A DNA stretch of 64,000 bases from Frigoribacterium sp. Leaf8 (GTDB taxonomy: Bacteria > Actinomycetota > Actinomycetes > Actinomycetales > Microbacteriaceae). Made by a program: the position numbers and the translations under genes. Shown here in pieces: positions 1 through 64,000 of the stretch. Location: assembly GCF_001421165.1 (NCBI RefSeq), contig NZ_LMKB01000001.1, positions 646,009 to 710,008 of the forward strand, read 5' to 3'. The notes beneath the pieces were generated by a model. The model ran no database searches. It was not told the DNA's origin and saw only the letters and a list, made by a program, of their open reading frames with translations. Numbering within the stretch: the first letter of the stretch is position 1; every line of letters starts with the position of its first letter.

Positions 1-1242
1 CTGCCGAAGGGCCTGTCGCGGGTCGAGGACCTCGTCGCCGAGTTCGGCGACCACGCCGGCGGCCTGTCGAAGCTCGACGATCTCGACGGTCTGTCCGACA
101 CGATGGCAGCCCTCGACCGCATGACCGACGTCGAGTTCGAGGGCTTGACCGGCGCCCTCAAGGCGGGCGAGGAGGTCGACTTCGGCTCGCTGTCGAAGCT
201 CGAGGACTTCGCCGACTACGGCGACCTCGGTCGAGCAGCCGAGGAGGCGCGGGCCGCGTCCCCCACGCACGCCGACGCGTCCGCCCACGCGGGTGGTGGC
301 ACCGGCTCCGACCAGGCCGCCGGTGCCGCCCGCGCCGCCGACCCCGGATCGGGCGGCACGACGCTGCTCGAACGTGGCGACGGCGGCGGGGCGTCCGATG
401 CCGGTCGGGCCGACGGTGCCGGATCGAGCGATGCAGGTCGGGCCGACGGCCCTGTCGACGGTGGCGACGCCACCCCGGACCGGCCAGCAGACGGTGGCCG
501 CGGTGCCGAGGTCGACGACCTCGACCTGCTCGGCCCGGACAAGACGCCCGGTCCGCGAACGGACACCCCGGGAACCGGTCCGACGCCGCACCCCACGCCG
601 ACCGTCGAGCACCACGTGACGGTCTCGGGCTCCGACCTGCCGACGAAGGAGAAGCCGTTCGCCCACGGTCAGGTCCTCGCCCCGGACACGGCGTACACGG
701 TGCCCGGCCGGGGCGTGTTCTCGACCGACGCGACAGGTCGCATCGTCCACGTCGAGACCGAATACGGCGGCAAGGGCAACCTGAACTACGACCTCATGCA
801 GCCCGCCGCGGATACGACCTACGTCGTCGGTGGCAAGCACGTCTACGTCACCGACCATGCCAGCCGCACGGTGCTCGCCGAGTTCGACGACCTCCAGCTC
901 GGCGATGCCGACCGGTCCGAGTCGGTGCAGAAGCGCATCGGCAAGGAGGGCGGTGTCGGGTACGAGGGAGGCCACCTCCTGGCCAACATGTTCGGCGGCG
1001 GCGGCGAGAAGATCAACATCGTGCCGATGCTCAAAGATGTGAACCGCGGAGCGGACAAATCCTTCGGTAACCTCGAGAAAGCCTTGCAACGTCTGGTCTC
1101 CGGTGAGTCACCGGAAAATGTGCGCCTGCAGGTCAAGCCGCAGTTCGAGGACTCCTCAGCTGTGCCTCGACAGGTAGACGTGCGCTACGCGGTCAACAAC
1201 GGAAGGTGGATCAATGTCCAATTCCCCAACGCCAGATCCTGA
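1..1242 (+). CDS. Polymorphic toxin, C-terminal part with EsaD-like nuclease domain (5' end outside window)
   Basis: The reading frame is open from base 1, so this is the C-terminal end of a larger secreted toxin. The first ~80 residues are acidic and helical, followed by a Gly/Asp/Ala-rich linker. The last ~150 residues match the DNA/RNA non-specific endonuclease type found in EsaD/EssD-like type VII toxins: a YEGGHLLANMFGGGG motif with the candidate catalytic His, then INIVPM with a conserved Asn. The next gene overlaps its 3' end by 29 nt and is an EsaG/DUF600-like immunity protein, the known partner family of EsaD. The expected role is contact- or secretion-dependent killing of competitors by nucleic acid cleavage. 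G+C drops slightly over the nuclease tip, as seen in toxins whose tips are swapped by recombination. The N-terminal LXG/WXG-type trafficking domain is not visible here. The nuclease assignment is strong; the secretion route is inferred. Confidence 0.8.
   Translation: MPKGLSRVEDLVAEFGDHAGGLSKLDDLDGLSDTMAALDRMTDVEFEGLTGALKAGEEVDFGSLSKLEDFADYGDLGRAAEEARAASPTHADASAHAGGGTGSDQAAGAARAADPGSGGTTLLERGDGGGASDAGRADGAGSSDAGRADGPVDGGDATPDRPADGGRGAEVDDLDLLGPDKTPGPRTDTPGTGPTPHPTPTVEHHVTVSGSDLPTKEKPFAHGQVLAPDTAYTVPGRGVFSTDATGRIVHVETEYGGKGNLNYDLMQPAADTTYVVGGKHVYVTDHASRTVLAEFDDLQLGDADRSESVQKRIGKEGGVGYEGGHLLANMFGGGGEKINIVPMLKDVNRGADKSFGNLEKALQRLVSGESPENVRLQVKPQFEDSSAVPRQVDVRYAVNNGRWINVQFPNARS
397..449 (+). repeat. 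In-frame 33-bp-period direct repeat in toxin linker
   Basis: Two near-identical 20-bp copies (397-416 and 430-449, one mismatch) lie 33 bp apart and encode D-A-G-R-A-D-G units of the flexible linker ahead of the nuclease domain. Such repeats are typical of polymorphic toxin linkers and could vary in copy number. Confidence 0.6.
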
Positions 1243-1660
1243 AGCGTCGGGCCTCGAAGCCGAGCGAGAGGCACTACGGCGGGCTGGTCTCGCCGTCTAC
1301 GAGCTCATCCCCGCTGGTATCGAACGCGCGGAGTTCGATTACTCGGAAGTGGGAGGCGTAAGGGTCGGCTCTGTCGGGCTCTATGACGCACAGGGTAATG
1401 AATCTTCTACGCCCGAGACCGATGCGGCGAGCGCCGCGGCGTCAGAACTTCGTCGGGTGATGTTCCGCCCGGGGACCGGTACGTGGTTCAGCGCACAGTT
1501 CAGGGTCTCGTCGGCCGGCAGGCTCAGCACGTCCTTCGACTATGACGAACGTCCTCCGTACAGCTGGATCGACGATCAAGCTTTCGTGGACGATCACGCG
1601 ACGTATCCCCGATCGACTGACGCGACACCACGATGGCTGGCAGACCTGCTGGCTCGTTGA
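1214..1660 (+). CDS. EsaG/YezG-like (DUF600) immunity protein, cognate partner
   Basis: 148 aa. It starts at an ATG inside the toxin's 3' end, with GGAAGGTGG just upstream, so translation is coupled to the toxin. It shows the DUF600 pattern: an amphipathic N-terminal helix, a central GTWFSAQF block, an FDYDERPP block, and a Pro-Arg near the C-terminus. In Staphylococcus, EsaG proteins bind and neutralise the EsaD nuclease, so a cytosolic antitoxin role against the upstream toxin is the natural reading. It is the most divergent of the four paralogues here: it lacks the shared C-terminal APTRHDLV tail. That fits being the one matched to the present toxin tip. Confidence 0.75.
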   Translation: MSNSPTPDPEASGLEAEREALRRAGLAVYELIPAGIERAEFDYSEVGGVRVGSVGLYDAQGNESSTPETDAASAAASELRRVMFRPGTGTWFSAQFRVSSAGRLSTSFDYDERPPYSWIDDQAFVDDHATYPRSTDATPRWLADLLAR

Positions 1661-1791
1661 CTTGGTGATCACCGGGGCTGGCTCTCCCTCGCTGATGTCC
1701 TCGTCTCGACGACTCGTCATGTGGGCGCGGAGGGCGACTGATCACGACACATCTCGCCCGCCATCGGATCAACGATGAGAGAGGAAGACAC

Positions 1792-2271
1792 ATGTCCGAC
1801 GACCAGCTAACGACGGGCGTCGAGGCTGAACGCGCGGTCCTGCAAGAGATCGGCGAGCAGCTGTACGGGCTGCTCCCGTCCGGCTTCGACCGGATCGTCA
1901 TGACGACCAGCATGGCTCGGGGCGTGATGGCCGGCGAGACATCGCTCTTCGCAGCCGACGGCTCCCAGGAGTCGGCTGCTCCCGCGCGACGCACGTTCGA
2001 AGCGGCTCGTCGACTGAGGCGCCTGATGTACAAGCCAGGGGCAGGCACGTGGTTCACCGCCGTCTTCACCGTGACGGCCGCCGGAAAACTCAGCGCACAG
2101 TACGACTACGACAACGAACCCGAACTAGGTCACTTCGGTGCCGAGGAATATCGTGCCGACTTCGAGGATTTTCCCCGGACTGCCGAGAACACGCCCGAGT
2201 GGCTCGCCGCGATCCTCGCGGGTGCGCCCACCCGGCACGACCTCGTCGGCCGTGACGAGGGTCCCGTCTGA
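1792..2271 (+). CDS. EsaG-like (DUF600) immunity paralogue 2
   Basis: 159 aa, ATG start after a GAGAGGAAG Shine-Dalgarno. The conserved blocks are GTWFTAVFTVTAAGKLSA, YDYDNEPELG and an FPRTAENTPEWLAAIL tail. It is much closer to the two later copies (3048 and 3523) than to the one next to the toxin, so these three probably arose by local duplication. No toxin gene sits between 1660 and 1792; the 131-bp gap shows nothing recognisable. It is likely an orphan immunity gene giving protection against related nuclease toxins of neighbouring strains, as orphan EsaG genes do in S. aureus. The function is inferred from family and context. Confidence 0.7.
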   Translation: MSDDQLTTGVEAERAVLQEIGEQLYGLLPSGFDRIVMTTSMARGVMAGETSLFAADGSQESAAPARRTFEAARRLRRLMYKPGAGTWFTAVFTVTAAGKLSAQYDYDNEPELGHFGAEEYRADFEDFPRTAENTPEWLAAILAGAPTRHDLVGRDEGPV

Positions 2272-2310
2272 GAGTCGAGACATGGACTCGCGCAACAAGG
2301 GTGGAGTCGC

Positions 2311-2856
2311 GTGACGCAGCCGTCGCCGTTCGTGCCAGGACCTCCACCGTCCTCCGCCAGCCTCGACGCCGCCGTCGAGCGTCTGCCCGACGACGTCGTG
2401 GCCCTGTGGCGTGACCACGGGCTGGGCGCGACGGCTGACGGGTACCTGCGCATCGTCGACCCCACCGCGTGGCAGGACGTCCTCGCCGAGGTCGCACCTC
2501 GATTCGCGGCGGCCACGCCCCTGATGTCGTCCGCCCTCGGAGACCTGGTCGTCTGGCTCGACGGCCGAGCGCACCTCCTCGAATTTCGACGGGGCACGAG
2601 CCGGATCATCGCCAACAGGCTCTCGACGCTCCTCGTCATCCTCGGCTACGAGTCGTTCCTGGCCGACCCCGACTACTTCGACTGGAGCCCCTTCCCGGAG
2701 GCGCGGGAGCGTCTCGGGGTGCCCCGCTCCGACGAATGCTTCGGTTTCAGCCCGCTGCTCGCCCTCGGAGGCCGACGATCTGCTGCGTCCCTCGAGGTCG
2801 TCGACATGCGCGAGCACGTCCTCCTGATCTCCTCCGTCGCGGGCCCACTGCCGTGA
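2311..2856 (+). CDS. GAD-like / Tdi1-like (DUF1851) immunity protein
   Basis: 181 aa, GTG start preceded by GGTGGAG. The N-terminal half (LPDDVVALWRDHGLG ... GYLRIVDP) has the GAD-like pattern. The C-terminal part (DECFGFSPLLALGG ... LEVVDMREHV) matches the DUF1851/T6SS immunity Tdi1 C-terminal type. The two are commonly joined in immunity proteins that neutralise secreted effectors. It is unrelated to the EsaG-like genes on either side, so the array protects against more than one toxin class. No matching toxin is in the window. It is likely cytosolic. A general SMI1/KNR4-like regulator is the main alternative. Confidence 0.55.
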   Translation: MTQPSPFVPGPPPSSASLDAAVERLPDDVVALWRDHGLGATADGYLRIVDPTAWQDVLAEVAPRFAAATPLMSSALGDLVVWLDGRAHLLEFRRGTSRIIANRLSTLLVILGYESFLADPDYFDWSPFPEARERLGVPRSDECFGFSPLLALGGRRSAASLEVVDMREHVLLISSVAGPLP

Positions 2857-3047
2857 CTCACGCCAGCGGCACAGACGCCGCATGCTCGCATCCACGTGCA
2901 CGTGAGGTGGGGCCGTCGGTCGCGACAGCGCAGTCGACGACGGGCGGGACCCTGATCCTCGTCGGAGGCGGCACATCGCCCGATGCCTACCTCGAGGCAT
3001 GCCTCACGACCTCGAGAGAACTGGCGGACTCAGGAGTACTCGGGCCC

Positions 3048-3536
3048 GTGCCGTCCGCTCACGACTCGGAGCCCCACGGCATGCCTGCCGAGAGGGACGC
3101 ACTCCGCATCCTCGGCAAAGCGCTCCATGCCGTCATCCCGCGCGACCACGATCGAGTGATCGCCCGGATCAGCGTGGTCGGCGGAGTGACAGCCGGCACG
3201 ATCGAGCTGCATGCCGCCGACGGCAGCTCGACCTCTCTCTCGTCCGGTCGTGGCGTCTTCCAGGCGGCCCGCGATCTCCGGAGGGTCATGAGCAAACCCG
3301 AAACCGGGACGTGGTTCACGGGCGTGTTCACCGTCACCGCCGGGGGGAAGCTCAGTGCGAGGTACGACGACGACCACGAGCCCGAGCTCGGGTCTTTCGC
3401 CGCCGAGGCCTATCGCGCCGACTTCGATGAGTTCCCCCGCACGCCGAAGAACACCCCCGACTGGCTGGCCGCCATCCTCGCCGGCGCCCCGACCCGCCAC
3501 GACCTCGTTCGCCTCGGACACGATGACCGGCGCTGA
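3048..3536 (+). CDS. EsaG-like (DUF600) immunity paralogue 3
   Basis: 162 aa from a GTG at 3048, chosen because AGGAG lies 11 nt upstream and the length then matches the paralogues. The frame stays open far upstream, but that part is antiparalogous junk overlapping the GAD-like gene. An internal ATG at 3081 is the alternative start. Conserved blocks: ETGTWFTGVFTVTAGGKLSA, YDDDHEPELG, FPRTPKNTPDWLAAILAG, APTRHDLV. It overlaps the next paralogue by 14 nt, suggesting a translationally coupled pair. Role as for the other orphan immunity genes; the 191-bp gap before it has no recognisable gene. Confidence 0.65.
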   Translation: MPSAHDSEPHGMPAERDALRILGKALHAVIPRDHDRVIARISVVGGVTAGTIELHAADGSSTSLSSGRGVFQAARDLRRVMSKPETGTWFTGVFTVTAGGKLSARYDDDHEPELGSFAAEAYRADFDEFPRTPKNTPDWLAAILAGAPTRHDLVRLGHDDRR

Positions 3537-4038
3537 CGAGAGCCGCTCCGTTTCTTCCGACGGGCAAGCGACAGGACTCGAAGCCGAACGCGTCCAACTG
3601 CGCGCCATCGGTCGTCTGCTGTATCCGACTCTGAACTCAGAACACGATCGTGTCGAGATGCAGGTCAGCGTGGCTGGCGGCGTCCTCGCTGGCCGGACCC
3701 GTGTCCATCGCTTCGACGGTTCGCTCGAATCGATCATCGGGCCTGTCGATGCGTTCGAGGCGGCCGAAGTCCTCCGCGACGCCATGCACCGTCGAGATGC
3801 GGGGACCTGGTTCACCGCGGTGTTCACGGTCACGGCGGCCGGCAAGATGAGCGCGTCGTACGACTACGACCACGAACCGGAGTTGGGGCACTTCTCCGCA
3901 GATGCCTACAGGGCCGATCTCGATCGATTCCCCCGCACCCCCGAGAACACCCCGCATTGGCTGGCTGCCATCCTCGCCGACGCCCCGACCCGCCACGACC
4001 TGGTCGGCCGCGACCACGGTGACGACCGAGGACGATGA
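3523..4038 (+). CDS. EsaG-like (DUF600) immunity paralogue 4
   Basis: 171 aa from the ATG at 3523. An upstream in-frame extension exists but overlaps paralogue 3, and the N-terminus aligns with the paralogues only from this start (GLEAERVQLRAIGRLLYP). Blocks: AGTWFTAVFTVTAAGKMSA, YDYDHEPELG, FPRTPENTPHWLAAIL. This is the last member of the array. It converges with the minus-strand gene ending at 4060, with only 21 bp between the stops and no clear terminator. Confidence 0.7.
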   Translation: MTGADESRSVSSDGQATGLEAERVQLRAIGRLLYPTLNSEHDRVEMQVSVAGGVLAGRTRVHRFDGSLESIIGPVDAFEAAEVLRDAMHRRDAGTWFTAVFTVTAAGKMSASYDYDHEPELGHFSADAYRADLDRFPRTPENTPHWLAAILADAPTRHDLVGRDHGDDRGR

Positions 4039-4059
4039 GGCCCTGCGGGCCGAGACGCC

Positions 4060-4659
4060 TCAGAGCGGCAGCACGGCCTCGAGGGCGAGCGGGTCGCCGT
4101 CGATCGCGATGTCGTTGAGCTGCCGGCCGACGAACTCCGCGGCCTCGACCGTGTCCGACTCGATCCGGTGCCCCGTGCCCTCGACGACGAGCGCCCAGGC
4201 GACCGGACCCCCGGAGGCGCGGGTCACCTCGAGACGGCAGCGCGTCAGTTCGCGGTCCTGTCCGAATCGCATCTCCGACAGGTCGGTGATGACCATGCAC
4301 TCGAGGTCGTCGAGGAACCCGTGGAGGGTGGCGTCCCTCGCGATCTCGAGCCGCGCCTCCTCGTCGAGGCCGTCGGCGGACGAGGTGAAGCGCGTGCCCT
4401 CGACGGTCCGGACGATCCACGAGACGTGGTCGCCGACGGTGACGAAGGACTGCATGCTGCTGATCCTCGGCCCGATGTCGGCGTGCGCGTACACCGGGGG
4501 CAGGTCGGTGACGCTGACGACGATGCCGTCGCGGCGACCCACGACGCGGCGGTCGGAGTCGACGACGATGCGCTGGTTGCGAGGCACCCACGGGGCCTTC
4601 GGGAACTCGTCGAAGAGCACCTCGTCGAACTCGAACACGACCGCGCTCTGCTGGCTCAT
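4060..4659 (-). CDS. Hypothetical protein next to tRNA-Leu
   Basis: 199 aa, not recognised. The start at 4659 (ATG, MSQQSAVVFEFDEVLFDE) is chosen because the longer frame runs through the tRNA-Leu gene. The protein is soluble and acidic, with no signal peptide or membrane segment. The C-terminal third (EAAEFVGRQLNDIAIDGDP) looks helical. It sits between the immunity array and tRNA-Leu and converges with the array, so it may be the outermost host gene or part of the accessory segment. No function can be assigned. Confidence 0.6.
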   Translation of the reverse strand: MSQQSAVVFEFDEVLFDEFPKAPWVPRNQRIVVDSDRRVVGRRDGIVVSVTDLPPVYAHADIGPRISSMQSFVTVGDHVSWIVRTVEGTRFTSSADGLDEEARLEIARDATLHGFLDDLECMVITDLSEMRFGQDRELTRCRLEVTRASGGPVAWALVVEGTGHRIESDTVEAAEFVGRQLNDIAIDGDPLALEAVLPL

Positions 4660-4727
4660 CGCACCAGACAACCACTGCACGGGCCGACGGCGACGGCGAC
4701 GGGTGGGACCAGAGCCGGGAAAGAGAG

Positions 4728-4752
4728 AAGGCCCACCCGGAGGTGAGCCTTC
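4728..4752 (-). terminator. Hairpin terminator after tRNA-Leu
   Basis: On the minus strand AAGGCTCACC pairs with GGTGGGCCTT around a short loop, with one internal mismatch, followed by CTCTCTTTCCC. It lies directly 3' of the tRNA. Confidence 0.6.
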
Positions 4753-4759
4753 ACGTTCG

Positions 4760-4843
4760 TGCGCGAGGGGGGACTTGAACCCCCACGCCCTTTCGAGCAC
4801 TGGCACCTGAAGCCAGCGCGTCTGCCAATTCCGCCACTCGCGC
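4760..4843 (-). tRNA. tRNA-Leu(CAG)
   Basis: 84 nt. The acceptor stem GCGCGAG/CTCGCGC is closed. The anticodon loop TTCAGGT gives anticodon CAG, there is a long variable arm as expected for Leu, and the T arm reads GGTTCAAGTCC. CCA is not encoded. A minus-strand -10-like TAAAGT lies about 10 nt upstream. tRNA-Leu also marks this end of the pstP-pknB block in Mycobacterium. Confidence 0.95.
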
Positions 4844-4913
4844 GAACTCGTAGACTTTAGCATGCGTGGGACGCCCGAAAGAGCACCGGTGAGTCCCTTT
4901 CACTCGTTCGGGC

Positions 4914-4919
4914 TAAGAT
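4914..4919 (+). promoter_or_regulatory. Likely -10 box of the fhaA-pknA operon
   Basis: TAAGAT lies 33 nt before the fhaA start, giving a 5' UTR of about 25 nt with GGAG at the right distance. No convincing -35 is visible. Confidence 0.4.
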
Positions 4920-4951
4920 CGGGCGACCAGAGACCCCGAACCTGGAGACCC

Positions 4952-5665
4952 ATGGGACTGCTCGACAACTTCGAACGCGGGCTGGAGCGCGCCGTCAACG
5001 GCGCCTTCGCCAAGACGTTCCGTTCGGGCGTGCAACCACTCGAGATCACGAACGCGCTGCGCCGTGAGCTCGACACCAAGGCCGCGGTGGTCTCGCGTGA
5101 CCGCATCCTCGTGCCCAACGAGCTCCAGGTGCGCCTCGCCCCCATCGACTACGAGAAGATGTCCGGCATCGGTCCGGCCCTGATCGACGAGCTCACGCAG
5201 CTCACCCAGCGGCACGCCACCGCCCAGGGGTACCAGTTCGCCGGGCCCCTCGGCATCCGCCTCCGCGAGGACGACTCGCTGAGCGTCGGCATCATGTCGG
5301 TCGACTCGCGCAACCTGCGCGGCGAGGTGCAGTGGAAGCCGTTCGTCGAGATCGACGGCAAGCGCCGTGAGCTCAGCGGAGCCCGCACCATCATCGGCCG
5401 CGGCAGCGACGCCGACATCACCGTTCAAGACACCGGTACCTCCCGTCAGCACGTCGAGATCCTGTGGGACGGGTCACGCGCCCAGGTCCGCGACCTCGGC
5501 TCGACGAACGGCTCGAAGCTCAACGGCAACCCCCTCACCAAGGCGCCGCTGCAGCCCGATTCGGTGATCCAGATCGGTCGTACGCGTATCGTGTTCCGCG
5601 TGCTCCCCCAGTCATCGACGCCCGACCCCTTCGACGGGCCCGACTCCACGGGTGGCCGACGATGA
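4952..5665 (+). CDS. fhaA: FHA domain protein FhaA with DUF3662 domain
   Basis: 237 aa from the ATG at 4952 with GGAG upstream. The N-terminal ~115 residues (MGLLDNFERGLERAVNGAFAK) are the DUF3662/FhaA N-terminal domain. The C-terminal FHA domain carries the phosphothreonine-binding motifs GRGSDADI, TSRQH and DLGSTNGS. In Mycobacterium, FhaA is phosphorylated by PknB and binds phosphorylated MviN/MurJ to limit peptidoglycan precursor export. It is first in a run of six genes (fhaA, fhaB, pstP, rodA, pbpA, pknA) whose ends overlap by 1-17 nt or nearly touch. FhaA ends in an ATGA overlap with fhaB. It is shorter than the mycobacterial protein because the central disordered linker is brief. Confidence 0.9.
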   Translation: MGLLDNFERGLERAVNGAFAKTFRSGVQPLEITNALRRELDTKAAVVSRDRILVPNELQVRLAPIDYEKMSGIGPALIDELTQLTQRHATAQGYQFAGPLGIRLREDDSLSVGIMSVDSRNLRGEVQWKPFVEIDGKRRELSGARTIIGRGSDADITVQDTGTSRQHVEILWDGSRAQVRDLGSTNGSKLNGNPLTKAPLQPDSVIQIGRTRIVFRVLPQSSTPDPFDGPDSTGGRR

Positions 5666-6183
5666 CCTCAGCCCTCACCCTGCTGGTGCTCCACTTCGGC
5701 TTCCTGGCCGTCCTGTGGCTGTTCGTCTTCGTGATCGTGTTCGCGCTGCGGAGCGACCTCTTCGGGCAGCGGGCGCGCAAGATGCCCGCCGACGCCACAC
5801 CCGGCAAGGCGAGCTCGACCGCCACCGCGCCTCCTGCCCCCGCCCCGCGTCCCGCGCCCGCCGCGCCGGCACCGACGCCGCAGGGTGACGGGCGCGCCAC
5901 GCGCCTGGTCATCACCAAGGGCGCCAAGGCCGGCCTCGAGATGCCCCTCGGCGACGGGCCGCTCACCATCGGGCGATCCCAAGAGAGCAACCTCGTGATC
6001 CGCGACGACTACACCTCGACCCACCACGCGCGCCTCATGCTCTGGAACGGCCGCTGGGTCGTGCAAGACCTCGACTCCACCAACGGCACGTTCCTCGCCG
6101 GTGAGCGCGTGTCGGTCCCCACCCCCGTGCCCACGGGCGCGACCGTGACGATCGGGCAGACGAGCTTCGAGCTCCGGCGGTAG
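5662..6183 (+). CDS. fhaB: FHA domain membrane protein FhaB
   Basis: 173 aa; the ATG overlaps the fhaA stop (ATGA). One N-terminal membrane helix (about residues 5-28, LTLLVLHFGFLAVLWLFVF) is followed by a Pro/Ala-rich linker and a C-terminal FHA domain with IGRSQES, TSTHHARL and DLDSTNGTFL motifs. It corresponds to mycobacterial FhaB/FipA, a PknA/PknB substrate involved in septal and polar growth. The phosphopeptide-binding residues look intact. It is followed after 6 nt by pstP. Confidence 0.88.
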   Translation: MTSALTLLVLHFGFLAVLWLFVFVIVFALRSDLFGQRARKMPADATPGKASSTATAPPAPAPRPAPAAPAPTPQGDGRATRLVITKGAKAGLEMPLGDGPLTIGRSQESNLVIRDDYTSTHHARLMLWNGRWVVQDLDSTNGTFLAGERVSVPTPVPTGATVTIGQTSFELRR

Positions 6184-6189
6184 GCCCTC

Positions 6190-7437
6190 ATGACGACGCA
6201 CGCCAAGAGTGCCGCTCTGTCCAACGTGGGCAAGATCCGGTCCAACAACCAAGACAGCGGCTACGCCGGCACGCAACTCTTCGTCGTCGCCGACGGCATG
6301 GGCGGGCACGCGGGCGGCGACGTGGCCTCGGCCATCGCGATCCGACGGATCCGCGAGACCGACCGCGTCTACACCTCGCCGGGTGACGCCGAGTTCGCAC
6401 TGCAGTCGTCGTTGATCGCCGCGAACCAGTTGCTGGCCGAGACCGTCTTCGAACACCAAGAACTCACGGGCATGGGCACCACCGTCAGCGCCATGCTGCG
6501 CGTCGGTGACAGCATGGCGATCGCCCACATCGGCGACTCGCGCATCTACCTGTTCCGCGAGGGCGAGCTCAGCCAGATCACCGCCGACCACACCTTCGTG
6601 CAGCGCCTGGTCGACAGCGGTCGCATCACGCCAGAAGAAGCGGCGGTGCACCCGCGACGCAGCGTGCTGATGCGCGTGCTCGGCGACGTCGACGCGGCAC
6701 CCGAGATCGACACGGCGACCCTCGGCACGCAGCCCGGCGACCGCTGGCTGATCTGCTCGGACGGCCTCAGCAGCTACCTCGCCGAGGAGCGCATCAAGAA
6801 GGCCATGGCCATGGGCCTCGACGCCGAGCAGACGGCCCGGCGCCTCGTGAAGGAGACCCTCGACCACGGCGCCCCCGACAACGTGACCGTCGTCATCGTC
6901 GACGTCGACGAGTCGGGCGACTCGGCACTCGACGAACCCGTCACGGTCGGGTCGGCCGCCGCACCCCTCAGCTTCGACAGCGACGTCGGGCGCAAGCAGC
7001 TCCGTCTGCCGACGATCCTGCTGCACCCGCTCAAGGTCGCCACGACGCCGGAAGACAGCCACTTCGAGCCCGAGAGCGACGAGTACCTCGCCGAGCTCAT
7101 CGCCGAAGACAAACGTCGCCGTCGCCGTCGCCGCATCACCTGGCTGACCGCCCTCGTCGTGGCGATCGCCGCGCTCGTCGCCGGGCTCGTGCTGACCTAC
7201 CAGTGGACGCAAGACCACTACTACGTGGGCGAAGAGCGCGGCACGGTCGTCATCTACAAGGGCGTGCAACAGAGCCTCGGGCCCATCGGCCTCTCGAGCG
7301 TCTACGAGACCACCGACGTCCAGGTCGACGACCTGCCGAACTACACGCAGACCACCGTGGAGGACACCATCAACGCCGGTTCCCTCGCGGACGCCAGGGC
7401 CATCGTCGAGAGGTTGGCCGATGCCAGCAACCCCTGA
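6190..7437 (+). CDS. pstP: Ser/Thr protein phosphatase PstP (PP2C family)
   Basis: 415 aa. The PP2C catalytic domain covers about residues 1-240, with metal-binding motifs RSNNQD, ADGMGGHAGGD, GDSRIYL and DGLSSYL/DNVTVV. Then come an acidic linker, a run of Arg/Lys, one membrane helix (around residues 313-337) and an extracellular C-terminal part. PstP removes phosphates from PknA, PknB and their substrates, opposing the kinases encoded at the end of the same operon. Its 3' end overlaps rodA by 17 nt. Length and layout are as usual for the family; all motif Asp residues are present. Confidence 0.92.
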   Translation: MTTHAKSAALSNVGKIRSNNQDSGYAGTQLFVVADGMGGHAGGDVASAIAIRRIRETDRVYTSPGDAEFALQSSLIAANQLLAETVFEHQELTGMGTTVSAMLRVGDSMAIAHIGDSRIYLFREGELSQITADHTFVQRLVDSGRITPEEAAVHPRRSVLMRVLGDVDAAPEIDTATLGTQPGDRWLICSDGLSSYLAEERIKKAMAMGLDAEQTARRLVKETLDHGAPDNVTVVIVDVDESGDSALDEPVTVGSAAAPLSFDSDVGRKQLRLPTILLHPLKVATTPEDSHFEPESDEYLAELIAEDKRRRRRRRITWLTALVVAIAALVAGLVLTYQWTQDHYYVGEERGTVVIYKGVQQSLGPIGLSSVYETTDVQVDDLPNYTQTTVEDTINAGSLADARAIVERLADASNP

Positions 7438-8878
7438 CGCACCCGGTGGTGACGCGACCGAGGTCATCGGTCGCGTAGGAGGCGCGCGCAAGCCGTCCGC
7501 GAAGGCCTCGCGTCCCACGAACATGACGCAGGCGATCTCGCTGCGCCTGCGCGAACCCGCGCGCCTCCGCAACCTCGAACTGCTCATGCTGCTGATCGCC
7601 TGCGGCGTCGCCGCCGGAGCGATGGTGCTGGTCCAGCTCGGTGCGACCGGCGAGGTCGACCCGACCGTGCTGATGGCCGGCTCGATGGTGCTGGGCCTGG
7701 CCCTGATCTTCCACGTCGTCCTGCGGGTCGTCGCCCGCGAGGCCGACCCGTTCGTCATGCCGATCGCCGTCACCCTGAACGGCATCGGCATCGCGATGAT
7801 CTACCGCCTCGACCTGGCCGAGGGGCGTGAGGGCTGGGGCGCGCTGGGCATCAAGCAGATGGTCTGGACCGTCCTCGCGATGGTGATCGCCCTCGCCGTG
7901 CTGCTCGTGATCCGCAACTACCGGGTGCTGTCGCGGTACCGCTACATCGCGATGTTCGTGTCGATCGTGCTGCTGCTGCTGCCCCTCCTGCCGGGCATCG
8001 GCCGCGAGGGGTTGAACGCCCGCGTCTGGATCGACATCGGACCGTTCTCGTTCCAGCCGGGCGAGATCGCCAAGATCACGCTGGCCATCTTCTTCGCCGG
8101 CTACCTCGTCACCGCCCGCGACAACCTCTCGCTCATGGGGCCGAAGATCCTGGGCATGCGGTTCCCCCGGCCGCGCGACCTCGGGCCGATCCTCATCGTC
8201 TGGCTCGTCGCCATGGGCGTCCTGATCTTCCAGCGCGACCTCGGCACCTCGTTGCTCTACTTCGGGTTGTTCCTCGTCATGATCTACGTGGGCACGGGGC
8301 GCGCGAGCTGGATCGTGCTCGGCGTCGGCCTCTTCCTCGGAGGGGCCCTGATCGCCAGCACCTTCCTGGGGTACGTGCAGGGCCGTTTCGCCGCCTGGCT
8401 CAATCCCTTCGCCCAGTCCGAGTACGACGCCGTCGGCGGGTCCTTCCAGCTCGTCCAAGGCCTGTTCGGCCTGGCGAACGGCGGACTGATCGGCACGGGG
8501 CTCGGTCAGGGACGTCCGCAGACCACTCCGCTCGCCGAGAGCGACTACATCTTCGCGTCGCTCGGCGAAGAACTCGGCCTCACCGGGCTCTTCGCCATCT
8601 TGGCGCTCTACCTCCTGCTCGTCTCCCGCGGGTTCCGCATCGGCTTCGTGGGTCAGGACGACTTCGGTCGCATGCTCGGGGTCGGCGTCGCCTTCGTCGT
8701 GGCCCTGCAGGTCTTCGTGGTCATGGGTGGCGTGACGAGGGTGATCCCGCTCACGGGCCTCACCGCTCCCTTCCTCGCCGCGGGCGGCTCGTCGCTCGTG
8801 GCCAACTGGATCATCGTGGCCCTGCTGCTGCGACTCTCCGACTCCGTGCGCAACCAACCGAGGCTGGTGATCGGCTGA
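7421..8878 (+). CDS. rodA: Peptidoglycan glycosyltransferase RodA/FtsW family
   Basis: 485 aa, polytopic with about 10-12 membrane helices after a ~55-residue cytosolic N-terminus. SEDS family marks: KITLAIFFAGYL, GPILIVWLVAMGVLIFQRDLGTSLL with the Asp of the QRDLGT signature, GLIGTGLGQG and the C-terminal FLAAGGSSLVANW. It polymerises lipid II into glycan strands together with the class B PBP encoded next (1-nt overlap), as in the rodA-pbpA pair of other actinobacteria. The start within pstP suggests translational coupling. Confidence 0.93.
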   Translation: MPATPDAPGGDATEVIGRVGGARKPSAKASRPTNMTQAISLRLREPARLRNLELLMLLIACGVAAGAMVLVQLGATGEVDPTVLMAGSMVLGLALIFHVVLRVVAREADPFVMPIAVTLNGIGIAMIYRLDLAEGREGWGALGIKQMVWTVLAMVIALAVLLVIRNYRVLSRYRYIAMFVSIVLLLLPLLPGIGREGLNARVWIDIGPFSFQPGEIAKITLAIFFAGYLVTARDNLSLMGPKILGMRFPRPRDLGPILIVWLVAMGVLIFQRDLGTSLLYFGLFLVMIYVGTGRASWIVLGVGLFLGGALIASTFLGYVQGRFAAWLNPFAQSEYDAVGGSFQLVQGLFGLANGGLIGTGLGQGRPQTTPLAESDYIFASLGEELGLTGLFAILALYLLLVSRGFRIGFVGQDDFGRMLGVGVAFVVALQVFVVMGGVTRVIPLTGLTAPFLAAGGSSLVANWIIVALLLRLSDSVRNQPRLVIG

Positions 8879-10353
8879 TGAACAAAGAACTCCGACGCGT
8901 GAGCTACGTGGTGCTCGCCATGTTCGTCGCGCTCTTCCTCTCGACGACCTACATCACGGCGTTCCAGGCCGACGCGCTGAACGCCGACGCCCGCAACTCG
9001 CGGGCCCTGCTCGCCAGCTACTCGGCGCAGCGCGGCCCCATCCTGGTCGGCGGCCAGGCGATCGCGCAGTCGACCCCCGTCGACGACCAGTACGAGTTCC
9101 AGCGCACCTACTCGCAGCCCGACCTCTACGCACCCGTCGCCGGCTACTACACGCTGGGTCAGGGATCCCGAGGCATCGAGGACGCCATGAACCGGTACCT
9201 CACGGGCAACGCGAACTCGCAGTTCTTCGACCAGGTCAACTCGCTGCTCACGGGTCAGGACCCCGAGGGAGCCACGGTCAACCTCACCCTCGACCCCACC
9301 GTCCAGCAGGCGGCCTACGACGCCCTCGGCTCGAACTCGGGCTCGGTCGTCGCGATGGACCCGAAGACCGGCAAGATCCTCGCGATGGTCTCGAAGCCCA
9401 GCTACGACCCCAACCCGCTCGCCAGCCACGACCGTCAGACCGTCACCGACGCCTACGACTCGCTGATCGCCGACCCCTCGGCTCCGCTGCAGAACCGGGC
9501 GATCCAGGGCGACCTGTACGCACCGGGCTCGACCTTCAAGCTGATCACGACGGCGGCTGCGCTCGAGAGCGGCGACTACACGCCCGACAGCGCCTTCCCC
9601 AACCCGTCGACCCTGACGCTGCCCGGCACCAGCACGAACATCAACAACGCCGAGGGCGGGAGCTGCGGCGGCGGCGAGACGGCCACCATCGCGACGGCCC
9701 TCCGCCTGTCGTGCAACATCCCCATGGCGCAGCTCGGCCAGGCCCTCGGTGCCAAGGCCCTGCAAGAGCAGGCCGAGAAGTTCGGCTTCGGCGACGACTC
9801 CATCGGCGTCCCCCAGGCCGTCACGCCGAGCCAGTTCCCCATCGAGGACTCCAAGGGCCAGGCCATCAACGACGCCACCCTCATGCTGCAGTCCTTCGGG
9901 CAGGGCTCCGACCGCGTGACGCCCCTGCAGATGGCCATGGTCTCGTCCGCCATCGCCAACGGCGGCACCGAGATGAACCCGACCTTGATCGAGAGCGTCC
10001 TGAACCCCGACCTGAGCCCGGTCGAGGATTTCTCGCCCTCGGAGTACGGCAAGCCCATCAGCTCCCAGACTGCGGCCACGATGACCGACATGATGGTGCA
10101 GGACGTCGCGAACGGTGCGGCGAGCAATGCAAGAATTGACGGCGTCGACGTCGCCGGCAAGACAGGAACGGCCGAGAACGGCCCCGGCGAGCCGTACACC
10201 CTCTGGTTCACCGGGTTCGCGCCTGCTGCTGACCCCGAGGTCGCGGTCGCGGTCGTCGTCGAGAACGGCGGCGGACAGGGCCAGTCCGCATTCGGCAACA
10301 GTGTCGCGTCACCGATCGCGAAGAAAGTACTAGAGGCGGTGCTGAACAAATGA
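8878..10353 (+). CDS. pbpA: Class B penicillin-binding protein PbpA (transpeptidase)
   Basis: 491 aa with an N-terminal signal anchor (about residues 9-30). The dimerisation region is followed by the transpeptidase domain with all three motifs: STFK (Ser218 nucleophile, Lys221), SCN (278-280) and KTG (428-430). It crosslinks peptidoglycan made by RodA. It overlaps rodA by 1 nt and pknA by 4 nt (ATGA). Motif spacing and length are normal for the actinobacterial PbpA family. Confidence 0.93.
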   Translation: MNKELRRVSYVVLAMFVALFLSTTYITAFQADALNADARNSRALLASYSAQRGPILVGGQAIAQSTPVDDQYEFQRTYSQPDLYAPVAGYYTLGQGSRGIEDAMNRYLTGNANSQFFDQVNSLLTGQDPEGATVNLTLDPTVQQAAYDALGSNSGSVVAMDPKTGKILAMVSKPSYDPNPLASHDRQTVTDAYDSLIADPSAPLQNRAIQGDLYAPGSTFKLITTAAALESGDYTPDSAFPNPSTLTLPGTSTNINNAEGGSCGGGETATIATALRLSCNIPMAQLGQALGAKALQEQAEKFGFGDDSIGVPQAVTPSQFPIEDSKGQAINDATLMLQSFGQGSDRVTPLQMAMVSSAIANGGTEMNPTLIESVLNPDLSPVEDFSPSEYGKPISSQTAATMTDMMVQDVANGAASNARIDGVDVAGKTGTAENGPGEPYTLWFTGFAPAADPEVAVAVVVENGGGQGQSAFGNSVASPIAKKVLEAVLNK

Positions 10354-12128
10354 GACCATCCGGCGGAGTCACCTTCGGTGGGCGTTACCAGCTGTCGACC
10401 CGAGTCGCCATCGGCGGCATGGGCGAGGTCTGGGAAGCCACCGACCTCGTCATCGGCCGCACGGTCGCCATCAAGATCCTCAAGGACGAGTACCTGGGCG
10501 ATCCCGGATTCCTCGAGCGCTTCCGTGCCGAGGCCCGTCACGCGGCCCTGGTCAACCACGAGGGCATCGCGAACGTCTTCGACTACGGCGAAGAAGAGGG
10601 CAGCGCCTACCTGGTGATGGAGCTCGTCCCCGGCGAGGCCATGTCGACGGTCCTCGAGCGCGACCGCGTCCTGCCGACCGACAAGGTCCTCGACATCGTC
10701 GCGCAGACCGCCTCGGCCCTCCAGGCCGCCCACGCCGCAGGTCTCGTGCACCGCGACATCAAGCCCGGCAACCTGCTCGTCACCCCGGACGGCCGGGTGA
10801 AGATCACCGACTTCGGCATCGCACGCATCGCCGACCAGGTTCCGCTGACGGCCACGGGCCAGGTCATGGGCACCGTGCAGTACCTCTCGCCCGAGCAGGC
10901 GAGCGGCCACCCGGCGTCCCCCAGCACCGACATCTACTCGCTCGGCATCGTCGCCTACGAGGCCCTGGCCGGTCGTCGACCGTTCACGGGCGAGTCCCAG
11001 GTCGCCATCGCGATGGCACAGATCAACGAACAGCCGCCCGACCTCCCGTCGACGGTCTCCGAACCCGTTCGTCGTCTCGTCCTGTCCTGCATCGCCAAGA
11101 AGCCGGGCGAACGGCCGGCGACGGCCTCGGCCCTCGCCCAGGCCGCTCGGGCCCTCCGCCGCGGCGACGTGGCCGCGGCGACCGTCGCCGTCCCGGCGAT
11201 CGGCGCCGTCGCCGCCACGCCCGCCGACACGGCGACCCAGGCCTTCAACGCCCAGGACGCCACGACGCAACTGTTCGATCCGATGGCCACCCGTGCCCAG
11301 AGCGCCGCCGGCGGAGCTGCCGCGGGCTACGTGGCCGGTTCGGCCGATCCCGACGCCCTGCGCGACGGCGACGACGAACCCGACGAGAAGAAGCGCAGTC
11401 CGTGGTTCTGGCCGCTGATCGTCCTCGCCGTCCTGGCCGTCATCGCCCTCGTCGTCGGCATCGTCTTCGCGGTCGGCAACACCGACGATCCCGCACCCGC
11501 GCCGACGACCTCGAGCAGCACGCCGACGCCGACCCGGACGACTCCGACGCCCACCCCGACCCCGACGTCCGTGACGGTGTCCTCGGGCGACTACGTGGGG
11601 CTGACCGAGGCCGCTGCCCGCGCCTCCCTCGAAGAACTCGGCCTGCAGGTCGACTCGGCCGACGCCGGGTCGAGCGCCCCGAGCCCCGACCAGGTCGGCA
11701 CCGTCGCCAGCATCGACCCGACGGGTGCCCTCGAGAAGGGCTCGTCGGTGACGATCTACATCTACCGCGCGGCCCCGACCCCTGCCCAGCCCTCGACGCC
11801 CACCGCCACCCCGGGCCAGATCGAGGCCGGCGACACCGCCACCATCAACTGGCCCGCCTACACGGGGTGCCCGACCGGTTACTCGCTGACGGGCTACTCG
11901 TACACGATCACCGGCGGGACCGACACCTCGGGTCAGTCGGCCGGGGGCCTCGGTGCCAACGCGACGTCCCTCACGGTGACCGCCTCGGCTGCCGGCAACC
12001 TCACGGTCAGCTACGTGGCCAACTGCGGTCAGATCGCGTCCGAGCCGTCGCCGGGAGTCACCATCACGGTGACGGCCCCGGCCACGTCACCGGCGCCGAG
12101 CCCCTCGGAGGGCACCGACCCTCAGTAG
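10350..12128 (+). CDS. pknA: Ser/Thr kinase PknA with PASTA and extra C-terminal domain
   Basis: 592 aa. The kinase domain spans residues 10-270, with Lys42 (VAIKIL), HRD (134-136) and DFG (154-156). One membrane helix lies at about 352-376, then a Thr/Pro linker. One PASTA repeat (about 408-475, DYVGLTEAAARASLEELG) follows, then a further ~115-residue domain rich in Thr/Ser/Gly with two Cys and beta-strand character, which I do not recognise (Ig/FnIII-like fold possible). Mycobacterial PknA lacks PASTA repeats, so the sensing side differs here. It is the last gene of the fhaA operon and is followed by a strong hairpin. Confidence 0.88.
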   Translation: MRPSGGVTFGGRYQLSTRVAIGGMGEVWEATDLVIGRTVAIKILKDEYLGDPGFLERFRAEARHAALVNHEGIANVFDYGEEEGSAYLVMELVPGEAMSTVLERDRVLPTDKVLDIVAQTASALQAAHAAGLVHRDIKPGNLLVTPDGRVKITDFGIARIADQVPLTATGQVMGTVQYLSPEQASGHPASPSTDIYSLGIVAYEALAGRRPFTGESQVAIAMAQINEQPPDLPSTVSEPVRRLVLSCIAKKPGERPATASALAQAARALRRGDVAAATVAVPAIGAVAATPADTATQAFNAQDATTQLFDPMATRAQSAAGGAAAGYVAGSADPDALRDGDDEPDEKKRSPWFWPLIVLAVLAVIALVVGIVFAVGNTDDPAPAPTTSSSTPTPTRTTPTPTPTPTSVTVSSGDYVGLTEAAARASLEELGLQVDSADAGSSAPSPDQVGTVASIDPTGALEKGSSVTIYIYRAAPTPAQPSTPTATPGQIEAGDTATINWPAYTGCPTGYSLTGYSYTITGGTDTSGQSAGGLGANATSLTVTASAAGNLTVSYVANCGQIASEPSPGVTITVTAPATSPAPSPSEGTDPQ

Positions 12129-12136
12129 GTCCGATC

Positions 12137-12168
12137 GTGACCCCGGTCGTGCAGACGACCGGGGTCAC
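12137..12168 (+). terminator. Hairpin terminator after pknA
   Basis: Perfect 14-bp stem (GTGACCCCGGTCGT with its complement) around a GCAG loop, 8 nt after the pknA stop. There is no U-tract, as common in actinobacteria. Confidence 0.8.
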
Positions 12169-12230
12169 GAAGCCCTGACAATCATCCCTTCGGCCTAGGT
12201 CCGTACCCAGTCCGGGGGCTACCGCCCCGG

Positions 12231-12236
12231 TACACT
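12231..12236 (+). promoter_or_regulatory. Likely -10 box of pknB
   Basis: TACACT about 48 nt before the pknB start, in the same GGTACACTG context as the crgA -10. Together with the terminator upstream it suggests pknB has its own promoter, unlike the mycobacterial operon. Confidence 0.4.
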
Positions 12237-12284
12237 GGCTCCGACCGTGTCGCCAGACAGGGGTGGGTCGTTGGGAGAACAGGC

Positions 12285-13991
12285 GTGGCTGAAGGTGTGA
12301 GAGAGAGCATCCATCTCCTCGCCAACCGGTACCAGATCGGTGACCTGATCGGCCGCGGTGGCATGGCCGACGTCCACGTCGGCACCGACGCCCGACTCGG
12401 CCGCAAGATCGCCGTCAAGCTTATGAAGCCCAGCCTCGCGACCGATCCGGCCTTCCGGTCGAGGTTCCGCCAAGAGGCCCAGGCCGCCGCCCGCATGGCC
12501 CACCCGACCATCGTCCGGGTCTTCGACGCCGGCGAAGAGGTCGTCCGCGACCGCCGCGGGCTCGACGTGGTCGTCCCGTTCATCGTCATGGAGTACGTCG
12601 AGGGGCGTCTGCTCAAGGACATCGTCGCCGAAGGCCCACTCGACCCCGACGAGGCCGTGCGGGTCACCTCGGGCGTGCTGACGGCCCTCGAGTACTCGCA
12701 CCGGGCGGGCGTGGTCCACCGCGACATCAAGCCCGGCAACGTCATGTTGACCAACTCGGGCCAGGTCAAGGTGATGGACTTCGGCATCGCCCGCGCCATC
12801 AGCGACTCGGCGGCCACCGTCGCGCAGACGACGGCCATCCTCGGCACCGCGCAGTACTTCAGCCCCGAGCAGGCGCGCGGCGAGACCGTCGACGCCCGCA
12901 CCGACCTCTACTCGACCGGCGTCATGCTCTTCGAGTTGCTCACGGGCAAGCCGCCCTTCACCGGCGACAGTGCCGTCGCGGTCGCCTACCGTCACGTCAG
13001 CGAGCCTCCCGTACCCCCGAGCACGCTCGAGCGGCAGGTCAGTCCGGCGCTCGACGCCGTCGTCCTGCACGCGCTCACCAAAGACCGCTTCGACCGCTTC
13101 CAGAGCGCCGCCGAGTTCCGCGACGACCTCGAAGCCGCGGGCGCCGGTCGTGCTCCGGCCCGCCGGCCGCACGCGGTCGACGCCGGCTCCACGCTCTTCG
13201 GCGTCAACCCGCACGCGAATGCGGGCAGCGAGGCCGCGCTGAAAGAGCTGCAGTCGGACGACACCGGACGGCCCCAACGAACGCAGACCCGGCCGCCCGT
13301 CGCCTGGATCTGGGCGGGCATCGTGCTCGTGGCCGTCGTCATCGTCGCCGTCGTCTTCTGGGTGGTCAACCTGACGCCTCCCACCGTCGACAACGCCCAG
13401 TCGTCCCGCATCCCCGACCTCGTCGGGGTCAGCTTCGAGACCGGATCCGCCCGCCTCGACGACCTGGGCCTGACGGTCGTCCGTGCCGACGCCACCAGCC
13501 CGACGATCGACGCCGGCGACATCGTGTCGACCGATCCGGAGCCCGGCACGTCCGTCCCGAAAGAATTCGCCGTCACGGTGACCGTCTCGTCGGGGCCCCA
13601 ACTCGTCGCCATGCCGTCGGTCACCGGTCAGACCGTCGACGCCGCTTGGCAGGCCATCACCGATGCTGGTCTCGAACGGGGCCAGCAGAGCTCCGACTAC
13701 TCGCCCACCGTTCCCGAGGGGTCCGTCCTCTCGTCCGATCCGGCAGCGGCTGCGCAGGTCGCCCTCGGCTCGGGTGTCGACATCGTGGTGTCCAACGGTC
13801 TCGTGCAGCTTCCTGACGTCACCCGCCAGCCCTCAGAAGAAGCCATCACGACCCTGCGCGACCAGCTCGGTCTGGCGGTCACCCCGCAGGCCGACCCCGG
13901 CTGCACCGGTGAGACGGTGTCGGGCATGAGCGTCCCGCCCGGCGACGTGGCTCAGGGCTCGGCGGTCACCCTGCGCATCTGCACCGGCTGA
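12285..13991 (+). CDS. pknB: Ser/Thr kinase PknB with three PASTA repeats
   Basis: 568 aa from a GTG with GGGAGA upstream. Kinase domain residues 16-285: RGGMADV glycine loop, Lys45, HRD (145-147), DFG (165-167), and TXXT-like activation loop residues AQTTAIL. The membrane helix is at about 340-361. Three extracellular PASTA repeats follow (about 376-438, 441-505, 506-567). PASTA domains bind lipid II or muropeptides and place PknB at growth poles and septa. Known targets in relatives include FhaA, MurJ and CwlM; fhaA and murJ are both in this window. The mycobacterial protein has four PASTA repeats, here three. It converges with pabA. Confidence 0.93.
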   Translation: MAEGVRESIHLLANRYQIGDLIGRGGMADVHVGTDARLGRKIAVKLMKPSLATDPAFRSRFRQEAQAAARMAHPTIVRVFDAGEEVVRDRRGLDVVVPFIVMEYVEGRLLKDIVAEGPLDPDEAVRVTSGVLTALEYSHRAGVVHRDIKPGNVMLTNSGQVKVMDFGIARAISDSAATVAQTTAILGTAQYFSPEQARGETVDARTDLYSTGVMLFELLTGKPPFTGDSAVAVAYRHVSEPPVPPSTLERQVSPALDAVVLHALTKDRFDRFQSAAEFRDDLEAAGAGRAPARRPHAVDAGSTLFGVNPHANAGSEAALKELQSDDTGRPQRTQTRPPVAWIWAGIVLVAVVIVAVVFWVVNLTPPTVDNAQSSRIPDLVGVSFETGSARLDDLGLTVVRADATSPTIDAGDIVSTDPEPGTSVPKEFAVTVTVSSGPQLVAMPSVTGQTVDAAWQAITDAGLERGQQSSDYSPTVPEGSVLSSDPAAAAQVALGSGVDIVVSNGLVQLPDVTRQPSEEAITTLRDQLGLAVTPQADPGCTGETVSGMSVPPGDVAQGSAVTLRICTG

Positions 13992-14108
13992 GCCCTCGCA
14001 GAAGCCACGGAGCGACGCCGAGGTCCGACGAAGCCAGTTCGTCGCTCGGAGCGAGACGCCGAGAGCACGACGCTCGGACTTCGAGGTCCGGACGACGGGC
14101 TCGGACGT
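13992..14108. other. Convergent intergenic region pknB/pabA
   Basis: 117 bp between converging genes, with repeated short words (CGAGGTCCG-ACG, GAGCGA-ACGCCGAG) able to form several hairpins. It probably terminates from both sides; no single clean stem-loop is seen. Confidence 0.4.
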
Positions 14109-14747
14109 TCAGCCCAGGTCGACGAGCGGGTCGAGCCCCCGGGCCGTCACGGCTGCCCCCGGCAAGCCGGCGACCGACAACCAGTTGCCGATCATCTGGT
14201 AACCGCCCTGGGTCAGCACCGACTCGGGGTGGAACTGCACGCCGTAGACCGGCGCGGAACGGTGCTGCAGGCCCATGATGACGCCGCCCGTGGTGCGCGA
14301 GGTCACCTCGAGCGTCTCGGGCACCGTCTCGTCCACCACGGCGAGCGAGTGGTACCGCGTGGCGGTGAACGGCTGCGGGACCCCGTCGTAGAACGCGCTG
14401 TCGTCGTGTTCGACCTTCGACGTCTTGCCGTGCATCAGTTCGTCGGCGTGCGTCACGGTGGCCCCCAGCGCCTCGGCGATGGCCTGGTGCCCGAGGCAGA
14501 CGCCCAGCAGCGGCTTGTCGACCGCCAGGGCGGCGTGCACGACGTCGATGGAGACACCGGCGGCAGCGGGGGTCCCCGGGCCGGGCGACAGCAGCACGGC
14601 GTCGTACTCGGCGATGCGGTCGGCGGTGTCGGCCGCGTCGAACGCGTCGTTGCGGACGACGTCCGTCTCGGCGCCCAACTGCTGGAGGTACCCGTTCAGT
14701 GTGTAGACGAAGCTGTCGTAGTTGTCGAGGACGAGGATGCGCGTCAT
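14109..14747 (-). CDS. Glutamine amidotransferase, TrpG/PabA family
   Basis: 212 aa from the ATG at 14747 (MTRILVLDNYDSFVYTL). Class I amidotransferase triad: Cys in GVCLGHQA, His and Glu in VQFHPES. It supplies ammonia to anthranilate synthase or aminodeoxychorismate synthase. No trpE or pabB is nearby, so tryptophan versus folate use cannot be decided. The same gene sits next to pknB in Mycobacterium (annotated trpG). Its ATG overlaps the stop of the small membrane gene upstream (ATGA), so it is co-transcribed with the sortase. Confidence 0.88.
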   Translation of the reverse strand: MTRILVLDNYDSFVYTLNGYLQQLGAETDVVRNDAFDAADTADRIAEYDAVLLSPGPGTPAAAGVSIDVVHAALAVDKPLLGVCLGHQAIAEALGATVTHADELMHGKTSKVEHDDSAFYDGVPQPFTATRYHSLAVVDETVPETLEVTSRTTGGVIMGLQHRSAPVYGVQFHPESVLTQGGYQMIGNWLSVAGLPGAAVTARGLDPLVDLG

Positions 14748-14905
14748 GGTTGCTCCACGGTGACGTCGGGGGTGGGCAGGAGTTCGTTGACGTAGGGGAA
14801 GACCCACTCGACGAGGGCGAACAGCACGGCGGCGATCAGGACGAGCACGAGCACGAGCCTGACCCACCAGGGTCCGGGCAGGATGCGCCAGAGGGCGGCG
14901 TACAC
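14744..14905 (-). CDS. Small single-pass membrane protein between sortase and amidotransferase
   Basis: 53 aa from a GTG at 14905; a longer in-frame start would lie inside the sortase gene. One membrane helix (VRLVLVLVLIAAVLFALVEW) is followed by a short acidic tail (LLPTPDVTVEQP). It lies 2 nt after the sortase stop and overlaps pabA by 4 nt, so it is translationally coupled on both sides. I do not recognise it. The position suggests a conserved small partner of the sortase, but that is inference. Confidence 0.6.
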   Translation of the reverse strand: MYAALWRILPGPWWVRLVLVLVLIAAVLFALVEWVFPYVNELLPTPDVTVEQP

Positions 14906-14907
14906 GG

Positions 14908-15684
14908 TTAGCCTCCGATTCCGGCAGCGGCGAGCTCGGCGGGTGCGCCGGCCGACAGCGGCTGCCACGAGTCGAACACACCGTAGGCGACGATGCGTTC
15001 TTGGGCGGTGAACATCGGATTGCAGCTCGTCAGGGTGATCAGGCGGTCGCCCGAGGTCGCCGACACGTCGGGAGCGTCGGGCACCTGCTGCAGCACCGAG
15101 ACCTGCGTGGCCTGGACGTACTGCAGGTTGCGGAACGAGTACGTGAACCAGCCGTCCTGGGTCTGGACGTACATCTTGTCGCCCTCTTGCAGGTCGGCGA
15201 TCTCGTTGAACGGCGCCCCGTAGGTGGTCCGGTGGGCGGCGATGCCGAAGTTGCCGACCTGGCCGGGCATCTGCGTCTCGTCGTAGTGGCCGATGCCGAT
15301 CTTGTTGAGTGTTCGCACGGTGCTCGTCCCCCCGGCGATCGGGACCGCGTAGTCGGCGCCGAACCGTGGGACGTAGAAGTTGGCGAACTCCTCGGCCTCG
15401 CCGGGCGCCGCCCCCACGGGTGGCTCACCGTACGAGCCGTCGGGCGACGGCTCGGGGGCTGCAGTCGCCGCCTGGTCGAACTGCTCGCTCAGCCGTGCCG
15501 CCTCGCCCTTGTGGGCGTCGGCGACGACGAGGTCGTTGAACCACTGCTGCCACCCGATGAAGAGCAGCACCAGGACGCCGGCCGTGATGAGCAGTTCTCC
15601 GAGGACGCTGACGAAGGAGGCGCGGGATCGACGGCGACGCTTCGTGCGTCTCGAGAGCTGGGCCTCGCCCCCGTGGTCCGTCAT
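14908..15684 (-). CDS. srtE: Class E sortase
   Basis: 258 aa. A basic N-terminus is followed by one membrane helix (about 25-47) and the sortase domain. Catalytic residues: His in NFGIAAHRTTYG, Cys in LTLTSCNPMF, Arg in AQERIVAYG. The TLTSCNP context is typical of class E enzymes, which in actinobacteria cleave LAXTG rather than LPXTG. A gene remnant at 62062-63165 ends in an LAWTG anchor, consistent with this specificity. It anchors surface proteins to peptidoglycan. First gene of a sortase, small membrane protein, pabA operon; divergent from crgA. Confidence 0.88.
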   Translation of the reverse strand: MTDHGGEAQLSRRTKRRRRSRASFVSVLGELLITAGVLVLLFIGWQQWFNDLVVADAHKGEAARLSEQFDQAATAAPEPSPDGSYGEPPVGAAPGEAEEFANFYVPRFGADYAVPIAGGTSTVRTLNKIGIGHYDETQMPGQVGNFGIAAHRTTYGAPFNEIADLQEGDKMYVQTQDGWFTYSFRNLQYVQATQVSVLQQVPDAPDVSATSGDRLITLTSCNPMFTAQERIVAYGVFDSWQPLSAGAPAELAAAGIGG

Positions 15685-15823
15685 GACTCGATTCTAGGCG
15701 GGCTCCGCTCCCCCGGAGACTGTGGCGGCCACCGGTGGACAACGTGTGGAGAGCATGTGGAGAACGCGGGCGTACCCGGGGACGGACGTGGCGACCCTCC
15801 CAGGACCGAAAAGGGCCTCACGG

Positions 15824-15829
15824 TACACT
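15824..15829 (+). promoter_or_regulatory. -10 box of crgA, likely leaderless
   Basis: TACACT ends 7 nt before the crgA ATG, so transcription should begin at or within 1-2 nt of the start codon. No Shine-Dalgarno is visible. Confidence 0.5.
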
Positions 15830-15836
15830 GTGCGCC

Positions 15837-16070
15837 ATGGCCAAAGACACGAACCGCAGCACGAAGCCCGCCCGCACCGCAGAGGACGCGCCGAACCCCG
15901 TGTGGTTCAAGCCGGTCATGTTCGGCTTCATGCTCGTCGGTCTCGCCTGGATCGTGGTGTTCTACGTCAGCCAGAGCACCCTCCCGGTGGCTTCGCTCGG
16001 CTCGTGGAACATCTTGGTCGGCTTCGGGATCATGTTCATCGGGTTCTTGATGACCACCCGGTGGCGCTAG
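15837..16070 (+). CDS. crgA: Cell division protein CrgA
   Basis: 77 aa with two membrane helices (about 28-48 and 55-74) and the family residues NPVWFKPVMFGFML and GLAWIVVFY. In Streptomyces and Mycobacterium, CrgA binds FtsZ, FtsQ, FtsI and PBPs at the septum. The start at 15837 is the only one giving the family length; an upstream in-frame extension is non-conserved. The leaderless promoter and neighbouring DnaA boxes are notable. Confidence 0.92.
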   Translation: MAKDTNRSTKPARTAEDAPNPVWFKPVMFGFMLVGLAWIVVFYVSQSTLPVASLGSWNILVGFGIMFIGFLMTTRWR

Positions 16071-16121
16071 AACGCACCTTCGAACTTACACGCCTGTAAC
16101 TATCCCCATTGTGGGAAACCC

Positions 16122-16145
16122 TGTGGATAACTTTCCTGTGGATAA
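16122..16145 (-). promoter_or_regulatory. Tandem perfect DnaA boxes
   Basis: Two exact TTATCCACA boxes, read on the minus strand (16122-16130 and 16137-16145), 15 bp apart, between the converging crgA and rhomboid genes about 12 kb from oriC. Confidence 0.65.
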
Positions 16146-16179
16146 CTCGGGCGGGTGAGATCGCGTCGGCCGACGAGAA

Positions 16180-16208
16180 GAGGCGGCTCCCCGATGGGGA
16201 GCCGCCTC
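16180..16208. terminator. Bidirectional hairpin between crgA and rhomboid
   Basis: Perfect 13-bp stem GAGGCGGCTCCCC with its complement, loop GAT. Serves both converging genes. Confidence 0.75.
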
Positions 16209-16231
16209 TCGTCGTTCACCGTCCGGGTGGT

Positions 16232-17080
16232 CTAGAACAGCCCGACCAGCTGGGCCGATCTGGCCAGGAGCACCGCGACGACGACCACGCCGATCGCGAC
16301 GAGCACGGCGATCTGCACGGCGTGCTTCGAGCGGTGACGGGTCTTCGAGAACAGGAACGCGATCGCCCCGCCCACGACGATGCCCCCGAGGTGGGCCTGC
16401 CACGCGATGCCGGGCACGATGAACCCGATCGCGAGGTTGATGCCGACCAGCACCAGGAGTTGGATGCTGCGACCACCGAGGCTGCGGGCGATGACGAAGA
16501 ACGCCGCCATGAGGCCGAAGATGGCCCCGGAGGCACCGACCACGAAGCTTCCGGGTGCCAGGAGGGCGACAGCGGCCGAACCGCCGATCCCCGAGAGGAA
16601 GTAGAGGGCGGCGAACCGACCTCGCCCCAACTGACGTTCGAGTTCTGCCCCGAAGATGTACAGCGAGTACATGTTGAAGAGGATGTGCAGGATGCTCCCG
16701 TGCACGAACATCGTCGTGACGGCGCGCCAGGGCTGCACGATCTCGAGCGGCGGGTAGAACGCCAGGGCCCGCGTGACCACGCCGTTGCCCGTACCGGTCA
16801 CGAGCTGCAAGAGGAACACCGCTACGGTCACGCCGATGATGCCGTAGGTGACGACGGGGGCGCCTCGCCGAGACGCGCTACGGACCCGACCGACCACCTG
16901 CGGTTGGAGGCGCGGTGCGTTGCCCCGCGCCTCCTTCACGCACTCCGGGCAGTGGACCCCCACCGCGGCGGGCGTCTGGCACTCGCCACAGATGGTGCGA
17001 CCGCACCTCTGGCAGAGGACGAAGCTCTGCCGGTCGGGGTGCCGATAGCAGAAGTTCGAGCGGTCGTGCGGATCGGTCAC
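16232..17080 (-). CDS. Rhomboid family serine protease with N-terminal zinc-ribbon
   Basis: 282 aa from a GTG directly after the ppiA stop. The N-terminal ~50 residues form a B-box/zinc-ribbon-like module with Cys pairs (CYRHP, CQRCGR, CGECQ, CPECV). About six or seven membrane helices follow. The catalytic Ser is in GASGAIFG and the His in AWQAHLGG; HGSILHILFNMYSL is the conserved loop. It cleaves membrane proteins within the bilayer; the substrate is unknown. Co-transcribed with ppiA (TAG immediately followed by GTG). Confidence 0.88.
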   Translation of the reverse strand: MTDPHDRSNFCYRHPDRQSFVLCQRCGRTICGECQTPAAVGVHCPECVKEARGNAPRLQPQVVGRVRSASRRGAPVVTYGIIGVTVAVFLLQLVTGTGNGVVTRALAFYPPLEIVQPWRAVTTMFVHGSILHILFNMYSLYIFGAELERQLGRGRFAALYFLSGIGGSAAVALLAPGSFVVGASGAIFGLMAAFFVIARSLGGRSIQLLVLVGINLAIGFIVPGIAWQAHLGGIVVGGAIAFLFSKTRHRSKHAVQIAVLVAIGVVVVAVLLARSAQLVGLF

Positions 17081-17620
17081 CTAGACCTCGTCGATGGTGA
17101 CGCTCTCGAGCACCACGTCCTCGAGGGGCTTGTCGCGGGCGTCGGTCTTGACGGCCTCGATCGCGTCGACGACCTTCTTGGACTCGTCGTCGGCGACCTC
17201 GCCGAAGATGGTGTGCTTGCCCTGCAGCCACGGGGTCGGAACCGTCGTGATGAAGAACTGCGAACCGTTGGTGCCCTTGCCGCCGCGCGAGCCGGCGTTG
17301 GCCATCGCGAAGATGTAGGGGGCGTTGAAGTTCAGCTCGGGGTGGATCTCGTCGTCGAACTGGTAGCCGGGCCCGCCGACGCCCTGGCCGAGCGGGTCGC
17401 CGCCCTGCAGCATGAAGTCCTTGATGATGCGGTGGAAGACGACGCCGTCGTAGAGCTTGTCGGTGCTGACCTTGCCGGTGGCCGGGTGGGTCCACTCTTT
17501 GGTGCCGGTGGCGAGGCCGACGAAGTTGGCGACGGTCTTCGGGGCGTGGTCGCCGAAGAGGTTCACCTTGATGGTGCCGTGGTTGGTGGTGAGGGTGGCG
17601 ACAGCGGTGTGCGTTGACAT
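17081..17620 (-). CDS. ppiA: Peptidyl-prolyl cis-trans isomerase, cyclophilin type
   Basis: 179 aa cytosolic cyclophilin with no signal peptide. Motifs: FHRIIKDFMLQGGD, GGPGYQFDDE, AMANAGSRGGKGTNGSQFFI and LQGKHTIFGEV, including the catalytic Arg of FHRII. It catalyses proline isomerisation during protein folding. The position between gyrA/tRNA genes and rhomboid is conserved in actinobacteria. Confidence 0.93.
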   Translation of the reverse strand: MSTHTAVATLTTNHGTIKVNLFGDHAPKTVANFVGLATGTKEWTHPATGKVSTDKLYDGVVFHRIIKDFMLQGGDPLGQGVGGPGYQFDDEIHPELNFNAPYIFAMANAGSRGGKGTNGSQFFITTVPTPWLQGKHTIFGEVADDESKKVVDAIEAVKTDARDKPLEDVVLESVTIDEV

Positions 17621-17757
17621 GTCGTCATTCTTCCACAGCCACCTCTGCGCACCAGCGACTCCCCAGGCACCGTTCCGTGACCTGTCAGGAACCTCCGTGC
17701 CACACTGGGACGGGCCAGCAACTCTGGCTCCACTGCCTACTCGTTGGAGGAACGTTC

Positions 17758-18294
17758 ATGGCCCTGTCACGCAAGCAGAAGAAAGAACTCAAGAAGTTCA
17801 AGAAGCACGCTGTGGCGGTGTGGGGTGAGCAGCGCGGCGTGATCGACCACGCCGGCAAGGTCATCGGCGGCTACCGCGACGACGCCGTCAAGATCGCGAA
17901 CAAGAAGGTCGTCCCCCAGATCAAGCACGCGGTGGACTCGAACGTCCGCCCCGTGGTCTCGCAGGGCCTCTCGACCGGGTCGCACTACGCGTCGGTCGCT
18001 CAGGACCGCCTGAAGCACGACGTCTACCCGGCGTTCTCGTCGGCTCTCGGCAACCTCGACCTCGCGAACGACCCGAAGGTCGCGAAGGCCGTGAAGAACG
18101 CCAAGAAGCAGGGCAAGAAGGCCGCGGCGAAGTACGTGCCGCGCCAGCAGAAGTCGGGCCTCGGCGTCGGCGGCGTCCTGCTGATCGGCGTGGGCGTCAT
18201 CGCTCTCGGTGCCCTCGTGTTCGCGGCCGTGCAGACGCTTCGTGCCGACGACGAGCTCTGGGTCGCCGACGACGACGCCGACACCAAGGCGTAG
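17758..18294 (+). CDS. Hypothetical tail-anchored basic protein
   Basis: 178 aa from the ATG at 17758 with GGAGG 8 nt upstream. The N-terminus is strongly basic (RKQKKELKKFKKHA), the middle helical and basic, then one membrane helix near residues 141-163 (GVGGVLLIGVGVIALGALVF) and a short acidic tail (DDDADTKA). I do not recognise the family. A membrane-tethered nucleic-acid- or lipid-binding role fits the charge pattern but is only inference. It has its own strong terminator. Confidence 0.75.
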   Translation: MALSRKQKKELKKFKKHAVAVWGEQRGVIDHAGKVIGGYRDDAVKIANKKVVPQIKHAVDSNVRPVVSQGLSTGSHYASVAQDRLKHDVYPAFSSALGNLDLANDPKVAKAVKNAKKQGKKAAAKYVPRQQKSGLGVGGVLLIGVGVIALGALVFAAVQTLRADDELWVADDDADTKA

Positions 18295-18308
18295 TCCCTC
18301 ACACCCCC

Positions 18309-18344
18309 ACGAAGGGCCCGCCTCCCCGGAGGCGGGCCCTTCGT
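18309..18344 (+). terminator. Strong hairpin terminator
   Basis: Perfect 17-bp inverted repeat (ACGAAGGGCCCGCCTCC and complement) with a 2-nt centre, 14 nt after the stop of the upstream gene. Confidence 0.85.
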
Positions 18345-18388
18345 CGTCCCTGCCCCCGACGACTGCAGCATTCGACGCTGATCCGGCC

Positions 18389-18418
18389 CCAGCACCAGCA
18401 CCAGACCAGCACCAGCAC
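18389..18418. repeat. CCAGCA short tandem repeat
   Basis: Imperfect 6-bp CCAGCA units, interrupted once, in the gap between a terminator and tRNA-Ala. Together with the tRNA genes it makes up the protein-gene-free stretch 18295-18853. Confidence 0.55.
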
Positions 18419-18501
18419 AGACACTGCCTAAGGCCCAACGTTGCACGCACGTCGGCGAAGCCGACACGGGCCCGGAGGGCCCCCAGACCAGCACAAGAGA
18501 A

Positions 18502-18540
18502 TTGCCCCTGTCCGCTGACGGAGTCAGCGGACAGGGGCAA
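18502..18540 (-). terminator. Hairpin terminator after tRNA-Ala
   Basis: Perfect 18-bp stem (TTGCCCCTGTCCGCTGAC and complement) with loop GGA, 11 nt 3' of the tRNA-Ala gene on the minus strand. Confidence 0.85.
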
Positions 18541-18550
18541 GGCGATCCAG

Positions 18551-18623
18551 TGGAGCCTGGGAGAATCGAACTCCCGACATCCTGCTTGCAAAGCAGGCGC
18601 TCTACCAACTGAGCTAAGGCCCC
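18551..18623 (-). tRNA. tRNA-Ala(TGC)
   Basis: 73 nt, GGGGCCT/AGGCTCC acceptor stem, anticodon loop TTTGCAA giving TGC, T loop TTCGATT. CCA not encoded. Follows tRNA-Ile, as downstream of gyrA in other actinobacteria. Confidence 0.96.
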
Positions 18624-18706
18624 GACCCCCCGGTCACCGGGGGAACGAGCACGATCTCACCACCCTGCGCGTCAGGAGACGAGCGTGATGTGAGACCGGT
18701 ACTGCG

Positions 18707-18780
18707 TGGGGCTAATAGGACTTGAACCTATGACCTCTTCGTTATCAGCGAAGCGCTCTAACCGCCTGAGCTATAGCCCC
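18707..18780 (-). tRNA. tRNA-Ile(GAT)
   Basis: 74 nt, GGGGCTA/TAGCCCC acceptor stem, anticodon GAT in loop CTGATAA, T loop TTCAAGT. First of the Ile-Ala tRNA pair. CCA not encoded. Confidence 0.96.
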
Positions 18781-18853
18781 CGGACCGTCGTAAAGCCTAC
18801 AGCACCACGACGGCGAACTCGAATCGGCGGGTTCAACCGACTCGAATGGTGGA

Positions 18854-19253
18854 TCAGTTGTTGGTGAATCCGACGAGGAGACCGCCGGTGATGCGCACGC
18901 TCAGGTTGTAGAGGACGGCGACGATGGCCCCGAGGACCGTGCCGACGACCACGTTGAGGATGGCCACCACGATCGAGAAGAGCATGATCTGGCCGACGTT
19001 GAAGGTGTCCTGGATCGAGAAGCTCGAGTCGCCGAGGATGTCCCGCAGCAGGGCGTCGAGGTCGTCGAAGATGCCGGTCTGGTTCAGGATCGCCCAGATG
19101 AGGAAGGTGGCGACGACCGTGATGATGCCGATCGCGACCGAGATCAGGAAGGCCAGCTTCACGACCGACCAGAAGTCGATGTAGACCAGCTTGAGGCGGA
19201 CCTGCTTGGTGCCGGACGGTCGTTTCGCCTTCTTCTGCAGTCTCTCGGCGACA

Positions 19254-19261
<8 letters not shown>
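18854..19261 (-). CDS. DUF3566 membrane protein
   Basis: 135 aa from the ATG at 19261, which overlaps the gyrA 3' end by 8 nt; a longer frame begins inside gyrA and is rejected. Two membrane helices (about 34-58 and 94-118) flank an acidic loop ([19 protein letters not shown]). Homologues sit right after gyrA throughout actinobacteria (Rv0007-type). The function is not established; a role at the cell envelope has been suggested by position. Coupled to gyrA by overlap. Confidence 0.88.
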
Positions 19262-21941
<2,680 letters not shown>

Positions 21942-22018
21942 GATTCTCCGTTTGTCGTGGTCTGCCCCGTGGTGCTCGTCGGGGCGCGGGCGTGCTCCGG
22001 ATCAGCCGGAGGCGCGCA

Positions 22019-24082
<2,064 letters not shown>

Positions 24083-24158
24083 CCGCAGGCCTGTCCGCCG
24101 CGGGGCGAAATCCGCCCTCAGACGGATTTTCCCACCGCACTTGGACGATTCACCCTCG

Positions 24159-24713
24159 TCAACCATAAGTATCGCGAGGGCCCCGCCCTGGAACCGATCT
24201 GGGGCCGCGTTTCCAGGTCGGGGCGTTGGGTGCCAGGAAACGCACCGACTGGATGCCCGCGTCCGGGTACCTCTTCACGATGGTCGTCGTGACCTGCGTG
24301 CGCATCAGCCGCAGTTGCGTCGCCCACGCCGTCGAGTCGCACTGGACGGTCAACGTGCCGTCGTCGATCGAGACCGGATCCGAGTGCGCGGCCAGCTCCG
24401 CCCCCACCATGTCGGGCCAGGCGGTCATCAGCTCGGACTGGGCCAACGGGCTGTTCCAGCCGAGTTCGTTGGTGACGGCCGAGAGGACGTCGGCGATGCC
24501 CCGGGGCTCGCGTCCCGTGCCGAACGGCTGGCTCGGGGAGCCCAACTTGATCGACTTGCGCTTCCGGGCGTCGCGCGACCGCGAGTTGGGGTCGCCGAAC
24601 ACCCGGCGGAACCGCAGATAGACCCGTTGGGCCTCGCTGTCGGGCTGCGCCTCGGGCTCAGGAGGCGCGGGTGGCGTGGACGCCGGAGGCTGCGGTGCGT
24701 CGTCGACGCTCAC
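24159..24713 (-). CDS. dciA: DciA-like replication protein (DUF721)
   Basis: 184 aa from a GTG that overlaps the recF stop (GTGA). A Pro-rich N-terminal ~30 residues is non-conserved, then a basic stretch (RDARKRKSIKLG), then the DUF721 domain (ADVLSAVTNELGW, WPDMVGAELAAHSDP, GTLTVQCDSTAWATQLRLM). DciA is the ancestral helicase operator that helps load DnaB in bacteria lacking DnaC/DnaI; dnaB is in this window at 55.3 kb. The gene keeps the usual recF-dciA-gyrB order. Both AGGAGGCGCGG copies here fall in the linker and at the start codon region. Confidence 0.88.
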   Translation of the reverse strand: MSVDDAPQPPASTPPAPPEPEAQPDSEAQRVYLRFRRVFGDPNSRSRDARKRKSIKLGSPSQPFGTGREPRGIADVLSAVTNELGWNSPLAQSELMTAWPDMVGAELAAHSDPVSIDDGTLTVQCDSTAWATQLRLMRTQVTTTIVKRYPDAGIQSVRFLAPNAPTWKRGPRSVPGRGPRDTYG

Positions 24714-25990
24714 CGCGCCTCCTCGGCGACGGCGTCGCCGGGCCCCTCGTCGCCGGCCCCCTGGTCACCGGGCTCCTGGTCACCGGCCGCCGCGGTGACC
24801 ACAGCGTCGTCACCCGGACCGTCGACGACGGGGGCGTCGTCGAGGATCGTCCCCTTGGCGATCCGGACCGTGTGGGCCTTGAGTCGTGAGGGGACGTCGC
24901 CCTCGACCGCTGCCGTGATGAGCACCTGCTCGTAGTCGGCGACGGCGTCGGCCAGACGTTCGCGACGGGATCCGTCGAGTTCGGCGAAGACGTCGTCGAG
25001 CACGATCACCGGGTCGCCCGTCGGCGAGTCGACCCGCACCACGGCGGCCGAGGCCAGCTTCAGCGCGAGGGCGAACGACCAGGACTCGCCGTGGCTGGCG
25101 TAACCGCGCGCGGGGAGCCCGTTGAGCGAGAGGAAGAGGTCGTCGCGGTGCGGCCCGACGAGCGTCAGTCCCCGCTCGAGCTCGGTCGGTCGGACACGGG
25201 CCAGTGCCTGACGGAAGACGTCGGGCACCTGGTCGGCGGGGATGGACTCGGTCGGCCCCTCGGCCGCGGTCGTCTCGTCGTCGGGTGTCGCGCCCCGGAT
25301 GCTCAGCACCGTCGAGAGGTGTGCGGCGTGGTCCGCTCCCGCCACCGCGGCGTAGGCACGGGCCACCTCGGGGGCCAGGTCGGCCGCGAGCCGGTCACGC
25401 GCGACGACGAGTTCGCTGCCGAGGGCCACGAGACGTTCGTCCCAGATGTCGAGCGTGCCGAGCTGGCCGGCCTTCACCCCGGAGGCGCGGGCCGACTTCA
25501 GGAGCGTGTTGCGTTGTCTGAGCACCCGGTCGTAGTCGGTCTGCACGCCGGCGAACCGGGGCGACCGGGCCACCAGGAGTTCGTCGAGGAAGCGTCGACG
25601 ACCGGACGGCTCGCCCCGGACGAGCGCGAGGTCCTCGGGAGCGAAGAGGACGCTCGTGAAGTACCGCGGCAACTCGCGAGGCTTGATGGCCCCACGGTTG
25701 ACCTGCGCCCGGTTCGGCGACGACCGGTTGATCTGCACCTCGGCCAGCAGTTCGCGCTCGTCGGCGAGTAGTCGCGCCCGGACGACGGCCGAGTCGCGTC
25801 CCTGGCGGATGAGAGCCGAATCCGACGACACCCGGTGGGATCCGAGACTCGACAGGTAGCCGAGGGACTCGACCAGGTTGGTCTTCCCCTGGCCGTTGCT
25901 GCCGACGAAGAGGTTCGGCCCGCGCGCGAGGCTGACTTCGGCAGACGTGTAGTTGCGGAAGTCCGTCAGGCTGAGATGCAGTACTCGCAC
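24710..25990 (-). CDS. recF: DNA repair ATPase RecF
   Basis: 426 aa from a GTG. Walker A GSNGQGKTN near residue 31, Q-loop region, the signature area, and Walker B in VIVLDDVFAELD. RecF loads RecA at gaps with RecO and RecR. The C-terminal ~55 residues are an acidic, repetitive tail (GDQ/GDE-P-GD units) beyond the conserved fold, making the protein longer than usual. It ends in EEAR, encoded by an AGGAGGCGCGG copy. 17 bp downstream of gnd on the same strand. Confidence 0.94.
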   Translation of the reverse strand: MRVLHLSLTDFRNYTSAEVSLARGPNLFVGSNGQGKTNLVESLGYLSSLGSHRVSSDSALIRQGRDSAVVRARLLADERELLAEVQINRSSPNRAQVNRGAIKPRELPRYFTSVLFAPEDLALVRGEPSGRRRFLDELLVARSPRFAGVQTDYDRVLRQRNTLLKSARASGVKAGQLGTLDIWDERLVALGSELVVARDRLAADLAPEVARAYAAVAGADHAAHLSTVLSIRGATPDDETTAAEGPTESIPADQVPDVFRQALARVRPTELERGLTLVGPHRDDLFLSLNGLPARGYASHGESWSFALALKLASAAVVRVDSPTGDPVIVLDDVFAELDGSRRERLADAVADYEQVLITAAVEGDVPSRLKAHTVRIAKGTILDDAPVVDGPGDDAVVTAAAGDQEPGDQGAGDEGPGDAVAEEAR

Positions 25991-26007
25991 GCGGGCCGGT
26001 GGAGGCG

Positions 26008-26895
26008 CTAGGCCTTCTTGACGGCGTGGCCGCCGAACTGGTTGCGGAGAGCGGCGACGGCCTTCATCGTCGGCGAACCCTCGCCCTGACGCGAGACGAA
26101 GCGCGCGAAGATCGACGCGCTGATCGTCGGCATCGGCACGGCGTGGTTGATGGCTTCTTCGAGGGTCCAGCGACCCTCGCCGCTGTCCTCGACGTAACCC
26201 GAGATCTCGGCGAGCTTGGGGTCGGCCTCGAGGGCGAGGACCATGAGCTCGAGCAGCCAGGAACGCACGACGGTGCCGCGCTGCCAGGCCTTGAAGGTGC
26301 CGGTGACGTCCTTGATGAGGTCGCTTCGGGCCTCGAGCAGCTCGTAGCCTTCGCCGTAGGCCTGCATGATCGCGTACTCGATGCCGTTGTGGACCATCTT
26401 CGCGTAGTGACCTGCGCCGGTGTCGCCCGCGTGGACGAAGCCCTCTTCACGAGGACCCTCGGGACGCAGGGCGTCGAAGATCGGCTGCGCCAGGGCGACG
26501 TTCTCGGCGGAACCGCCGACCATGAGGCCGTAGCCGTTGTCCTTGCCCCAGACGCCGCCCGAGACACCGGCGTCGACGTACTTGATGCCCTTGCCGCCGA
26601 GGAGCTTCTCGTTGGCGAAGTCGCTGGTGAACTTCGAGTTGCCGCCGTCGATGACCAGGTCGCCTTCGGAGAGTTCGTTCGAGAGCTCTTCGATGACGCC
26701 GGCGGTGATGTCGCCCGCGGGAACCATGACCCAGACGATGCGGGGGGCGGGGAGCGTGGTGGCGAGCTCGGCGAGGCTGGCGACGTCGGAGACGGCGGGG
26801 TTCGCGTCGTAACCGGTCACCTCGATGCCGCTGTCGCGCAGGCGGGCGCGCATGTTGTTGCCCATTTTGCCGAGACCGACGAGGCCGATGTGCAT
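26008..26895 (-). CDS. gnd: 6-phosphogluconate dehydrogenase, decarboxylating, short NAD-type
   Basis: 295 aa, the short GndA/YqeC form rather than the ~470-aa enzyme. Rossmann motif GLVGLGKMGNNM, substrate motifs DGGNSKF, DAGVSGGVWG and HAGDTGAGHYAKMVHNGIEY with the catalytic Lys and His-Asn. It converts 6-phosphogluconate to ribulose 5-phosphate and CO2. Its place between dnaN and recF is shared with Streptomyces. Confidence 0.93.
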   Translation of the reverse strand: MHIGLVGLGKMGNNMRARLRDSGIEVTGYDANPAVSDVASLAELATTLPAPRIVWVMVPAGDITAGVIEELSNELSEGDLVIDGGNSKFTSDFANEKLLGGKGIKYVDAGVSGGVWGKDNGYGLMVGGSAENVALAQPIFDALRPEGPREEGFVHAGDTGAGHYAKMVHNGIEYAIMQAYGEGYELLEARSDLIKDVTGTFKAWQRGTVVRSWLLELMVLALEADPKLAEISGYVEDSGEGRWTLEEAINHAVPMPTISASIFARFVSRQGEGSPTMKAVAALRNQFGGHAVKKA

Positions 26896-26955
26896 GAGGT
26901 TCCTTTGTTCGTGGCGGTGGGGCCCGGAGGCGGCACCGTTGCTGGCAGAGCGCTC

Positions 26956-28104
26956 TTAGCGCAGGAGGAGGTTGGGCTGCAGCAGGTACTTGTAGCTGTC
27001 AGCACCGGCCTGGTCTTTCGAGGACTGACTGGTGATCAGCACGGGACCGGGCTTGTTCGGGTTCTCCGTCTTGGTGAAGGAGATGCGGACGAACTCGGAA
27101 TGAACCGCTCCGAGACCGTCGAGGAGGAACTGCGGTTTCAACGAGACCACCGTGTCCTCTCCCGTCAACAACGCATCGATCGACTCTGACGCCTGCGCTT
27201 GTTCGCTTCCGATGGCCTCGAGGGTGAGGCCGTCGATCGTGAACGTGAACCTGAGGGCCGCCTCGCGCTCGAGGACGAGCGAGACGCGGCGGACCGACTC
27301 GACGAGCTCGGCCGTGTTGATCACGGCGTAGTTCTCGACGGTGTCGGGGAAGAGACGCTTCACCGGAGGGAAGTTCCCCTTGATGAGCAACGAGGTGACG
27401 GTCTTGTTGTCCGCCTGGAACGCGATGAGCTCGCGCTCGTCGGATCCGGTGATCGAGACCGAGACGGTGCCGGCGTTGCCGAAGGTCTTGCCGACCTCTT
27501 GCAGCGTGCGTGCCGGGACGAGTGCCGTCGTCGTGGTCGTGCTCGCCACGGTGCCGGGATCGAATTCGATGCCTCGGACGGCAACGCGGTAACGATCGGT
27601 GGCGACGAGCGAGAGGGCGTTCTCGGTGACCTCGAGCTGGACGCCGGTGATGACCGGGGTGACGTCGTCGCGGGATGCCGCCACCGCGACCTGGGAGACG
27701 GCGAGGGCGAAGGAATCGCCGGGCACGACGCCCGAACGGTCGCCGACTGTCGGCAGGGTCGGGTACTCCTCGACCGGCATGCTCAGCAGGGAGAAGTTCG
27801 CGGATCCGCAGCTGACCGAGATGCGGTTCTCCTCGGTGGAGAAGGTGACCGGCGCGTTCGGCAGACGGCTGGCGATGTCGGCGAGCAGTCGGCCGGAGAC
27901 CAGGATCGTGCCCGGTTCGTCGATCTCGGCGGGGATGCTCGTCTGGGCCGAGACCTCGTAGTCGAAGGACGACAGGGTGAGCCCGTCGGCGTCGGCCTCG
28001 ATCAGGACACCGCTGAGGATCGGCAAGGTGGTGCGCTGGGGCAGCAGCTTGACGGCGAAGGAGACCGCATCGCTGAAGACGTCACGGTTGACCTGGAACT
28101 TCAC
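26956..28104 (-). CDS. dnaN: DNA polymerase III beta clamp
   Basis: 382 aa from a GTG start. Three clamp domains; N-terminus MKFQVNRDVFSDAVSFAVKL and typical C-terminal region with the YKYLLQP motif. It forms the sliding clamp that tethers the polymerase. First gene of the dnaN-gnd-recF-dciA-gyrB-gyrA series reading away from oriC. Confidence 0.97.
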   Translation of the reverse strand: MKFQVNRDVFSDAVSFAVKLLPQRTTLPILSGVLIEADADGLTLSSFDYEVSAQTSIPAEIDEPGTILVSGRLLADIASRLPNAPVTFSTEENRISVSCGSANFSLLSMPVEEYPTLPTVGDRSGVVPGDSFALAVSQVAVAASRDDVTPVITGVQLEVTENALSLVATDRYRVAVRGIEFDPGTVASTTTTTALVPARTLQEVGKTFGNAGTVSVSITGSDERELIAFQADNKTVTSLLIKGNFPPVKRLFPDTVENYAVINTAELVESVRRVSLVLEREAALRFTFTIDGLTLEAIGSEQAQASESIDALLTGEDTVVSLKPQFLLDGLGAVHSEFVRISFTKTENPNKPGPVLITSQSSKDQAGADSYKYLLQPNLLLR

Positions 28105-28268
28105 GCGGGGACCCCTATCGACTTCGCTCTCGTGGATGGCCGGTTAATAGTGGCACAGCATCGGGGTCCGCCCTTCCGGGAGGCGAAAGCCGAAGCTCCG
28201 GGCCCGGATCGATCCACAAGGTTGTCTCTCCATCAATTTCTTGTAACCAGGATTAACAGTCTTAACCG

Positions 28269-28287
28269 TTGTGCACAGTGTGGATAA
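28269..28287 (-). promoter_or_regulatory. DnaA box pair, dnaN side of oriC
   Basis: TTGTGCACA (28269-28277, one mismatch, plus strand) followed by a perfect box on the minus strand (28279-28287), next to the A+T-rich tract. Confidence 0.7.
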
Positions 28288-28436
28288 CCTGTTTAAAACC
28301 CCGGGGCTCGGCGGAACTACACGCGTGTGACTTGTGGACGGCGTGTGGAACCGAATGACAAGAATGCTCGGGGTCTGGCGGTCGCTCCGAGTGGGATCCC
28401 ACAGGTCCCTCGGATCCGTGAACAAGGTCGACACGG

Positions 28437-28466
28437 TTATCCACGAGTTTCCACAAGTTATCCACA
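28437..28466 (+). promoter_or_regulatory. DnaA box cluster, dnaA side of oriC
   Basis: TTATCCACG (28437-28445), TTTCCACAA (28448-28456) and perfect TTATCCACA (28458-28466) in the same direction, about 10 bp apart, as expected for DnaA oligomer assembly. Confidence 0.75.
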
Positions 28467-28601
28467 CTGTGTGGAACGTGACTCCCCAGGGCCCCCTCAG
28501 ACCCGTCGAGCGCCCCCTGGGACGACGAACGGGCGCCGACACGTGGTCGGCGCCCGGACGGGACGGTCGTGGAGGACGGGCCGGCCTGGCCCGCCGTCCC
28601 G

Positions 28602-30017
28602 TCACTTGTAGCGGGTGTCCTGTTTGATGCGGCTGGTGAGTTCGGTCACCTGGTTGTAGATCGACCGGCGTTCCTTCATCAGTTCGCTGATCTTCTTGTT
28701 GGCGTACATGACCGTCGTGTGGTCGCGGTTGCCGAACAGCTGTCCGATCTTCGGCAGTGACAGGCTCGTGAGTTCGCGGCACAGGTACATGGCGATCTGG
28801 CGGGCCGTGGCGATGGCCTGTGAGCGCGACGATCCGTAGAGGTCGTCGACCGTCAGCTTGAAGTAGTCCGCGGTGTGGTTGATGATGTCGACCGGCGCGA
28901 TGATGTTGTCCTCGTCGAGCGTGATCAGATCCTTGAGGACGGTCTGGACGAGGGCCAGGTCGACGGCGGTGCGGTTCAGGCTGGCGAATGCCGTGACCCT
29001 GATGAGGGTGCCCTCGAGCTCACGGATGTTGCTCGACACCTTGGTCGCGATGAACTCGAGGACCTCGTCGCGGATCTGCAGCTTCTCGCTCTGGGCCTTC
29101 TTGCGCAGGATGGCGATGCGGGTCTCGAGGTCGGGAGCCTGGACGTCGGTGATCAGGCCCCACTCGAAGCGCGAACGCATGCGGTCCTCGAAGCCGGTGA
29201 GGTGCTTCGGCGGCAGGTCGCTGGTGATCACCAGCTGCTTGTCGTGGTCGTGCAGGGTGTTGAAGGTGTGGAAGAACGCCTCTTGGGTGCTGTCCTTGCC
29301 CTGCAGGAACTGGATGTCGTCGATCAGCAGGATGTCGATCTCTCGGTACCTCTGCTGGAAGAGGCTCGACCGGTTGTTGGCGATCGAGTTGATGAAGTCG
29401 TTCGTGAACTCCTCGCTGCTGACGTACCTCACCCGGATCCCCGGGTACATGGTCTCGGCGTAGTGGCCGATGGCGTGCAGCAGGTGGGTCTTGCCCAGCC
29501 CCGACTCCCCGTAGACGAAGAGCGGGTTGTAGGCCTTGGCCGGAGCCTCGGCGACGGCGACGGCCGCGGCGTGGGCGAACCGGTTCGACGCACCGATGAC
29601 GAAGTTGTCGAAGCTGTACTTCGGGTTCAGGCGGGAGTCGTTGCGTTTCCCGCTCGCGCTCGTCTCGACCGGCGCCGGAACGAAGGGTGCCTCGATGTAG
29701 TGGACCGGCTCCGACTGCTCGACCTGCTGCGTGAGGGTGTCGGGGGTGATGTCGGGGTTGACGGTGATGGCGAAGCTCGAGACCGAGGTGTCGCCCAATC
29801 CGGCGATGGACTCGAGGAGGGGCTCACGGATCCGTTGTTCGAGCATGCCGCGGGTCAGGTCGTTGGGCACCTCGAGGTAGAGGGTGCCGCCCAGCACGCC
29901 CTTGGGCTCCACGAGGCTGATGAAGCCGTGCAGCTGCGGCGTGATGCGGTCGTCGGTCGTCAGCGTCGCGAGGACGGAACGCCACAGGTCCTGGACCGGG
30001 TCGACGGTGTGCGCCAC
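28602..30017 (-). CDS. dnaA: Chromosomal replication initiator DnaA
   Basis: 471 aa from a GTG. Domain I (1-95), variable linker, AAA+ domain with Walker A GESGLGKTH, Walker B LLIDDIQFL and sensor II region, and domain IV with the helix-turn-helix signature GNRDHTTVMYANKKI. It binds DnaA boxes and opens oriC, which lies directly downstream. The linker is short compared with Streptomyces. Confidence 0.97.
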   Translation of the reverse strand: MAHTVDPVQDLWRSVLATLTTDDRITPQLHGFISLVEPKGVLGGTLYLEVPNDLTRGMLEQRIREPLLESIAGLGDTSVSSFAITVNPDITPDTLTQQVEQSEPVHYIEAPFVPAPVETSASGKRNDSRLNPKYSFDNFVIGASNRFAHAAAVAVAEAPAKAYNPLFVYGESGLGKTHLLHAIGHYAETMYPGIRVRYVSSEEFTNDFINSIANNRSSLFQQRYREIDILLIDDIQFLQGKDSTQEAFFHTFNTLHDHDKQLVITSDLPPKHLTGFEDRMRSRFEWGLITDVQAPDLETRIAILRKKAQSEKLQIRDEVLEFIATKVSSNIRELEGTLIRVTAFASLNRTAVDLALVQTVLKDLITLDEDNIIAPVDIINHTADYFKLTVDDLYGSSRSQAIATARQIAMYLCRELTSLSLPKIGQLFGNRDHTTVMYANKKISELMKERRSIYNQVTELTSRIKQDTRYK

Positions 30018-30262
30018 TGGAGTCTCTTTCTCGCGGTTCGGCAGCGGACGGATCCGGCCGCCTCCGCGTGCGGGTCGCGTTCACCCGACGGTGTTCGAAG
30101 GGTACGAGTGCGGGACGAGTTATGCACAGCTTTCTCCACCGATCGGTTGGCGCCGTTCGGGCCGGGATCGCTGCGTGTTCCCCGTCGTCACGCGGAAGTA
30201 CCGCGAGAAGTACCCACCTTAGTTCGACGGGGTGTGGAGTCCGCAATCAGAGTTTTCAACAC

Positions 30263-30271
30263 TGTGGACAA
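30263..30271 (-). promoter_or_regulatory. DnaA box upstream of dnaA
   Basis: Exact TTGTCCACA on the minus strand, about 250 nt upstream of the dnaA start. Confidence 0.65.
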
Positions 30272-30327
30272 ACCTCCTGGGAAGCGGCCGTTTGACCCGG
30301 GCTCCGATCACGCGTACTTTTAATCAG

Positions 30328-30355
30328 TTGATTTCAGCCGCGTTGGCTGTACAAG
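30328..30355 (+). promoter_or_regulatory. Promoter of rpmH
   Basis: TTGATT (-35), 16-bp spacer, TACAAG (-10), about 50 nt before the rpmH start. Confidence 0.45.
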
Positions 30356-30405
30356 ACTTCTCGGATCGTGGCAACAGGCCTGGTCCGCTTTCCTGGAGGA
30401 CCACC

Positions 30406-30543
30406 ATGAGCAAGAGAACGTTCCAGCCGAACAACCGTCGTCGGGCCAAGAAGCACGGTTTCCGTGCTCGCATGCGTACGCGTGCCGGCCGCGCTATCCT
30501 CGCCGCCCGTCGTGGCAAGGGCCGCACCGAGCTCTCGGCGTAG
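30406..30543 (+). CDS. rpmH: Ribosomal protein bL34
   Basis: 45 aa, [18 protein letters not shown] and a basic C-terminus, full family length. Strong GGAGG 8 nt upstream. Start of the rpmH-rnpA-yidD-yidC-jag-rsmG operon. Confidence 0.97.
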
Positions 30544-30551
30544 CCACTTCC

Positions 30552-30887
30552 GTGTTGGCCCGGGCCAACCGGATCGTCCGCGCAGACGACTACCGAACCA
30601 CCGTGCGCCGTGGCCGCAAGTCGGGCACGGCGCATTCGGTCGTCTACGTGCGGCGTCGTGACGACGAGCTGGTCCGGTTCGGTTTCATCGTGGCGAAGAC
30701 CGTGGGCAACGCGGTCGTCCGCAACACGGTCCGGCGCCGGCTCAAGGGGGTGTGCCACGAACTCCTGCCGACGATCCCCGGCGGGCTCGACGTCGTGATC
30801 AGAGCCTTGCCAGGCAGCCCCGACGTTGCGTGGTCTACCCTGCTGTCGGACATCTCCGAGGTGGTCGACAGGGGCGTGAGAGCGTGA
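30552..30887 (+). CDS. rnpA: Ribonuclease P protein component
   Basis: 111 aa from a GTG 8 nt after rpmH. The RNR-type motif region NAVVRNTVRRRLKG binds the P RNA and pre-tRNA leader. It assists 5' maturation of tRNAs. The stop overlaps yidD's GTG (GTGA). Confidence 0.93.
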   Translation: MLARANRIVRADDYRTTVRRGRKSGTAHSVVYVRRRDDELVRFGFIVAKTVGNAVVRNTVRRRLKGVCHELLPTIPGGLDVVIRALPGSPDVAWSTLLSDISEVVDRGVRA

Positions 30888-31246
30888 CAAGAGCGGTGCA
30901 GTTCGTCGCGTTGCTTCCCCGCAACGCGTGCGTCCTCATCCTCCGCGTCTACCGCGCCGTCGTCTCCCCGCTCTACGGCGACGTCTGTCGCTACTACCCG
31001 TCGTGTTCCCGGTACGCCCTCGAGGCCATCCAGCTGCACGGCGTCGTGCGGGGCGTGGCCATGGGCAGCTGGCGCATCGCCCGGTGTCACCCCTGGGCAG
31101 CCGGAGGCGTCGACGACGTCCCCGAGCCCCGTACACAGAAGTACCGCGTCACGAAGTCCGGCTTCGTGACACCGCGATCCGGCACCACCGCCCCCGACCT
31201 CCTCGGGACGGGCCGCATCGCCGCACAGAGCCACGGAAAGGGCTGA
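30884..31246 (+). CDS. yidD: Membrane protein insertion efficiency factor YidD
   Basis: 120 aa from the GTG overlapping the rnpA stop; the longer upstream frame overlaps rnpA and is rejected. Family core: YRAVVSPLYGDVCRYYPSCSRYALEAI and WRIARCHPWAAGG with conserved Cys. The C-terminal ~35 residues are an extension. It helps YidC-dependent insertion at the inner face of the membrane. Confidence 0.9.
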   Translation: MTRAVQFVALLPRNACVLILRVYRAVVSPLYGDVCRYYPSCSRYALEAIQLHGVVRGVAMGSWRIARCHPWAAGGVDDVPEPRTQKYRVTKSGFVTPRSGTTAPDLLGTGRIAAQSHGKG

Positions 31247-31256
31247 CCCGAACACC

Positions 31257-32213
31257 ATGGACTTCATCGGCACCATCCTCTGGCCCCTGAGATGGGTCGT
31301 CGAGGCGATCCTCGTCGGCTTCCACAACGTCCTCACGGCGTTCGGCATGGACACCGCGGCCGGCAGCACGTGGGTGCTCTCGATCGTCGGCCTGGTCCTC
31401 GTCGTCCGGGCGTGCCTCATCCCGATCTTCGTCCGCCAGATCAAGAGCCAGCGACGCATGATGGAGATCGCGCCCCGGCTCAAGAAGATCCAGGACAAGT
31501 ACAAGGGCAAGCGCGACCAGTTCAGCCGCGAGGCCATGTCGCGCGAGACCATGGCGCTCTACAAGGACACGGGGACGAACCCGCTCAGCTCGTGCCTGCC
31601 CCTGCTGATCCAGATGCCGATCTTCTTCAGCCTCTACACCGTGCTGCACAACGCGCAGCAAGAGAAGGTGGGCATCGGCCTGCTGAACGCGGCGCTCTCG
31701 AACTCGTTCGGTGAGTCGGCTCTCTTCGGCGCCCCCCTGAAAGAGACCTTCCTGGGTGCCACCACATGGGAGGTCCGCCTGATGGCCGGAGCGATGGTGG
31801 TCATCATGACCGCCTCGCAGTTCATCACGCAGCTGCAGATCGTCTCGAAGAACATGTCGCCCGAGACCAAGGCGAGCCCCATGTTCAAGCAGCAGCGCAT
31901 GCTCTTGTACTTCCTCCCCCTCGTGTTCGTCTTCTCGGGCCTGTCGTTCCCCCTCGGCGTCATGTTCTACTGGCTCACCTCGAACGTCTGGACCATGGCC
32001 CAGCAGTTCCTGGTCATCCGCAACATGCCCACCCCCGGCAGCGAGGCCGCCCTGGCGCGTGAAGAGCGCCTCGCGCGCAAGCAGCAGCGCAAGGGACTCC
32101 CGAGCATCACCGTGACCGAGATCGAGTCGGCGCCTGCCGTGCCGAAGACGACCCAGCGGACCCAACCCGTCGGCAAGAACCGCTCCAAGAAGCAGAACGG
32201 CCCCAAGAAATGA
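31257..32213 (+). CDS. yidC: Membrane protein insertase YidC
   Basis: 318 aa, Oxa1/YidC family, about five membrane helices. The conserved Arg lies in the first core helix pair (LVVRACLIPIFVRQIKSQRRMM), with NPLSSCLPLLIQMPIFFSLY and FPLGVMFYWLTSNVWTM. The basic C-terminal tail could contact the ribosome. It inserts membrane proteins with or without SecYEG. ATGA overlap with jag. Confidence 0.94.
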   Translation: MDFIGTILWPLRWVVEAILVGFHNVLTAFGMDTAAGSTWVLSIVGLVLVVRACLIPIFVRQIKSQRRMMEIAPRLKKIQDKYKGKRDQFSREAMSRETMALYKDTGTNPLSSCLPLLIQMPIFFSLYTVLHNAQQEKVGIGLLNAALSNSFGESALFGAPLKETFLGATTWEVRLMAGAMVVIMTASQFITQLQIVSKNMSPETKASPMFKQQRMLLYFLPLVFVFSGLSFPLGVMFYWLTSNVWTMAQQFLVIRNMPTPGSEAALAREERLARKQQRKGLPSITVTEIESAPAVPKTTQRTQPVGKNRSKKQNGPKK

Positions 32214-32773
32214 CCTCTGACGATTCCACGACCGACATCGTCGAGCCCGACGCCGAGAACGACGACGCCGTCGTCTCGAACGACACCGAGGAGGCGCAGG
32301 TCGCCTCGGACGACGCCGCCGACGTCCTCGACGAGGGCGACATCGCAGCCGACTACATCGAAGAGCTGCTCGACATCTGCGACTTCGACGGCGACATCGA
32401 CATCGAGGTCCGCGGTGGTCGTTCGTACATCTCGGTCGACTCGAGTGGTGAGCAGAAGCTGCGCGTCCTGTCGAAGCCCGACACCGTCAACGCCCTCCAA
32501 GAGCTGACCCGCATCGCGGTGCAGACCAAGACGGGTGAGTTCTCCCGCCTCATCCTCGACATCGGGGGATCCCGCGCCACTCGCGAGACGGAACTCGGCC
32601 GCCTGGTCGACCACGCGGTCTCGAAGCTCGAGGACGGTGCCACCTCGGCGGCCCTGCCCCCCATGTCCTCCTACGAGCGCAAACTCGTGCACGACATCGT
32701 CGCGGCGCGGGGATTCACCTCGGAGTCCGAGGGCGAAGGCCGCGACCGTCACACCGTCATCACGCGTCCCTGA
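32210..32773 (+). CDS. jag: Jag/KhpB-like RNA-binding protein (KH and R3H domains)
   Basis: 187 aa. An acidic N-terminal ~55 residues, then the KH domain (about 62-125, GDIDIEVRGGRSYISVD, LQELTRIAVQTK), then the R3H domain (SSYERKLVHDIVAARGFTSES with the Arg-His core in EGRDRHTV). Binds RNA with KhpA in Gram-positives and affects cell elongation. Overlaps yidC by 4 nt. Confidence 0.9.
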   Translation: MTSDDSTTDIVEPDAENDDAVVSNDTEEAQVASDDAADVLDEGDIAADYIEELLDICDFDGDIDIEVRGGRSYISVDSSGEQKLRVLSKPDTVNALQELTRIAVQTKTGEFSRLILDIGGSRATRETELGRLVDHAVSKLEDGATSAALPPMSSYERKLVHDIVAARGFTSESEGEGRDRHTVITRP

Positions 32774-32783
32774 GCCGGGCGAC

Positions 32784-33419
32784 ATGACCGACACGTCGAC
32801 CCTCGAGGTCGAGCCCGCCGTCGCGGCGACGATCTTCGGCGACCGGCTCGACGTCGTTCGCCGCTATGTGGCCGACCTAGCCCAGCACGGCGAAGAACTC
32901 GGCCTGATCGGACCGCTCGAGCTGCCGCGTCTCTGGACCCGCCACGTCGTCAACTGTGGCTTGCTGGCACCTCTGCTGGTCGCGGGTCGCGTCGGGGACA
33001 TCGGGTCGGGTGCCGGCCTCCCGGGACTCGTGCTCGCTGCTGCTCGTCCGGACGCCACGCTCGTCCTGATCGAGCCGATGGAACGGCGCGTCGACTGGCT
33101 GACGGCTGAAGCCGATCGCATGGGGCTCGACAACGTCGAGGTCGTCCGTGCCCGTGCCGAGGACGTGCAGCTGGACGGGTGGCTCGACCAGGCGACCGCT
33201 CGGGCCGTGTCGGCCCTCTCCAAGTTGATCCCGCTGACGGCGCCGCTGGTGAAGACCGGGGGGCAGCTGCTGTTGATGAAGGGCGCTCGGGTCGACGACG
33301 AGATCGCCGCCGCACGCAAGGTGATCGCCCGCCATCACCTCATCGACGTCGAGGCTCGTGAACTGGGTGTGGGGCTCGTCGACGAGACGACCCGGGTGTT
33401 CATCGCCACCTTGGACTGA
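32784..33419 (+). CDS. rsmG: 16S rRNA (guanine527-N7)-methyltransferase RsmG
   Basis: 211 aa from the ATG at 32784. SAM-binding loop GDIGSGAGLPGLVLA, acidic IEPMERRVDWL, and ARAVSALSKL of the family. Methylates G527 of 16S rRNA; loss gives low-level streptomycin resistance in other bacteria. Sits between jag and parA as usual. Confidence 0.93.
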   Translation: MTDTSTLEVEPAVAATIFGDRLDVVRRYVADLAQHGEELGLIGPLELPRLWTRHVVNCGLLAPLLVAGRVGDIGSGAGLPGLVLAAARPDATLVLIEPMERRVDWLTAEADRMGLDNVEVVRARAEDVQLDGWLDQATARAVSALSKLIPLTAPLVKTGGQLLLMKGARVDDEIAAARKVIARHHLIDVEARELGVGLVDETTRVFIATLD

Positions 33420-33530
33420 CTGGTCCAAGTGAGTGACGGTAATGTGGCTTTGACCAGGCCATGTTCGACTACTCGGGGGTTTGCGCTCCGTGTCGACCGA
33501 AGTGGTTAGGCAGGCACGCGGACCTCGGGT

Positions 33531-33547
33531 CCCCGTCTTTGTCGGGG
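33531..33547 (+). terminator. Possible terminator before parA
   Basis: CCCCG TCTTTGT CGGGG hairpin nested in an outer GGCAGG/CCTGCC pair, 110 nt after rsmG. A TAGACT -10-like site for parA follows at 33556-33561. Confidence 0.4.
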
Positions 33548-33626
33548 CCTGCCGATAGACTCGGTCTCCGATCCCCGATGATCACCGTGCCGCCTCGCAG
33601 CGGCGTGATCACACCTCCGGGTAGGT

Positions 33627-33642
33627 CGTTTCACGTGAAACA
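33627..33642. other. parS site 1
   Basis: GTTTCACGTGAAAC core (33628-33641), the conserved ParB centromere, in the parA leader. Confidence 0.93.
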
Positions 33643-33662
33643 TGGCGATACGGAGACCCTCA

Positions 33663-34565
33663 GTGAGTTCCTCGGCTGACGACGACAGAAGCACTCCCCT
33701 GGCTCGAGAGCTTGCCGACCTGAACCGTCGTAAGAAGGCCCTGTCTCGCGAACCGCTCCCGTCGCCCGCCTCGACCCGAGTGATCACCGTCTCGAACCAG
33801 AAAGGCGGTGTCGGCAAGACCACGACCACCGTCAATCTCTCCGCCGCCCTTGCGCGGAGTGGGGCCAAGGTTCTGGTCATCGATCTCGATCCCCAGGGCA
33901 ACGCCTCCACGGCCCTCGGTGTGGAACACCGGGCAGAGACCCCGAGTGTCTACGACGTCGTGGTGAACGACGGCGAGGTAGCGGACGTCGTCCAGAAGAG
34001 CCCGGAGTTCGACACGCTTTTCTGCATCCCCGCGACCATCCATCTCGCCGGCGCCGAGATCGAACTCGTCTCACTCGTCGCTCGAGAGCAACGACTGAGC
34101 AGGGCGTTGTCCGAGTACCTCAGCAAGACCGAGAACGCCGGCGATCGTTACGACTACGTCTTCATCGATTGCCCTCCGTCGCTCGGGTTGCTCACGATCA
34201 ACGCGTTCGTCGCAGCCAGTGAAGTACTCATCCCCATCCAGTGCGAGTACTACGCACTAGAGGGGTTGAGCCAGCTGCTGCGCAACATCCAGTTGATCGA
34301 GAAGCACCTGAACCCCAAGCTCAAGGTGTCGAGCATCCTGCTGACGATGTACGACGGCCGGACGAACCTCGCTCAGCAGGTCGTCGCCGACGTTCGCGAG
34401 CATTTTCCTGATGAGGCACTGAACACTCTCATACCCCGGTCCGTCAGGATCAGTGAGGCCCCCGGTTACGGGCAGACCGTCATCAGCTACGACACCAACT
34501 CCCCCGGGTCGATCTCGTACCTCGAGGCGGCCGCCGAACTAGCACGTCGAGGAGCACCCCAGTAA
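33663..34565 (+). CDS. parA: Chromosome partitioning ATPase ParA
   Basis: 300 aa from a GTG at 33663 with CGGAGA 8 nt upstream. The in-frame ATG at 33642 lies inside parS and lacks a ribosome site, so it is not used. Deviant Walker A KGGVGKTTTTVN, Walker A' DLDPQGNAST, Walker B FIDCPPSLG. It forms gradients on the nucleoid that move ParB-parS. The stop overlaps parB (TAATG). Confidence 0.95.
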   Translation: MSSSADDDRSTPLARELADLNRRKKALSREPLPSPASTRVITVSNQKGGVGKTTTTVNLSAALARSGAKVLVIDLDPQGNASTALGVEHRAETPSVYDVVVNDGEVADVVQKSPEFDTLFCIPATIHLAGAEIELVSLVAREQRLSRALSEYLSKTENAGDRYDYVFIDCPPSLGLLTINAFVAASEVLIPIQCEYYALEGLSQLLRNIQLIEKHLNPKLKVSSILLTMYDGRTNLAQQVVADVREHFPDEALNTLIPRSVRISEAPGYGQTVISYDTNSPGSISYLEAAAELARRGAPQ

Positions 34566-35512
34566 TGGCAACCAAGCGAACCGGTCTCGGGCGCGGCATC
34601 GGCGCCCTCATCCCCGTCTCCGACGAGAGCCAGGACCGCCCGGTCGACGTCTTCTTCCCGACGGCACAGCAGACGGCCGACGAACTCATCGCCGTGCCGG
34701 GCGCTCGTCTCGCCAACCTGAATCCGCTGGACATCACTCCGAACGCGCAGCAGCCTCGGGCCGAGTTCCGCGCTGAAGAGCTCGCTGAGTTGGTGACCTC
34801 GATCCGAGAGGTGGGCGTACTGCAGCCCATCGTCGTCCGCCCGATCAAGAACGGCGGCAAGGGAGCAGCACAGTACGAGCTGGTCATGGGTGAGCGGCGC
34901 CTGCGAGCGACCAAAGAGCTGGGGCTCGCGACGATCCCCGCCATCGTCAAAGACACCGCCGACGACGCGATGCTGCGGGATGCCCTGCTGGAGAATCTGC
35001 ATCGCGCTGAGCTCAACCCCCTAGAAGAAGCCTCTGCTTATCAGCAACTTCTTGCCGACTTCGGCATCACCCAGGATGAATTGGCGACCCGCATCGGTCG
35101 GAGCCGCCCCCAGATCACGAACACCCTGAGGCTGCTGAGGTTGCCGGCAGCCGTCCAACGGCGAGTCGCCTCCGGCGTCCTCACTGCAGGCCACGCTCGG
35201 GCGATCCTGAGCACGGGTGACCCGGTCCTCATGGCTCGTCTTGCGGATCGCATCGTCAACGAGGACCTCAGTGTGCGAGCTGCTGAGGCCATCGCTGCAG
35301 GTGGCAGCGCGAAGCCGAAGTCGACGCGCACGGCCACTCCCGGCAAGCATCAGGCTCATCTGGACGAGGTGGCAGAGACCCTCGGTGACCGGTTCGAGAC
35401 GCGGGTCAAGGTGTCCTTGGGCGCTCGAAAGGGGTCGATCACCATCGATTTCGCGTCGATGCAGGACCTGAATCGCATCCTCGGCCGGTTGGGACACGAC
35501 CAGGAGTCGTGA
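34565..35512 (+). CDS. parB: Chromosome partitioning protein ParB
   Basis: 315 aa. N-terminal ParA-interacting helix (KRTGLGRGIGALIP), CTPase motifs including GERRLRATKELG and ENLHRAELNPLEEA, helix-turn-helix (GRSRPQITNTLRLLRLP), C-terminal dimer domain. It loads at parS and spreads as a CTP clamp. Four parS sites lie within 2 kb. Confidence 0.96.
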   Translation: MATKRTGLGRGIGALIPVSDESQDRPVDVFFPTAQQTADELIAVPGARLANLNPLDITPNAQQPRAEFRAEELAELVTSIREVGVLQPIVVRPIKNGGKGAAQYELVMGERRLRATKELGLATIPAIVKDTADDAMLRDALLENLHRAELNPLEEASAYQQLLADFGITQDELATRIGRSRPQITNTLRLLRLPAAVQRRVASGVLTAGHARAILSTGDPVLMARLADRIVNEDLSVRAAEAIAAGGSAKPKSTRTATPGKHQAHLDEVAETLGDRFETRVKVSLGARKGSITIDFASMQDLNRILGRLGHDQES

Positions 35513-35540
35513 TTGATTGCCCTCAGCGTTGACCGGCATC

Positions 35541-35556
35541 GGTTTCACGTGAAACA
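35541..35556. other. parS site 2
   Basis: GTTTCACGTGAAAC at 35542-35555, 29 nt after the parB stop. Confidence 0.93.
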
Positions 35557-35635
35557 TCGACCGCCCCTGCCTTTGCCGGTAGGGGCGGTTCGTGTTTGTT
35601 GGACGGGAACGTCACGTGAGGGCGTTGAGGTGAGG

Positions 35636-35651
35636 TGTTTCACGTGAAACA
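35636..35651. other. parS site 3
   Basis: Perfect 16-bp palindrome TGTTTCACGTGAAACA, 94 bp from site 2. Confidence 0.95.
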
Positions 35652-35910
35652 GTGCTGCCAATCTTGTCGCAATCGGCCTCTCCGGCGCGAGGATCTGGCA
35701 GGGGTTCTCTCCAGAGGGTGTTGGTGAGCGGCTTTTTTGGCGGTAACGGCAGGCAGGGTTCCTGCTGGAGTGGACCGGTGCTGTTTTTGGCCGTGAACCG
35801 GTGTCTTCGAAGCAGCACCAGAGGCTTGCGGTATAAGTGCAGGTGCAGATACGTGGCGGTTGCCTATGGCCGAGGGCGGAGGCCGCAGGCACAGGGCCAG
35901 GCGGACGGCG

Positions 35911-35946
35911 CAGGCGCAGGTACAGGTGCAGGTGCAGGTGCAGGCG
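35911..35946. repeat. CAGGTG hexamer tandem array
   Basis: Six 6-bp units CAGGCG, CAGGTA, CAGGTG, CAGGTG, CAGGTG, CAGGCG in a row; further single CAGGTG copies at about 35839-35845, 35958 and 36068. Confidence 0.75.
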
Positions 35947-35990
35947 TTCGACGCGCGCAGGTGCAGGGCGGAGGGTGCGGTCGTCGGCGC

Positions 35991-36077
35991 AAACTACACG
36001 CGCACGCGCACGGCAGGTGAAGTGCTGAGGGCGTAGCAGGCGCGAACTGCACGCGCACGCGCACGCGCAGGTGCAGT
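35991..36077. repeat. Direct repeat with CGCACG core, two copies
   Basis: Two copies of an AACT-CACGCGCACGCGCACG-GCAGGTG-AGTGC segment, starting at about 35992 and 36045, period about 53 bp. The CGCACG unit itself is tandem. Confidence 0.65.
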
Positions 36078-36692
36078 GCGATGGCAGGGGTACGCCGAGG
36101 TGCGGGCGCAGGTGGTTGCATGACTGCCAGTAGGGGCGAATGGACTGCCGCGGGGGCGAACGGAGGTTCTCATGCACGGACAGATGCAGGTTCAGGCCCT
36201 GTGGAGATAGAGACACCGTGTCGACGCGGGTCCAGACCCACCTCCAGGGCAGTGCAGGCATAGGATGCGCGCGCCGTCAGCTGCACTTCCTGGGCATATG
36301 GTGACGCAAAGTGGACTCTGGAACCTGGGCCAGAGTGGTCGACGATGCTACATCTTCCTCGAGCGGTTCGACATGGAGGCCCGGATGCATGGCTCTGTGC
36401 CTGTATGACGGCGCTCTTGGCGGCGGTCGCACTTCGTCTGCGGCAACGTTCCAACTCGGGCCTGATGACCACCGACGGGTTCGTCAGACTCGACGTTTGA
36501 TGGTTCGTCGTGGCTTCTAGGGAGCCGTCGAGGTCCAATAAAACATAGAGTTCACGGGCTACTTCTGTGTCCAGACCACGGGCAGACGACAACCAAGGTG
36601 CAGGGATCGTCGATGATCCTGGATGCGTCCAATCAGTGCATTTGTGGGCCCAGAAGGCCGATCATGAGCTCGCACTAGCCCCGCCGACCGCC

Positions 36693-36714
36693 CGACGTTT
36701 CACGTGAAACGTCG
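36693..36714. other. parS site 4 in a 22-bp palindrome
   Basis: GTTTCACGTGAAAC (36697-36710) extended by CGAC/GTCG to a perfect 22-bp palindrome, just beyond the 3' end of the ddl-like gene. Confidence 0.93.
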
Positions 36715-36725
36715 ACCACGTGTCG

Positions 36726-37688
36726 TCAGCGGAGATGGTCGGTGACGGCCTTTTCAGCCAGAGCGGCGTAGAACATGCCCAGTTCGTAGCCGGCGGACTC
36801 CAGGGCCATCGGGACGAGCGACGTCTCGGTCAGTCCGGGCAGGACGTTGACCTCCAGGAACCACGGGGTCCCTGCGGCATCCACGATCAGGTCCACCCTC
36901 GACAAGTGGCGCAGCCCGAGGGCCTCGTGGACGGCCACGGCAGCCCGCGCCGCCGACTCCGACGCGACGGCGTCGATCCGTGCGGGCGTGAAGAACGTCG
37001 TCTCCCCCGCGTTGTAGCGCGCCTCGAAGCCGTAGAACCCCTGGCGAGGAACGATCTCCACGGCAGGCAGGGCGAGGGGTCCGTCACCGGTGTCGATGAC
37101 CCCGACGGCGATCTCGGTGCCCGTGATTTTCTGTTCGACGATGACGTCGTCGCAGTACGTGTACGCGTCGACCATGGCCCTGGGCAACGCCCCGATGTCG
37201 TCGACGACCGTGACGCCCTGGGCCGAGCCACCCCGTGCGGGCTTCACGACGACGGGCACCGGGTGTTCGTCGGCGATCGCCTCCAACACACCGACGGCGC
37301 CGAGCTCGCGGAAGGCGTCGTGGGACAGCGTGATGCCGCGCGGTGTGGACACACCGGCGCGACGTGCGAGCTCCTTCGCGGTCGGCTTGTCCCAGGCCAG
37401 TCGCGCGGCCGCCGCCGTGCTGCCGACGAACGGCACGTCGAGCGCCTCGAGCAGTCCCCGGAGGGCGCCGTCCTCACCACTCGCTCCGTGCAGGGCCGGC
37501 CACACGACGTCGGGACGTGACGCGGTGAGGTGTCCGAGCAACGAGGCGTCCGGGTCGCGGAGTTCGACCTCGATGCCGTGGGTGACGAGGCTGTCGACCA
37601 CGCGCCTCCCCGATCGGAGGGAGACGTCACGTTCGTGCGAGATGCCGCCGGCGAGGACGGTGACGGTACGCAGTTCGCTCGATGCCAT
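36726..37688 (-). CDS. D-alanine--D-alanine ligase-like ATP-grasp enzyme
   Basis: 320 aa from the ATG at 37688 with AGAGG upstream. Ddl marks: GGISHERDVSLRSG, ALHGASGEDG, ATP-grasp Lys (VVKPARGGSAQG), EQKITGTEIAVGV, FLEVNVLPGLTETSLVP with metal-binding Glu and Asn. It probably joins two D-Ala, or D-Ala and another group, for cell-wall precursors. It is not next to mur genes, and the Microbacteriaceae copy beside parB may be a second Ddl, so I leave the symbol blank. Confidence 0.8.
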   Translation of the reverse strand: MASSELRTVTVLAGGISHERDVSLRSGRRVVDSLVTHGIEVELRDPDASLLGHLTASRPDVVWPALHGASGEDGALRGLLEALDVPFVGSTAAAARLAWDKPTAKELARRAGVSTPRGITLSHDAFRELGAVGVLEAIADEHPVPVVVKPARGGSAQGVTVVDDIGALPRAMVDAYTYCDDVIVEQKITGTEIAVGVIDTGDGPLALPAVEIVPRQGFYGFEARYNAGETTFFTPARIDAVASESAARAAVAVHEALGLRHLSRVDLIVDAAGTPWFLEVNVLPGLTETSLVPMALESAGYELGMFYAALAEKAVTDHLR

Positions 37689-37764
37689 GGTGGAACCTCT
37701 TCTTCGTGTCACGACGCAGGACCGTCTCGTGGTCCGGACGGCTACGAGACGATGAAAATGCTGG

Positions 37765-39069
37765 TCAAATGGTGTTCGGCGGCGGCACCACGACGCTCTG
37801 CGGGCGCGCGGCCCGGTTCGACAGGCTGGCTGTCGAGAACGTGCGCAGCAGGTCGAGTTCTCCGTTGACGACGTTCGCCAGGCGCGCGACACCGGTGCGG
37901 ATGGACGCGGGCGTCGGGTAGCAGAACGACAGGCGGATGTTCTGACGCCCGTCGCCGTCGGCGAAGAACGCCGTACCGGGGGTGTAGGCCACGAGTTCCT
38001 TCACCGCGCGGGGCAGCATGGCCTTCGAGTCGAGTTCGTCCGGGAGTCCGACCCAGACGAAGAAGCCGCCGTCGGGGACGTTCCACGTGAGCGACGGCAG
38101 GTACTCGCCCAGCGCGGAGATCATCGCGTCACGCCGTTCGCGGTACAGGCCACGGAAGGTCTCGATCTGCCCACGCCAGTCGGCCTGGTCGAGGTACTCG
38201 GTGATGACGAACTGCCCGAAGGAGTTCGGCGAGAGCGTGGCGGACTCGTTGGCGAGGATGAGCTTCTCGCGGATGGCGTGCGGGGCGAGTGCCCAACCCA
38301 CCCGGAAGCCGGGTGCCAGCGTCTTCGAGAACGACCCGAGGTAGATGACGCCTTCGTCGTCGATCGAGCGCATCGCCTGCGGGGCCGGCTGGTCGAAGTA
38401 GAGCAGCCCGTAGGGGTTGTCCTCGAGGACGAGGATGCCGGCCGAGCGGCAGATCTCGAGGATCTCGACGCGTCGGGCCCACGTGAGGGTGACACCGGCC
38501 GGGTTGTGGAAGTTCGGGATCGTGTAGAGGAACTTGATGCGACCCCCACGAGCGGTGACGGCCGCGATGGCCTCTCGCAGGGCCTCGGGCACGAGCCCGT
38601 GCTCGTCCATCGGGACGTGCACGACGTCGGCCTGGTACGCCTTGAAGACCCCCAGGGCACCCACGTAGCTCGGCGACTCGGCGAGCACGACGTCGCCCGG
38701 GTTCACGAAGAGGCGGGTGACGAGGTCGAGGGCCTGCTGCGAGCCCGTGGTGACGACGACGTCGTCGGCGCTGCCGCGGATGCCCTCCATCGCCATGATC
38801 TGCATGATGTGCTCGCGGATGGCCGGGGTGCCCTGGCCGCTGCCGTACTGCATCGCCATCGCTCCCCCGTCGGCCATGACGCGGTCGATGGCCCCCGTGA
38901 CGAGCTCTCGGGGCAGGGCGGAGACGTACGGCATGCCGCCGGCCAGCGAGACGACCTCGGGGCGCGAGGCGACGGCGAACAGGGCTCGGACCTCGGAGGC
39001 GCTGAGGCCGGCCGTACGGTCGGCGTACGAGTCGTACCACGGGTCGAGGTTGGTGCCCTTGTCGCTCAT
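37765..39069 (-). CDS. PLP-dependent aminotransferase, class I/II (MocR-like aminotransferase fold)
   Basis: 434 aa from the ATG at 39069. PLP-binding Lys in LGSFSKTLAPGFRVGW; other fold-I marks VTTGSQQALDL, PNFHNPAGVT and EDNPYGLLYF. There is no helix-turn-helix N-terminus, so it is an enzyme rather than a MocR regulator. The closest family type is the 2-aminoadipate/aromatic aminotransferase group. The C-terminal ~25 residues (Ser/Arg/Pro-rich) are an extension. It is upstream of the ddl-like gene on the same strand, 76 bp apart. Confidence 0.8.
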   Translation of the reverse strand: MSDKGTNLDPWYDSYADRTAGLSASEVRALFAVASRPEVVSLAGGMPYVSALPRELVTGAIDRVMADGGAMAMQYGSGQGTPAIREHIMQIMAMEGIRGSADDVVVTTGSQQALDLVTRLFVNPGDVVLAESPSYVGALGVFKAYQADVVHVPMDEHGLVPEALREAIAAVTARGGRIKFLYTIPNFHNPAGVTLTWARRVEILEICRSAGILVLEDNPYGLLYFDQPAPQAMRSIDDEGVIYLGSFSKTLAPGFRVGWALAPHAIREKLILANESATLSPNSFGQFVITEYLDQADWRGQIETFRGLYRERRDAMISALGEYLPSLTWNVPDGGFFVWVGLPDELDSKAMLPRAVKELVAYTPGTAFFADGDGRQNIRLSFCYPTPASIRTGVARLANVVNGELDLLRTFSTASLSNRAARPQSVVVPPPNTI

Positions 39070-39130
39070 CGGTGTCCCTGTTCTGTCAGAGGGTGAATCG
39101 GTCAAGACTATGCCCGTCCCGACCGGGGAC

Positions 39131-39170
39131 GACGAGAGCCCGCCCAGCGTGTGCTGGGCGGGCTCTCGTC
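39131..39170. terminator. Terminator after trxA, bidirectional
   Basis: Perfect 18-bp stem (GACGAGAGCCCGCCCAGC and complement), loop GTGT, 16 nt from the trxA stop. Confidence 0.85.
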
Positions 39171-39186
39171 GTGGTGTCGGTGTCGA

Positions 39187-39513
39187 CTACGCGATGAACT
39201 CCGCCAGGTCGGCCTCGAGGGCCGGCTTGGGCTTGGCGCCGATGACGGTCTTGACGACCTCGCCACCGCGGTAGACCTTCATGGCCGGGATCGAGGTGAT
39301 CTGGTACTTCATGGCGGTCTGGGGGTTGTCGTCGACGTTGAGCTTGACGATCTCGATCTTGTCGCCGTGCTCGGCGGCGATCTGGTCGAGGATCGGCGAG
39401 ACGGCGCGGCACGGGCCGCACCACTCGGCCCAGAAGTCGACGAGGATCGTCTTGTCGGAATTGAGGACGTCGGCCTCGAAGGACGCGTCGGTCACTGCTT
39501 TGGCGCTGCTCAT
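39187..39513 (-). CDS. trxA: Thioredoxin
   Basis: 108 aa, active site WCGPC in FWAEWCGPCRAV, cis-Pro in ITSIPAMKVY. Reduced by the thioredoxin reductase encoded 48 bp upstream. Ends before a strong terminator. Confidence 0.96.
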   Translation of the reverse strand: MSSAKAVTDASFEADVLNSDKTILVDFWAEWCGPCRAVSPILDQIAAEHGDKIEIVKLNVDDNPQTAMKYQITSIPAMKVYRGGEVVKTVIGAKPKPALEADLAEFIA

Positions 39514-39549
39514 GGTGTTCCTTTCGTCAGGGTGATCTGGGTTGGCTTC

Positions 39550-39560
39550 AGGAGGCGCGG
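39550..39560 (+). repeat. AGGAGGCGCGG dispersed motif copy between trxB and trxA
   Basis: Exact copy immediately after the trxB stop. One of 15 exact copies in the window (see findings). Confidence 0.7.
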
Positions 39561-39561
39561 G

Positions 39562-40554
39562 TCAGGCGACCACGGACTCGGACGTCTCGACGCCCTCGGC
39601 CGACCCGACGGTCTGCTCGGCCAGGAAGGTCTGGTCGAGCGAGGCCAGGTAGTGCTCGACGTCGAGCGCGGCGACGGTGCCCGAGGCCGCGGCGGTGGCC
39701 GCCTGCCGGTAGGTGGCGTCGATGACGTCGCCCGCGGCGAAGACGCCGGTCAGGTTGGTCTTCGAGCTGCGCCCCTGGACGGCGATCGTGCCGTCCGAGG
39801 TCAGGTCGACCTGGCCGTGGACGAGGTGCACGCGCGGGTCGTTGCCGATGGCGATGAAGAGGCCGTCGAGGTCGAGGTCGGTCGTGCTGCCGTCGACCGT
39901 GTCGGTCAGGGTGACGCCGGTGGCCTTCTCGCCACCGAGGATGGCCGTGACCTGCTTGTCGAAGAGGAACTCGATCTTGTCGTTGGCGTGAGCCCGGTCT
40001 TGCATGATCTTCGACGCGCGCAGGCTGCTCGAGCGGTGGATGACGTAGACCTTCGAGGCGAAGCGGGTCAGGAACGTCGCTTCCTCCATCGCGGAGTCGC
40101 CGCCGCCGACGACGGCGATCGCCTTCTCCTTGAAGAAGAAGCCGTCGCAGGTGGCGCACCAGCTGACGCCGCGTCCGCTCAGGCGCTCTTCGTCGGCGAG
40201 GCCGAGCTTCCGGTACGCGCTGCCCGTGGCGAAGATCACCGTGAGGCTCTCCTCGACGGTGCCGTTGCCGAGCGTGACCTTCTTGACGTCACCGGTCAGG
40301 TCGACGGCGGTCACGTCGTCGAGCAGCACTTCGGCGCCGAACTTCTCGGCCTGCTCCTGCATCTTGAACATGAGCTCGGGGCCCTGGATGCCGCCGGGGA
40401 AGCCGGGGAAGTTCTCGACCTCGGTGGTCTTCATGAGTTCGCCACCGGCCTCGACCGAGCTCGCGACGATGAGGGGGCGCAGACCGGCCCGGGCGGCGTA
40501 GATGCCGGCCGTGTAGCCGGCGGGGCCGGAACCGATGATGATGACCTGGCGCAT
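39562..40554 (-). CDS. trxB: Thioredoxin reductase
   Basis: 330 aa from the ATG at 40554, chosen over a GTG 6 nt upstream because AGGAAGG is 5 nt before the ATG. FAD motif IIGSGPAGYTAGIYAARAG, redox centre CATC in SWCATCDGFF, NADPH motif VVGGGDSAMEEA, C-terminal GVFAAGDVIDATYRQ. Uses NADPH to reduce TrxA. Confidence 0.95.
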   Translation of the reverse strand: MRQVIIIGSGPAGYTAGIYAARAGLRPLIVASSVEAGGELMKTTEVENFPGFPGGIQGPELMFKMQEQAEKFGAEVLLDDVTAVDLTGDVKKVTLGNGTVEESLTVIFATGSAYRKLGLADEERLSGRGVSWCATCDGFFFKEKAIAVVGGGDSAMEEATFLTRFASKVYVIHRSSSLRASKIMQDRAHANDKIEFLFDKQVTAILGGEKATGVTLTDTVDGSTTDLDLDGLFIAIGNDPRVHLVHGQVDLTSDGTIAVQGRSSKTNLTGVFAAGDVIDATYRQAATAAASGTVAALDVEHYLASLDQTFLAEQTVGSAEGVETSESVVA

Positions 40555-40724
40555 GGGCACCTTCCTGGGGGGAGAACTTCACGAGCGGGAAGACGACCCG
40601 CGAGCGATGGCTCGTGCGGTCGGATCCCTCGATCGTCTGGTGGAACGCATCCTACCGACGGGGCATTCCCGCCGGCCTGGCAGCGGACGCGGGGCCGCGG
40701 GGCTGCGGCGGCCGCCGTGACGGG

Positions 40725-42389
40725 TCAGCGACGCAGGAGGCGCGAGACGGCGGGTGCGAGACGAGCGGTCACCGGCGTGGTCAGCACCCGCAACTCGGGG
40801 ATGCGGGCGAACCAGAGCAGGGCGCCGTAGACCAGCCCCATGACGGCCCCGGCCACGACGACCGTCAGCACGCCCGGCACGCGACCGGACTGCGCGAACC
40901 CGTCGGCGGCGAAACCACCCAGGACGGTCACGACGACGAGGCCCACGGCACCGGCGACGAGCGAGAAGACGAAGAACTGGACGTAGCGGCGCAGCACCCA
41001 GCGGCCGTCGATGCCGCCCAGCCGCTTCTTGACGACGACGAGCGCGACCACGGCCTGGCTCGAGCCCGCGATCGAGGTGGTGATGGCGATCGCCATCGCG
41101 ATGCGCTCGGGCGGCACCACGGCGGCCGAGATCGCGACGCCCGCGACGAAGATGCCCGACTGGACGAGCTGCAGGAAGAACGGCGTGCGCTGGTCGTGCA
41201 TCGAGTAGAACACCCGCTGCACGATGAACAGGACGCTGAACAGGACGAGGCCGGGCATGTAGCCGAGGATGACCTCGGCGGTGCGGGTCGACCCGGCGAA
41301 GTCGACCTCGAAGAACCGCGCGAACGGGTAGGCCACGACGCACATGGCGACGGCGGCGAACACCATGAACATGCCGATGGCGCGGAGGGACTGCGACATG
41401 TCGGTGCGGACGGCCCGCAGGTCGCCACGCGAGGCGTGGCCGCTCATGCGCGTGAAGTAGGCGGTGCCGATCGACACGGCGATGATGCCGTGCGGCAGCA
41501 TGAAGAGCAGCCAGGCGTTCGCGAGGACCGCGTTCGACGCCCCCACCTCGCTGCCCAGGGTGGCGACGCGGCTCTGCACCAGCCCGGCCAGCTGGGTGAC
41601 GAGGACCATGCCGAACAGCCAGCCGGCGGCCTTGCCGGTGGCTCCGAGGCCGACGCCGCGCCAGCGGAAGTCGGGGCGGAAGGTCAGACCCGCGCGGCGC
41701 CAGAAGAGCAACAGGAACGCCGCCTGGGCCAGGACGCCGAGGGTGGCCGTGGCCGCGATGACGAAGATCCGGTCGCCGGTCCAGACGTCGACCGCGGAGT
41801 TCTCGACGGCGCCGCCGAACATCACGATGAAGACGACCAGGCCGGCGATGGCCACGACGTTGTTGAGCACGGGAGCCCAGGTGAAGGGCCCGAACACCTG
41901 CCGGGCGTTGAGCACCTCGCTCAGCAACGAGTACATGGCGTAGAAGAAGATCTGCGGCAGGCACCAGTACGCGAAGGCCGTCGCGAGGGCGAGTTGGTCC
42001 GAGGTGAACCCCGCCCCGCCGTCCGAGCTCTGCTGCGCGTACAGGCGGACGAGCACGGGGGCGAGCAGCGTGCCGGCCAGGCCGACGGCCGCGAAGACGA
42101 TCGTGCCGAGCGTCACGATCTTGTTGATGAACCGCTGGCCCCCGTCGTCGGACGTCGCCGCCCGCACGATCTGGGGCACGAGGACGGCGCTGAGGAGGCC
42201 GCCCGCGATCAGCGCGTAGATGTTGTTCGGGAGCTGGTTCGCGAGGGCGAACGAGTCCGCCGCCCGGCTCGCCGACTGCCCGATCGCCGCGGCCAGCACG
42301 GCCGCCTTCACGAAGCCGAGGACGCGCGAGACCATCGTCCCGGACGCGAGGAGGATGCTGGCGCGACCGAGACCGCCCTGGTTGCTCAC
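40725..42389 (-). CDS. murJ: Lipid II flippase MurJ (MviN)
   Basis: 554 aa from a GTG overlapping the DUF6049 stop (GTGA). About 14 membrane helices. N-terminal ILLASGTMVSRVLGFVKAAVL and the NNIYALIAGGLLSAVLVPQIV region typical of the family. It flips lipid II to the periplasmic side. The mycobacterial homologue has a long cytosolic kinase-like tail bound by FhaA; that tail is absent here. Confidence 0.92.
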   Translation of the reverse strand: MSNQGGLGRASILLASGTMVSRVLGFVKAAVLAAAIGQSASRAADSFALANQLPNNIYALIAGGLLSAVLVPQIVRAATSDDGGQRFINKIVTLGTIVFAAVGLAGTLLAPVLVRLYAQQSSDGGAGFTSDQLALATAFAYWCLPQIFFYAMYSLLSEVLNARQVFGPFTWAPVLNNVVAIAGLVVFIVMFGGAVENSAVDVWTGDRIFVIAATATLGVLAQAAFLLLFWRRAGLTFRPDFRWRGVGLGATGKAAGWLFGMVLVTQLAGLVQSRVATLGSEVGASNAVLANAWLLFMLPHGIIAVSIGTAYFTRMSGHASRGDLRAVRTDMSQSLRAIGMFMVFAAVAMCVVAYPFARFFEVDFAGSTRTAEVILGYMPGLVLFSVLFIVQRVFYSMHDQRTPFFLQLVQSGIFVAGVAISAAVVPPERIAMAIAITTSIAGSSQAVVALVVVKKRLGGIDGRWVLRRYVQFFVFSLVAGAVGLVVVTVLGGFAADGFAQSGRVPGVLTVVVAGAVMGLVYGALLWFARIPELRVLTTPVTARLAPAVSRLLRR

Positions 42390-44614
42390 ATGGACTCCTG
42401 GACGGGCGGCGAGACGGCCGCATCGGGTGACGGGCCGTCGCCGGAGGACCGGGCCTCGTCGCGCGCCCTGCGGCGCTTGCGGAAGGTGCGGTACAGGCCG
42501 CCGAGGAAGAGTGCGGCGAAGGCGACGCCGAAGATCCAGGTGATGGCGGTCTCCCACCCGGCCTGGACCGAGAGCGGGACGTCGACCGGGGTCGCGATCG
42601 CCACGCCCGAGAGGCTGACCAGCTGCAGCTGCACGGACACCGTGCCGTTGGCGACGGACTGCACGGGAACGCTGACCCGGGTCTGGGACTGCGGTTGGAT
42701 CGTCACCTCGATGGGGCTGCGCTCGATCGAGAGGATGGAGTTCGACGGCGTCAGGTTCAGCATGACCGTCGCGACGGAGTCGGTCCGGTTCTCGAGGTAG
42801 AGGGGCAGGGCCGAGCGGTCCCCGAGGATGGCGATCGGCGAGCCCTGGACCACCGCCACGAGACCCGACGTCGCCGTCGCGTCGGCCACGGCCGAGGCGA
42901 CCTCGGCGGGGAACCCGTCGACGTTGTCGCGCCAGGCGTGCGACGCCAGGGCCATCGTCCGCAGCCGGGCCGTCTCGGTGACGAACTGCGGTTCGGCGAG
43001 GGCCGTCGAGAAGTCGACGACCTTCTGGTCGGCGGAGACGAGTTCGCTCAACTGGTCCAGTCGGGCGTCGCTCTCGGGGCTGTCGACGACGGTCGCCGTC
43101 GAGGGGGTGCTCGCCAACGCGTCGGTCAGGGTCGCGCCGCTGACCCAGGGCAGGCCGTCGACGGCCTGGAGGGTGCGGGTGAGGAACTGGCCGGTCGACG
43201 GCCACTCCCGCTCGAGCGTCGTCAGGAGGGTGCGGGCGTCGCTCGGTCGCTCGTAGGCGACGGTGGCGACGGTGGCGGACAGCCGGGCCATCGTGGACTG
43301 CCACTCGGCGAGGGAGGTCGCCTCGGCCGCCTGGGTGACCAGCGTCGACAAGGGGTCGTCCGAGACGACGGCCGGGACGCCACCGACCGTGACCGCGGCG
43401 TTCTCGGTCGAGTCGCCGTCGACGTCCACGTTGCCGCTGGAGACGATGGTCGACGTGTACGGCCCGGCGGCGAACGTCGTGAGGTCGGCGGACACGACGG
43501 ACGACTCCCGCGGCCAGACGACGTCGCGCTGGGTCCACGGGAAGTCGAGCAGTTGAGCGGTGGTCGGCAGCACCACGCCGTCGCCGGGCGTGGGCTCGGC
43601 GGTCGGCTCGGCGGTGGACCCGTCGCTCGGCAGGGCCGAGGGGTCGGACCCGGCGACGCCCGTGCCCGAGCCGTCGTCCGTGCCCTGGCTCGGGGCCTCG
43701 GTGGGCGTGTCGGTCGCTGCCGGCATGCCCTCGAAGCGGGCGGGGTCGACCAGGGTGTCGAGCGAGGTCACGGCCGGGACGGACGTGGCGCCGGCCTGAC
43801 GCAGCCCCGCGACGTCGGCGTCGGCGTAGGCCAGGGGGAACATGTCGTTCGGCAGGGCCTGCAGTTCGGCGAGCCAGTCGACGGCGGACTGCGGGGCCTC
43901 GGTGCCGAGCAGGCGGATCGACGCGACGATCATCGGGTCGACGCCGAGGGTCGCACCCGTGCCCGACACGGCGTCGAGCTCGCGTCGCAGCACCCCGCCG
44001 TCGGAGGTGTAGGCGGCGAGGGCGGAGGCGTCGAGGACGCCGGTCTCGCTCTCGGGCGTCGTGATCGGCACGGCGACCGCGACGCGGGTCGGCTGGAAGC
44101 TGTCGGCGGGGTACCAGACCACGCTGCTGCGGGTCTGCGCCACCTGGCTGCCCGAGGCGTCGAGCACGCGGGCCCCGAGCGCGCGTGCCCCGAAGGCGCG
44201 GCCGGTCAGGGAGAGGCGGTCGGCGGGCACCACCACGGTGTCGAGCGCCACGGACGACCCGGCGGAGACCGCCGGCACGTCGACCTGGACGAGCTGACGC
44301 CCCAGGTAGTCGTCACCCGAGACGTCGTCGGGATCGAGCCACGAGGCGAGCTTGGACCGCGTGGTGAACGGTTCGCGGTCGAGGTAGATCCGGGCCTTCG
44401 TCGCCGCGAGGTCGCTGTCGCCGTCGTTCGTCACGGTGACCCCGAGGGTGAGGTCGTCGTCGGGTCGCAGCACGCCGTCGGAGGCCGGCTCGACGGTCAT
44501 CGTGACGCCGTCGCCCGCAGGGGCGGACGCCGCTCGTGCCGCCGTCGACGGCAGTCCCGCCGACACGACGAACACCGCCAACAGGGCGGCGATCACGGCG
44601 AAGAAGAGTCTCAT
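42386..44614 (-). CDS. DUF6049 secreted/membrane-anchored protein
   Basis: 742 aa from the ATG at 44614; a longer frame would overlap the divergent cca gene. An N-terminal signal peptide (LFFAVIAALLAVFVVSAG) is followed by a large extracellular region and one C-terminal membrane helix (about 690-712), then a basic cytosolic end (FRKRRRARDEARSS). It lies between cca and murJ in actinobacteria (Rv3909-type position) and is coupled to murJ by a 4-nt overlap. The function is unknown; the position suggests cell-wall assembly. A Ser/Thr/Gly-rich insertion near residues 295-345 is likely disordered. Confidence 0.82.
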   Translation of the reverse strand: MRLFFAVIAALLAVFVVSAGLPSTAARAASAPAGDGVTMTVEPASDGVLRPDDDLTLGVTVTNDGDSDLAATKARIYLDREPFTTRSKLASWLDPDDVSGDDYLGRQLVQVDVPAVSAGSSVALDTVVVPADRLSLTGRAFGARALGARVLDASGSQVAQTRSSVVWYPADSFQPTRVAVAVPITTPESETGVLDASALAAYTSDGGVLRRELDAVSGTGATLGVDPMIVASIRLLGTEAPQSAVDWLAELQALPNDMFPLAYADADVAGLRQAGATSVPAVTSLDTLVDPARFEGMPAATDTPTEAPSQGTDDGSGTGVAGSDPSALPSDGSTAEPTAEPTPGDGVVLPTTAQLLDFPWTQRDVVWPRESSVVSADLTTFAAGPYTSTIVSSGNVDVDGDSTENAAVTVGGVPAVVSDDPLSTLVTQAAEATSLAEWQSTMARLSATVATVAYERPSDARTLLTTLEREWPSTGQFLTRTLQAVDGLPWVSGATLTDALASTPSTATVVDSPESDARLDQLSELVSADQKVVDFSTALAEPQFVTETARLRTMALASHAWRDNVDGFPAEVASAVADATATSGLVAVVQGSPIAILGDRSALPLYLENRTDSVATVMLNLTPSNSILSIERSPIEVTIQPQSQTRVSVPVQSVANGTVSVQLQLVSLSGVAIATPVDVPLSVQAGWETAITWIFGVAFAALFLGGLYRTFRKRRRARDEARSSGDGPSPDAAVSPPVQESM

Positions 44615-44743
44615 AGGCGTCAGGTGTCGACGGCGACAGGGGCCGTTCGAGCATGCCGAGTCTAGGCAACGCCGACCAAGAAGCAGCGGCGAAGCGCCTG
44701 CGAGGGGGACGACGGGGTCGCGAGGCGCCGTCGGGGACTCAGC

Positions 44744-44754
44744 CCGCGCCTCCT
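44744..44754 (-). repeat. AGGAGGCGCGG dispersed motif copy upstream of cca
   Basis: Exact copy (minus strand) in the divergent DUF6049/cca promoter gap, 24 nt before the cca start. Confidence 0.7.
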
Positions 44755-44777
44755 CGGCTGTGGCAAGCTCTTTCGTC

Positions 44778-46217
44778 ATGGACAGCGTCGCACGGGCCCT
44801 GCAGCGACTGGACGATCTGGCCGCCACCCCCCGCATCGAGAAGCTCGCCTCCGCGTTCGCCGCGGCCGGTCACGAGCTCGCCCTCGTCGGCGGTCCGGTG
44901 CGCGACGCCTTCATCGGCCGCCTGGTCAACGACCTCGACTTCACGACCGACGCCGACCCCGACGAGATCCTGGCGATCGTCGTCCCCCTGGCCGAGGCGC
45001 ACTGGGACGTCGGCCGCGCGTTCGGCACGATCGCCGCCCGCGTCGACGGCGAGACCGTCGAGATCACCACGTACCGCAGCGACGTCTACGACGGCGAGAC
45101 CCGCAAGCCCGTCGTCGAGTTCGGCGACACCCTCGAGGGCGACCTGGTCCGTCGCGACTTCACGGTCAACTCGATGGCGTTGCGTCTGCCCCAGCGCGTG
45201 CTCGTCGACCCGTCCGGTGGTGTCGACGACCTGCTGGAGGCGCGGCTCGCCACCCCGGGCACCGCGGTCGACTCGTTCCGCGACGACCCCCTGCGCATGA
45301 TGCGGGCCGCCCGGTTCACGGCGCAGCTCGGCTTCACGGTGTCCGCCGAGGTGCGCGAGGCGATGACCGCCCGGGCCGAGACCCTCTCGATCGTCTCGGT
45401 CGAGCGGGTCGCCGACGAGCTGTCGAAGCTGCTCAGGACCGAAACCCCCCGAGACGGTGTCCGACTCCTGGTCGACACCGGGCTCGCCGACCACGTCATG
45501 CCCGAGCTCGCGGCCATGCGCCTCGAGGTCGACGAGCACCACCACCACAAGGACGTCTACGAGCACAGCCTCACCGTGCTCGACCAGGCCATCGGCTACG
45601 AGCGCGAGCGGCACCCGGGCGAGGCACCCGACCTCACGCTGCGCCTGGCGGCCCTGCTGCACGACTGCGGCAAGCCCGCTACGCGGCGCCTCGAGCCGGG
45701 CGGCGTCGTCACCTTCCACCACCACGACGTCGTCGGCGCCAAGCTCGCCAAGAAGCGGTTGAAGGCGCTGCGCTTCGACAACGACACCATCGGTGCCGTG
45801 TCCCGGCTGATCGAGCTGCACCTCCGGTTCTTCGGTTACACGGAGGGAGGCTGGACCGACTCGGCCGTGCGCCGCTACGTCCGCGACGCCGGTGACCAGC
45901 TCGAGCGGTTGCACATGCTGACCCGGGCCGACGTGACCACGCGCAACCGCCGCAAGGCCGACCGGCTCGGCTTCGCCTACGACGACCTCGAGGCGCGGAT
46001 CGCCGAGCTGCGAGAGCGTGAAGAGATCGACTCGCTGCGGCCCGACCTCGACGGCGACGAGATCCAGCGCGTCCTCGGCATCGGCCCGAGCCGCGAGGTC
46101 GGCGAGGCCTACCGCTTCCTCCTCGAGCTGCGGACCGAAGAGGGGCCGCTGGGGGCCGAGGTCGCCACCGAGCGCCTGCTGGCCTGGTGGAACGCACGCG
46201 AGAGCGCAGGGGCGTAA
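44778..46217 (+). CDS. cca: CCA tRNA nucleotidyltransferase
   Basis: 479 aa from the ATG at 44778; the upstream extension is antisense to DUF6049. Nucleotidyltransferase motifs GGPVRDAF and DLDFTTDADPDE, RRDFTVNSMA, the RFTAQLGF helix region, and an HD domain (DVYEHSLTV, LLHDCGKPATR). Adds CCA to tRNA 3' ends. None of the three tRNA genes here encodes CCA, so the enzyme is needed. Confidence 0.94.
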   Translation: MDSVARALQRLDDLAATPRIEKLASAFAAAGHELALVGGPVRDAFIGRLVNDLDFTTDADPDEILAIVVPLAEAHWDVGRAFGTIAARVDGETVEITTYRSDVYDGETRKPVVEFGDTLEGDLVRRDFTVNSMALRLPQRVLVDPSGGVDDLLEARLATPGTAVDSFRDDPLRMMRAARFTAQLGFTVSAEVREAMTARAETLSIVSVERVADELSKLLRTETPRDGVRLLVDTGLADHVMPELAAMRLEVDEHHHHKDVYEHSLTVLDQAIGYERERHPGEAPDLTLRLAALLHDCGKPATRRLEPGGVVTFHHHDVVGAKLAKKRLKALRFDNDTIGAVSRLIELHLRFFGYTEGGWTDSAVRRYVRDAGDQLERLHMLTRADVTTRNRRKADRLGFAYDDLEARIAELREREEIDSLRPDLDGDEIQRVLGIGPSREVGEAYRFLLELRTEEGPLGAEVATERLLAWWNARESAGA

Positions 46218-46237
46218 CCAGCCCTACGGGTGTCGAC

Positions 46238-46248
46238 CCGCGCCTCCT
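46238..46248 (-). repeat. AGGAGGCGCGG dispersed motif copy between cca and rpsF
   Basis: Exact copy, minus strand, 20 nt after cca. A one-mismatch plus-strand copy (46290-46300) follows 42 bp later inside the rpsF promoter spacer. Confidence 0.7.
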
Positions 46249-46282
46249 CGGCTCTCGGGGGCCGGCGACCGCTGCCCCGGCA

Positions 46283-46311
46283 TTGATTCAGGAGGCGCGC
46301 TCGGCTACGCT
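46283..46311 (+). promoter_or_regulatory. Promoter of rpsF operon
   Basis: TTGATT (46283-46288), 17-bp spacer, TACGCT (46306-46311). The spacer contains an AGGAGGCGCGC copy, so anything binding that motif would meet RNA polymerase here. The leader to rpsF is about 90 nt. Confidence 0.55.
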
Positions 46312-46408
46312 GGGAAGGTTGCGTCTGCCTCACGGCGGCGCCACGTCATGAACACCCTCCTGTCACAGACCGTCTGTGACCGTTAAGTCCGAAGGAGGTG
46401 GGTTAGTC

Positions 46409-46807
46409 ATGCACCAGTACGAACTGATGGTCATCCTGGACCCCGAGATCGATGAGCGCACCGTCGCCCCGAGCTTGGACAAGTTCCTCAACGTCATCCG
46501 CAACGATGGCGGAACGATCGACAACGTGGACATCTGGGGACGTCGTCGCCTGGCCTACGAGATCAACAAGAAGACCGAGGGCATCTACGCCGTCGTCAAC
46601 CTGACCTCGAACTCGGCCGCCACGGTCGAGCTCGACCGCCAGCTGGGTCTCTCCGAGGCCGTGCTGCGCACCAAGGTCCTGCGTGCCGAAGAGGCGATCG
46701 CCATGGTCGCCGCCGCCAAGAAGGTCAGCGACGAGAAGGCCGCCCGCAAGGCCGCCAACGCCGCTGCCGCCCCGGCTGCTCCCGCCGCCGAGAAGGCTGC
46801 CGAGTAG
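46409..46807 (+). CDS. rpsF: Ribosomal protein bS6
   Basis: 132 aa from the ATG at 46409, selected by the strong GAAGGAGGTG 9 nt upstream and by the family N-terminus [13 protein letters not shown]. The C-terminal Ala/Glu/Lys tail is longer than in E. coli. First gene of rpsF-ssb-rpsR-rplI. Confidence 0.96.
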
Positions 46808-46811
46808 TCCG

Positions 46812-47387
46812 ATGGCTGGCGAGACCGTCATCACAGTGGTGGGAAACCTCACCAGTGACCCCGAGTTGCGGTACACGCAGAACGGGCTCGCGGTCGCGAA
46901 CTTCACCATCGCGTCGACCCCCCGCACGTTCGACCGCGCGTCGAACGAGTGGAAGGACGGCGAGGCGCTCTTCCTTCGTGCCAGCGTGTGGCGCGAGTTC
47001 GGCGAGCACGTGGCCAGCAGCCTCACCAAGGGCAGCCGGGTCATCGCTCAGGGCCGACTCAAGCAGCGCTCGTACGAGACCAAAGAGGGCGAGAAGCGCA
47101 CCAGCATGGAGCTCGAGATCGACGAGATCGGCCCCTCGCTGCGTTACGCGACCGCTCAGGTGACGCGCGCCGCGTCCTCCCGCGACGGCGCTGCCGGTGG
47201 CGGCTCCTTCGGGGGCGGCAACGGCGGTGGCAACCGTGGTGGCCAGCCGGCTCAGGTCGGCGGCGGTCAGGCGCAAGAGCCGTGGGGTCAGCCCGCCGGC
47301 GGCCAGCAGGGTGGCAACACCTCTGGCGGCGACGTGTGGAACACCCCCGGTGGCAACGGCACCTACAACGACGAGACGCCCTTCTAG
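46812..47387 (+). CDS. ssb: Single-stranded DNA-binding protein
   Basis: 191 aa. OB fold 1-112 ([35 protein letters not shown]), Gly/Gln-rich linker, acidic tip NDETPF that recruits partner proteins. Replicative SSB by its place between rpsF and rpsR. Confidence 0.96.
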
Positions 47388-47438
47388 GCCTCGCCGTTCC
47401 CCTTTTAGTACTTCTTCATTCATCGAAAGTAGAAACCA

Positions 47439-47699
47439 ATGGCTGGAAAGAGCAGCGGCGACCGCCGCAAGCCCCTCCGCGGTAAGGGCGGCAAGAACGC
47501 CGCACCCGCGAAGTCGATCCGCGTCGGTGTCATCGACTACAAAGACGTCGCGACCCTGCGCAAGTTCATCTCGGAGCGTGGAAAGATCCGCGCCCGCCGC
47601 ATCACCGGCGTCTCCGTCCAGGAGCAGCGCCTCATCGCCCGTGCCGTGAAGAACGCCCGTGAGATGGCGCTCCTCCCCTACGCCGGCTCCGGCCGCTGA
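47439..47699 (+). CDS. rpsR: Ribosomal protein bS18
   Basis: 86 aa; core [24 protein letters not shown] typical of bS18. No zinc-binding Cys cluster is present, so this is the zinc-free form. Operon with ssb and rplI. Confidence 0.96.
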
Positions 47700-47713
47700 T
47701 CGGAAGGACCACC

Positions 47714-48166
47714 ATGTCGAAGGTAATCCTGACCCACGAGGTCTCCGGCCTCGGTTCCGCCGGTGACGTCGTCGACGTCAAGAACGGCTACGCCCGCAAC
47801 TACCTGGTGCCCCAGGGCTTCGCCGTGGCGTGGAGCCGCGGTGGCGAGAAGCAGGTCGCTCAGATCCGTACGGCCCGCGAGACCCGCGAGCTCAAGACGA
47901 TCGAAGAGGCCCACGACCTCAAGCAGCGCCTCGAGGCCCAGAAGATCCGTCTCACGGTGAAGACCGGTGCCGACGGCCGTCTGTTCGGCTCGGTCCGCCC
48001 GGCCGACGTCGCCGACGCGGTCACCGCCCAGGGCGTCGCGACGATCGACAAGCGCAAGGTCGAGATCCCCACGACCATCAAGGTGACGGGTGAGCACGAA
48101 GCCACCCTCCGCCTGCGCGAGGACGTCATCGCGACGATCACGCTGACGGTCGTCTCGGCCAAGTAG
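47714..48166 (+). CDS. rplI: Ribosomal protein bL9
   Basis: 150 aa; N-terminal [31 protein letters not shown] pattern, long connecting helix, C-terminal domain. GGAAGGACC upstream. End of the operon; usually followed directly by dnaB, but here by the rbs operon. Confidence 0.96.
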
Positions 48167-48196
48167 CACCCCGGCGCTGCGGCGCCTGCTGTACGC

Positions 48197-48229
48197 GAGA
48201 GCGGCGGTCCCCCTCGGGGGCCGCCGCTC
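48197..48229 (+). terminator. Terminator after rplI
   Basis: AGAGCGGCGG pairs with CCGCCGCTCT, with an inner CCCC/GGGG stem, 30 nt after the rplI stop; followed by TCTGC. Confidence 0.75.
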
Positions 48230-48270
48230 TTCTGCGTGCTCGGGGGTGCGGGCTTCGGCCGGGGGGCGCC

Positions 48271-48334
48271 ATGAACCCCGTTTCCGACGATGAACCCCGG
48301 TGCACCGTGGTTCATCGTCGGAAACGGGGTTCAT
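48271..48334. repeat. 64-bp palindromic element, copy A
   Basis: Two 26-nt arms (48271-48296 and 48309-48334) are perfectly complementary; the 12-nt centre contains the palindrome CGGTGCACCG. Arm core GAACCCCGTTTCCGACGATG. Related to copies at 48434 and 54663. It lies in the 470-bp gap between rplI and rbsR. Confidence 0.85.
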
Positions 48335-48370
48335 GGGCTCGCCGGGAGGGGGTGGGGAGAGCGGGGGGAC

Positions 48371-48411
48371 GAGGAGGCGCGGGGCGGCTGGGTCGGGCAC
48401 CGCGCCTCCTC
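48371..48411. repeat. Inverted pair of AGGAGGCGCGG motifs
   Basis: GAGGAGGCGCGG (48371-48382) and its exact complement (48400-48411) with a 17-nt loop, between palindrome copies A and B. Confidence 0.75.
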
Positions 48412-48433
48412 GGGGGGCGCCCTGTGTTGTGAT

Positions 48434-48495
48434 GCACCCGGTCCCGAACGATGCACCCGGTTGCAACCGGGTGTTCGGCTCGAAACCGGGTGCAG
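48434..48495. repeat. 62-bp palindromic element, copy B
   Basis: 30-nt arms (48434-48463, 48466-48495) around GC. Outer TGCACCCGGT and inner ACCCGGTT blocks pair perfectly, the middle only in part. Sequence layout parallels copy A (ATG-ACCC-GT..CGA.GATG-ACCC-GGT). Confidence 0.75.
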
Positions 48496-48528
48496 CGGCA
48501 GGCATCACAGGTCGGCGGGGGCTCGCGT

Positions 48529-48586
48529 TGACAGGAGGGGGCGGCTCGTCTACTGTCGTGGAATCGGTTCCATGGAATCGATTCCA
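48529..48586 (+). promoter_or_regulatory. rbs operon promoter with tandem LacI-type operators
   Basis: TTGACA (48529-48534), 16-bp spacer, TACTGT (48551-48556). Two abutting 14-bp operators follow: TGGAATCGGTTCCA (48559-48572) and TGGAATCGATTCCA (48573-48586), the second a perfect palindrome with the central CG typical of LacI-family sites. They cover the start point, so bound repressor should block transcription; RbsR, encoded 50 bp downstream, is the expected binder. Confidence 0.75.
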
Positions 48587-48636
48587 CGCCGGGCGAACAC
48601 CCTGCGACACGCACCACTACGACGAGGTAGAGCCCG

Positions 48637-49692
48637 ATGAACACCGTGACGATCAGGGACGTGGCGCAGCGCGCCGGCGTCTCGGCGGCGACGGCCTCGC
48701 GCGTGCTGTCGGGCAACCCGGCCACCTCCGCCGAGTCCCGGGCCCAGGTCGAACGGGCCGTGCGCGAGCTCGACTTCCGGCCGAACGCCCAGGCTCGTGC
48801 CCTGCGCTCGACCCGCTCCGACACGGTCGGCCTGCTCGTGTCCGACGTCCGCAACCCGTTCTTCGCCGACCTCGCCCACACCATCGAGCAGTCGCTGCTC
48901 GAGCTCGGCTACGTCACCCTCCTCGGCAACGCCAACGAGAACCGCGAACAGCAGGACCGCTACCTCGACACCCTCATCTCGCGACGCGTCGACGGCGTCA
49001 TCGTCGCCCCGCAGGGCACCGACTCCGCCAGCATCGACTCGCTGCTCGCCCGTGAGGTGCCGACGGTGTTCGTCGACCGCACGATCCCCGGCGTCGACGT
49101 GCCGAGCGTGACGACCGACAGCGTCCCCGGCATCCGCGCCGCCGTGCAGCACCTGGTCGACCTCGGTCACGAGCGCGTCGGGTACGTCGCGGGCCCGCAG
49201 AGCGTCTCCACCGGGCGCGAGCGACTCGAGGCCTGGACCGCGGCCGCCGCCGAACTCGGCCTCAGCACCGACCCCGACCTGGTCTACGTCGGCGACTTCC
49301 AGTCCGCCAGTGGCTCGGCCGCCGTGCACGCCCTGTTCGAGCTCGACGAGCCGCCGACAGCCCTGCTCGCGGCCGACAGCCTCATGGCCGTCGGCGCCAT
49401 CGCCATGCTGAACCGGCTCGGCATGCGCATGGGCACCGACGTCTCGGTCGTCGCGTTCGACGACATCGAGTGGTTCTCGCTGCTCGACCCGGCCCTCACC
49501 GTCATCGCGCACAGCGTCGAGGAGATGGGCCGCATCGCCGTCCAGCTGCTGCACGAGGTCATCGACGGGCGCACGCCCGACTCGGTCGTGCTGCCCAGCG
49601 AACTGATCGTCCGCGAGTCGACGACCCGCGCCTCCTCGTCCCCCACGGACCCGACCGACCCCACCCCACCCCGACCCCTCGGCAGGAACTGA
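48637..49692 (+). CDS. rbsR: LacI-family repressor of the ribose operon
   Basis: 351 aa. N-terminal LacI helix-turn-helix (TIRDVAQRAGVSAATASRVLSG, hinge ALRSTRSDTVG) and a periplasmic-binding-protein-like effector domain. First gene of the operon, so likely autoregulated through the tandem operators upstream. Effector probably ribose or a phosphate, by context. The C-terminal ~20 residues (TTRASSSPTDPTDPTPPRP) are a non-conserved tail, partly encoded by an AGGAGGCGCGG copy. Confidence 0.88.
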   Translation: MNTVTIRDVAQRAGVSAATASRVLSGNPATSAESRAQVERAVRELDFRPNAQARALRSTRSDTVGLLVSDVRNPFFADLAHTIEQSLLELGYVTLLGNANENREQQDRYLDTLISRRVDGVIVAPQGTDSASIDSLLAREVPTVFVDRTIPGVDVPSVTTDSVPGIRAAVQHLVDLGHERVGYVAGPQSVSTGRERLEAWTAAAAELGLSTDPDLVYVGDFQSASGSAAVHALFELDEPPTALLAADSLMAVGAIAMLNRLGMRMGTDVSVVAFDDIEWFSLLDPALTVIAHSVEEMGRIAVQLLHEVIDGRTPDSVVLPSELIVRESTTRASSSPTDPTDPTPPRPLGRN

Positions 49693-49695
49693 CCC

Positions 49696-51213
49696 ATGCC
49701 CCATTCGATCGACGGCGATCGCCCCCTGCTCACGCTCGAGAACGTCAGCAAGTCGTTCGGCCCCGTGCGGGTCATCGACGACGTCACCGTGCACGTCCGG
49801 CCCGGCCGCGTGCAGGTGCTGCTGGGCGAGAACGGCGCCGGCAAGTCCACCCTGATCAAGATGATGTCGGGCGTGTACCAGCCCGACGCCGGCCGCGTGC
49901 TGGTCGACGGCGAGGCCGTCCACCTGCCGAACACGCACGCCGCCGAGAAGCTCGGCATCGCGACGATCCACCAAGAGCTCAACCTCGTCGCGTCGCTCAG
50001 CGTCGCCGAGAACGTGATGATGGGGCGGTTCCCGACGCGATTCGGCCTGGTCGACCGCAAGGAGCTCAAGAAGCGGGCCCGTGCGGCCCTCGACCTGATC
50101 GGGCTCGACGTCGACGTCGACCAGAAGGTCGGCGAGCTCGGCATCGCCCGTCAACAGCTGGTCGAGATCGCGAAGGCGCTGAGCATCGACGCGCGCATCC
50201 TGATCCTCGACGAGCCGACCGCGGCGCTGACCCGGCACGAGACCGAGATCCTCTTCCGCGTCGTCGAGCAGCTGCGCGCCCGCGGCGTCGGCATGCTGTT
50301 CATCAGCCACCACCTCGACGAGATCGCCGAGATCGGCGACACCGTGGCCGTGCTGCGTGACGGTGCGTTCGTCGCCGAGGTGCCCGCGTCGACCGGCGAG
50401 GACGAACTCGTCCGCCTGATGGTCGGCCGCGACATCGAGCACCAGTACCCGCGCACGCCGGGCAGCGAGGGCGACGCCCCCGTCGTGCTCGAGGTCCGCG
50501 GCCTGACCGGGTCGGTCTTCCGCGACGTCTCGTTCGACGTGCGGGCGGGCGAGGTGCTCGGCATCGCCGGGCTCGTCGGCGCCGGTCGCACCGAGGTCGT
50601 CCGCGCGATCGCCGGGGTCGACAAGTACGACTCGGGCAGCGTGACCGTGCGCGGCAAGCGCCTCAAGAAAGGCGACGTCGCCGGAGCCATCGCCGCGGGC
50701 GTCGGCCACGTTCCCGAGGACAGGAAGGCGCAGGGGCTCGTGCTGGGCGCCTCCGTCAACGACAACCTCGGCTACGCGACGCTCGCCAGCAGCGCGAAGG
50801 GCGGCCTGGTCGACTTCGCCGGCCAGCGTGCGAAGGCCGACGAGGTCGCCTCGACCCTGCGGATCCGCATGCGCGACATCGACCAGGAGATCGGCTCGCT
50901 GTCCGGCGGCAACCAGCAGAAGGCCGTGTTCGGCCGCTGGATCATCGCCGGCTCGACGGTGCTGCTGCTCGACGAGCCGACCCGCGGCGTCGACGTCGGC
51001 GCGAAGGTCGAGATCTACGAGCTGGTGAACCGCATCACCGACGCAGGAGGCGCGGTCGTGATGGTCAGCAGCGAACTGCCCGAGGTGATGGGCATGAGCG
51101 ACCGCATCCTCGTGATGCGTGACGGAGTCGTCGCCGGCGAGGTCGCCGCGGCCGACGCCACCCAGGACACCTTGATGACGCTCGCGGCACGCGACGTCCC
51201 CCCGACGAACTGA
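49696..51213 (+). CDS. rbsA: Ribose ABC transporter ATP-binding protein
   Basis: 505 aa with two fused ATPase domains. First: GENGAGKST, LGIARQQLVEIAKAL, LILDEPTAAL. Second: degenerate Walker A GLVGAGRTE, signature LSGGNQQKAVFGRW, LLLDEPTRGVDVG. The degenerate second site is normal for carbohydrate-uptake type 2 transporters. Energises RbsC. 3 nt after rbsR. Confidence 0.92.
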   Translation: MPHSIDGDRPLLTLENVSKSFGPVRVIDDVTVHVRPGRVQVLLGENGAGKSTLIKMMSGVYQPDAGRVLVDGEAVHLPNTHAAEKLGIATIHQELNLVASLSVAENVMMGRFPTRFGLVDRKELKKRARAALDLIGLDVDVDQKVGELGIARQQLVEIAKALSIDARILILDEPTAALTRHETEILFRVVEQLRARGVGMLFISHHLDEIAEIGDTVAVLRDGAFVAEVPASTGEDELVRLMVGRDIEHQYPRTPGSEGDAPVVLEVRGLTGSVFRDVSFDVRAGEVLGIAGLVGAGRTEVVRAIAGVDKYDSGSVTVRGKRLKKGDVAGAIAAGVGHVPEDRKAQGLVLGASVNDNLGYATLASSAKGGLVDFAGQRAKADEVASTLRIRMRDIDQEIGSLSGGNQQKAVFGRWIIAGSTVLLLDEPTRGVDVGAKVEIYELVNRITDAGGAVVMVSSELPEVMGMSDRILVMRDGVVAGEVAAADATQDTLMTLAARDVPPTN

Positions 51214-51229
51214 CCCGAGGACGACACCC

Positions 51230-52201
51230 ATGACCACCACCACCGTGAAGGCGCAGCGACGCTCCTTCGACATCAAGACCTTCCTGGCCGCCAACGGAGC
51301 CCTCGTCGGGCTCTTCGTGCTGTGCCTGGCCCTCTTCATCGCGACGCCGGACTTCCTGACCGGGCGCAACCTGCTCAACATCGGCATCCAGGTGTCGACC
51401 GTCGCCGTGCTGGCGTTCGGCATGACCTTCGTCATCGTTGCGGGCGGCATCGACCTCTCGGTCGGCTCGGTCGCCGCGCTGTCGGCGATGGTCTCGGGCT
51501 GGTTCTTCGCCACGGCGGGTCTGCCCGGCGGCCTGGCGCTCGCCCTCGGGCTCGGCACGGGCCTCGTGGCCGGCCTGGTCAACGGGTTCGCCAGCGCGTA
51601 CGGCAAGCTGCCGTCGTTCATCGCCACGCTCGCCATGCTCAGCGTGGCGCGCGGCCTGACCCTCGTCGTGTCGGACGGTCGCCCGATCGCGACTCCCCCG
51701 GCCGTGTCGTTCCTCGGGGGCAACATCGGCCCGGTGCCCGTGCCGATCATCGTGCTCGTGCTGGCCGCGATCGTCGCGTCGTTCATCCTCAACCGCACCG
51801 TCATCGGCCGCTCGATGTACGCCGTCGGCGGCAACGCCGAGGCCGCTCGCCTCTCGGGCCTGCCGGTCAAGCGCATCGTCGTCACGGTCTTCGGCCTGGC
51901 CGGGCTGTTCGCGGCCCTCGCCGGACTGCTGCTCGCCGGTCGCCTCGACTCGGCCCAGCCGCAGGCGGCCTCGGGCTACGAGCTCGACGCCATCGCCGCG
52001 GTCGTCATCGGCGGTGCGAGCCTGGCTGGCGGCGTCGGCCGCATCTCGGGCACCATCATCGGCGCCCTCGTGCTCGTCGTCATCCGCAACGGCCTCAACC
52101 TGCTGAACGTCACCTCGTTCTGGCAGCAGGTCGTCATCGGCCTCGTCATCGCCCTCGCCGTGGGCGTCGACGTGCTGCGGCGCAAGACGCGCAGCAGCTG
52201 A
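51230..52201 (+). CDS. rbsC: Ribose ABC transporter permease
   Basis: 323 aa, about 8-10 membrane helices, BPD_transp_2 family: FVIVAGGIDLSVGSVAALSAM, NGFASAYGKLPSFIATLAML, GGNAEAARLSGLPVKRI with the EAA-like loop, AAVVIGGASLAGGVGRISGT. Forms the channel with RbsA. Confidence 0.92.
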   Translation: MTTTTVKAQRRSFDIKTFLAANGALVGLFVLCLALFIATPDFLTGRNLLNIGIQVSTVAVLAFGMTFVIVAGGIDLSVGSVAALSAMVSGWFFATAGLPGGLALALGLGTGLVAGLVNGFASAYGKLPSFIATLAMLSVARGLTLVVSDGRPIATPPAVSFLGGNIGPVPVPIIVLVLAAIVASFILNRTVIGRSMYAVGGNAEAARLSGLPVKRIVVTVFGLAGLFAALAGLLLAGRLDSAQPQAASGYELDAIAAVVIGGASLAGGVGRISGTIIGALVLVVIRNGLNLLNVTSFWQQVVIGLVIALAVGVDVLRRKTRSS

Positions 52202-52235
52202 ATCCCTCCACCCAACCCAACCCGAAGGACACACG

Positions 52236-53186
52236 ATGAAGTTGACCTCGTTCCGCAAGGCCGCCACCGTCACGGCGATCGCCGCCCTGGTCGCGACCGG
52301 CACCGCCGGCTGCAACCGCACCCCCGCCGGAGAGGCGGACCGCCCCACGGTGGTCCTGTCGCTCAGCACCCTGAACAACCCGTTCTTCGTCGAGCTGCGC
52401 GACGGCGCCACCGCCGAGGCGAAGAAGCAGAACGTCGACCTCGAGATCGTGGACGCCCAGAACGACTCGGCCACCCAGGCCAACCAGCTGGCGACCGCGG
52501 CCTCGACCGCCGACGCCGTCATCCTGAACGCCGTCGACAGCGACGCCGCGGGCCCTGCCGCCAAGGCGCTCAACGAGGCCGACGTGCCCATCGTCGCCGT
52601 CGACCGCGCGGTGAACGGTGCCGACGTCGCCTCGTTCGTCGCGAGCGACAACGTCGCCGGTGGCGAGCAGGCCGCCAAGGCTCTCGCCGAGGCGATCGGC
52701 GAGAAGGGCGAGGTCATCGTGCTCCAGGGCGTCGCGGGTACCTCGGCCAGCCGCGACCGCGGTGAGGGCTTCACCAAGGGCATCTCGGCCTACCCCGACA
52801 TCACCGTCGTCGCGCAGCAGACCGCGAACTTCGACCGCGCCACCGCGCTCGACGTGACCACGAACCTGCTGCAGGCGCACCCGAACGCCGTGGGCGTCTT
52901 CGCCGAGAACGACGAGATGGGCCTCGGAGCGATCCAGGCGCTCGGCTCGCGCGCCGGCACCGACGTCCAGGTGGCAGCGTTCGACGGCACCGAGGACGGC
53001 CTCAAGGCCATCGAGGCCGGTACGCTCTCGAGCACGATCGCGCAGCAGCCCGCCGAGCTCGGCGCCCTCGCGGTCGACCAGGCCGTCAAGGCCGTCAACG
53101 GTGGCAGCGGCGACGAGGGCCCCTCGGACCAGGCCGTCGAGGTCATCACCGTCACGAAGGAGAACGTGGGTGACTTCACCGAATGA
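52236..53186 (+). CDS. rbsB: Ribose-binding lipoprotein
   Basis: 316 aa. Lipoprotein signal with lipobox ending GTAGC (Cys25), then a type I sugar-binding fold: STLNNPFFVELRDGA, DAQNDSATQANQL, AVDRAVNGADVASFVASDN, VFAENDEMGLGAIQAL, AFDGTEDGLKAIEAG. Delivers ribose to RbsAC. ATGA overlap with rbsK. Confidence 0.92.
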   Translation: MKLTSFRKAATVTAIAALVATGTAGCNRTPAGEADRPTVVLSLSTLNNPFFVELRDGATAEAKKQNVDLEIVDAQNDSATQANQLATAASTADAVILNAVDSDAAGPAAKALNEADVPIVAVDRAVNGADVASFVASDNVAGGEQAAKALAEAIGEKGEVIVLQGVAGTSASRDRGEGFTKGISAYPDITVVAQQTANFDRATALDVTTNLLQAHPNAVGVFAENDEMGLGAIQALGSRAGTDVQVAAFDGTEDGLKAIEAGTLSSTIAQQPAELGALAVDQAVKAVNGGSGDEGPSDQAVEVITVTKENVGDFTE

Positions 53187-54265
53187 GTGGTCCTGATGTG
53201 AGCGGTCCAGGCGTCGTCGGGACTGCAGGAGGCGCGGGTGCGGTCGGCGCGGACGGTCCGGTTCCGGCCGGCTCGGCCGGCACGGTCGTCGTGGTCGGGT
53301 CGATCAACGTCGACCAGGTCGTGACCGTCGACCGCCTGCCCCTGCCCGGCGAGACGCTGATCGGCTCGTCGATGACCCTCTCCCCCGGCGGCAAGGGCGC
53401 GAACCAAGCCGTCGCGGCTGCTCGTCGCGGCGCCCGCACCGTGATGATCGGCGCGGTCGGCGACGACGGACGGGCCGACGACGCCCTGCCCCACCTCCGC
53501 TCGAGCGGTGTCGACGTCAGCGGCGTCGACACCGTCCCCGGGCCCACCGGCCTGGCGATCGTCAGCGTCGGAGGCGACAGCGAGAACACGATCGTCGTCG
53601 TCCCCGGGGCGAACGGTGCCGTCTCGGCGTCGTTCGTCGGCGGGCACGCGGGCGCGTTGGCGGAGGCCGCGGTGGTCGTCCTCCAGGGAGAGATCCCCGT
53701 GGCCGGCATCGCCGCCGCCGTGCAGCACGCCGGAGGGCGCGTGGTGTTCAACCTCGCCCCGGTGATCGACGTGCCGGCGGACGTGGTGAAGGCCGCGGAT
53801 CCGCTGGTCGTCAACGAGCACGAGGGTCGGCTGCTGCTGACTGCGTGGGGCGCTTCTGGTTCTGCTGCGGCTTCTGAAGCCGAGGAGGCGCGGGTCGACG
53901 ACGAGTCGGTCGTCGCCTCCCTGCGCGCCCAGGGAGTCACGTCGGTCGTGATGACCCGCGGTGCCGCCGGGGCGATCGTCTCCGATGCGTCGGGCACCGT
54001 GCTGGTGGCCTCGCCTCGCGTCGCGGCCGTCGACTCTTCCGGAGCCGGAGACGCCTTCGTCGGCGCCCTCGCCGCCGGACTGGCCGCTGGTGCGTCGCTC
54101 CTCGAGGCCGCTCGGGACGCCGTGCGCGTCGGGGCGTTCTCGGTGACGGGCGTCGGCACGCAGGCGTCGTACCCGACGCTCGAGGACGAGCTGCCTGCGG
54201 CGGCGCCTGCCACCCCGACGGAGGGGTCGGCGGATGCCGACTCAGCGGACGGAGTGACCTCATGA
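53183..54265 (+). CDS. rbsK: Ribokinase
   Basis: 360 aa, about 50 longer than usual. PfkB family motifs: GSINVDQVVTVDRLPLPGET, GGKGANQAVAAARRGA, and the anion-hole/catalytic DSSGAGDAFVGALAAGLA. Phosphorylates ribose to ribose 5-phosphate. The extra length is a ~33-residue Gly/Ala N-terminal leader, an inserted Ser/Ala/Glu segment near residues 225-250 and a C-terminal Ala/Asp tail. The leader and the insertion each contain an AGGAGGCGCGG copy. Overlaps rbsD by 4 nt. Confidence 0.9.
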   Translation: MSGPDVSGPGVVGTAGGAGAVGADGPVPAGSAGTVVVVGSINVDQVVTVDRLPLPGETLIGSSMTLSPGGKGANQAVAAARRGARTVMIGAVGDDGRADDALPHLRSSGVDVSGVDTVPGPTGLAIVSVGGDSENTIVVVPGANGAVSASFVGGHAGALAEAAVVVLQGEIPVAGIAAAVQHAGGRVVFNLAPVIDVPADVVKAADPLVVNEHEGRLLLTAWGASGSAAASEAEEARVDDESVVASLRAQGVTSVVMTRGAAGAIVSDASGTVLVASPRVAAVDSSGAGDAFVGALAAGLAAGASLLEAARDAVRVGAFSVTGVGTQASYPTLEDELPAAAPATPTEGSADADSADGVTS

Positions 54266-54645
54266 AGCGCGGAGGCCTGCTCAACGCCCAGCTGAACCAC
54301 GCCGTCAGCGGCCTCGGCCACGGCGACCTCGTGGTCGTCGCCGACTGCGGACTCCCCCTGCCTGCCGGAGTCCCCGTGGTCGACCTCGCCGTCGTCCACG
54401 GCCTGCCGGCCTTCGCCGACGTGCTGGACGCCCTCACCGCCGACGTGGTGTTCGAGGCCTGCACGGCCGCGGACGAGAGCCACGACTCCCCCGCCGGTGC
54501 GCAGATCACGTCCCGCTTCGACGACGTCGCGTACGTCTCGCACGACGAGCTCAAGCGGCTGTCGGGTGGGGCGCGCCTCCTCGTCCGGACGGGCGAGGCG
54601 ACCCCGTACGCCAACGTCGTGCTGCGCTGCGGCGTCCCCTTCTGA
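54262..54645 (+). CDS. rbsD: D-ribose pyranase
   Basis: 127 aa. GGLLNAQLNHAVSGLGHGD with the catalytic His, DCGLPLPAGVPVVDLAV, and C-terminal TGEATPYANVVLRCGV with the conserved Tyr. Interconverts pyranose and furanose forms so RbsK can act. Last gene of the operon. Confidence 0.92.
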   Translation: MKRGGLLNAQLNHAVSGLGHGDLVVVADCGLPLPAGVPVVDLAVVHGLPAFADVLDALTADVVFEACTAADESHDSPAGAQITSRFDDVAYVSHDELKRLSGGARLLVRTGEATPYANVVLRCGVPF

Positions 54646-54662
54646 GGCACCTGCTCCCCCTC

Positions 54663-54722
54663 GAACCCCGTTTCCGAAGACGAACCCCGATTCCGGGTGG
54701 TTCTTCTTCGGAAACGGGGTTC
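54663..54722. repeat. 60-bp palindromic element, copy C
   Basis: 24-nt arms (54663-54686, 54699-54722) with one mismatch around a 12-nt centre. Arm core GAACCCCGTTTCCGAAGA is the same as in copy A. It sits 17 nt after rbsD and may also terminate the operon. Confidence 0.85.
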
Positions 54723-54792
54723 TTCGGCTTGCGGGCCGACCCGCGCGTGGTGCGACCTCCCGGCCGCCCTCTCACCGGCCGTGATCGAGCCC

Positions 54793-54803
54793 AGGAGGCG
54801 CGG
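54793..54803 (+). repeat. AGGAGGCGCGG dispersed motif copy upstream of dnaB
   Basis: Exact copy in the 631-bp rbsD-dnaB gap. Confidence 0.7.
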
Positions 54804-55276
54804 TGCCGGTCCCCGATACCGTCCTGACCAGGCTCTTCGCAGGCCCCCCTTCGGGGGTTACGGAAAGCTGAACGCAGGCTGCGTCGCTATCGGTCGAATG
54901 GGCCGAAAGTCAAATCCCTTGTGCACAGGCAGAAGTCAAATCGGATGTCTCAACCCCCGGTTTAGACAATTTTCTCCACACGACTGTGGAATTGAGAAAA
55001 CCCTGGTCAAAGGCAGGTAATCGAACTGAAGTATCTCGTTGTCCACAGCGTGATCCACAGTTCTCCCCAGGGTTGTCCGGCGTTGCTCACCTGTTCTCCC
55101 CAGAGTTATCCACAGGTGCATTTGCTGTGGAGAACTCGGTGTCCATAAGGTGTACCCGCGCTCGTCAGGGGTGGGTCACGGCGGTTCGGCAGGGGGATGT
55201 CGGGGGTCTGTCGTAGAACTGCCCCAAGCGTCTTCGGTGCTGCCCCGCACCCACCCGATTTCTCGCTGGAGGACCC
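54804..55276. promoter_or_regulatory. dnaB upstream region with DnaA-box cluster
   Basis: No gene. Exact DnaA boxes TTGTCCACA (55039-55047) and TTATCCACA (55106-55114), near-match TGATCCACA (55051-55059), TTCTCCACA (54972-54980), and a GTTCTCCCCAG word repeated at 55060-55070 and 55093-55103. A GC hairpin (CCCCCCTTCGGGGG) lies at about 54845-54858. Suggests DnaA control of dnaB or DnaA titration. Confidence 0.65.
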
Positions 55277-56665
55277 ATGTCGATCGCCCATCTCGGTCTC
55301 GCTCCCGATGCGTCGAACGCCCGCGATCGAGACCGTGGTGGCCCCGTCAACATGGACCGCGTCCCGCCTCACGACCTGCTCGCCGAGCAGAGCGCGCTCG
55401 GCGGCATGCTGCTCAGCAAGGACGCCGTGGCCGACGTGATCGAGACGGTCCGCGGCATGGACTTCTACGTGCCCAAGCACGAGGTCATCTACGACGCGAT
55501 CCTGGGGCTGTACTCGCACGGCGAGCCCACCGACGTCATCACGGTCAGCGACGAGCTGATGAAGTCCGCCGACCTGTCGCGGGCCGGGGGAGCGGAGTAC
55601 CTCCACACCCTCACCGGCGTCGTGCCCACCGCGGCGAACGCGGGCTACTACGCGTCGATCGTCGCCGAGAAGGCGGTGCTGCGCCGTCTGGTCGAGGCCG
55701 GCACGCGCATCGTGCAGATGGGGTACGCGAGCGAGGGCGAGGTCGTCGACCTGGTCAACAACGCGCAGGCCGAGGTCTACAACGTGGCCGGTGGCGTGCA
55801 GACCGAGGACTACGTGCCGCTGAACGAGGCGGTGACGGTCGCGATCGACGAGATCGAGGCGGCCAAGGGTCGCGACGGTCAGATGACGGGCGTGCCGACG
55901 GGGTTCGCGCAGCTCGACGCGCTGACGAACGGGTTCCACCCGGGCCAGCTGATCATCGTGGCGGCGCGACCGGCGCTGGGTAAGTCGACGTTGGCGCTCG
56001 ACCTGGCGCGGGCGGCGTCGATCAAGCACGGGCAGGCGTCGGTGTTCTTCTCACTCGAGATGGGGCGCAGCGAGATCGCGATGCGTCTCATGTCGGCCGA
56101 GTCGAGCGTGCCGCTCCAGAACATGCGTAAAGGAACGGTCGACGCGCGGGACTGGACGAACATCGCGCAGGTGCGTGGGCGGATCAACGATGCGCCGCTC
56201 TTCATCGACGACTCGCCCAACATGACGTTGGTCGAGATCCGGGCGAAGTGCCGTCGCCTGAAGCAGCAGCACAACCTCAAGCTCGTGGTGATCGACTACC
56301 TGCAGCTGATGACGTCGGGCAAGCGGGTCGAGAGCCGTCAGCAAGAGGTGTCAGAGTTCTCGCGTGCCCTGAAGCTGATGGCGAAAGAGCTGCAGGTGCC
56401 GGTGATCGCGCTGTCGCAGCTGAACCGTGGTCCCGAGCAGCGTGCCGACAAGAAGCCCGCGATCAGCGACCTGCGAGAGTCCGGTTCGCTCGAGCAGGAC
56501 GCCGACATGGTCATCCTGTTGCACCGCGAGTCCGCCTACGAGAAAGACAACCCCCGTCAGGGCGAGGCCGACTTCATCGTCGCCAAGCACCGCAACGGCC
56601 CCACCGACACCATCACGGTCGCCTTCCACGGAATGTTCTCCCGCTTCGTCGACATGCCCAGCTAG
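55277..56665 (+). CDS. dnaB: Replicative DNA helicase DnaB
   Basis: 462 aa from the ATG at 55277 with GGAGG 7 nt upstream. N-terminal domain (PHDLLAEQSALGGMLLS), linker, RecA-like core with Walker A ARPALGKSTLALDL, LVVIDYLQLM, SQLNRGPEQR and DLRESGSLEQDADMV. No intein, unlike many actinobacterial DnaB genes. Unwinds DNA at the fork; loading probably needs DciA. Confidence 0.96.
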   Translation: MSIAHLGLAPDASNARDRDRGGPVNMDRVPPHDLLAEQSALGGMLLSKDAVADVIETVRGMDFYVPKHEVIYDAILGLYSHGEPTDVITVSDELMKSADLSRAGGAEYLHTLTGVVPTAANAGYYASIVAEKAVLRRLVEAGTRIVQMGYASEGEVVDLVNNAQAEVYNVAGGVQTEDYVPLNEAVTVAIDEIEAAKGRDGQMTGVPTGFAQLDALTNGFHPGQLIIVAARPALGKSTLALDLARAASIKHGQASVFFSLEMGRSEIAMRLMSAESSVPLQNMRKGTVDARDWTNIAQVRGRINDAPLFIDDSPNMTLVEIRAKCRRLKQQHNLKLVVIDYLQLMTSGKRVESRQQEVSEFSRALKLMAKELQVPVIALSQLNRGPEQRADKKPAISDLRESGSLEQDADMVILLHRESAYEKDNPRQGEADFIVAKHRNGPTDTITVAFHGMFSRFVDMPS

Positions 56666-56942
56666 CGAGTGAGCTGTCTGTGATTTCTCACCGGGACCGG
56701 CTACTTCTCGACTTTGTTTGCCGTACGCGACGCATGGGCTCTCCCTGAGAAGCGTCGATCTCCCCCACTCGCCTTGACGGCAAGAGTGAATGAGCGCCGC
56801 TAACACGTACGAGTGACGTCAATGGGGCCAAACATGAACGGTAATAGGGGCCCTTACAGTTATGCATGAGATCGAGAGGCCTGCGGTCTTCCCTGCTTAA
56901 TTAGCACGCTGCCGAGAACGGGCCTTTGCATTCCCGGAACCG

Positions 56943-56948
56943 TATGAT
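56943..56948 (+). promoter_or_regulatory. -10 box of island gene 1, likely leaderless
   Basis: TATGAT ends 6 nt before the ATG at 56955. The preceding gap (56666-56942) after dnaB holds nothing else recognisable and has lower G+C. Confidence 0.4.
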
Positions 56949-56954
56949 CCTGAC

Positions 56955-57614
56955 ATGGCGAACCAAAATTCAGCTAGAGCCGACTCGGAACCCATCCGAC
57001 TCGAGCCGGGCGTGCATCGCGTGGTGGTCAGCACGCCAGCTGCGGTCGAACTTCGTGACCTCGCGAGCCTTCGGCGGGATTTTGCATTGGCCCACGGGTT
57101 TTTGGAGTTCTACCTCGGGGCAGACATTGAGGGTGATGAGGACATTCCGTCCCGACTCGACGCGCTCTGGATTTCAGCCATCACGATGTACGGACGAGGG
57201 TTTTCTTCCGGGATGCGGCACTCAGCTCATGCCGAGACTGCCCACCTAACACCAACCGAAACTGCCGACCACGAGTACTTCGTGGATTTGCGCAACAAAT
57301 ACATTGCTCACGCCGTGAATGGATTCGAGAAAAGCGTTGTTTTCGCGGACCTAAGCGACCGCGAAACGTCTCCAGTGCGGATACTCCAAGTGGGAGAATT
57401 ACACAGAAGCCTGTCGCGGCTGGCTCGGGTGCCCGCAGAGAAATTGAACCACCTGTGCGAAGGGCAGATTGCCTCGCTCACGCACCGTATCGATCGACTA
57501 CACCAAGACATCGGCCAAGAACTCGCCGTTCTCGATAGTGACAGCGTCTACGCACTGCCCGAATTCAAGCCGCCCACTCTCGACGGTTCAAACCCTCGCT
57601 CACAACGGTCCTAA
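56955..57614 (+). CDS. Uncharacterised island protein with HEPN-like RNKYIAH motif
   Basis: 219 aa, not recognised. Mostly helical and soluble. Residues 113-119 read RNKYIAH, an Rx5H motif in the sequence setting (LRNKYIAHAVNGFEKS) typical of HEPN-like domains. Residues 30-85 (LRRDFALAHGFLEFYLG...LDALWISAITMYGRG) would be the preceding helices. HEPN proteins are often RNases in toxin-antitoxin or phage-defence systems, but catalytic versus structural use cannot be told here. It opens the low-G+C cluster after dnaB and has a probable leaderless promoter. The HEPN call is inference from the motif. Confidence 0.6.
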   Translation: MANQNSARADSEPIRLEPGVHRVVVSTPAAVELRDLASLRRDFALAHGFLEFYLGADIEGDEDIPSRLDALWISAITMYGRGFSSGMRHSAHAETAHLTPTETADHEYFVDLRNKYIAHAVNGFEKSVVFADLSDRETSPVRILQVGELHRSLSRLARVPAEKLNHLCEGQIASLTHRIDRLHQDIGQELAVLDSDSVYALPEFKPPTLDGSNPRSQRS

Positions 57615-57672
57615 AGCGTCAGGGTCGCGTGCGTCGGGTGGCGATGACCGGGGCGTGCGCAACAATGGCGAG

Positions 57673-58803
57673 ATGAAGCTCCGAGCAAGTGCGCGCATCC
57701 TCAAGAAGAAGGCAGTGTCTTCGTTCAAGAGGTCTGTCGATGCATTTAACAGCGTCGATGACAACGGCCGCATGACGACGGTGTTGCTTCACGCCCAGCA
57801 TTCATTCGAGATGCTCCTCAAGGCCGCGCTTAATCAAAAGCAGGTGAACGTCTTTGATAAGTCCACCGGTCGTTCAATCGGCTTCGAGCAGGTCCTTCGT
57901 CAGGCCGCTCAGACCGTAGGGATCAAACTCACCGACGAAGAAGCCGGGACACTTAGGGCCATCGACGCTCTGCGGGACGACGAACAACACTGGTACAACG
58001 ACGTAGATGAAGCGTTGCTCTACGTCCACTTACGCGCAGCGGTCACCCTATTTGATGATCTCTTGCAACGCGTGTTCAGTGAACACCTGGCTGATCACCT
58101 GCCTCGGCGTATCCTTCCGATCTCGACTGAGCCCCCGAAAGACTTTCAGGTACTGGTGGACTCCGAGTACACGAAGATCATCGAGCTCCTAAAGCCGGGG
58201 CGTCGTGCGGGCGCAGAGGCCCGGGCTCGTATACGCACTCTTCTAGCGATGGAGGCTCACGCCGAGCCCGAAACAATCGTTTCAGATAAAGATGTGACGC
58301 GCGTTGAGGCTGGTATCCGCGAGGGAAAAGAACGCACGCAGGTGTTTCCTCGGCTGAGCAAGGTCGGGGCCTCGATCAGCGGCGAGGGCCTTGAAGTTCA
58401 GGTTCGCTTCGTCAAGCACCAAGACGCGCTTGCTGTGAGATTCACGAATGACGAGGAGATCGATGCCGCGGCTATCCGGACAGTCGATCAGCAGAAAAAA
58501 TATCACTGGACTGCCTTCGCGCTGGCCGATGCCCTCGGCATCTCTCGGCCTCGCGGGACGGCGCTTAGAACCCATCTGGGCATTAACAACGACCCCAACA
58601 TCTGCCATACCTTCACGTTCTCGAAGCAGAAACATGTGCGTTTCTCCGACCAGGCGCTCGTGAAGATGAAAGCGGCCATGCAGGTCGTGGATATGGGGGT
58701 CATTTGGAACGTGCACTCGCCCACTAAGAAGCACACTGCCGGTGTGACCGACTGTGGTCAATACGGTTGCACCTGCAACGAATCCGCCGCGGGTGCAAAC
58801 TGA
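57673..58803 (+). CDS. DUF3644-like protein with HEPN-type RDDEQH motif
   Basis: 376 aa from the ATG at 57673 (GTG at 57655 is an alternative). The N-terminal ~150 residues resemble DUF3644: AFNSVDDNGRMTTVLLHAQHSFEMLLKAAL, then IGFEQVLRQA and LRDDEQHWYNDVDEALLYVHLRAA. Arg101 and His106 form an Rx4H motif. The C-terminal part (about 280-376) has an HTH-like segment (WTAFALADALGISRPRGTALR) and a terminal CGQYGCTC cluster that could bind metal. Likely a nucleic-acid-related defence or regulatory factor, inferred only. 58 bp after the previous gene, same strand. Confidence 0.6.
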   Translation: MKLRASARILKKKAVSSFKRSVDAFNSVDDNGRMTTVLLHAQHSFEMLLKAALNQKQVNVFDKSTGRSIGFEQVLRQAAQTVGIKLTDEEAGTLRAIDALRDDEQHWYNDVDEALLYVHLRAAVTLFDDLLQRVFSEHLADHLPRRILPISTEPPKDFQVLVDSEYTKIIELLKPGRRAGAEARARIRTLLAMEAHAEPETIVSDKDVTRVEAGIREGKERTQVFPRLSKVGASISGEGLEVQVRFVKHQDALAVRFTNDEEIDAAAIRTVDQQKKYHWTAFALADALGISRPRGTALRTHLGINNDPNICHTFTFSKQKHVRFSDQALVKMKAAMQVVDMGVIWNVHSPTKKHTAGVTDCGQYGCTCNESAAGAN

Positions 58804-59366
58804 GACGTCCAAAAACATATTTTTCTAATGTTGCATCTGTATTCGAGCTTAAAGTGGGGTGGCACCCTCGCATGAAAAGCCGACGCCGTTAGTAGCAAGT
58901 AGAGAATATTGAGCAACTCGAGACTAAGTGCTGATGTGGCATTATTCAATTTCTATTCTCGCTGTCTTGGTCCCTTCTGTTTCAAAAGTTGAGATAAAAA
59001 AATGGTGTCCCTAGGCGTTCCTGGATGGACACAGTCGCAGGCATTCTCACTGGAGGCGTTTAAGGACGAGTTCCACCTCGTTGTTTGACCAGGATAAGAC
59101 CGGACGGTCAGACACGTTCGACGAACGCAGCAAGGGATGTAGTACTTCCTCAGCCACCTCATGCGAAGGCACGGCCTGTGGCCCCGGTCGCTCGAAGATT
59201 CCCTCTGGGGATGAATCTGTCGCATCTCTCTGAAATCAAATTAAAGACAGACACTGTAGTGATAACAAATGTCTGTATGGATTAGTGCATGCCGAATCTA
59301 TTGGGGTGAACTTGTCCGGCGGCAGCCTCAACTTCGAGTTGCCCTAGCCGTGTGATCAAGGCCAGA
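58804..59366. other. Gene-poor island spacer with a possible gene remnant
   Basis: 563 bp with low G+C. The only protein-like reading is a minus-strand stop-to-stop frame at 59047-59235 (about 62 codons, including SHEVAEEVLHPLLRSSNV and VELVLKRLQ before the stop) without a clear start; it may be the tail of a lost gene. The overlapping 90-codon minus-strand frame is Arg/Cys-rich and looks spurious. Confidence 0.4.
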
Positions 59367-60227
59367 ATGAAATCCATGAGAACTCCTCGCGGCAACAATT
59401 CGCGTAACGCCCGAGGTAAACTAGTCCGCTACCTAACGGCTATAGTGCTCATTATAGCCTACCTGATTATTTCAGCACTATTTTATCGAGAGTGCGTGGT
59501 GACTTCGGGAAGCGCGAGTTCCGACGGCAACGTGTGTCAGCCGGCATCCTTGGACAGCGCGCCCGTAGTAGCCGCGATCCTGCTCTTGATCGCCCTAATC
59601 TGGCCCGAAATAGCCGAGATTAGTATTTTAGGTGTGTCCCTCAAACGGCGCCTGGCCGAGGCGGAACGCACCGCCGCAAGTGCCGCCCAGGAGTCAGCGA
59701 AGGCGGCGGCAGCGACTGTCGCTTTGCAAGCCCAGATTAATCAGGTAGTCGCCACTTACTCGGCGGCCAGTGCCTCCGCTGAGAACCACACCAACGTCAT
59801 TTTTGATCCGGCATGGACTCCGGCGCGCGCGGCTGAACTTAGGGACGCGTATGTTGATGTCAAAGCTCAAGTCAAACCGCTTGCCGGGGCTGAGGCGCAG
59901 CAGTCTCTTGCTGAGTTGTCTCTTCAATTGCTCCGTGAGTATCAGGACCTCGCGGTGCGTCTCGGCATTGCTCGGACGAGACCGGTAGGACGGCCTTCGG
60001 AGGCCACGCGTGAGCTCTATCGGGCCCGCCAGGCATTCATTGCCGATTACCAACCCCAAGTGAGCAGCGTTCGTGAAGCACGAAACTCAGTCGCGCATGC
60101 CGAGCAACTTTCACGAGAAGAGTTGATTGAGGCAATTCAGGTCGTCCGACTTCTTGATGGCCGCCTCAGTGAGGCTTTCGCTGATCGTGGCATGGCCGAA
60201 GGTGCTGAAGGTTCCTCTGCGAGCTAG
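59367..60227 (+). CDS. Uncharacterised membrane protein with HEPN-like RNSVAH motif
   Basis: 286 aa from the ATG at 59367 with AAGG 5 nt before it; GTG 59352 and ATG 59376 are alternatives. Two membrane helices (about 21-40 and 66-88), then a coiled coil (SLKRRLAEAERTAASAAQESAKAA region), then a helical soluble domain ending in REARNSVAHAEQLSREELIEAI, where Arg239-His244 form an Rx4H motif. The layout is a membrane-tethered HEPN-like domain facing the cytosol. No family recognised. Same strand as the other island genes. Confidence 0.6.
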   Translation: MKSMRTPRGNNSRNARGKLVRYLTAIVLIIAYLIISALFYRECVVTSGSASSDGNVCQPASLDSAPVVAAILLLIALIWPEIAEISILGVSLKRRLAEAERTAASAAQESAKAAAATVALQAQINQVVATYSAASASAENHTNVIFDPAWTPARAAELRDAYVDVKAQVKPLAGAEAQQSLAELSLQLLREYQDLAVRLGIARTRPVGRPSEATRELYRARQAFIADYQPQVSSVREARNSVAHAEQLSREELIEAIQVVRLLDGRLSEAFADRGMAEGAEGSSAS

Positions 60228-60356
60228 CCAGGGTGAAATCACGTCCGCGATGCTGGGGCGACTTCCTTGAAGAAGGACCCTGAATGCGAGTATCTCCAAT
60301 TTTTATCCCGTTCCGCTGCGCAACCAAACCTGGATCGTTCTGGCTAGCGTGTCGGT

Positions 60357-61376
60357 GTGAATCCGAACGCACGTCTCCTTTCCGCAATCGATGAGGCCTT
60401 GACGGTGGCTGCATCAAACGCAGCCGCCAGTGTGCTTGCGCGCAATGCGCTACGTGTTGCCATGCTGAGGGAGGACTTCGTCGCACAGTTCTGGCTCAGG
60501 CTGGAATTAGAGGGCGTGCGAACAATGGAGGAATCAGCGGCGCGGCGTCGACCGCTGCAGGCTCGCTTGATTGCTCTTGTCGGAGAGGCCGAGGCGCGTC
60601 GGGCTTGGACGGAGGCGCTTGAGGCTGCGATATCCCGCCGAACCATAAAACGCAAAGCGGATGCAGTCATGGGACATAGTGCCGTCGATCTTGAACTATT
60701 CGCAGATTCCCTTCAAGTAATGCTTGATAACATCGTTGATCAGGAATCATCACCAATGGCGCTTAGGGGACCCCAACAGCATGGTGAGAAGGATGTCTCG
60801 GAACTAGCTATGCAAGTCCTCGAGATCCGATCCATTCTTGAGCGTTTGCGAAACGCAGCTCACACCTACGTGCTCGAGGCTGAAGTGGACACCCTGTCGG
60901 GCGTGGTGCCCTCCGTTGTCGCGAAAGGGCGTGCCTTTGCTGAGGGCGAACTTGCGAAGCGGGCGCCCGACGCGCTGGCCGCCTTAGACATGGCTGAGAC
61001 GAATGTCGCGATCGGGGGCGTCGAGGCTGGAAGTATGGCTGCGACGTGCTGTAGGCGCGCGATTAAGGCGTTGGCAGACGCGTTGTATCCCCCGGGCACC
61101 TCGGTCACGGATGACAAGGGAGTGACACGAGAAATGGATGACAAGCACTACCGCAATCGCCTGACTCAATTTGTGCTCGACAGCCGAGGACGTTCCCATT
61201 ATGCGGACCTAGTCACTTCGAACCTCACAGTTCTGGGCATGCGGCTAAAGTCGCTCGACGACCTTGCTAGCAAAGGAGTTCATGCCGAGCTTGCAAGTGA
61301 GGAGGCCGAGGCGTGCGTGGCTGGGACGTGGGCGTTGGCGACTGAGCTCCTTCGGATCGACGAGCAGGCAAGCTGA
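60357..61376 (+). CDS. Uncharacterised protein with possible AbiTii-like N-terminus
   Basis: 339 aa from a GTG at 60357; a TAGCGT -10-like site ends 6 nt upstream, so it may be leaderless. The first ~55 residues (ARLLSAIDEALTVAAS ... NALRVAML ... FWLRLELEGV) resemble the AbiTii N-terminal pattern (helix, LR-A, WL-x-EL-G). The C-terminal ~200 residues are helical, with CCRRAIKALADALYPPGT and a YRNRLTQFV segment, a layout I have seen in uncharacterised defence-associated proteins. No catalytic motif is certain. Function unknown; abortive-infection role is a guess from similarity. Confidence 0.55.
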   Translation: MNPNARLLSAIDEALTVAASNAAASVLARNALRVAMLREDFVAQFWLRLELEGVRTMEESAARRRPLQARLIALVGEAEARRAWTEALEAAISRRTIKRKADAVMGHSAVDLELFADSLQVMLDNIVDQESSPMALRGPQQHGEKDVSELAMQVLEIRSILERLRNAAHTYVLEAEVDTLSGVVPSVVAKGRAFAEGELAKRAPDALAALDMAETNVAIGGVEAGSMAATCCRRAIKALADALYPPGTSVTDDKGVTREMDDKHYRNRLTQFVLDSRGRSHYADLVTSNLTVLGMRLKSLDDLASKGVHAELASEEAEACVAGTWALATELLRIDEQAS

Positions 61377-61431
61377 TGCTAAATTTCGTAACCGGTCAAT
61401 GCTTGCGTTGCCGTGTCACTGGGGGACGATC

Positions 61432-62037
61432 ATGACTGGCGGCTCGCGTTTGACGGCAACACTCGCCGTCGCGTTCTCTGTTCTGCTGTTGGGAGCGACG
61501 ATTGGTCTCGGCGTTGCATTCGTGGATTCGAAGCCCGAGGCCTGGCTTGGACCTGCTGCGACTGTGACCGCCGCGTCGTCGGCTGCCCTTGTCGCTCTAA
61601 GACTCAACGAGTCCGCAGGCGAGCGCCGCGCGGCGGTGCTTGCCCAACAACAACGGGAGTTGCGTGCTGCACAACAGAACCGTTACGAGCGCCTCCTGCA
61701 GACCATATTGACTCAGTTTGGTGGCACGCCAGCAGATGAAACTGCACGTCGTTCTGAGCTTGCTGCGTGGGGTTCATCTGATTTGCTTAATCTAATGAAC
61801 CGCTGGTTCGCCTTCGCGCGGGATATTACGCAAAATGGGGGCGTAGTTCCGATTGCTTCGCGGCCCGAGATACAGGCACTCGTCGCAGACATCGCACTCC
61901 TGGCCCGAAACCTTTCTGGCGTCGATGATAAGACGAATGCACCGTCGCAAAACACAATGGGTCAGTTGCTCTTCGATGACTGGTCCTCGGCCAATCCTGC
62001 AGCGCCAGAATTGGGACACGATACGCTCCGGGACTAG
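61432..62037 (+). CDS. Uncharacterised membrane protein with coiled coil
   Basis: 201 aa from the ATG at 61432 with GGGGGA 5 nt upstream; ATG 61399 is an alternative. Two N-terminal membrane helices (about 7-32 and 38-57), then a coiled coil rich in Arg/Gln/Ala (GERRAAVLAQQQRELRAAQQ) and a helical cytosolic domain without recognised motif. Overall topology resembles the island gene at 59367 but without the Rx4H motif. Last island gene; converges with the LAXTG remnant, 24 bp between stops. Confidence 0.55.
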   Translation: MTGGSRLTATLAVAFSVLLLGATIGLGVAFVDSKPEAWLGPAATVTAASSAALVALRLNESAGERRAAVLAQQQRELRAAQQNRYERLLQTILTQFGGTPADETARRSELAAWGSSDLLNLMNRWFAFARDITQNGGVVPIASRPEIQALVADIALLARNLSGVDDKTNAPSQNTMGQLLFDDWSSANPAAPELGHDTLRD

Positions 62038-62061
62038 GGGCAATTCCTCCGGTGTGGCCTA

Positions 62062-63165
62062 TTAATCTGCATGCCTGCCCCCAGCCCGTGCAGGCGACGA
62101 TGTCCAACGTCGGTACAGTCGGCGTCGACTTGCGATGGTTAGGCCAAGGCCGGCGAGTAGGGCAGCAAAGCCAATGAGTGCGGCAATCGACGTTGCGTCT
62201 TTGCTCGAACCCGTCCAGGCGAGGGGGCCGCTGGCAGCCGTTGCGTAAGGGTCTGCTGCGGGCGTCGGGGCCGTACCCGCCGCCGCTGCGACGTAGTCGA
62301 CTACGAGGCGGCCGGTCACAGCGGTGCCGTCGGCGCGCTCGGCGGCGAAGGTGAGTGGGGTCGGGTCGCCGACGAGGGTGGGGGAGGGCGCGAAGGTGAC
62401 CTGGCCGGTGGTGGGCTGGACCTGCCACGTGCCGTCGTCGGTCGTGACCTCGGTGGCGGGCGTCTCGTTCGGCTGGATCAACACGACCGACTCGGGCACG
62501 AGGTCGGGCACAGCCGCGGGCAGGTCGAAGACTGCCGGGGCGCCCGCAGGGGCCGTCAGGGCGACGTCCGGCAGCGTCACGACCGGCGTCGGCGGCACGA
62601 CGGCCGCCGCGGTCACCGTCGGGGTCGCTGTCGACGCGACGGTGTCACCCGCGGTGGTGTCCACCCGGTACGAGACCGGCGTCGCCGTGCCGACGAAGGC
62701 GGGCTCGGGCGTGAAGACCAGCACCTCACCGTCGACCGTCCAGGTGCCCTCGCCGGGCACCACCACGGTGGCGGCGTCGACACCGGAGGGGTCTACGAGA
62801 CGGAGGGTGGCGGGGGAGACCGGCACCGCGCCTCCGTCGTTTTCTGTCACTGCGAGACGCTGGGGGACGCCCTGCTCGCCGGTCGAGGTGTCGGGCCTCG
62901 CGACCTCGGTCACCGAGGGCGTCAGGGTGGAGGCGGCGGTCGCTCCGGCCGCGTCGCTCACCACGTAGGGCACCGGCGTCGCCGTTCCCGTGAAGGCGGG
63001 CTCGGGCGTGAAGAGCACGGTGCCGGCGGTGCGGTCGAGCTCATAGCGTCCCTCACCGGGGACCACGACGACCGTGCCGTCGGCATCCACCGTCGCTCCG
63101 GCCGGAGCCTCGAGACGGGTGTCCGCGGGGTCGAGCGGCACGAGCGGGTCACCCGCGATGATCAC
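62062..63165 (-). pseudogene. 5'-truncated LAXTG-anchored surface protein (tandem repeat adhesin remnant)
   Basis: 367 codons remain. Repeats of about 95-105 residues with the pattern GEGRYELDRTAGTVLFTPEP-F-GTATPV resemble the CshA-type fibril repeats of large actinobacterial surface proteins. The C-terminus has a sortase signal: LAWTG, a membrane helix (SIAALIGFAALLAGLGL) and RRRLYRRW. There is no signal peptide; the frame starts abruptly in mid-repeat and a stop lies just upstream, so the 5' part has been lost, perhaps when the neighbouring island arrived. LAXTG matches the class E sortase at 14908-15684. Confidence 0.7.
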
Positions 63166-63306
63166 TAAGGGCAGGGTTCGTGCACCATGAGATGCGTGAC
63201 ATGTTGGTTTGATCTACGGTGGGCGTAGCTCGTGATGGGCGGGCTCTGATCGGAGGAGAGGCGTCGATGGTCGACAACGAATTCCACGGGATCAGGTGAG
63301 TAGGCC

Positions 63307-63522
63307 GTGTCGCGCTATGAACTGCAATGGGCGGTCGTCTTGAACTGCTCCGTCATCGCTCTCTTCGCCGGCGTCCACGCTGTCGATCCCGAGGGGTCGG
63401 TCTTCTGGGGGCTCCTCTTCGTCGCGCTCATGATCGGGCAGATCGTCCAGGCGACACGGCCCGAACGTCCCGCGAAAGCCTCGCGGCCCGAGCCCGATGA
63501 GGCATCCGGGAACAGCGAGTGA
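63307..63522 (+). CDS. Small two-helix membrane protein
   Basis: 71 aa from a GTG with no strong ribosome site. Two membrane helices (about 8-25 and 31-47, VFWGLLFVALMIGQIVQA), then a short charged tail (RPERPAKASRPEPDEAS). Not recognised. It sits alone between the LAXTG remnant and the alcohol dehydrogenase; G+C is again host-like. The 141-bp gap before it shows nothing. Confidence 0.55.
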   Translation: MSRYELQWAVVLNCSVIALFAGVHAVDPEGSVFWGLLFVALMIGQIVQATRPERPAKASRPEPDEASGNSE

Positions 63523-63596
63523 GCGCCACGAGAAAGCAGGCCGTGCTCGCTCCCCAAGCTGGGCGACACCTGTCGTCCACGCCTACCCTGGTCCAC

Positions 63597-64000
63597 ATGA
63601 CCGACGTCCCTGCCCGTACCCGTTTCGCCACCGTCGACGCCGAGCGCTCGGTCGCCTTCGCAGAGGCCGACCTCGAGGCTCCGGGTGAGTCGCAGGTCGT
63701 CGTGCGCATCCGCTACACGGGCGTGTGCGCGACGGACACGCACGGGTGGGCGTCCGGCGGGCTCATCCCCGCCGCCGTGTTCGGCCACGAGTGGACCGGC
63801 ACCGTCGTCGCCGCCGGCAGCCGGGTCACGACCGTCGCCGTGGGGGACCGCGTCGTCGCCAGCGTCGGCCCGCCCTGCGGCACCTGCGCCATGTGCCGCG
63901 CCGGACACCCCGACCACTGCGACACCGCCTTCGCCGAGGCCAACGGTGTCTCGCCCGACGCCCCCACCCACGGAGCCTTCGCCCAACACGTCACCGTCCA
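63597..64000 (+). CDS. Zinc-dependent alcohol dehydrogenase (3' end outside window)
   Basis: N-terminal 134 residues of a GroES-like medium-chain dehydrogenase. Catalytic-zinc pattern: Cys in TGVCATDTHGW and His-Glu in FGHEWTGTV. Structural-zinc pattern PPCGTCAMCRAGHPDHC. Substrate not predictable from this part. Confidence 0.82.
   Translation, partial: MTDVPARTRFATVDAERSVAFAEADLEAPGESQVVVRIRYTGVCATDTHGWASGGLIPAAVFGHEWTGTVVAAGSRVTTVAVGDRVVASVGPPCGTCAMCRAGHPDHCDTAFAEANGVSPDAPTHGAFAQHVTV

Follow-up and report, generated by a model that had tools for sequence, protein, structure and literature searches.

A variable stretch behind dnaB in Frigoribacterium sp. Leaf8 as a likely allele of a defence hotspot with HEPN-type genes

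The stretch directly downstream of dnaB in Frigoribacterium sp. Leaf8 is likely to be one allele of a defence hotspot, filled with independently acquired solo HEPN-type defence genes rather than with a five-gene system. The genes concerned, here called g1 to g5, lie in a window of 64,000 nucleotides (the whole stretch of DNA that was analysed), to which all coordinates refer. A sequence-only reading had regarded them as one undescribed defence module whose members might be found together elsewhere; strong relatives of g1 to g4, however, never share a genome (299 family genomes searched per gene), and of 30 loci around relatives, each searched for all five proteins, 25 contain a single one of them, five contain none and no locus contains two. 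On co-occurrence, a five-gene module is thus not supported within the collections searched. Among its members, g2 is the catalogued candidate PDC-S19, and the architecture of g4 was published in 2013 (PMC3710099, as far as the portion of that paper available to us goes).

Layout and composition of the slot

As first read, five plus-strand genes stand between dnaB and a surface-type gene; they are five ORFs spanning 56955-62037, with dnaB ending at 56665. The features are as follows.

55277-56665, plus strand: dnaB, a core gene and the left border
56666-62061, no strand: variable slot of low G+C, from dnaB to the surface-type gene
56955-57614, plus strand: g1, 219 aa, HEPN-like with RNKYIAH, motif conserved in relatives
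57673-58803, plus strand: g2, 376 aa, DUF3644 HEPN protein and PADLOC candidate PDC-S19 by profile matches
59352-60227, plus strand: g3, up to 291 aa, with N-terminal hydrophobic stretches and a C-terminal HEPN-like RNSVAH
60357-61376, plus strand: g4, 339 aa, with an AbiTii-like N-terminus and a C-terminal domain with SKGVH
61432-62037, plus strand: g5, 201 aa, an orphan with one N-terminal hydrophobic stretch
62062-63165, minus strand: surface-type gene with LAWTG and a hydrophobic tail, the right border

All five reading frames are intact. As first listed, g5 begins at 61264 and overlaps g4; the ATG at 61432, which is preceded by GGGGGA, is more likely to be the start. The lower G+C and foreign codon style that had been noted are borne out: G+C is 0.569 for 56666-62050 versus 0.683 for 1-56665, and third-position G+C is 0.58-0.68 in g1 to g5 versus 0.92 in dnaB. 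Because the intergenic gaps calculated from the coordinates are 58 nt (g1-g2), 548 nt (g2-g3), 129 nt (g3-g4) and 55 nt (g4-g5), the five genes are probably not one operon; g1 and g2 may nevertheless be co-transcribed. One promoter was found versus a shuffle mean of 2.5, and six terminators versus a shuffle mean of 5.0. Rfam gave no match at gathering scores, and a PHROGs search returned nothing below 0.029.

Variability of the site across the genus

The left border is matched strongly in 57 of 60 genomes, the other three (G026, G046, G052) giving weak partial matches only, and the surface-type gene is matched in two of the stretches fetched from 14 congeners (L031, L035). What follows dnaB differs among all 15 genus genomes compared, that is, the 14 congeners and the genome under study. 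When the 5.5-kb stretches behind dnaB were aligned with each other (blastn, 1e-10; G012 contributes 3.1 kb), more than 300 bp, namely about 395 bp, were common to one pair only. In stretches from other genera a purB-like gene was recognised by eye 1.1 to 3.7 kb behind dnaB in three of five (L046, L048, L050).

PADLOC matches up to 1e-3 occur within 10 kb behind dnaB in seven of the 14 congeners, a raw count taken without a random-locus control and obtained from 20 proteins chosen by eye from nine of the congeners; 11 of the 20 have no PADLOC match. The matches comprise type I R-M, a ThsA-like SIR2 protein (5.8 kb from dnaB), Gabija, SIR2, PifA/QatA/KAP, PD-Lambda-2_B and PD-Lambda-3_B/Ymh. Some are weak or are single genes of multi-gene systems; the Ymh protein scores 5.4e-4, and the protein matching PD-Lambda-2_B may be no more than an ordinary regulator of the HTH/M78 type. 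Five congeners have a G+C of 0.67-0.74 behind dnaB and a content that is mostly ordinary by eye. As none of g1 to g5 looks like an integrase, recombination in the conserved flanks is probably the way in which the cargo is exchanged.

The five genes and their relatives

It is important to point out that the bare Rx4-6H string is not significant, being present in 22 of 31 background ORFs, which is chance level, and in 44-96% of shuffled g1-g4 sequences; the Arg-His motifs of g1 to g3 are meaningful because they are conserved in relatives. Alignments of g1, g2 and g3 (3-10 rows each) show no relation to one another in hhalign, and solved structures searched with four alignments gave no relevant match. 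The HEPN-like identity and defence setting initially ascribed to the genes stand unevenly: they are supported for g2 and can reasonably be assumed for g3 and g4, whereas for g1, which lacks a profile match, they are plausible.

g2 is already catalogued as a candidate. The PDC-S19 profile covers the whole protein (1.4e-159, profile positions 1-352 of 355), and no difference is evident beyond the identity of about 50-54% to the nearest g2 relatives found; the literature searched yielded no mention of PDC-S19 by name, and DUF3644 was found in one paper. The DUF3644 likeness was seen correctly (Pfam, 2.1e-7, 31.2 bits against a cut-off of 27.6), as was the position of RDDEQH, R101-H106 from the start at 57673. 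Both residues are invariant in 10 of 10 aligned sequences, two of which (L087, L088) are near-copies, and this invariance together with the profile match supports a HEPN identity. Strong relatives occur in two of the 299 family genomes, G023 and G152, and near that in G023 no defence neighbour was recognised by eye. The plasmid search gave 14 records, of which four were opened and all four aligned; these stand without g1 and g3 to g5, and two, on Xanthomonas plasmids, lie beside an Eco29kI R-M pair. From the weak matches (G212, G239, G249 and G012, the last a 126-aa C-terminal fragment) only that of G249 (L081) was aligned, and the one relative in viral contigs (L097) was left out; the phage records searched with g2 held no relative. 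We propose that g2 would bring about abortive infection as a single protein: its HEPN domain would cut RNA, probably as a dimer joining two R-x4-H motifs, once phage infection has triggered the C-terminal part of the protein.

g1 belongs to a small family in which R-N-x4-H is invariant and which none of the libraries searched recognises. RNKYIAH lies at R113-H119, as given before, and R113, N114 and H119 are invariant in 6 of 6 aligned sequences; these include the weak match of G231 (L083), while that of G212 (L082), whose translation read by eye contains no RN...H string, was left out. g1 has no Pfam, PADLOC or NCBIfam match. As a short protein with R-N-x4-H it resembles HEPN_AbiU2 and other solo Abi HEPN families, from which it differs in that neither g1 nor its five relatives match a HEPN profile (Pfam and PADLOC for the relatives). 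A link to AbiU2 was rejected, as among 59 order genomes a weak match occurs in one and a match above the cut-off in none. The single-sequence AlphaFold2 model is too poor for use (pLDDT 37.7), and from its residues a HEPN identity of g1 is plausible. Its three strong relatives among the 299 family genomes (G020, G268, G279) adjoin restriction-type genes or lie about 5 kb from them: L073 adjoins an Mrr-type gene, and an HsdR-type gene (L074) and a type IIG-like gene (L072) are found at the greater distance. Plasmids gave one record, viral contigs held no relative by single sequence or by profile, and across the phylum the g1 profile matched one of 188 genomes, its own.

In g3, RNSVAH is R244-H249 counted from the GTG at 59352, the same residues as the 239-244 given earlier if counted from the ATG at 59367; its R, N and H are invariant in the three aligned family members. 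The membrane anchoring suggested for two of the five proteins agrees with a hydropathy scan, which finds strongly hydrophobic stretches at 22-51 and 62-97 of g3 and at 6-33 of g5. The second stretch of g3 holds IWPEI, and its WP is kept in two of the three sequences, with WA in L077. Membrane-tethered DUF4145-type HEPN proteins are described, in the portion of the 2013 paper available to us, as having one transmembrane helix, in which a WP is strictly conserved (PMC3710099). g3 resembles that description in that hydrophobic segments, of which one contains W-P, lie at its N-terminus and a HEPN motif at its C-terminus, but it has two hydrophobic stretches instead of one, WA in one of three members and no profile above cut-off. 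Below the cut-off, its C-terminal end and those of L078 and L077 match HEPN_Swt1 (0.0094, 0.023 and 0.0011, respectively) and DUF4145 (0.032, 0.014 and 0.045). Among solved structures the best for g3 is PspA/Vipp1 at 0.036, over the helical middle part; its single-sequence AlphaFold2 model (pLDDT 55.5) is too poor for use. A membrane HEPN-like protein is a reasonable reading of these features. Strong relatives occur in G244 and G306 of the 299 family genomes; L078 lies by NACHT and PDC-S25 genes, and near the relative in G244 no defence neighbour was recognised by eye. Plasmids gave no record and viral contigs no relative by profile, and across the phylum the g3 profile matched two of 188 genomes, its own and, weakly and partially, G037. 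Like g1, g3 would be a further putative HEPN RNase, its N-terminus tethering it to the membrane.

For g4, the AbiTii-like N-terminus noted before gives a weak PADLOC match (0.0068) that has no counterpart in Pfam; its relative L092 matches Pfam AbiTii above the curated cut-off (2.0e-8), and L079 and L090, scanned likewise, have no match. K306 and H309 are invariant in 7 of 7 aligned sequences, and at a distance of 5 to 7 residues ahead of the His none of the positions holds an invariant Arg. Besides a strong relative in G237 of the 299 family genomes, the alignment draws on 16 plasmid records, of which seven were opened and five entered; L091, which is split, and L095, which resembles L094, were left out. 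Anantharaman et al. (2013; PMC3710099, in the portion available) described AbiTii fused to a c2405-type HEPN domain that has a conserved His without a paired Arg, a few members carrying an added C-terminal helix-hairpin-helix segment. g4 reasonably fits this architecture, with its AbiTii-like part and a C-terminal conserved His lacking a paired Arg, and L093 has an added C-terminal segment and is annotated as helix-hairpin-helix; it departs from it in the weak AbiTii score, and the c2405 part is likened by the paper's description, no c2405 profile being among the matches. As the His is kept and the Arg is missing, the HEPN-like domain of this putative AbiTii protein would more likely bind than cut RNA. 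Viral contigs held no g4 relative by single sequence.

g5 has no Pfam, PADLOC or NCBIfam match, no relative elsewhere in the 299 family genomes and no plasmid record.

Alternative explanations and significance

The ORFs could be decaying or non-defence accessory genes, such as regulators or stress-related HEPN proteins, with no anti-phage role. Relatives of g4 on Acinetobacter and Alteromonas plasmids do lie mostly among metabolic genes, and broken relatives exist (the g2 fragment in G012, the split g4 relative in L091), but the five intact frames, the conserved Arg-His pairs and the known defence systems behind dnaB in congeners make this explanation unlikely. Quite unlikely, too, is that g1-g2 and/or g4-g5 form two-gene systems, for instance a toxin and a regulator, with the rest as unrelated cargo. 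The gaps of 58 and 55 nt are in its favour, as is a 253-aa gene 9 nt downstream of the Cellulosimicrobium g4 relative; however, the 253-aa protein matches DUF6233 below the cut-off only and g5 itself has no match, a search of that locus with g5 found nothing, and a g1 relative is absent from all g2 loci searched.

A layered, lineage-specific HEPN defence, in which a soluble g1/g2 pair and a membrane-linked g3-g5 set cooperate, with g1 as the founder of a not yet described family of HEPN RNases near restriction systems, is a very improbable combination. We give least credence of all to one multi-HEPN module in which g3 and g5 sense at the membrane and g1 to g3 cut RNA: shared strand, adjacency and low G+C, two short gaps and conserved Arg-His in three families are outweighed by the lack of co-occurrence, the 548-nt gap, four opened g2 plasmid loci without the other genes and the absence of g5 relatives from the family genomes and plasmids searched.

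Independently acquired genes in a hotspot thus remain the preferred reading. On present evidence the set of genes does not amount to a new system, most of its genes being of kinds already described. Rather, the stretch behind dnaB is suggested as a variable, defence-rich locus in the genus, where new systems could be looked for in a simple way.

The gene cluster downstream of dnaB

Five open reading frames (g1-g5) follow dnaB on the same strand, and the G+C content of positions 56666-62050 is 0.569 compared with 0.683 upstream; the shared strand and the lower G+C are as the sequence-only reading had described. The proposed start of g5, 61264, falls inside g4, and the ATG at 61432 is preferred.

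56955-57614, + strand: g1, ORF downstream of dnaB
57673-58803, + strand: g2, ORF downstream of dnaB
59352-60227, + strand: g3, ORF downstream of dnaB
60357-61376, + strand: g4, ORF downstream of dnaB
61432-62037, + strand: g5, ATG start preceded by GGGGGA (read by eye)

As a group of accessory genes of HEPN type the cluster is real, and its members are of known kinds except g1 (an unrecognised small family) and g5 (an orphan). The 548 nt between g2 and g3 (58804-59351) yielded no Rfam match at gathering scores; a promoter or decayed gene may lie there. The surface-type gene beyond g5 contains two 114-nt direct repeats, 62607-62720 and 62904-63017, that are 74% alike.

Conserved motifs and protein families

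A bare Rx4-6H string means little, since 22 of the 31 background ORFs in the window and 44-96% of shuffled g1-g4 sequences carry one; conservation is what matters. The Arg-His motifs proposed for g1, g2 and g3, unremarkable as strings, are nevertheless conserved among relatives: R113, N114 and H119 of g1 are invariant in 6/6 aligned sequences, R101 and H106 of g2 in 10/10 (identity as low as 19%), and the Arg, Asn and His of g3 in 3/3. K306 and H309 of g4 are invariant in 7/7, and no invariant Arg was found 5 to 7 residues upstream of the His in this alignment.

The DUF3644 assignment of g2 is borne out by profile match, and g2 also matches the PADLOC family PDC-S19 at 1.4e-159, PDC standing for phage defence candidate. 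In the sections of Anantharaman et al. (2013, PMC3710099) on these families, one HEPN family overlaps DUF3644; another, c2405, conserves the His, lacks the Arg and is fused to AbiTii and, for a few members, to a helix-hairpin-helix; and membrane HEPN proteins have one transmembrane helix with a strictly conserved WP. With its conserved His, missing Arg and AbiTii link, g4 appears to fit the c2405-AbiTii architecture as described there, and its Alteromonas relative is annotated helix-hairpin-helix, reminiscent of the c2405 fusions (PMC3710099). The AbiTii-like N-terminus claimed for g4 holds in part: Pfam AbiTii exceeds the cut-off in one of three relatives scanned (Acinetobacter plasmid, 2e-8), but the other two have no match and g4 itself matches PADLOC AbiTii weakly (0.0068). 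Like the membrane WP-HEPN proteins of PMC3710099, g3 has a WP (IWPEI); unlike them, it has two hydrophobic stretches, and the WP is present in only 2/3 members. Its matches to HEPN_Swt1 and DUF4145 are both below cut-off. Profile searches found no HEPN family match for g1 or for five relatives, and g5 has no relatives in 299 family genomes or among plasmids.

From what is known of these families, g2 would be a solo HEPN RNase that halts growth or phage once triggered, the trigger perhaps being sensed via its C-terminal part; g1 and g3 are putative additional HEPN-type RNases, and g4 is probably an AbiTii protein with a HEPN domain predicted to be non-catalytic.

Distribution of the five genes

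Searches of 299 family genomes per gene, own genome counted, matched g1 in 6, g2 in 7, g3 in 3, g4 in 2 and g5 in 1. Strong relatives lie in disjoint genomes; one genome alone (G212) matches both g1 and g2, weakly and at places far apart on the same contig (1650439, 3186515). The five proteins were also searched at E 0.01 against the surroundings of relatives, 30 loci of 3-21 kb: 25 held one of the genes, 5, the surroundings of weak matches, held none, and 0 held two. Because of this separation in the genomes and loci searched, the idea of a single undescribed five-gene module is unsupported, and the cluster is probably made of independent solo defence genes of HEPN type, with g5 an orphan.

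Relatives of g2 occur in 14 plasmid records, of which four were opened: on two Xanthomonas plasmids they adjoin an Eco29kI restriction pair, and on Rhodococcus and Arthrobacter plasmids Tni-type transposition genes lie ~4.5 kb off. Relatives of g1 have an Mrr-type gene directly adjacent (L073), an HsdR-type gene ~5 kb off (L074), a type IIG-like gene ~5 kb off (L072) or, on an Arthrobacter plasmid, a relaxase nearby. On that plasmid, pZXY21, a 222-aa ORF (L089:7884-8552) comes after the g1 relative; it has an RNYIHIH string of its own and no Pfam match. The neighbours of one g3 relative (L078) include NACHT and PDC-S25 genes; those of another (L077), read by eye, are all ordinary. Among g4 relatives, two have mostly metabolic surroundings, one has R-M, AIPR and PIN genes nearby, one adjoins Fic/VbhA and mobilisation genes, and the remainder neighbour hypothetical, transposase or ATP-binding genes. 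The g4 relative on Arthrobacter plasmid pA40H2, near AIPR, PIN and R-M genes, is split into two ORFs (L091:6573-7423).

The dnaB-side site in the genus

A dnaB match was obtained in 60/60 genomes, weak and partial only in G026, G046 and G052. In six (G037, G040, G043, G044, G050, G058) it lies in pieces within long open frames (889-1451 aa), the pattern expected of inteins.

None of g1-g5 was found within ~10 kb behind dnaB in the 14 congeners (4.6 kb, to the contig end, in G012). Comparison of the DNA behind dnaB, up to 5.5 kb per genome, across 15 genus genomes revealed sharing above 300 bp in one pair only (~395 bp; blastn, 1e-10), and the G+C content there is 0.56-0.64 in ten and 0.67-0.74 in five. 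Twenty proteins picked by eye from 9/14 congeners, with no random-locus control, gave PADLOC matches at <=1e-3 for nine, in seven congeners, and no match for 11. These matches are weak in part.

PADLOC matches behind dnaB in congeners
G014: type I R-M
G005, 5.8 kb behind dnaB: ThsA-like SIR2
G008: Gabija A and B
G009: SIR2
G003: PifA/QatA/KAP
G002: PD-Lambda-2_B, possibly an ordinary HTH/M78 regulator
G006: PD-Lambda-3_B (5.4e-4; Pfam Hypoth_Ymh 3.5e-24)

In G012 (L080:9726-16463), a g2-like C-terminal fragment (126 aa) adjoins a type IIG-like gene and another gene whose beginning is similar to the DO-GTPase2 protein downstream of dnaB in G009. A possible mobility marker is the resolvase-like gene present behind dnaB in two congeners (L034:3439-4008, L039:6098-6748), in which the N-terminal residues compared agree.

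In other genera, three of five stretches (L046, L048, L050) have a gene recognised by eye as purB-like at a distance of 1.1 to 3.7 kb downstream of dnaB; none was recognised in L045 or L047. Given this pattern, the absence of g1-g5 behind dnaB in congeners, the differing stretches and the defence matches in seven congeners, foreign cargo, often defensive, very probably has a hotspot at the dnaB-side site within the genus.
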